Of a stretch of DNA of 26,676 bases, positions 1 through 26,676 are shown in pieces. The notes below the pieces were generated by a model. The model worked only from the letters and a program-made list of their open reading frames with translations. It made no database searches and was not told where the DNA came from. Both the position numbers and the translations under genes were made by a program. The stretch spans positions 1 through 26,676 of IMG/VR virus record IMGVR_UViG_3300021197_001295; one strand, 5' to 3'. This stretch comes from a virus. Numbering within the stretch: position 1 is the first letter of the stretch; each line of letters starts with the position of its first letter.

Positions 1-3000
1 TAAAGAAGCTATATCAATTTTACCTTGCTTAATTAACTCTACTATAGCTATGTGTATTTCTTTGGCTGTAACTTGATATTTTGTTTTATCGTTAAAAGGT
101 ACAACCCAAGGATATTCGTATAGTTTTATATCTTCTCCCTTTGACTCTTCTTTCTTTTTAGTTTGAGAAGTAGACTGTTTGTCACCTTTTTCTTCACTAA
201 CCTTTATAGAGAAAAACCCAGGTATTTGTCTAGCTGCTGCAGGTATTCTTAATGGTATCAAACCAAACAAATGCGTAGTTAATTTTGCTTTTGTTGGGTT
301 CCAAGTGTTTACCATAAAAGGAACTCCATTTTCATTTTCAACACCAATAGTAATATTGTTTATTAAATCGTTTCTTAACGTATAATCTTTTTGCCCTTGA
401 TCGTTTGTTCTAATACCCGCATCGTCAGTAAGTTTTAACTTTATATGCTTTAAAGTGTACAGCTGCCACTCTAAACCTACTTGATAACCTATTATAAGTT
501 TATCTTCTTTTTCCAGTGTATTCCAAAAGTCGGCTTGTTCTTCTACAGGCAAAGAGCTAAAACCACTTAAACCATGTATAGACTCTACGGCCTCGTCTAA
601 AGCTCTGTTTGAGTTAGCAAAAAGCTCATCTTTATTTTGATCTACTTTTGTTGGTAAAGACTTAGAAAATTTAAACACGTCAAATATTTCATTACCATAC
701 TTAGCAAAAGCTTTTTCAGGATCTTTTTTAAGCTCGTTTTTCATACGAGTATTTTTAGCTTTCCTTGCTTTTATTAGGTTTTTAACATCTTTTATGTGTT
801 TTGATAAATTACCAGTTAGCTTAATTTGCTTACCGTCCATTGTCGCAACTTCTTTCAACTGTTTAGTAACAACGCCTTTTTGAAACTGATAGTTAAAGTT
901 TTTAAGAAAAGTTATAACGTCTTGACCATTACCAAATTTAATATTCATGCCCATGTGGGCAAAAACTCTAGAAATCATGTCTCCTACTTTTCTTGCAAAA
1001 GATTGTTCTAAAGTTATATCGCCAGTTCTTAAAGCGTCTAAAAACAACGTTAATTTTTCCTCAGCTTGCATTTCAGTTGGAGCTTGTAAATATAAAGCAA
1101 GTCTTTCTTGTATTTCAGAAGCTACCATCTTACCGCCTAACCTATCTAGCTCTACGCTTAAAGCGTTAGCAATTGCCTCTGCTATTTCAGGATTTTCGTC
1201 TAAAGATTTTGCTAAAACTTTGTGAAGCATTTCATGAGCAACAGCGTTTATAGCGCCTGTTTTACTTGCTACCGTAGTGTTTATAAATACATTACCACTA
1301 CTAACACCTACAAAACCATCGGCACCAACGTGAGACTCTACACCGTTTTTTATTTCAACTAAGCTTGACTTTTCAATTTGCTTTCCTTTGTATATTACAG
1401 AAAAAGAACCATCTTGTTCTTGAGTAACAACAACGTCGTTCATATCGTAGCCTAACTCTTCCATAACTTCAAGATGAGCTACTTCTCTTACAGCATCTAA
1501 ACTTTCTAATTCTTTAATAACAACCTTGCCTTTACCGTATATTTTATCAGCCATACGTTGAGCTTTCTTTACGTCTTGTTTTATTATATCGGCAGCAACG
1601 TCTTTTATTATTTCCCCTTTCTCACCTCTTAGCTCTGTTATTTTGTTTTTAGTTTCTTTTATTTGTTTAACATTTATTTCAGGCTCGTAACCTAATATTC
1701 TCAAAGTATCAGACAAACTGTCTATTTGTTTGTTTAAGTCTAATACTTTATTTCTATCTCCTTCGGTAAGTTTGTTTAATATTTCTATTTCTCTTTTTGT
1801 AGCTCTTTCAGCAACTTGTTTGTCAAAATCAGCTCTGTCAAAATTTGCAATATTACCAGATTCTTTTAAAGCTCTTTCAGCCTGCATAAAGTTTATAAAG
1901 CTACCAGTAACTTTTACTTTTTTATCACCTAAAGTATTGTTTTTAATTTCTTTGTCTAGCGCTGCTTTAAAATCAGTATAGTTGTCATAATCTACAAAGC
2001 CTATTCTCATTATTTCAGCTCTTCTACCGGTGTATAAATTATGACCCATGCTTATACCTCCAAAAGCTACTTGAGCAATACCAGTGGTTGCTAGTAAATC
2101 TCCAACAAACTGAGTGTTCATTCCAGTCATTACTTTTTCACCCATTATAAGGTTTGATAAAGGTAAGTTTACTAATTCTTCAAATGTTTCGCCAAGCACA
2201 CCATCCCATGATGCATTTTTTTGAAACTTACGGTATAAACTACTACCACCAGTTAAACCTTTTTTGTTTAAATAATAACCTAAAGAGTATCTTTTAAACC
2301 ACTCTGGATTTGCAAACATCCTTTTACTCATGTATTTCCCAAACATAGGTATTGACTGACCTAGTCTTTCTGTTGCAAACTCAGCCCAAGTTATTAAGTA
2401 TGCTTTTCTAAAAGCTTTAATAAAAGGATCACCGGTGTTAGGAACAAACCTTGCTCCAAAACTAACATCTCCAAATTCAGTGTCGTCATTCTCAATTCTA
2501 TCTAGCAAGTTAATTAACTCATCACCATCTGAGGTGTGCATGAACCTCATCTCATCAGTCATGTTGTCGATCAAATGCTTTATGTATTGCTGTGGGTTTG
2601 CCGTTGTCTGAGCTAGTGTACCCGCTAAAAATGATGTAAAATTAACACCTCTACTAACCCTTCTTTTAACAGCACCTAAACCTCCTTTTTTTACACTAGC
2701 ATACTTTGCTTTTTTCAACAAGCCTTTGTTTAATCTTTTTGTTAAATCTCTTTTGACTAAAGCTCTTGTCGCGGTAAAAGTACCAGCTGTCATTATAAAC
2801 TCACCAACATAAGGAACCATATCAGCAAGCATGCCACCAACTCTATGACCCATAGATATATCTTTGACAGCGTTTTCATGCTGGTTCATAATAGCAAACA
2901 TATCCAATTGTACTTGCTCGGCAGCTGAAAGTTTTTCTCCTTTTAATTGTTTTTGGTTAAGGGCATATATGTCTGCTGTTTCTACAATTTGTGCCATAAA

Positions 3001-5874
3001 CCCAAAAAAAGGTATTGTTTCTATGCTCATTTTTTTACTAAAAGATCTTCTAAGATTTTGCTGAAAGTTTCTGTCTTTTAAAATAGACTCTTTACTATTA
3101 AGTATTTCTTTAGCAAAACCTATGGTCCAACGCAGTGCTTCCATTTCGTTAGACTCTTCTTTAGTTCTTTTTACTGTTCTAACAAGTTGCTCGTAACGTT
3201 CTTCAGCACCCATTTCTAAAGCGTTGTTTGCAAAGTCTTCCATCGCAAACGTACTTAATTGCCCCTCTTCATCAAAAGCAATTTTTTCATAGTAATGAAA
3301 ATAAAACTCATTTTGCATGTCAGTTATAACATCTGGATGCATTTTTTGCTCCATTAGTTTAGACTCAGTTTCTTTCCACAAGTTATCTAAAACGTTTCTT
3401 TTGTACTCGTTAGGCAAAACTATAAAACCAACTTTTTCTAATTCTTTATCTATCTGGCTATATGTTTCGTCACTAATAATTTTAGGTGGCATATATGTTT
3501 CTGCCCACTCTTGAAGTAGTCTATTAAAATCTTTTTCATATTGAGTTACAGACTTTTCTTGAGCTTTTCTCATTAAGTTGTTTGCAGCACTGTTATACCA
3601 CTGTTTCATTTCATCTTCAGTATAACCATCAAACCTACCTAAAGCTGCGTTTTGCTTAAACTTTTCGTCTAATATTTTTTGTATAATAGCTTGAGCTCTA
3701 CCAAGATCTTCTTCAACTTTTTCTTCTGCTTTGGATAATAGCAAAGCTTCTTTTTCTTCAAGATCTTTTTTAAATCTTTTAGAATCATTTTCTATTTTTT
3801 TAACACTGTAAGCCTGTAAGTCTGTAATATCATAGTCTATAGCTTCGTTGTTTTTTACCAAACCTTGAAGTCTAGGTCTGTCTGTAAACCCTAATTGAAA
3901 ATTTTCAAACTCAGCTTCTTTTCTAGCTAAATAACCCGTCATACCTTCTTTAGTAGCTACTTTTCTTTCTTTTTCAGTTAAACTGTTGTAGAAATTTTGT
4001 TTTTTCAAATCAAAATTAAACATCCAAAGTCTAGCTTTAAACTTATCTATATCTTCGTTTGACATTAAGTTTGGCGCTCCTTCTACATATTTTTCATGAG
4101 TAGGTCCATATACATAGGCCTCTTGTTTTGAAGTACCACCTAGCTCTGGATCTGCATATGTAGTGTTTTTAGGATCTCCAGCGTGATGCTGCATACCGTC
4201 TATACTAATAACAGACGTACCATCATCACCAAAAATATTTTTAGAATTATCTAAAGTTTTAACATTAACACCGCCTTCCTTGTAGCCAATGCCAGCTTCT
4301 TTTTCTTTTTTCTTTATTTCACCTAAAAGTTTACTTTGATCTTCTTCTACCGATGTTTGTATATTTTCGTCTGCAGACTCTTTTTTAGTTTGTAACCTAG
4401 TGCTTGAATCTGTTTCGTCGTACTTATAAGTAATTCTTTTTGCGTCTGTACCATCATTTTGGCCAAACTGCTCTTCTTCTTCTTGTTCAGTTAATAATCT
4501 ATAATCGTTTGTGGAGTTTGGCGCAGGGTTGTTTTTAAAATTACTATTGGAGTTAGATCCGTCTTCTGCTTTTGGATTAGGAATGGTTATGCCATCTATA
4601 TTTGGAGCTATGTTTAAAGTTCCAGGGTTAGGTAAAATTTCATCAGCAGGATTTATACCAGCAGCCTCTTCACCTGTTGGAACTGTATACTCAGTATTGC
4701 CTTCTGTGTTTTGTTGTACCTTTATTTTTTCAATAGGTTTTTTGTCAAAGTAATTACCATCATTGTCAATGTTTAAATCGTAAGAGCCTTTTGGTAATGT
4801 TTTGTTTTCTTTGTTTAACTCATACCATTCTTTTTTTGACAAAATACCCTCTTTGTTAGTCATTTGACTCCAAGCTCTATCCCAATCGTCTTCACCAGTT
4901 TCAGGATCTACATTTCTATCCATAAGATCATAAGACATATCTCCAGTACCTTCTTGTCCTTTACTAGCTATAAACGTTTCTACATCTGGCGTCACGCTTT
5001 CTAGGTACTCGTTATATTGTTTGTCTACTGTTTCCTGTGGTGTTGTACTCTTAGCCTTGTACTTGTTGTTTCTTATGTTATAATCTTCGTCAGATTCGTT
5101 ATCGTACTTTATTAAATTACCATCAGTACCTGGGGTAGGAAAAGGTTCTTCAGCAACCACATCACTAGTATCTGTTTGTATGTTTCTATATTGATTAGTG
5201 TCGTTGTTTACAATAACCTCACCTATTTCGTTTGTTTCAACACCGGTATTGTCATTGTTGTTTAAGTTTGTAGAGCCAGTAACTCTTTTTTTCTTAATTC
5301 TTGGAGATTCAAAACGCTCTTCTTCATTGAACTTTTTTTCTTTAGATTTTTCCTCAATTTTAACTTCAGGAAGTATTCCACCATCAACAACATTATCGTC
5401 TTTAGGAACAAAAACACCTTCGTCTGAAAGATCGTATGTAAAAGGTTCAGACGTCTGCATTTCATTTGCTTTTGGCCCTTCTTGCATTTTAGGCTTAGGT
5501 CGTACTGGATCTGGTTGTACAAAAACTATGTCATCATACCTGTTTGGGGGCTTTTTACCTGTTTTGTTCTCCTCACTATAAAAACTATAATCATATTGTT
5601 GCTGAGCTTGGGTTGAAAGCAAGCCTTTTTCTTTTAAAACACCATAAGCATGAGTAGTATTGTAATCAAACGGCCCATCTCCCACAGCATTAGTAACGTC
5701 TTTTTGATAAGCACTTTGTATGGTATTAAATTCTAAATCCCACAACTCCTTGTACTCATCTCTGCTACCAGCCTCATTATAACGCTTTTCCCAATACTCT
5801 ATGTAGGTATCAGATCCAGGTACACCAATATCTTCACCGTCTATGTATATAGGTTTTAATTTTATTTCAGCCAT
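1..5874 (-). CDS. Giant internal virion (ejection/cargo) protein with HExxH metallopeptidase motif, 3' end cut
   Basis: This frame is open from an ATG at 5874 to the window edge (1958 codons, no stop), so the C-terminus is missing. The start is the first ATG after the in-frame TAA of the upstream gene, 12 bases away. Residues 1 to about 560 are acidic, polar and low in complexity. A charged coiled coil lies near 688-738. Two hydrophobic stretches lie near 1012-1031 and 1250-1281. Another coiled coil lies near 1368-1428. HEMLH at residues 1547-1551 matches the HExxH zinc-peptidase signature, and EMQAEE at 1601-1606 could supply a third zinc-binding Glu. Giant proteins at the end of podovirus tail operons are commonly packaged in the capsid and ejected with the DNA, and some 'large polyvalent' phage proteins carry peptidase domains. 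Cargo role and protease activity are inferred. I see no lysozyme, transglycosylase or RNA-polymerase (DxDxD) motif in the visible part. Confidence 0.85.
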   Translation of the reverse strand, partial: MAEIKLKPIYIDGEDIGVPGSDTYIEYWEKRYNEAGSRDEYKELWDLEFNTIQSAYQKDVTNAVGDGPFDYNTTHAYGVLKEKGLLSTQAQQQYDYSFYSEENKTGKKPPNRYDDIVFVQPDPVRPKPKMQEGPKANEMQTSEPFTYDLSDEGVFVPKDDNVVDGGILPEVKIEEKSKEKKFNEEERFESPRIKKKRVTGSTNLNNNDNTGVETNEIGEVIVNNDTNQYRNIQTDTSDVVAEEPFPTPGTDGNLIKYDNESDEDYNIRNNKYKAKSTTPQETVDKQYNEYLESVTPDVETFIASKGQEGTGDMSYDLMDRNVDPETGEDDWDRAWSQMTNKEGILSKKEWYELNKENKTLPKGSYDLNIDNDGNYFDKKPIEKIKVQQNTEGNTEYTVPTGEEAAGINPADEILPNPGTLNIAPNIDGITIPNPKAEDGSNSNSNFKNNPAPNSTNDYRLLTEQEEEEQFGQNDGTDAKRITYKYDETDSSTRLQTKKESADENIQTSVEEDQSKLLGEIKKKEKEAGIGYKEGGVNVKTLDNSKNIFGDDGTSVISIDGMQHHAGDPKNTTYADPELGGTSKQEAYVYGPTHEKYVEGAPNLMSNEDIDKFKARLWMFNFDLKKQNFYNSLTEKERKVATKEGMTGYLARKEAEFENFQLGFTDRPRLQGLVKNNEAIDYDITDLQAYSVKKIENDSKRFKKDLEEKEALLLSKAEEKVEEDLGRAQAIIQKILDEKFKQNAALGRFDGYTEDEMKQWYNSAANNLMRKAQEKSVTQYEKDFNRLLQEWAETYMPPKIISDETYSQIDKELEKVGFIVLPNEYKRNVLDNLWKETESKLMEQKMHPDVITDMQNEFYFHYYEKIAFDEEGQLSTFAMEDFANNALEMGAEERYEQLVRTVKRTKEESNEMEALRWTIGFAKEILNSKESILKDRNFQQNLRRSFSKKMSIETIPFFGFMAQIVETADIYALNQKQLKGEKLSAAEQVQLDMFAIMNQHENAVKDISMGHRVGGMLADMVPYVGEFIMTAGTFTATRALVKRDLTKRLNKGLLKKAKYASVKKGGLGAVKRRVSRGVNFTSFLAGTLAQTTANPQQYIKHLIDNMTDEMRFMHTSDGDELINLLDRIENDDTEFGDVSFGARFVPNTGDPFIKAFRKAYLITWAEFATERLGQSIPMFGKYMSKRMFANPEWFKRYSLGYYLNKKGLTGGSSLYRKFQKNASWDGVLGETFEELVNLPLSNLIMGEKVMTGMNTQFVGDLLATTGIAQVAFGGISMGHNLYTGRRAEIMRIGFVDYDNYTDFKAALDKEIKNNTLGDKKVKVTGSFINFMQAERALKESGNIANFDRADFDKQVAERATKREIEILNKLTEGDRNKVLDLNKQIDSLSDTLRILGYEPEINVKQIKETKNKITELRGEKGEIIKDVAADIIKQDVKKAQRMADKIYGKGKVVIKELESLDAVREVAHLEVMEELGYDMNDVVVTQEQDGSFSVIYKGKQIEKSSLVEIKNGVESHVGADGFVGVSSGNVFINTTVASKTGAINAVAHEMLHKVLAKSLDENPEIAEAIANALSVELDRLGGKMVASEIQERLALYLQAPTEMQAEEKLTLFLDALRTGDITLEQSFARKVGDMISRVFAHMGMNIKFGNGQDVITFLKNFNYQFQKGVVTKQLKEVATMDGKQIKLTGNLSKHIKDVKNLIKARKAKNTRMKNELKKDPEKAFAKYGNEIFDVFKFSKSLPTKVDQNKDELFANSNRALDEAVESIHGLSGFSSLPVEEQADFWNTLEKEDKLIIGYQVGLEWQLYTLKHIKLKLTDDAGIRTNDQGQKDYTLRNDLINNITIGVENENGVPFMVNTWNPTKAKLTTHLFGLIPLRIPAAARQIPGFFSIKVSEEKGDKQSTSQTKKKEESKGEDIKLYEYPWVVPFNDKTKYQVTAKEIHIAIVELIKQGKIDIASL

Positions 5875-5886
5875 ATATAATTTTAT

Positions 5887-7224
5887 TTACTGTACTTGTT
5901 CGTTAGCTCCTAAAGCATTTTGAAATACTCTTCTCGTGACAGCTGGGTCTGTATCTTTTCTTATTGATTGAAACTCAACCCAGTCTCCGTTGCTCCATTT
6001 TTTAATTACGTAAACCTCAACACCATCGTCTTCATCGGTTGTCATTTCTATTTTAGTTGTTGCATTACCTAGCATTAGCATGTCATTTGGAGTTGGATTT
6101 TCTATTGCTAAAAAATTATCAATATTTTTGACAGCATTTGATGTTGCTTTTTCATTTTGAGTCATTTGCCCGTAAGTTTCAGCATTTTTACTGTGATGAT
6201 TTTCCGCGGCGGTTAACAGTTTATTTCTAGTCCATTTTTTCAACTCTGACTCGTATTCTTTGTAATTAGCACCGTTAGATTTTAAATACTTATTAGGATC
6301 TAAATCTTTGTGCTTAGGATCTTCAGCCCACACTTCTGCTAAAGTTTTTCCGTCTTGTAAAAAAACGTCGTCAAACAAAGATGTTTGAAGTTGGTCCGTT
6401 GTTTCTGTTGCTGCATTAATTATTTTTTGAGTTTTGTCTTTTGATGCTGCAAAGTCTACTCCTTTTTGCGATTGTTTTGCTAACTCATCTAGTTGATCGC
6501 TGTAGTTTGACCCTTGCGCGTCGTCTTTAACTCTTATGTGTTTGTCAAGGTCTTTTAGTAATATACCTTCTTCTTGCCAGTCTTTAGCAAAACCCTTGCC
6601 TTTAGCTTGTTCAAGTTCTTTTTTTAAAGCTTCTTTTTCGCCCTCACCTTCCGCTGCTGCAATAGCAGTTTCTATTCTTTTTATCTCTGCTTCTTGTTCT
6701 ATCGGATCGTTAAATTTTCCTGTTAAAAATTGATCTGTATCTTTGTTGAAGTTAACAACAACTTGCCCAGCTTTGTTTCTACCTATAGTATATTGCTTTG
6801 TCATAAGCATATCCAACATGTCTTGATCAGCACTTTTTGAATAGTTACCAGCAAGCTTATTCTCAGCATGCTCTTTTAACAAATTACCTAGTTGGTTTTG
6901 AACACCTATTAATTCAGCGCCTTCCGTCTCAAGTTTTCTAACAAGTTTTTTATTACCGTTCGCTCTAGCTGTAGCAATTTCCGTGCCTAAACGATCAAAC
7001 TCACCAGTTATCCACTCTTGACTTTCTCCAGACATAAGATCAACACCGACAGCATCAGCGTTTAAATCTTCAGCAGTTGACATTGCGTCTTCATTTAACT
7101 TTACTTTGAAGTCATTATAACCTTTCATTACGTTACCAAACTGTTTTGCTATCTCACCACCAACGTCAAAATTTTGTTGGTCAACGTACATTTGGTTTGC
7201 TGTTAATAAATTTTTATTAGCCAT
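5887..7224 (-). CDS. Helical internal virion protein (putative ejection protein)
   Basis: This 445-residue protein (starts MANKNLLTANQMYVDQQNF) is not recognised from an enzyme family. It is predominantly hydrophilic and helix-forming, with Glu/Lys/Gln-rich stretches around residues 75-120 and 170-215. It has no obvious signal peptide or membrane segment. The ATG at 7224 is 11 bases after the stop of the 240-residue gene, and its TAA lies 12 bases before the giant cargo gene in the same frame, so the three genes are probably co-transcribed. By position it would be the middle member of an ejection-protein trio, as in T7 (gp14, gp15, gp16) or P22 (gp7, gp16, gp20). That role is inferred from order, length and composition only. 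A tail-associated structural protein is the main alternative. Confidence 0.8.
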   Translation of the reverse strand: MANKNLLTANQMYVDQQNFDVGGEIAKQFGNVMKGYNDFKVKLNEDAMSTAEDLNADAVGVDLMSGESQEWITGEFDRLGTEIATARANGNKKLVRKLETEGAELIGVQNQLGNLLKEHAENKLAGNYSKSADQDMLDMLMTKQYTIGRNKAGQVVVNFNKDTDQFLTGKFNDPIEQEAEIKRIETAIAAAEGEGEKEALKKELEQAKGKGFAKDWQEEGILLKDLDKHIRVKDDAQGSNYSDQLDELAKQSQKGVDFAASKDKTQKIINAATETTDQLQTSLFDDVFLQDGKTLAEVWAEDPKHKDLDPNKYLKSNGANYKEYESELKKWTRNKLLTAAENHHSKNAETYGQMTQNEKATSNAVKNIDNFLAIENPTPNDMLMLGNATTKIEMTTDEDDGVEVYVIKKWSNGDWVEFQSIRKDTDPAVTRRVFQNALGANEQVQ

Positions 7225-7235
7225 GTTTTTTTATT

Positions 7236-7958
7236 TTATGAGTTCCAAGAGTAACCAGGTCCACCTTCGGGATTGCCTTTAAGAAAATTATCTAAATTAC
7301 CAGCGCCAACCGCTGTACCGGCGTAACCTGTTAAAGCGCTACCAACTCCACCAATTAAAGATTTTGTTGCTGCGTTTTTAGCTTGTTGAGCAGCTGCAGC
7401 TCTTTGCATTGACATACCATATAGCGTTTCTGTTCTATCCTGCTCTAATTTTTGAGTTTCTCTTTCTCCTCTAGCAAACAAAAATTGATTTTTTGCCTCT
7501 TGTCCTGCTTCAAGTTGGTTCATTTTCATTTGAGCCATTGAAGCCGCTTTTTGATTAGCAGACTCTTGCATACCTATACTAGCAGAGGCTTCTTGTCCTT
7601 TTTTAACCTTTTGATTGTATACTGTTTGCGCTAAACCAGCCGCTCCAGAAGCTCCAGCGGAACCTCTTAACGCGTCTAAAACATTAACGTCTCTTTGTGC
7701 TTGCTGTTCTGCTTTAAACTCTGCTTGTTTTAAGTTAACAGTTAAGTCTTCCATAGGATTTTCCATACTTGAATAAGGATTTGATAAATTTTGATAAGGA
7801 TTACTAAAATCTAAATTCATGTATTGCTGCTTCATTTGTCTTCGCTCAGCGTTAGCGGCTTTAAGCTCTTTTCTTCGTTTTTTACGACCGAACAAGCTGC
7901 CTAAAACAGATACACCTGTGCTTATTAAAAATTTTGCCGTTACCGGATCTATTGCCAT
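7236..7958 (-). CDS. Small Ala/Gln-rich internal virion protein with hydrophobic ends
   Basis: This 240-residue protein begins with a hydrophobic helix (about residues 8-24, TAKFLISTGVSVLGSLFG), followed at once by a basic cluster KKRRK. The middle (about 30-195) is rich in Gln, Ala, Met and Glu and looks like a long amphipathic or coiled-coil helix. The end (about 200-225) is a Gly/Ala-rich hydrophobic stretch, GGVGSALTGYAGTAVGAG. This design, membrane-active ends around a Gln/Ala-rich helix, is the usual look of podovirus ejection proteins of the T7 gp14 or P22 gp7 kind, which insert into the host envelope during DNA entry. The gene sits between a small structural gene (37-base gap) and the 445-residue gene (11-base gap). 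The function is inferred from composition and position. Confidence 0.8.
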   Translation of the reverse strand: MAIDPVTAKFLISTGVSVLGSLFGRKKRRKELKAANAERRQMKQQYMNLDFSNPYQNLSNPYSSMENPMEDLTVNLKQAEFKAEQQAQRDVNVLDALRGSAGASGAAGLAQTVYNQKVKKGQEASASIGMQESANQKAASMAQMKMNQLEAGQEAKNQFLFARGERETQKLEQDRTETLYGMSMQRAAAAQQAKNAATKSLIGGVGSALTGYAGTAVGAGNLDNFLKGNPEGGPGYSWNS

Positions 7959-7995
7959 ATTAATTTCTTTGTATTATAATTACACTTATTTTGTT

Positions 7996-8415
7996 TTATT
8001 TACTACTAGGACTTATTTCTGCGCCTACTGAAAATAACTCAGCCTGCGAGTTTGAATCGTTTTTCATTTCAACCTCCGCGTAGTAACCTCTAACTCCAGA
8101 GGTGTTTACTTTTGTATCTTTACCAAAGAATACATAATCACCAGCAACAGGTAGTAACTCTGTTCCAGTTGTTTGCACTCCTATAGTATATGTTGTTAGC
8201 TCGTCTTCAGCGCTAGGATTTGTCAATGCTATACACTCACCTAACCTAACTACGTCACCTATTTGTTTACCTGTAGAAAAATTTACTTTACAAAAATATA
8301 TAATATCCCAAGCACCAGTATCTGGAGTATCTTCAGTATCACTAGCAGCTGTAGCTAGCTTTGCTGTTAACGAAGGATTTATTGGTAATGGTAGTTTTAT
8401 ATCTATTCTAGGCAT
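7996..8415 (-). CDS. Small virion structural protein, unknown role
   Basis: This 139-residue protein begins MPRIDIKLPLPINPSLTAKL and ends with GGYY-like beta-strand sequence (VRGYYAEVEMKNDSNSQAEL) followed by FSVGAEISPSSK. The composition is beta-rich and neutral, with no signal peptide, membrane segment or catalytic motif. The ATG at 8415 follows the stop of the 546-residue gene by 11 bases, and the gene ends in TAA. Its place between tail genes and the ejection-protein block points to a small tail or decoration component. I cannot name the family. Confidence 0.75.
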   Translation of the reverse strand: MPRIDIKLPLPINPSLTAKLATAASDTEDTPDTGAWDIIYFCKVNFSTGKQIGDVVRLGECIALTNPSAEDELTTYTIGVQTTGTELLPVAGDYVFFGKDTKVNTSGVRGYYAEVEMKNDSNSQAELFSVGAEISPSSK

Positions 8416-8426
8416 GTTTATTTATT

Positions 8427-10067
8427 TTATCCAGCACTTATATTGATTGCTACTGTTGTAGACACGGCAGGGTGATGAGCATCTTCAACTGTATATTGAA
8501 AAGCAGTGTTGTTGCTGTTTCCATCGCCCGGTCGGTATTGTAAATTTTTAGTTGTAGCGTGCAGTGTGTTGTTACTACTTAAAGTTTGACCACTACAAGC
8601 TATAGTTTGTAAATTGTTTTGTGTATCTGTATATCTAAATTGACCATGTTGAGGCATTACCGTAACTTTAAACGTAATTGTGTCGCCTTCAGGGTCAGTA
8701 GCGGTAGGTGTAAAAGTAGTATAGTTAGAAGCTTCTTCAGCGCTTATAGTTATAGGATCTGTAAAAGTAGGTGTTGGCGCTTGGTTAATACCTATAATAT
8801 TAGCGGCGTTTAAAACACAGGCGTTATTCTGACCACCAGTGGCTGTGTTATCAATTCTATCAACTGTACCTATTGTTTTAAAAGTAACTTGACCATAAAC
8901 TTCAGCAACGGAATGAAAAGTTAAAGTTGTTCCACTAGCTATTGTGCTACTTTTAGTTAAAGTAACAGAAGCTCCACTTACAGCTGTTACAAGCGTGGAG
9001 TTCTCGCCAGTATGAGTTATACCACTACCAGTTACGCGCATACCCTTAACTATGCTGTTGTTAATTGCGTTTAAAGTTATTGTTGTTCCGGTTGTTGCAC
9101 CAGCAGTAACACCTGTTTGAACAGGGTATATTTCTACTGATAAAGCATTAAAGTCTAATATTGTTCCACCAGGAAGTCTTTTTGTTCCGTTTCTAAAGTT
9201 AGCTCCAGAAAAATCAGATCTATCAAAAGTTCCAACGTATTTTAAAGGCGCTGCGTCAGACTGAGTTGTTATGTACCATAAAAAACTAGCGTCTTTATCG
9301 GGATTTGAAAAAGGTTCACCTTTAAAACTTATAGGTGTGCCAGTAACTAAAAAATCAGTGCTAGTTTCTGTTATTTTAATTTCCGTAGTTGGATCTATAT
9401 ATTGATTTATTGGTATTGTTTTTGGTGTAGGAAGACTTAAAAAAGAGTTGTTAGCTATTTGTGTTAAAACTAAAGAATACGAAGTGTTTGCGGTTCTTGA
9501 TGGAAATGTTATAACTTCTTCATAAACACCTCCTTGTGGTATTGTTACCGTGCCAGAGCCAGTAGACCCGTCAGGAGCAACTCTTATAGAAGTACTTCCT
9601 CTTTTAAAATCAAGCGTTAGTGTTGCGGCTGGGTTATTAGCGTCTGACTCGTCACCGTATATTGTTAACAACCTACTTTCACCTCTATAAGTTACCCAAT
9701 TGTCATTAAAGTTGTAGTTGTATATTTTACCTACAGAATTAGCTATATCAAGCTCTGCTCTAGCTATAAAAGTTATTGCATCCGCTGACACTGCTTTTAA
9801 TGGGTATTTGTATTTTACAACAAAAGATCTCACCGTTAAGTTGCCACCAGCTATAGAACCAGTGTCGTTTACAACAACTGTATAACTATTTTTATCAGCA
9901 ACGCTGTTTAAGTTTATTGAAGGTGCTTTTTTAAAAATATGATTAGCTGCAGCTGTAAATGTTTTTGTAAACAAAGTTGCTGTTGTCATTGGAACACCTA
10001 GTAAAGAAAAAGTTGACACAGCGTTTTCTGTACAGTTTAAAGTTGATGTTTGAATTATTCCTGACAT
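8427..10067 (-). CDS. Beta-rich tail/appendage protein with C-terminal cadherin/Ig-like domain
   Basis: This 546-residue protein is rich in Thr, Ser, Asn and Val, almost entirely beta-strand in character, with no membrane segment. About residues 316-384 hold a short module with the pattern VTGSGI...TLVTAVSGASVTLT, which resembles modules in the two preceding tail proteins. About residues 426-546 look like a cadherin-like or tandem Ig-like domain: the motif TATDPEGDTITFKV, then HGQFRY, and a closing FQYTVEDAHHPAVSTTVAI strand pair. Such domains serve in surface adhesion or as structural spacers on phage appendages. The gene starts one base after the TAA of the nozzle gene, so translation is probably coupled. 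It may be a tail appendage or receptor-contacting protein, but no receptor-binding site can be shown from the sequence. The domain call is moderate and the role is inferred. Confidence 0.82.
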   Translation of the reverse strand: MSGIIQTSTLNCTENAVSTFSLLGVPMTTATLFTKTFTAAANHIFKKAPSINLNSVADKNSYTVVVNDTGSIAGGNLTVRSFVVKYKYPLKAVSADAITFIARAELDIANSVGKIYNYNFNDNWVTYRGESRLLTIYGDESDANNPAATLTLDFKRGSTSIRVAPDGSTGSGTVTIPQGGVYEEVITFPSRTANTSYSLVLTQIANNSFLSLPTPKTIPINQYIDPTTEIKITETSTDFLVTGTPISFKGEPFSNPDKDASFLWYITTQSDAAPLKYVGTFDRSDFSGANFRNGTKRLPGGTILDFNALSVEIYPVQTGVTAGATTGTTITLNAINNSIVKGMRVTGSGITHTGENSTLVTAVSGASVTLTKSSTIASGTTLTFHSVAEVYGQVTFKTIGTVDRIDNTATGGQNNACVLNAANIIGINQAPTPTFTDPITISAEEASNYTTFTPTATDPEGDTITFKVTVMPQHGQFRYTDTQNNLQTIACSGQTLSSNNTLHATTKNLQYRPGDGNSNNTAFQYTVEDAHHPAVSTTVAINISAG

Positions 10068-10068
10068 A

Positions 10069-13000
10069 TTATGATTGAGTTAAAGTTGGTGTTACTACAA
10101 ATTTTAATATTGAATCTATATTCCAAGCTGGCATTGTACCTACTATATTAATTTCAACCTTTACAACATTGGAGTGTGTCCCTTGATAACTATTACTAGC
10201 TGTCCAAGAACCATTGTTTATATAACCATCTGTCTTGTTGTTGTTGAAATTTCTTAAAAAATTAAGTGGATCTGAAGACTCAGAAACTGTAATGCCACTA
10301 GCTTGAACAGCCCATTTAGCACCGTTAACTACTAGTGGGTGCACGTAAAAAGCAACTGTGTCATTACCACCGTTGTAAGCGTCGTTATTTATTAATGTAT
10401 CAGCTGCGTTTGTAACCGAAGTTTTAAATGTAGTAACTGTAGCATCGTTTGGTGATGTGTTTATTCTAAACTTAGGAGATCTTGGTTGTTCTTGAGGAGT
10501 TACCATTACAGATATATTGTCAATTACACAAGCTACGTTTTTACCCTTAAACAAGGATATGTTAGTGTTTTTAGTAACTGTCCAAGTGTGTGATATAACA
10601 CCTGTTGAATCTATTCTTACTGAAGCTGGTAACCCAGCCCCAACAAAACCAACTGTTTTACTATTTGGGTTTGCTGATACTGTTATGTCTGCTGTTATAG
10701 TGTAAGTTTCTCCAAATATTAAGTCATTACATATGTTTCTTAAATAACGAAGACTAGTAATAGCCGTACCTGTAATTTTGTTTGTTGCATTAACCGTAAA
10801 ACCTGAATTTACATGTGTTTCTCCTATTGCACCTGGATTACCACTTTCGCTTGTAGGATAAGTGTTTGGGATGTTGTTAGTAGTACCTGGATAACCAAAA
10901 ATTCCACCAACTAAAGTTACGGTAGGATCTGGTGATTCTGGAGCATATGCAAAAACAGTGTGCGTGTATCTAGTAACATGAGTTCCATCACCAACAGAAA
11001 CACCACTAGCAGGTATTGTTCCTAAACCTTGCATAGTAAACTCTTTAGTGTCTATGTTTGCGTTAGTTGTTGCAACACCTATAATGTTATTAAACCATTT
11101 ACCTTCTTTTTCTTTAAACTCTATAACTTGACCAGACTGATCAGATGTCTCCACAGAGTCAGCATACCAACCACTAGCTATTAAAGCAACATTATCATTA
11201 TCATTGGTGTAAACTCTAGAAGACGTTCCCTCGTAGTTTAACGTGTTAAAGTTTTTTATTAAAGCAGGCTCGTCATTAAATATAAATTTTATAGAAGATT
11301 CATATTGAACTCCGTAAAAGAAGTTTCGCAACAAATTAGCATTGTGCTGATACAGCTCGCCATCTTTTACAGTGTAGTAATCACCACTTACAGAAAAACC
11401 GTTTTCAGGTAAAAATGATTTTAAACTTGTCCAACCATCTGTTCTTTCTGCAAAACTAACTGTTTTAGAGTTTAATGTTAAGTTGTAAGTATCTTTATCT
11501 TCGTCATAACTACCAATTACGTTACCAGCGTTAGATAAGTTTTCTTTAAAAAACGTTGACATACCTTTGTCAGATATATTGGTTATTCCGTCGCCAGAAA
11601 GTCTTAAAACAGCATTTCTATTTTTATCTGTATAATAAACTCTATACCCATAACTAGCAAAAGACTCTGGGTTTTTAGATATACCAAATTCACCAGCAAA
11701 AGGAACTGTTTGTCCTAAAACTTTATTTGTAGCAGTTACATTTGTTTTTCCATCAGCGTTAAATAAAGCATCTTTATTTGCTAGTATTTTTAAAGTTTTG
11801 TTTTCACAAAAAGATATAACGTTTGTGTTTCTAGTAAATAATTTTTGTATAGATCCGTAAGAAGGGTTTAAATCTTTAGTTATACCTTCAGCCATTATAA
11901 ACTGATTTAAATTGTTTATAGAACTTGCTCCGTTGTATATTCCTGAAAATATAATGCCATTAGGTTTTGTTTCTTCTTCGTATTGACCCATAAAAGTTGT
12001 TGAAACTCTAGGTCCTTTATCTATGGTAGGCTCGTTAAAAGCATCTTGTATTCTGTTTGACTCAACGCCATTACCATAAGCATAACAGTTATACCAATTA
12101 AGCGGAACTTTATAGTAGAAGTTGTTTCTATCAGCACCAGTATGACTACCACCATCGTCAGCAGAATCATTAGCAACACCAGGCGCTTGAACACCGTTTT
12201 TAATTAATAGTTTTTGCTTAAACTTTGTGTTTCCGTTTAAATCTTTAGTGTAAATAGTAACGTAAGACCCTTCTTGTACAGGTTTAACTTGCTCGTTAAA
12301 CGGTGCGTTTCCTTTTATGTAAAAAGCAGGTTCCATAAGTGCACTATCTACAATAACTATTTGAGCGTCAGCAACAAAAACGTTTACATCTATAGATCCG
12401 TTTGGCTTTAAAACATTTCGCTCTATATACATGTCATCTTTTAATATCAAAGACGTTTTTGGCGTTTCATAATAAAGATTTAAATCACTAATTTCTTTTG
12501 GTAACACTTCAAACACAGCTGGACTATCACTGTTAAATGTTTGGCCTTCTGTTACAGGGTTTAATATTTGTAATTCAGATCTATTAGTTGCAACAGCAGA
12601 GTTTTGTGTACCATAGTAAGGTTTTATTTTACCAGGGTTAGCAACTGAACCAGAGTTTGTTTGTGTTGTTTCGTCATAATATCTTTGACAAGGTGACCAA
12701 GCTATAGGCTTGTCTAATTCTAAATGAAATTTAACACCTTGGTTGTGCCTGTGCGAAAAATAACTATCCGTGTTTACATTTGTATGATTATTTACATCAA
12801 CAAATAAAGCTCGTTCAACTGTGTATACTGTAGAAGTAGGATCTTCTGTCCATCTAAATTGTGTTCCTGGTTTTTGTAGTTTTTGAAAAAGCGTAAAGTT
12901 TTCAGTTATATGTTGTCTACTAGGGCCTGTTTTACTATGAAAAGTATAACCACCAGTTCTTGGTCCTAAGTTAAATATCCTAAAAGTACAAGTTGTTTGC

Positions 13001-16000
13001 CCTACCACAAATCCATGCCCCATAGCTCTAAAACCTGTTGGTTTTGTTAAGTCAAAAATAGATATAGGGCTGTTTTCTGGTGTCTCGCCTTGAAAAAAGC
13101 TCCAAGCTTGATCAATAGCCCATCTTTGTGGACCTACTAGCTGACCATTGTGATAAACTTTATTTTCTATAGCTCCTCTGTAAGACCAATAGTTTTTCAT
13201 TGTTCCTGGGACCCAAATACTAGGATCGTCACCGTCTTCTGCCCATATATTTAAATCATCTGATATTCTTTCTTGATATTTTATTTTAAAATTATCATCA
13301 TTACCAAAAGGAAAAGGATCAGAAAATGTAATTGTTTTAGTGCTGTCATCTAGACTTTGTACCGTAATAGGTACCTGTGAAGAGTTAAGAATATCCTGAT
13401 AAGCTATTGTACCACCGTAAAGAGTTACTTCACGTTGTATTTTGTTTCCAACAGCAACCCCAGTAATATCATCAAAAATAATTTCATCACTGTTACCACC
13501 TGTTTGATTTACTTTTATAATTACATGGCTTGGCCAACTATAAGTTTTTAAGAAACTAGCATTCATGTTACCATGAACATTTGTTTTAGCTGCATTATCT
13601 CCAAAACCTGTTTCTTGATTTGCACCTTCGTCTGTGTATACGTTTTGAATCCAAGACATTGGTTGCGTAGAAACTATACCGAAGTTTGTTCCGTCAGCAC
13701 CTAAAACCTCTGTTACGTTTTCTTTTAAGTAGTCGTCTTTTAATATTTTTACAAAAAATCTACCTTGAAACTCTTCATCATATTCTTTTAACTCTTGCTC
13801 ATACAACTCAAAATACTCTGTTCTAGTAGTACTACCAGGTGGTGGTGAGGTAAAATTAATATCACTACCAAAAGGTTTTTTAAGTAAAATCTCATAGTAA
13901 TCAACGTTATCAGTAAAATCACCGTCATCGTTAACATCTTCTTTTACTATACTTTCTACCTCATAAAAATTTGAAACCGTGTTTTTAATATAAGACCCTA
14001 TTCTTATATATCTATCGCTAGAAGTGGCGTCAGCCATGCTAGAAAGCCTACTATCAGCTCCAACACCATCAGTACCCCTTAACCTAACAACTATACCACC
14101 TTCTACAGGGTAGCCAGTAGAAGCATCTCCATTAGTACCAAACAATTGATTTTCTAATCTACCTATAAGGTTTCTTCTGCTTTTTATAACATCAGGAGCG
14201 TTTGCTTTTTTAGCTATAACTTTATACTTTATTGTTTTTGGTATAGGCAATATAGGTTGACTAGTGTCGTGGGCTTTTTTTAATACTATTTCATCTCCTT
14301 CAGAAACTTTATTAACATCGCTTGATGGAAAAGAAATCCAAACAAAATCTTCAGTCTCTGCCTCATAAATTCTATCCATTGTAATGTTATAAAATTCACC
14401 TTTTGGTTCTTTTATATAATGTTTTATGTGTGTTGCCCAAGTTGGATAAACAAAGTCGTTTGTTACAAAAAAGTTATTAGCCGTATAAGCTTCTTCTTGA
14501 CTAAGAGTTACAGTGCAAGTGTCAGCTTGTGAGTAAACTGGAGTTTGTCTACCAAACTTATCTAGTAAAGAAGCTCCTAGTTGATATGTTCTTAGTGATT
14601 TTACAGATTTTAAAGCTTGATTAGCTTCTAATTTAGATGATTGTACTGATAATTCAAATCTAGGCTCTTCGTCAATATTATATTGATTAGTGTAGTTTGC
14701 GTATAACAGTCTGTTTGCTGTTATTTCTTGAGCTTTAGCCGCTTTAGGAACGTTATCATAAGGCCTTAATATTTGATTGCTAGGAAGCATAGCGTGTATT
14801 TGATCAGAAGTAATTTCAAATGTTACTAGTGATTCAAGATCTGTGCTGTCTATAGTTTTATACTTATATATACTTTGACTATCTGAAAACTTAATTAAAA
14901 CATCTAAACTTACAACATCTTGTGGCGTGGTGTCGAACTCTTTTAATACAATTTTACTAACAGTATTTTGTATATTTGTATTAGCACCTAAAGCTGAATC
15001 AAAATTATAACCTTCTTCTGTAGGTAAAAAAGCTACTTCAGTAAAAGCGGATATACAAGAATATTCGTTATCTATATATTTCCATCTATAAGCAAATCTA
15101 GGAAATTTATCTTCAAATATAGACGTGCTTGTTTCTCTTGTTGCGTTCCAATTTTTTAGATCCGCTGTTGGCATTGCTAGTATTTCGTTGTCAATTGAAA
15201 GTATTTTAAAATTAAATACTTTTCTATATTGATTCGAATGAACAGGATCGTTCCAAATATCTTCTGATAATAATCTTATTCTTATTTTTACCTCTGCACT
15301 AGAACTAGACGTTGACGTTGTATTTGGAGCAGATAAAACAACAACATCGTTTTCTATAAAGTTAGGTCTAGGGTTAAAAACTAATTTTTGAGTTCTAATT
15401 ACTTTGTTGTTTTCATCAAAAACTGTAGCGCCATTTTCATCAAGTAAATTGCTGTTTGAAGTTGTTCCTTCTGGTTTTATTCTTAGGTTTCCAGAAGCAT
15501 CTACATATTTCCAAAAAGATTCGTTTCTGTTAGGTGCTAAGGACCATCTAAAACCAACTTTTGAGTTATTACCTAAAGGTGTTATTGTTAAAGATCCACC
15601 TGAGTAATTACCTGAGGCATCAGCAGAAAGTTCAAAAGTAGTAGAGTTTGTTACAGACAAAACCGTAGTACCAGCAGCAATACCTGTACCAATAACATAA
15701 GCTCCAACTACAATGTTAGAATTTGCGGTATGTTGTATTGTAGCGTCGTTATGAACTACTGTTACACCACTAATAACAAAAGAGGGTACAGCTGAAACAG
15801 TTAAACGATGATTACTATCATCTTTAACCGTAATGCCTATTGGAGTGTTGTCTACTGGATTTTTTATTGACCTACCGTTTTCATCAGTCATGGTCATACC
15901 TACAACAACATTGTTCCAGTACGGGCTATCGCTAAGGTTACCACCATCATCGGTGTTATTAAACTGAATTGTAGTTGTTGTTACGTTACCATCTAGTGTT

Positions 16001-16731
16001 CTTTTAAAAACTGTATTGTAATATTCTACAGAATCTGTAGATCCAGCCCCAAATATATCTCCCCAAGAAGTTCTTGTTGTGTTTTCTGGAGTAAAAACTG
16101 TACAAGAACTAGGATCACCAGTTCCTGCAATATCTCTAAAAAGATCAATTGAAGGTGCGTTTAAAGGGTATTGTTTAACAACTGTTATATCTTCTTCTAG
16201 CACGTTATTGCTTGTAACCACGTTATTTGCGTCTACAAACTTTGAAGTTGTTGTAAATGGATCGCTAGCATCAGTACCTTTGCTAAACCTATCAATATTA
16301 ATTTTTTTAGGTTCTGAGTTACCGTCTGTCCAAAAAAGCATACCATCAATAACATTTATACCTGTCACTAAGTGTTCATTGGTAAAGTTTAAAAATGAAG
16401 GATTACCACCATGATTATCCACTAATATAGCTTCTACTTGTTGTGTTGACTGATCGTATTCTGCTATTACATCTTGGGATGTGCCAGAAATAAACCATAT
16501 TATTTTTTGATTTTCTGGATTTAATATACTACCCACGCACTTTGCACCTGCTATGCCTATTGTTGAGATTTTTACATTACCATAAGAGTTTTGCGCTGAT
16601 CCAATGTCACTACCTTCTGTTGTAGCAATATCAATATTCAACGCATCTCTATATTCATTTTTAGGTAATAATCTCTCGTCAAGGTCTTTGTTCATCTTAC
16701 CCGACGTGAAATTGTTTTTAATCTCCGGCAT
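10069..16731 (-). CDS. Giant tail nozzle / muzzle-like protein (2220 aa)
   Basis: The N-terminus (MPEIKNNFTSGKMNKDLDER, then LLPKNEYRDALNID) resembles a conserved opening I recall from large tail proteins of marine and flavobacterial podoviruses. About residues 60-150 and 1560-1720 show beta-propeller-like strands such as KIIWFISG, GMLFWTDGNSEPKKINIDR and YRVYYTDKNRNAVLRLSG. This fits a tail-tip nozzle (T7 gp12-like) or the crAss-like 'muzzle' that closes the tail channel. About residues 319-387 hold an inserted beta module with VIGTGIAAGTTVLSV. About residues 1970-2080 look like a carbohydrate-binding-like beta-sandwich ending in VIDNISV. No protease or glycosidase motif is evident. The ATG at 16731 lies 3 bases after the TAG of the preceding adaptor gene and in the same frame. 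Being a structural tail protein is fairly sure. Nozzle assignment is inference. Confidence 0.88.
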   Translation of the reverse strand: MPEIKNNFTSGKMNKDLDERLLPKNEYRDALNIDIATTEGSDIGSAQNSYGNVKISTIGIAGAKCVGSILNPENQKIIWFISGTSQDVIAEYDQSTQQVEAILVDNHGGNPSFLNFTNEHLVTGINVIDGMLFWTDGNSEPKKINIDRFSKGTDASDPFTTTSKFVDANNVVTSNNVLEEDITVVKQYPLNAPSIDLFRDIAGTGDPSSCTVFTPENTTRTSWGDIFGAGSTDSVEYYNTVFKRTLDGNVTTTTIQFNNTDDGGNLSDSPYWNNVVVGMTMTDENGRSIKNPVDNTPIGITVKDDSNHRLTVSAVPSFVISGVTVVHNDATIQHTANSNIVVGAYVIGTGIAAGTTVLSVTNSTTFELSADASGNYSGGSLTITPLGNNSKVGFRWSLAPNRNESFWKYVDASGNLRIKPEGTTSNSNLLDENGATVFDENNKVIRTQKLVFNPRPNFIENDVVVLSAPNTTSTSSSSAEVKIRIRLLSEDIWNDPVHSNQYRKVFNFKILSIDNEILAMPTADLKNWNATRETSTSIFEDKFPRFAYRWKYIDNEYSCISAFTEVAFLPTEEGYNFDSALGANTNIQNTVSKIVLKEFDTTPQDVVSLDVLIKFSDSQSIYKYKTIDSTDLESLVTFEITSDQIHAMLPSNQILRPYDNVPKAAKAQEITANRLLYANYTNQYNIDEEPRFELSVQSSKLEANQALKSVKSLRTYQLGASLLDKFGRQTPVYSQADTCTVTLSQEEAYTANNFFVTNDFVYPTWATHIKHYIKEPKGEFYNITMDRIYEAETEDFVWISFPSSDVNKVSEGDEIVLKKAHDTSQPILPIPKTIKYKVIAKKANAPDVIKSRRNLIGRLENQLFGTNGDASTGYPVEGGIVVRLRGTDGVGADSRLSSMADATSSDRYIRIGSYIKNTVSNFYEVESIVKEDVNDDGDFTDNVDYYEILLKKPFGSDINFTSPPPGSTTRTEYFELYEQELKEYDEEFQGRFFVKILKDDYLKENVTEVLGADGTNFGIVSTQPMSWIQNVYTDEGANQETGFGDNAAKTNVHGNMNASFLKTYSWPSHVIIKVNQTGGNSDEIIFDDITGVAVGNKIQREVTLYGGTIAYQDILNSSQVPITVQSLDDSTKTITFSDPFPFGNDDNFKIKYQERISDDLNIWAEDGDDPSIWVPGTMKNYWSYRGAIENKVYHNGQLVGPQRWAIDQAWSFFQGETPENSPISIFDLTKPTGFRAMGHGFVVGQTTCTFRIFNLGPRTGGYTFHSKTGPSRQHITENFTLFQKLQKPGTQFRWTEDPTSTVYTVERALFVDVNNHTNVNTDSYFSHRHNQGVKFHLELDKPIAWSPCQRYYDETTQTNSGSVANPGKIKPYYGTQNSAVATNRSELQILNPVTEGQTFNSDSPAVFEVLPKEISDLNLYYETPKTSLILKDDMYIERNVLKPNGSIDVNVFVADAQIVIVDSALMEPAFYIKGNAPFNEQVKPVQEGSYVTIYTKDLNGNTKFKQKLLIKNGVQAPGVANDSADDGGSHTGADRNNFYYKVPLNWYNCYAYGNGVESNRIQDAFNEPTIDKGPRVSTTFMGQYEEETKPNGIIFSGIYNGASSINNLNQFIMAEGITKDLNPSYGSIQKLFTRNTNVISFCENKTLKILANKDALFNADGKTNVTATNKVLGQTVPFAGEFGISKNPESFASYGYRVYYTDKNRNAVLRLSGDGITNISDKGMSTFFKENLSNAGNVIGSYDEDKDTYNLTLNSKTVSFAERTDGWTSLKSFLPENGFSVSGDYYTVKDGELYQHNANLLRNFFYGVQYESSIKFIFNDEPALIKNFNTLNYEGTSSRVYTNDNDNVALIASGWYADSVETSDQSGQVIEFKEKEGKWFNNIIGVATTNANIDTKEFTMQGLGTIPASGVSVGDGTHVTRYTHTVFAYAPESPDPTVTLVGGIFGYPGTTNNIPNTYPTSESGNPGAIGETHVNSGFTVNATNKITGTAITSLRYLRNICNDLIFGETYTITADITVSANPNSKTVGFVGAGLPASVRIDSTGVISHTWTVTKNTNISLFKGKNVACVIDNISVMVTPQEQPRSPKFRINTSPNDATVTTFKTSVTNAADTLINNDAYNGGNDTVAFYVHPLVVNGAKWAVQASGITVSESSDPLNFLRNFNNNKTDGYINNGSWTASNSYQGTHSNVVKVEINIVGTMPAWNIDSILKFVVTPTLTQS

Positions 16732-16737
16732 ATACTA
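16729..16737 (-). other. In-frame TAG TAT ATG junction between adaptor and nozzle genes
   Basis: On the minus strand the adaptor gene ends CAC-TAG, then comes TAT and the ATG of the 2220-residue gene, all in one frame. Any readthrough or reassignment of TAG would therefore make a single adaptor-nozzle fusion of about 2731 residues. The other eleven visible stops are all TAA. There is no Shine-Dalgarno-like sequence near this ATG, so re-initiation after termination is the simplest reading. Confidence 0.6.
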
Positions 16738-18264
16738 GTGTTTTATGTGTTTAGACTTACCTCTCATTGATTGTGTAAGATCTTCTAGTTTTAAATTTGA
16801 TAATCTTAATTTAGCTGTTCTTACAGTTGCAAACCTCTCTTTTTTAATTCTTCTGACAATATACTCTGGCATGTTAATTAAACTAGAAACCACAGCGTAT
16901 GCTATACACTTATACATTGCTTCTTCAGCATACTTGTGAACAACCATTTCATCTAGCGTTCCCATTGAATCGCTTAGATATTTAAGTGTTACAGTTTTTC
17001 CAGAAATGTTAGAGCTAAAGTGTATGTTACCTTTATTGTTGTCTATAAAAAACGAGCCATTTACTTGCGCATGAACAGGGTCTGTACCGTATCTTTGGCC
17101 CATGTTTAAATCATACATTTCATTGTCATAATTATAATCGTCTTTTGTGTTTTCAGAAGGTGTATGTGCTTTGTATTTTGCCCACGTGTTAGAGTCTGTT
17201 GTTGCTAAAGTTCCGTCAGAATTATAAGTGTAAGCACCGTTGGCGTCTTGTGTTATAGCTGTAGGATTACTAGTTTTAGAATGAGGATATATTACATGCT
17301 CAATACCAGAGCCGTCACACCATGACATTTTAATATAGTTAACGTAATCGTGTGGTAATAACATTGTTAAAGAACTAGGCACTTCTATTTCTTGAGATTT
17401 GCTTGACCTGTATGTATCATAGCTTAATTCTTGTTGTGCTCTTCTAGCATGAAAAGCAACGTCAGCTCTTTTTATTTTTGGTATTAACTTACCTTGACCA
17501 ACCATTGAAACCATAAAGTTGTTTATAATTTCTGTTAACGATATGTTTTGGTAGTTACCAGTCTCGTTGTTATGTGAGTTTATTATTTCTATAACAGCTC
17601 CGGGAGGAACTTGAGTAGCAACTTGAGTTGTTGGTATGTGGTTAGTGCTGTAATTACTTGTTGATGTGTTTGTTATATCACTTATCCAATTGTATTTAAA
17701 GAAATAAACAAACATACTGTTTTCAATTCTAACAGGTTTGTTAAGTGTTACAGTTATATTGTCTTCTGCTATTTTAAGTATAGATATATTTTCTGTTGTT
17801 GAAACTGCTTCTCCAGCACCGTTACTAGAAGATGTCGTGCTAAAAGAGGTTGAGTTGTTAGCATTTGTTACAGCTATAATATCACCAACTTGCATTGTTG
17901 TGTTTGCGGCTGCTAAAGTTATAATAGAACCAGCTACATCACCAATAGCTGTACCAGTAACAGCGTATGTTCCACCAGCAGAAGCTACAGCTACGCCAGC
18001 CAAAGCTCTTATTGATAATTTTTTTCTACCAAATACTATCTCAGGTGTTCCTTTTATATAAGAGTAGTTTATATTGCTCAATACAACGCCATTTACCTTT
18101 ACAACCATATCCGTGTTATACGAATCAATAGTAGGGTCGTTTGATGTTGGTGGTAATGGGTTTAATAAACTAAACGTACTAAGCTGTGTTAAACCACTAG
18201 CTTGCTGGTTTATAGTTTGTGTTTTAGTATAATATCTTTTTTGCTCCTGTGTAAATAATCCCAT
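16735..18264 (-). CDS. Tail adaptor / ring protein (T7 gp11 or P22 gp4-like position)
   Basis: This 509-residue protein starts MGLFTQEQKRYYTKTQTINQ. About residues 100-180 are a Thr/Ala/Val-rich beta insertion. The second half has the helical core expected of adaptor proteins that sit under the portal: MVSMVGQGKLIPKIKRADV followed by FHARRAQQELSYDTYRSS (about 250-285), and a C-terminal helical and basic segment ending LTQSMRGKSKHIKH. The helical core fits the podovirus adaptor or tail-tubular type and the ring proteins of crAss-like phages. The gene begins right after a double stop (TAATAA) of the previous ring-like gene and ends in TAG, the only non-TAA stop seen here, followed by TAT and the ATG of the nozzle gene in the same frame. 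The adaptor call rests on motif style and gene order. Confidence 0.85.
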   Translation of the reverse strand: MGLFTQEQKRYYTKTQTINQQASGLTQLSTFSLLNPLPPTSNDPTIDSYNTDMVVKVNGVVLSNINYSYIKGTPEIVFGRKKLSIRALAGVAVASAGGTYAVTGTAIGDVAGSIITLAAANTTMQVGDIIAVTNANNSTSFSTTSSSNGAGEAVSTTENISILKIAEDNITVTLNKPVRIENSMFVYFFKYNWISDITNTSTSNYSTNHIPTTQVATQVPPGAVIEIINSHNNETGNYQNISLTEIINNFMVSMVGQGKLIPKIKRADVAFHARRAQQELSYDTYRSSKSQEIEVPSSLTMLLPHDYVNYIKMSWCDGSGIEHVIYPHSKTSNPTAITQDANGAYTYNSDGTLATTDSNTWAKYKAHTPSENTKDDYNYDNEMYDLNMGQRYGTDPVHAQVNGSFFIDNNKGNIHFSSNISGKTVTLKYLSDSMGTLDEMVVHKYAEEAMYKCIAYAVVSSLINMPEYIVRRIKKERFATVRTAKLRLSNLKLEDLTQSMRGKSKHIKH

Positions 18265-18267
18265 TTA

Positions 18268-19032
18268 TTATAATTTTTCTTGTTGAACTTTAGCCGCATC
18301 TTGCTGAGCAGCCGTTGTAGCAATTGTAGGGTCTTTTATAGCAACTCCCGCTAATTGTAATATTTTATTAACTAACTCAACTTCTTCAGAAACATGTAAT
18401 TGAAAATCTTTTGAACTTGTAGCATTGTAAAGTGCGGCTCCGTTTATTTCTGTATAACCCCAGTTTACAGCATCTGCGCCATGACCAGGTATTTTAACAT
18501 AGTCTATAAAAACGTTTGTATTTCTTTGTATTATACGAGCTGTGGTAGTGTTTTGACCCCATACTTTTATACCATCTTTATCTCTAGTATAAACAGGTTG
18601 GTCATTAGCAGGTCTTGCTAAAGAAGAATTTGCATAATATCTAAACTCATTTTGCGGTATATACTCTGCTTCGATATAATCATTATTCCAAAAATACCAA
18701 ACAGTACCTAACCTATAAAGATCTGTTGGTAAAGCTTGAGCAGTACCTTTTGTACCTGTTGAATAACTTTGGTACAAACCGTCTGTTAAATAATAAAACG
18801 AGCACGATAACTCTGATATTTTTTCATCTAATATTTCTAACATGTCTGAGTATGGAGTTGTGTTTCCAGGTGCTCTACCAAATTGATTTATGTCATAAAA
18901 ATATTGCTCAAATATTTGCATTTGAGCTTGGTTGGCAAATAAATTAAACTCTTGAGGTGTTATATAACCTCTTTGTTCTTTATTAGCTATTGCTAATACT
19001 CTTTGATATATTTTGTCTACGTTTACTGCCAT
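18268..19032 (-). CDS. Tail ring / connector-like structural protein
   Basis: This 254-residue protein begins with MAVNVDKIYQRVLAIANKEQ followed by RGYITPQEFNLFANQAQMQI. I recall this opening as a conserved family in marine and flavobacterial podoviruses. The N-terminal third is helical and the middle is mixed with aromatic residues (LYRLGTVWYFWNNDYIEAEY, then QNEFRYY). The C-terminal part is a helix (SEEVELVNKILQLAGVAI) with an Ala/Gln-rich tail. It lies between the head genes and the second adaptor-like gene, as a head-to-tail ring or connector would. It ends in tandem TAATAA stops directly before the next ATG in the same frame. A GC-rich hairpin lies 12 bases upstream of its ATG. The connector role is inferred from order and family resemblance. 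Confidence 0.82.
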   Translation of the reverse strand: MAVNVDKIYQRVLAIANKEQRGYITPQEFNLFANQAQMQIFEQYFYDINQFGRAPGNTTPYSDMLEILDEKISELSCSFYYLTDGLYQSYSTGTKGTAQALPTDLYRLGTVWYFWNNDYIEAEYIPQNEFRYYANSSLARPANDQPVYTRDKDGIKVWGQNTTTARIIQRNTNVFIDYVKIPGHGADAVNWGYTEINGAALYNATSSKDFQLHVSEEVELVNKILQLAGVAIKDPTIATTAAQQDAAKVQQEKL

Positions 19033-19043
19033 AATTTTTTTAT

Positions 19044-19082
19044 TGTAGTTTGCGATCGCCCCGTAGAGCGACCGCTTCTACA
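19044..19082 (-). other. Intercistronic GC-rich hairpin with alternative fold
   Basis: The ends TGTAG and CTACA pair as an outer stem. Inside, GCGGTCGC (19068-19075) pairs with GCGATCGC (19052-19059) with one G-U wobble and an 8-base loop. A competing fold pairs GTAGA with TCTAC and uses the first arm as loop, so the two folds exclude each other. It lies 6 bases after the stop of the 275-residue gene and 12 bases before the ATG of the ring-protein gene. On the minus strand it is followed by A-rich, not T-rich, sequence, so it is not a standard terminator. It could be a processing, pausing or translation-control element. Confidence 0.55.
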
Positions 19083-19088
19083 GTTTGA

Positions 19089-19916
19089 TTATTTTAATCG
19101 TTTTTCTATACTTAAAAATATTTCCATACCTTCATCTGTTTTAAACCAATGTGCTAAAGCAGTGTATGGGTGTTCATCAAAAGGAACGTTCATTAGTTTT
19201 CTATCATTAGAAGCCCAACTAAAAGTTCTTTGGTCTGAAGATAGTTTTATTATGTTCATTTCAACAGCTTTAATACCAATATTTCTAAGGTGAACATTAT
19301 CGTCGTTAGCTAATTCTAAGAACATATCAGGGTTGTTTTTAGCAAACAATAACAAATCTCTTTTAAGTTCTTTAGAACTCATCTTTACCACGTTAGAACC
19401 AACTTCTACACGCATAATTGCCTCAGCCATGTCTATATCCATTTCTCTTGCTGCGATTAAAGCGTCTATTTCTACGTTTATATCTTCTAAATCCTCTTTA
19501 GCCTCTTTTGTTTTAGAAACTTCTTCCCAAGATTTTCCAGCCTGAGGGTGGTATATTGATAACATTTTTTGAAGAGTAACTTTGTTTTTAGGCACAGCTA
19601 GTATACCGTTTCTAAAAATAATTCTTCCTCTAACAACTTGTCCTTGCATTTCGTCTACAAAAACTGTTTTTTGGTTTTCAGAGTACATTATTTCTCTTTC
19701 ATAACCTAGTTTTTCATCAAAATAATATAAACCTCTGCTTTTAAACCAGTGAGATAACGGTTGTTTATTTCCCGTTAACCTGTACATTCTGTCTTTTAAT
19801 TCCCAACCATCAATAGTTTTATAAGTTGGTTCTTTTCTTGTTGGTTTTTTTGTTTCAACCACTGGGGCTTTAACAGTAGGCACCTCTACCTCTTGTGTTT
19901 TTTGTTTTTTTGCCAT
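19089..19916 (-). CDS. Unrecognised structural-module protein after the capsid gene
   Basis: This 275-residue protein is not recognised. It opens with a Lys/Pro/Val-rich, probably disordered tail (about residues 1-33), then a mixed region with WELKDRMYRLTGNKQPLSHW and FRNGILAVPKNKVTLQKM (about 100-118). An acidic helix follows (about 130-170). The C-terminal half is helical and ends FKTDEGMEIFLSIEKRLK. No membrane segment, zinc site or catalytic motif is visible. The gene lies between the capsid gene, from which a terminator separates it, and the tail ring gene, from which a second hairpin separates it. Its leader is almost the same as that of the scaffold gene. A head-completion, vertex or tail-assembly role is possible, but none can be shown. 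Confidence 0.8.
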   Translation of the reverse strand: MAKKQKTQEVEVPTVKAPVVETKKPTRKEPTYKTIDGWELKDRMYRLTGNKQPLSHWFKSRGLYYFDEKLGYEREIMYSENQKTVFVDEMQGQVVRGRIIFRNGILAVPKNKVTLQKMLSIYHPQAGKSWEEVSKTKEAKEDLEDINVEIDALIAAREMDIDMAEAIMRVEVGSNVVKMSSKELKRDLLLFAKNNPDMFLELANDDNVHLRNIGIKAVEMNIIKLSSDQRTFSWASNDRKLMNVPFDEHPYTALAHWFKTDEGMEIFLSIEKRLK

Positions 19917-19943
19917 AATATAATATAATATAAATTAATAAAA
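19917..19943 (-). repeat. AT-rich leader shared with the scaffold gene (copy 2)
   Basis: The bases just before the ATG at 19916 read TATTATATTATATT on the minus strand, preceded by TTATTAATTTA. They nearly match the leader of the scaffold gene at 22643-22668. No Shine-Dalgarno sequence is present. It may be a translation-enhancing leader or contain a phage promoter. The T-rich tail of the capsid terminator overlaps its upstream end. Confidence 0.5.
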
Positions 19944-19974
19944 AGAAAGGGTCGAGGCCGAAGCCTCGATCCTT
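19940..19974 (-). terminator. Rho-independent terminator after the major capsid gene
   Basis: On the minus strand an arm AAGGATCGAGGC, the loop TTCG and an arm GCCTCGACCCTT form a 12-base-pair stem with one A-C mismatch. C(UUCG)G is an exceptionally stable tetraloop. A T-rich tract TTTCTTTTT follows in the direction of transcription. The stem begins 12 bases after the capsid stop codon. On the plus strand the stem is followed by AAATAATAA with no T-tract, so the signal is directional. Confidence 0.85.
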
Positions 19975-19986
19975 AAATAATAATGC

Positions 19987-21438
19987 TTATGCAACTCCTT
20001 TGAATAATACAAAGTTGTTAGCACCTTGAGTAACTAGACATCTTTCAGAAAGCATGTGCATTTCCATAGCATCTAAATCAGAAGTAGCAGCTCCAACCGA
20101 ACCAGTAGTCCAAGTTTTTAACTTTCTATCTTCCATTTGAGAAGCTCTATACCTAACATGTAAGAAAGGTCTTTTAATGTTTTTACCTAGTCCTTGGTCA
20201 TAAACAGTTGATACACCAGCTGGAATTAAAATTCCTCTAATAGCGTTAGCAGTATCAGTAGAATTAATTAACCCTCTAGTAGACGCGTCATTTAAGTATT
20301 TAAAGTCAGACTTGTAGAAGTCGTAAGAACCTCTTCTAAATCCTGTAAATCCTAAATTTAATGCCATGTCCTCAGAGTTGCTAAATACTCCGTAAGAAGT
20401 ACCACCAGATCCGTAAGAATTTTGAGCAGCTAAAATATCATCTAACTGTAAGCTAGTAGTTCTATCCATAAACATCATGTTTTCTTCAATAGCACCATTT
20501 GCATCAAGCTCGTGAATTAACTCATCATAATCCGCCATTGCAGTCATTGTATTAGCTACATTACCTCTAGTTTCTAAAGCATCAAATAAACCTTCAGTAC
20601 CAGTAATTTTTGAATCAGAAGTAGTACCAGATGTATTATCAACAGCCTCTAACATTGCCATCTCTAAATAATCAGCAAAACGAGACTTAGTATCACCCGC
20701 AGCTTTTAAATACCACATATAACCGTTTTGACCATCTTCACCAGAAACTTCAACCCAACCAATTTGAGCAGCATCAGATCCTGAAACCTCATACTTGTCT
20801 TTTAAAATGATAGGTTTGTTGTTTCTTTGTTGAAACACTGGTGCGTTAGCTCCTACTCTACCGTTTCCACCTTTAGCAAACTCAGAACCAAAAACTAATA
20901 CTGATACATCACCAGCACCTAGTGAACTAGAAACAATACTTGCTCCATCATAACGCTCCCAAGTAACTACACCATGTGCATGGTCTGTTCCAGTTAACGC
21001 TACGTTAGTAACATAACCTCTTGCAGTTCCGTCAGAATCTGACACTAAAATCATATCTCCTTTTCTAATACCGTGAGATATTTTTGCCGTTGTACTTTCA
21101 ACTGATTTTCCATCAGCATCTGTAGTATCTGCATTAAAAGTCAACGTTCCTGTTGTTGTACTTGCTGTTAATTGAACTTTTTTGTACGATAAATGTAATC
21201 TACCTTGCTCAGACCATATAACCTGATCAGCAGACATAGCTTCTTCAGCTCCTACTTGAGCTAAAAAACCTGAAATTGTTCTATTACCAAAAACTTCAGC
21301 TTCCGCCTCCATTAAGTCTGGTAAATATTGTTGAGCCCACCCGTTTCCATTGGCTGTAAAGTCAATGTAATTAGTGACCAACGTTTGTTTTAGGGGCGCT
21401 GGAGTATAACCAGCTGCACCTACACCTGTAATTGCCAT
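19987..21438 (-). CDS. Major capsid protein
   Basis: This 483-residue protein starts MAITGVGAAGYTPAPLKQTL and has no signal peptide or membrane segment. The N-terminal arm leads into a long helix rich in Glu and Ala (QQYLPDLMEAEAEVFGNRT). About residues 95-190 form a beta-rich insertion (KISHGIRKGDMILVSDSDG). The C-terminal half has MFMDRTTSLQLDDILAAQ, then GVFSNSEDMALNLGFTGF and RRGSYDFYKSDF, the pattern I associate with large HK97-fold capsid proteins of flavobacterial and crAss-like podoviruses. It follows an acidic scaffold-like gene by 22 bases and is followed by a strong terminator, as expected for the most abundant virion protein. The HK97 fold is inferred. The start has an A/T-only leader and no Shine-Dalgarno sequence. 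Confidence 0.9.
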   Translation of the reverse strand: MAITGVGAAGYTPAPLKQTLVTNYIDFTANGNGWAQQYLPDLMEAEAEVFGNRTISGFLAQVGAEEAMSADQVIWSEQGRLHLSYKKVQLTASTTTGTLTFNADTTDADGKSVESTTAKISHGIRKGDMILVSDSDGTARGYVTNVALTGTDHAHGVVTWERYDGASIVSSSLGAGDVSVLVFGSEFAKGGNGRVGANAPVFQQRNNKPIILKDKYEVSGSDAAQIGWVEVSGEDGQNGYMWYLKAAGDTKSRFADYLEMAMLEAVDNTSGTTSDSKITGTEGLFDALETRGNVANTMTAMADYDELIHELDANGAIEENMMFMDRTTSLQLDDILAAQNSYGSGGTSYGVFSNSEDMALNLGFTGFRRGSYDFYKSDFKYLNDASTRGLINSTDTANAIRGILIPAGVSTVYDQGLGKNIKRPFLHVRYRASQMEDRKLKTWTTGSVGAATSDLDAMEMHMLSERCLVTQGANNFVLFKGVA

Positions 21439-21460
21439 AATTTATTTTTTTTTAAATTTA

Positions 21461-22642
21461 TTATTTATTTTTGTTTTTAATTTTAAACTTAAAACCAGTA
21501 GAATCATCGCTAAGCACTCTCATTTTAGGACCACTTGTATTATCGTTTGAAAACGACTGCCTAGGATCCATGTTAACATTTTTAGCTTTTGCCACGCTGT
21601 CTTTTAAAGCGTCGGCTTTACCTTGTTGATAAAAATGATTAGCAATAGCATCGGGGTTCATCGCTGTGTATAAAGATTTATGATAGCCCTTAGCATCTGA
21701 CATTTCATTATTTTCGTTCAAAAACTTTTTGACAAAATTATTAATGTCGCTTTGAGTATCTTTAATCTCGTTAGCATTGTTCACGTTAAACCTATATTTT
21801 TTATCTCCGACACTGTATTCAAAACCTTTGAATTTATCGTTAAAAACTTGATTAGTTTTATTTAAAAAATGATTAGTTTGTTTTTCTGCTATTTTTTGAG
21901 TTTCTTCTGACTCTTTGTTATATCTATTAAAGAAGTTTACAGCTTTTTGTTGTTCAGGTGTTAACCTAGAACCAGCTTTAATTTCCTCATAGTATTTAGA
22001 CTTTTGCCCGTCTAAGTGGCTTTTAGCGTTGGCAACTTGCTCTTTTAACGCTATTTTTTTCTTTTTAATATCTCTTTCTTCATCAACTTCTTCGTCATAC
22101 GAAAATGAGTCTTCAATTAAAAACTCTACTTCATCTGATGTTAAATGAGATTTAGTTTGTTTATAGTACTCTCTTAGTACTGTCATATCGTCATAACTAG
22201 AATAATCTTGGTTAAGACGAACGTAATCTTCTAACGTACCGCCGGTTTCTTCCATAAAATCTACAACTTTTTGTAAATTTTCAGGTAAAGGAGTTCCTGT
22301 TTCTTGAGCTTCAGCAACAGCTTCTTCAACTTGTTCAGTTAGTTCTTCTGCTTGCTCTTGAACATCTTCTTCAGTAATTTCTTCTAATACTGGAGTTTCT
22401 TGTGTTTCAGCTTCCGGTTGTACTTCTTCTTGTTTTTCTGTGGCATCGGCATTTTCATCGACTCCAACCACTCCCTCGTTGTCAGGGTTATCTTTTTTAG
22501 TTTCATCTTTTTTTGGTTTTGGTGGTTTACTTAAATCTACTTTTAGCACGCTATCATCGTCAGCGCTTTCAAATTTAGTTTCTTCAACTTGTTTAGTTGG
22601 TTGTGTAGTTTCTTCAACTACGTTTTCTACGTTTTCTTCCAT
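21461..22642 (-). CDS. Capsid assembly scaffold-like protein
   Basis: This 393-residue protein has a very acidic, Glu/Gln/Val/Thr-rich N-terminal third (about residues 1-120), with LEEITEEDVQEQAEELTEQV as a typical stretch. A helical, Lys/Glu-rich middle (about 150-270) follows. The short C-terminal tail is basic (FKFKIKNKNK). An acidic helical protein with a basic end that could bind capsid subunits, encoded between portal and major capsid genes, is the normal layout of a phage scaffolding protein, which guides procapsid assembly and then leaves or is cut. I see no serine-protease motif that would make it a protease-scaffold fusion. The call rests on position and composition. The portal stop lies 28 bases upstream, and the leader is shared with the 275-residue gene. 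Confidence 0.85.
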   Translation of the reverse strand: MEENVENVVEETTQPTKQVEETKFESADDDSVLKVDLSKPPKPKKDETKKDNPDNEGVVGVDENADATEKQEEVQPEAETQETPVLEEITEEDVQEQAEELTEQVEEAVAEAQETGTPLPENLQKVVDFMEETGGTLEDYVRLNQDYSSYDDMTVLREYYKQTKSHLTSDEVEFLIEDSFSYDEEVDEERDIKKKKIALKEQVANAKSHLDGQKSKYYEEIKAGSRLTPEQQKAVNFFNRYNKESEETQKIAEKQTNHFLNKTNQVFNDKFKGFEYSVGDKKYRFNVNNANEIKDTQSDINNFVKKFLNENNEMSDAKGYHKSLYTAMNPDAIANHFYQQGKADALKDSVAKAKNVNMDPRQSFSNDNTSGPKMRVLSDDSTGFKFKIKNKNK

Positions 22643-22668
22643 AATATAATATAATAATAATTAATAAT
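22643..22668 (-). repeat. AT-rich leader shared with the 275-residue gene (copy 1)
   Basis: The sequence immediately before the scaffold ATG reads TATTATATTATATT, preceded by TTATTAATTAT. It nearly matches the leader at 19917-19943, differing by about one or two bases over some 27. It holds no Shine-Dalgarno motif. The role may be translational or part of a promoter. Confidence 0.5.
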
Positions 22669-22670
22669 TT

Positions 22671-25091
22671 TTATCTAGGATCAAAAGACTCTAAATCAAA
22701 ACCTCCCCCTATAGTATCATTACCTGCAGACTCAAAGTTTTTAGGTGCTTTTGCATTATTTCTTTGATCTATAAGTTCACTTTGTTGAGTAGCTTGTATT
22801 CTTGTTCTTTCGTCTTTACGATCTTCTTTCTGTGCTTCTTTATCGTTTGCGTTTTGAGTATCGGCTTGCCTTAGCTGCATGTTATAATCAAACTCAATTT
22901 GCATTAATTGTTTTTTTATCTCTGCTTCTTGCATCATTTTATCTGCATCTAACTTAGCCTTTAAACTTTCTAACTCTGCTTGAGCAGCGGTTTTAGCTTG
23001 TTCTTTTTGCATTTCAGCTTGAGCAGCTGCTTGCGCCGCCTGTTGATTTGTTTGAGACTGCATTTGCATATTTCTCTCTTGCATTTGTTGATCTTTTTCT
23101 GCTTTCTTTTTTCTACGTATTTTTAACAACTGGTTAGCAAGTTTTATATTTTTTATTTCTCTAAGATCAATAGCATCCTCAAGTTCTATGTTTTGCTGTT
23201 GTAATGCCATTTGAATATTATTTTCAAGCATAGCTTTTTCTTCTTCATCTGGCATTACCTCTAAAAATATACCAAAGTCATACAAGTGTAGTTCTTTAAT
23301 GTCTTCAAGTGTGCCAACGTTGTGAGCGCCAATTTGCTGTATAAAAGCTTCTCTTGTTGGTGAGTACTCTAGTATATCAGATATTCTTAATGACAAACCT
23401 TCTGCAACATCTTGTGTTAAAAACAAACCAGCTTGTAATATGTGCCTTGTGGCAGTATTTGAATTAGCAGCAGCTAATTTCTGTACTCCAACTAAAGCGT
23501 TTTTATCAGGTGTTGCTGCGTCTCTAGCTTCATTTAACCCGGTAACATCTCTTATCATTTGTAAATAGTAGTTGTATGTACCTATTAAACTTTGCATTTT
23601 AGCACCACCATTACCTGATTGTATTTCTTGTATTGGCACTTTACCTGGGTTCATATCACCATCAGAGGTAAAACTTCTACCAATAATCGAACCTGTTTGG
23701 AAAAACATGTTTAAAGCTTCTTGCGGGTTGTAGTTTGTACCGTTACCTAAATCTATTTCAGCTAAACCATCCGCGTCTAAGTATATTCCATCTGGAACCA
23801 TTCTAGACATCACCTGTTGTAGTTTTAGATGTGTAAGCTGTATCATATCAGCAAAACCAGTAATACGTTGTACTAAAGACTCTATACGACCCCTATACAT
23901 CCTTGGAGCTACAATACTATAATTCATTTTAACCTTAGTGTAATCACTTTTAGGTCTTATCATGTTTTCAGCTAGCTCCCATTTTAAAATTTTGTCAGTG
24001 CCTAGTATAACGGCGCCGTCATAAAGTACCTCTAATTTTTTAGCAAGTTTTTCAAAACTACCATCAAGATTTTTTGGTGGATTAAAGTTATCATCTTTTT
24101 TTATTGCTTTATCAGCTCCACTACCAGTTTGTTTTATTTTATAAACCTCGTTCATATAAGTTTTATAATTAAAATACAAAACTTGTATTTTATTATTATC
24201 ATCTACAGATGAGGCGTGACCGGTATTATAGTTGTTTTTATTATGTGACTTGTTTTTTGCTATATCATCTAACTCTGAAGTTGTTAAATCAGGAAATTGT
24301 TTAACAAGCTCATTTATAGGTATCATTTTAACTTCACCAACGTAATATATATCATCAAAATATGGTGATTCAGTATAAGAGTAAACTAAATCAACAGGGT
24401 CAACATAGTCAACAACAACACCTTCAGATGTATTAAAACAAGTTTTAACAGCTCCTATACCAAGCACTGTTAAATCATAATAAAATCTTTTTTTAGTTAA
24501 CTCGTACTTATTACCATCTAGCATTACATTTAACGCTTGTTCTTCGGCTAATTCAACAGACTGCTTGTATGTCAACTGCATGTGTAAGTCCAGTTCTTCT
24601 TGAGTTTCTGGCAGCTCGTCCATTTCACTTTTAAACAAATCAATACCTGTCTGTTGTAAAACACCTGTTTTATAAGCTTTAGCGTTCATATCTTCTAAAA
24701 TACCCTCCATGTACTGTGTTCTTTTGTAAACACCGTATGGATCTTGAGAATAAGCTTTTATATCAAATGTTCTTTCGGCTATACCGTTAACAACTATATC
24801 AACAAACTTAGGTATAATAGGCACTGGTTTCCAGTCTAAATTAAGATAAGACAAGTCACCGTTTATAGATAATTCATCTTTATATTTTTGTATTGACTGC
24901 TCTCCTCTAGCATACAGTCTTAGCTTGTGGAAATTATTATGATTAGTTCTATACTTGTTAGAACCCCTATCAACATGAAACCACTCATGCTCAATAGCCT
25001 TTGCTACTTTCAAACCGTACTCAACGGTTTTCTTTTCACTATCACTAACTACTTGAGAAGGAAAATAACTTGTTATAACAGACTCTGCCAT
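22671..25091 (-). CDS. Portal protein
   Basis: This 806-residue protein begins MAESVITSYFPSQVVSDSEK and would form the ring at one capsid vertex through which DNA is packaged and ejected. The region around residues 190-270 contains FYYDLTVLGIGAVKTCF and YVDPVDLVYSYTESPYF, the beta-rich pattern of large podovirus portals. About residues 404-550 hold the long helix and clip-like core, with ITGFADMIQLTHLKLQQVM and IRDVTGLNEARDAATPDKNA. About residues 655-790 are a Gln/Ala/Lys/Glu-rich coiled coil, which could build a barrel inside the head or contact the scaffold. The length is at the upper end for portals but usual for large podoviruses and crAss-like phages. The gene starts two bases after the terminase stop, so translation is probably coupled. 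Confidence 0.92.
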   Translation of the reverse strand: MAESVITSYFPSQVVSDSEKKTVEYGLKVAKAIEHEWFHVDRGSNKYRTNHNNFHKLRLYARGEQSIQKYKDELSINGDLSYLNLDWKPVPIIPKFVDIVVNGIAERTFDIKAYSQDPYGVYKRTQYMEGILEDMNAKAYKTGVLQQTGIDLFKSEMDELPETQEELDLHMQLTYKQSVELAEEQALNVMLDGNKYELTKKRFYYDLTVLGIGAVKTCFNTSEGVVVDYVDPVDLVYSYTESPYFDDIYYVGEVKMIPINELVKQFPDLTTSELDDIAKNKSHNKNNYNTGHASSVDDNNKIQVLYFNYKTYMNEVYKIKQTGSGADKAIKKDDNFNPPKNLDGSFEKLAKKLEVLYDGAVILGTDKILKWELAENMIRPKSDYTKVKMNYSIVAPRMYRGRIESLVQRITGFADMIQLTHLKLQQVMSRMVPDGIYLDADGLAEIDLGNGTNYNPQEALNMFFQTGSIIGRSFTSDGDMNPGKVPIQEIQSGNGGAKMQSLIGTYNYYLQMIRDVTGLNEARDAATPDKNALVGVQKLAAANSNTATRHILQAGLFLTQDVAEGLSLRISDILEYSPTREAFIQQIGAHNVGTLEDIKELHLYDFGIFLEVMPDEEEKAMLENNIQMALQQQNIELEDAIDLREIKNIKLANQLLKIRRKKKAEKDQQMQERNMQMQSQTNQQAAQAAAQAEMQKEQAKTAAQAELESLKAKLDADKMMQEAEIKKQLMQIEFDYNMQLRQADTQNANDKEAQKEDRKDERTRIQATQQSELIDQRNNAKAPKNFESAGNDTIGGGFDLESFDPR

Positions 25092-25093
25092 AT

Positions 25094-26676
25094 TTATTCT
25101 TTAATTAATTTTGATGTACTACCTGTGTTTTTATACCTAGCAATACTTATGTTTAGTTTAGGTTTTTGTGTTGGTGCATTTGGTCTGTAAAGGTGTCTAT
25201 TGCAAGCCATTATAGCTAAACCAGAGCTAATAGCAGCGTCATATTTTGTTCTTTTATTTATATCAAACTTTGCCCAATCATTAAGAAGATCGTTAAAGTA
25301 CATATCACCATAGCTACCATCTTGTTTTAAACCAACATGATCTTGTATATACATTTCAATTGCAGCTGCGTGAGCTTGTTTTATATCTTCGCTTGAGTTA
25401 GGTATACCACCTATTTCTTTTTCAGCTGTAGATAATTTATTCCATATTTTATCAGGTCTATTCATGCTAAAACCCCTATAACCACGCCTTCGTAAATAAT
25501 ACAATAGACGAGGTTTGTTATTCTCTGCAAGTATAGGCATCCCGTAAAATACTAATGCCATTAAAACGTCTTCAAAGAATATCTCTGCGGTTTGTGGTCT
25601 TGCTAAGTATTCTAAAAATATCATGTTAGAAGGAACTTCTTCCATGCTAAACTTTGTTAGCCCGTGTAAAGCGCCTTTAGAACCCACGCCATCAACTGTT
25701 CCTGATATATCGTAACTATCACAACCAAACGCTCCCATATGTTCGTTACCTGGGTATTTAACACCGTTTTTAATTACAACTTTGTTTTGTAAATGCTGAG
25801 GTGGTGTCCAACTTACTTTAAACCTACCTTTTGGATCTGGATAAAATATTACTTTAGAATCTTTTACACCGTTAACCCATTGAAAATTACCTTTAGTAAT
25901 ACCTAGTGTTCTAGACATTTCTTCGTTGTAATCTATTTGCTCGTATAGTTTAACCAAGTTAAATATACTATTTTTTGTTTCATCTCTAAACGCATGCTCA
26001 GTAGTTCTTGGAAACTGCCTATAAAATTCATTTAAAGCGTCTTGATCGTTTTTTAAACCGTCAGCCTCGTTTTGCCAACTGTCTATAACACCTATGTCTA
26101 TTAATTCCCCATGTGGATCGAAGACTTCATGATCCGGAGTATTGAAGACTGGGCTTCCGTGCTCGTCAATAAATCCTTCGTAGTTCCACTCCATTGGGAT
26201 AAAAAGAGAATATAAGCCAGACGCTGTCTGTCCATTTCTGTTTCGCTTAGTAACGTCTGATGCTCCATATAGTTTTTTAAAGTTTTCTCCACCCTTGTCT
26301 AATGCGTTAGATGTTGAGCCCATCATACATTTACCTATAATTCTACTACCTAATCGTAAACATGTTTTTGTAACTCTCCAGTTGTTTAATATATTATCGG
26401 GTCTTTCCCACTTGCCACTTTCATCGTGTACTAAAAGCTTTAATTTTTCACCGTCATAGCTATTGTCACCTGTATTTTTCCAGTCTATAGTTGTATCTAA
26501 TCCTTCTAAATCTTCTAGCTTTTCGTTTGTTGTAATCTTCTTTCTAGTAAACTTAGAAGCTGGAACTCTATATGCAAGCTCGGATTTTGGCCTATCCATA
26601 CCGTCTTGAATAGGACTAAAAAAGAAAGGATAATTAATCGATATAGGTACAACTTTGTCAGTAAACATTTTCTTAG
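25094..26676 (-). CDS. terL: Terminase large subunit, 5' end cut by window
   Basis: The frame stays open to the right edge with no stop upstream of the first Met at 26668, and the ATPase Walker A region is missing. The true start therefore lies outside and the Met at 26668 is internal. LLVHDESGKW (about 78-87 counted from that Met) gives the Walker B hydrophobic run plus catalytic Asp-Glu. CMMGSTSNALDKGGENF matches the coupling motif after it. The C-terminal half looks like the RNase H-fold nuclease that cuts the DNA concatemer, with acidic candidates in FGCDSYDISG, ILAENNKPRLL and KYDAAISSGLAIMA. This enzyme powers DNA packaging through the portal, whose gene follows two bases after its TAA. 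The small terminase subunit is not in the window. Confidence 0.92.
   Translation of the reverse strand, partial: KKMFTDKVVPISINYPFFFSPIQDGMDRPKSELAYRVPASKFTRKKITTNEKLEDLEGLDTTIDWKNTGDNSYDGEKLKLLVHDESGKWERPDNILNNWRVTKTCLRLGSRIIGKCMMGSTSNALDKGGENFKKLYGASDVTKRNRNGQTASGLYSLFIPMEWNYEGFIDEHGSPVFNTPDHEVFDPHGELIDIGVIDSWQNEADGLKNDQDALNEFYRQFPRTTEHAFRDETKNSIFNLVKLYEQIDYNEEMSRTLGITKGNFQWVNGVKDSKVIFYPDPKGRFKVSWTPPQHLQNKVVIKNGVKYPGNEHMGAFGCDSYDISGTVDGVGSKGALHGLTKFSMEEVPSNMIFLEYLARPQTAEIFFEDVLMALVFYGMPILAENNKPRLLYYLRRRGYRGFSMNRPDKIWNKLSTAEKEIGGIPNSSEDIKQAHAAAIEMYIQDHVGLKQDGSYGDMYFNDLLNDWAKFDINKRTKYDAAISSGLAIMACNRHLYRPNAPTQKPKLNISIARYKNTGSTSKLIKE

Follow-up and report, generated by a model that had tools for sequence, protein, structure and literature searches.

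Gene order of the window and its giant protein

The window, by which we mean the whole stretch of DNA analyzed here, is a virus record of 26,676 bases with its main genes all encoded on the minus strand. First come terminase and portal, followed by an acidic protein of 393 aa, a probable major capsid protein, proteins that match PHROG head-and-packaging families, and a tail protein of 2220 aa; after these stand proteins of 546, 139, 240, and 445 aa and then a giant protein. The capsid and scaffold-like proteins are named provisionally, from gene position. No separate prohead protease was recognized in the window, either by reading of the genes or among their PHROG and Pfam matches. The features used to describe the locus are as follows.

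22671..26668, minus strand: portal and terminase large subunit, with tblastn matches to ctfjg026, Elemovirus, and Cellulophaga phages; these served for phage placement
10069..16731, minus strand: 2220-aa tail protein; its C-terminal domain is of the crassvirus muzzle type (Pfam crAss_MUZ_C at 36 bits, against a cut-off of 27)
7236..7958, minus strand: 240-aa small protein, a conserved neighbor with matches in 69 loci; weakly T7 gp14-like
5887..7224, minus strand: 445-aa protein, the middle one of the three whose genes close the virion block; it resembles, by eye, a 545-aa protein at the equivalent position in locus L188
1..5874, minus strand: giant polyvalent protein, 1958 aa visible; the reading frame runs off the contig, and the C-terminus lies beyond the contig end
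2047..2241, minus strand: LPD14-like segment (large polyvalent protein-associated domain 14), residues 1212-1276 of the giant (Pfam E = 5e-5, 23.7 bits, under the curated cut-off of 27)

By tblastn, the terminase and portal of the window are akin to those of podoviruses of Flavobacterium (Elemovirus), Cellulophaga, and Tenacibaculum, and also to those of the metagenomic phage ctfjg026. The 445-aa protein gave no tblastn match against the earlier relative loci. Kinship of the 240-aa protein with T7 gp14 was considered and set aside, as it consisted of a single sub-threshold Pfam T7_gp14 match (E = 0.013) that was repeated by none of 23 homologues.

Homologues of the giant in the equivalent gene slot measure 1700 to 3860 aa. 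The window's giant reads as a polyvalent protein, being a large multidomain protein among virion genes with polyvalent-associated domains (LPD14 matches below cut-off); an LPD14-like segment also precedes the peptidase in the giant of locus L142, again below cut-off. Compared with most marine relatives, the window's giant has several hundred to ~1000 extra residues before the peptidase, including a long polar, acidic stretch, and its HExxH begins at residue 1547 versus mostly ~480 to 1150.

The HExxH site and the predicted peptidase domain

The earlier note on this DNA had reported an HEMLH at residues 1547 to 1551 of the giant. Its presence was confirmed, encoded at 1236 to 1222 on the minus strand, and it is the sole HExxH within 1958 aa, where 0.02 would be expected by composition. 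The site and the features around it are listed below.

871..1527, minus strand: zincin-like peptidase domain, residues ~1450-1668, as delimited by alignments A1-A3, AlphaFold models, and Peptidase_M78 matches of family members
1276..1290, minus strand: VFINT, an edge-strand motif (I1531, N1532) before the HExxH helix; I in 69/81 and N in 78/81 domains, and a strand in the AlphaFold model
1222..1236, minus strand: HEMLH, residues 1547-1551, with predicted zinc ligands H1547 and H1551 and predicted general base E1548
1057..1059, minus strand: E1606, predicted third zinc ligand in the following helix (model 261-278); identical in 81/81 and 34/34 domains

Single-sequence searches with the giant or its domain returned no relatives and no solved structure, and relatives were first reached via the portal protein. 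As a single-protein query the 240-aa neighbor was unsuccessful; its profile succeeded. A search of cellular genomes gave three matches, all in metagenome-assembled bins, and these are perhaps phage contigs.

Among giants of more than 700 aa reached via the profile of the 240-aa neighbor, HExxH was present in 55 of 58, against 0.65 expected by composition, in a survey that covers the best 80 loci, shares some contigs with the portal-derived set, and uses a profile derived mainly from loci that an HExxH-bearing pattern had first picked out. The three giants lacking the motif are cut off at 814 to 862 aa, before the site, and in a few of those surveyed (e.g., L197) the HExxH lies far from its usual place. 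Control reading frames of more than 600 aa just upstream carried HExxH in 2 of 106 cases versus 1.5 expected. In the portal-derived set, where the giant slot was read in 12 contigs and G023 and G033 were left out with the giant cut off early, nine of 10 giants carried HExxH and one HExxxH. The giant of L091 has HEVLGH, an HExxxH form, between flanking profile matches, like the HEXXXH variant of polyvalent zincins.

Exactly four columns (H1547, E1548, H1551, and E1606) are invariant among 34 homologous domains, a neighbor-derived set that includes the window and phage elemoF and was chosen with a profile whose training domains bear HExxH. The four columns are preceded by a conserved IxIN strand (I1531, N1532). 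E1606 is also identical throughout the 81 domains recruited via the HExxH pattern, a recruitment into which identity at this position was not built. The third ligand would be best placed at E1606, 59 residues past H1547. From the EMQAEE stretch (1601 to 1606) previously suggested for this role, the last residue stood up to comparison, whereas position 1605 is frequently occupied by D or some other residue and E1601 shows no conservation. Poor conservation of HExxH among homologues, which had been named beforehand as grounds for abandoning the peptidase reading, was not what we found, given the four invariant residues. Apart from the absence of a peptidase family match for the window, nothing favors a chance match; this reading is refuted by the conservation survey, with its excess over composition and the invariant third Glu, and its probability is negligible.

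Peptidase_M78 (Pfam PF06114) matched 22 of 62 family members at E values up to 0.1. The best match, in L119 (1.6e-7, 31.6 bits against a cut-off of 22), spans the HExxH and Glu region and needs a long insert, with 142 residues aligned on 92 profile positions. SprT-like and other putative zincin families gave weak matches among family members, below M78; the PHROG metallo-protease was matched by four members, and none of the named Pfam models of polyvalent-protein peptidases was among the matches. A search against metallopeptidase and polyvalent-protein profiles, proposed in the earlier note, was positive for family members (M78 and PHROG metallo-protease) but not for the window's own domain, which alone matched no peptidase family and reached no cut-off. 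Weak Pfam matches of the window domain to HepII_C, ubiquitin, and DUF3123 were taken as chance, as was a PHROG McrBC-inhibitor match at 1469-1502 (E = 0.008). By profile comparison, most of the more divergent HExxH stretches in giants can be aligned with the family, and reversed controls score near zero. Those of L197, L200, L255, and ct1, and weakly those of L203, L223, and L225, fail to align and may be either replaced modules or merely divergent ones.

AlphaFold prediction for residues 1340 to 1736, with 65 sequences as input, gave a mean pLDDT of 79.5, with values of ~75 to 95 across most of the zincin-like element order. The predicted elements run as a strand, a helix, strands, the HExxH helix (model 205 to 220), and the E1606 helix (model 261 to 278), so that the invariant Glu would sit in a helix; this order fits the core that Iyer et al. 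give for polyvalent zincins (PMC5512222). A domain-only model was of modest confidence (pLDDT 69), and the first model was dominated by a long helix. PDB fold searches with both AlphaFold models returned no metallopeptidase or convincing match, only unrelated, mostly helical look-alikes. The sole outcome of a PDB profile search with a 10-sequence profile was a match to aureolysin, below threshold and across the HExxH stretch; a 62-sequence profile gave nothing. Structure prediction thus yielded a zincin-like element order but no PDB match, and a zincin fold of the window domain is consistent with the models but not confirmed. The zinc-peptidase reading as a whole is well supported by four invariant residues with gluzincin spacing and by the M78 and PHROG metallo-protease matches of family members, and we infer zinc binding and peptidase activity for the module.

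The module within a putative virion protein

A profile built from 60 marine giants matched the window (3e-43), elemoF gp18 (7e-24), phi38:1 gp101 (1e-19), phi19:3 gp129 (4e-11), and phi13:2 gp127 (5e-9), and no reversed-sequence decoys. The HExxH falls at profile position 602. The three Cellulophaga proteins match only ahead of the peptidase, their matches stopping at 529 to 553, and the giants of phi38:1, phi13:2, and phi19:3 are without HExxH or HExxxH. Because the Cellulophaga matches end before the site and these giants lack the motif, the peptidase is, by alignment, a module behind an N-terminal part common to relatives. In the arrangement we propose, a polyvalent internal virion protein would carry a gluzincin-type module (HExxH, with E1606 as third ligand) between this N-terminal part, which is helical, and a variable C-terminal part. 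In the phi13:2 giant, a weakly GNAT-like segment is found where the peptidase stands in marine giants.

Other segments were seen in the giants of relatives. Downstream of the peptidase, residues 2091-2234 of the L142 giant contain a Zeta-toxin/AAA_33 kinase domain over the Pfam cut-off, and the giants of L100 and L131 have a HAD-phosphatase-like motif, FDDTLA, that is sub-threshold in Pfam. Six giants (L102, L103, L110, L134, L136, and L138) have a second HExxH (HEKKH or HEKQH) near the C-terminus, followed at some distance by a conserved WE..A...AE, and this may be another small module resembling a zinc peptidase; that of L102, the only one tested, had no Pfam match. A DUF3293 domain (residues 1323-1392) lies before the peptidase in elemoF gp18 (L083, 18719-29803), and the giant of ctfjg026 (L082, 741-12320) has two HEFGH motifs, at 1615 and 2500, only the second being weakly alignable with the peptidase family. 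The downstream modules of relatives together with the peptidase amount to the make-up of polyvalent proteins (PMC5512222).

In their annotations phi38:1 gp101 and elemoF gp18 are both structural proteins, the former by similarity; gp101 is not named in the main text of a 2026 proteomics paper on phi38:1. Because its N-terminal part is homologous to these two proteins, the window's giant is supported as a candidate virion protein. The small-middle-giant order of the 240-aa protein, the 445-aa protein, and the giant is the order of the 16.5-kDa protein, the 66-kDa protein, and the virion RNA polymerase in phage N4 (gp52-gp51-gp50). We take the neighboring gp51 and gp52 to be the two proteins that are ejected along with gp50. 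Given this gene order and the structural annotation of the homologues, the giant would most likely be packaged and then ejected together with the DNA, being the largest member of a set of three proteins, like N4 gp50. Of the earlier suggestion of an ejected virion protein, the virion part now draws on homology, and ejection on analogy with N4. N4 expels gp50 into its host along with two other ejection proteins, and gp50 contains an HExxH domain, C1 (PMC12633501). Overall, we conclude that a zinc-peptidase module in a virion-borne, ejected polyvalent protein is the probable identity of this feature.

Possible actions of the module and comparison with known systems

Iyer et al. considered three possibilities: that such proteins process themselves before packaging (P1 DdrB), that they do so after entry, or that they attack proteins of the host (PMC5512222). 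For the window's giant, the most likely action would be to cut its own chain, either inside the particle or following entry, which would separate its modules. We advance self-cleavage as the main action only tentatively, at somewhat less than an even chance. It is slightly favored, with cutting of host proteins close behind, because of the near-universal presence of the module in a multidomain chain; host targets are kept open because of fast divergence and the M78 link. Against obligatory self-cleavage, N4 gp50 and its plasmid counterparts are delivered uncut (PMC5512222). The Cellulophaga relatives, which do without the module, count against the favored explanation. The likelihoods given here for self-processing, host cutting, virion maturation, and no cutting are judgments and were not computed.

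That the module is instead an early effector which, once injected, targets proteins of the host, for example a repressor or defense protein, is possible if doubtful. Cellular members of M78 (ImmA/IrrE), the family to which the module is linked, cut repressors. The module sequence diverges strongly between related phages, several HExxH types occupy one slot, giants of relatives include a kinase of Zeta-toxin type or a segment weakly similar to GNAT, and such action is allowed by Iyer et al. (PMC5512222). The near-universal presence of the module, however, exceeds what would be expected of an optional effector aimed at variable hosts. We consider it rather unlikely that a large marine Bacteroidota phage group injects, in nearly every member, a fast-diversifying zinc peptidase that cuts a host protein early, with zincin types swapping in the slot.

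Encoded in the virion block of a window in which no separate prohead protease was recognized, the module might mature other virion proteins (scaffold, portal, or tail) during assembly. Phage maturation proteases are usually separate proteins, though, and the Cellulophaga relatives have a homologous portal and giant N-terminus but no module; we regard this role as distinctly improbable. A fold kept for structure or packaging, with a structural zinc and no cutting, would accord with N4, in which encapsidation requires the region that contains the HExxH domain and the protein is left uncut (PMC5512222). Yet every member retains the general-base Glu of HExxH, which would not be needed at a merely structural zinc site; this leaves the option very improbable.

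The peptidase module is a new, uncatalogued branch of a known theme, that of peptidase modules in injected phage proteins, which were predicted in 2017 (PMC5512222). It is nearly universal in a large marine Bacteroidota phage group and absent from cultured Cellulophaga relatives. The cultured Flavobacterium phage elemoF (genome ~60 kb) carries it, and self-cutting versus host-cutting is therefore directly testable.

Among known systems, the polyvalent zincins comprise 12 published clades (PMC5512222). Their zincin-like MPTase is like the window's domain in having HExxH in one helix and Glu in the following helix, and an HExxxH variant is found in one window relative; polyvalent proteins likewise are giant multidomain phage proteins beside virion genes, here with an LPD14-like segment upstream (PMC5512222). 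Unlike them, the window family belongs to marine Bacteroidota phages with a crassvirus-type muzzle protein. Peptidase_M78 (ImmA/IrrE) is matched over the curated cut-off by at least one family member across the HExxH and Glu region, but not by the window's own domain.

N4 gp50 is similarly a giant and the last of three genes after tail genes, with ejection known for gp50 and predicted for the window's giant, and its C1 is a single HExxH domain with a similar stretch just ahead. In contrast to gp50, no RNA polymerase part or family was recognized in the visible 1958 aa of the window's giant, whose C-terminus lies beyond the contig, and profile comparison of C1 with the window's HExxH domain was not significant (hhalign 9% probability). 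Cellulophaga phage phi38:1 gp101 is a homologous giant in the equivalent slot but without HExxH or HExxxH, whereas Flavobacterium phage elemoF gp18 is a homologous giant in the equivalent slot with the same zincin (hhalign 96.5%).
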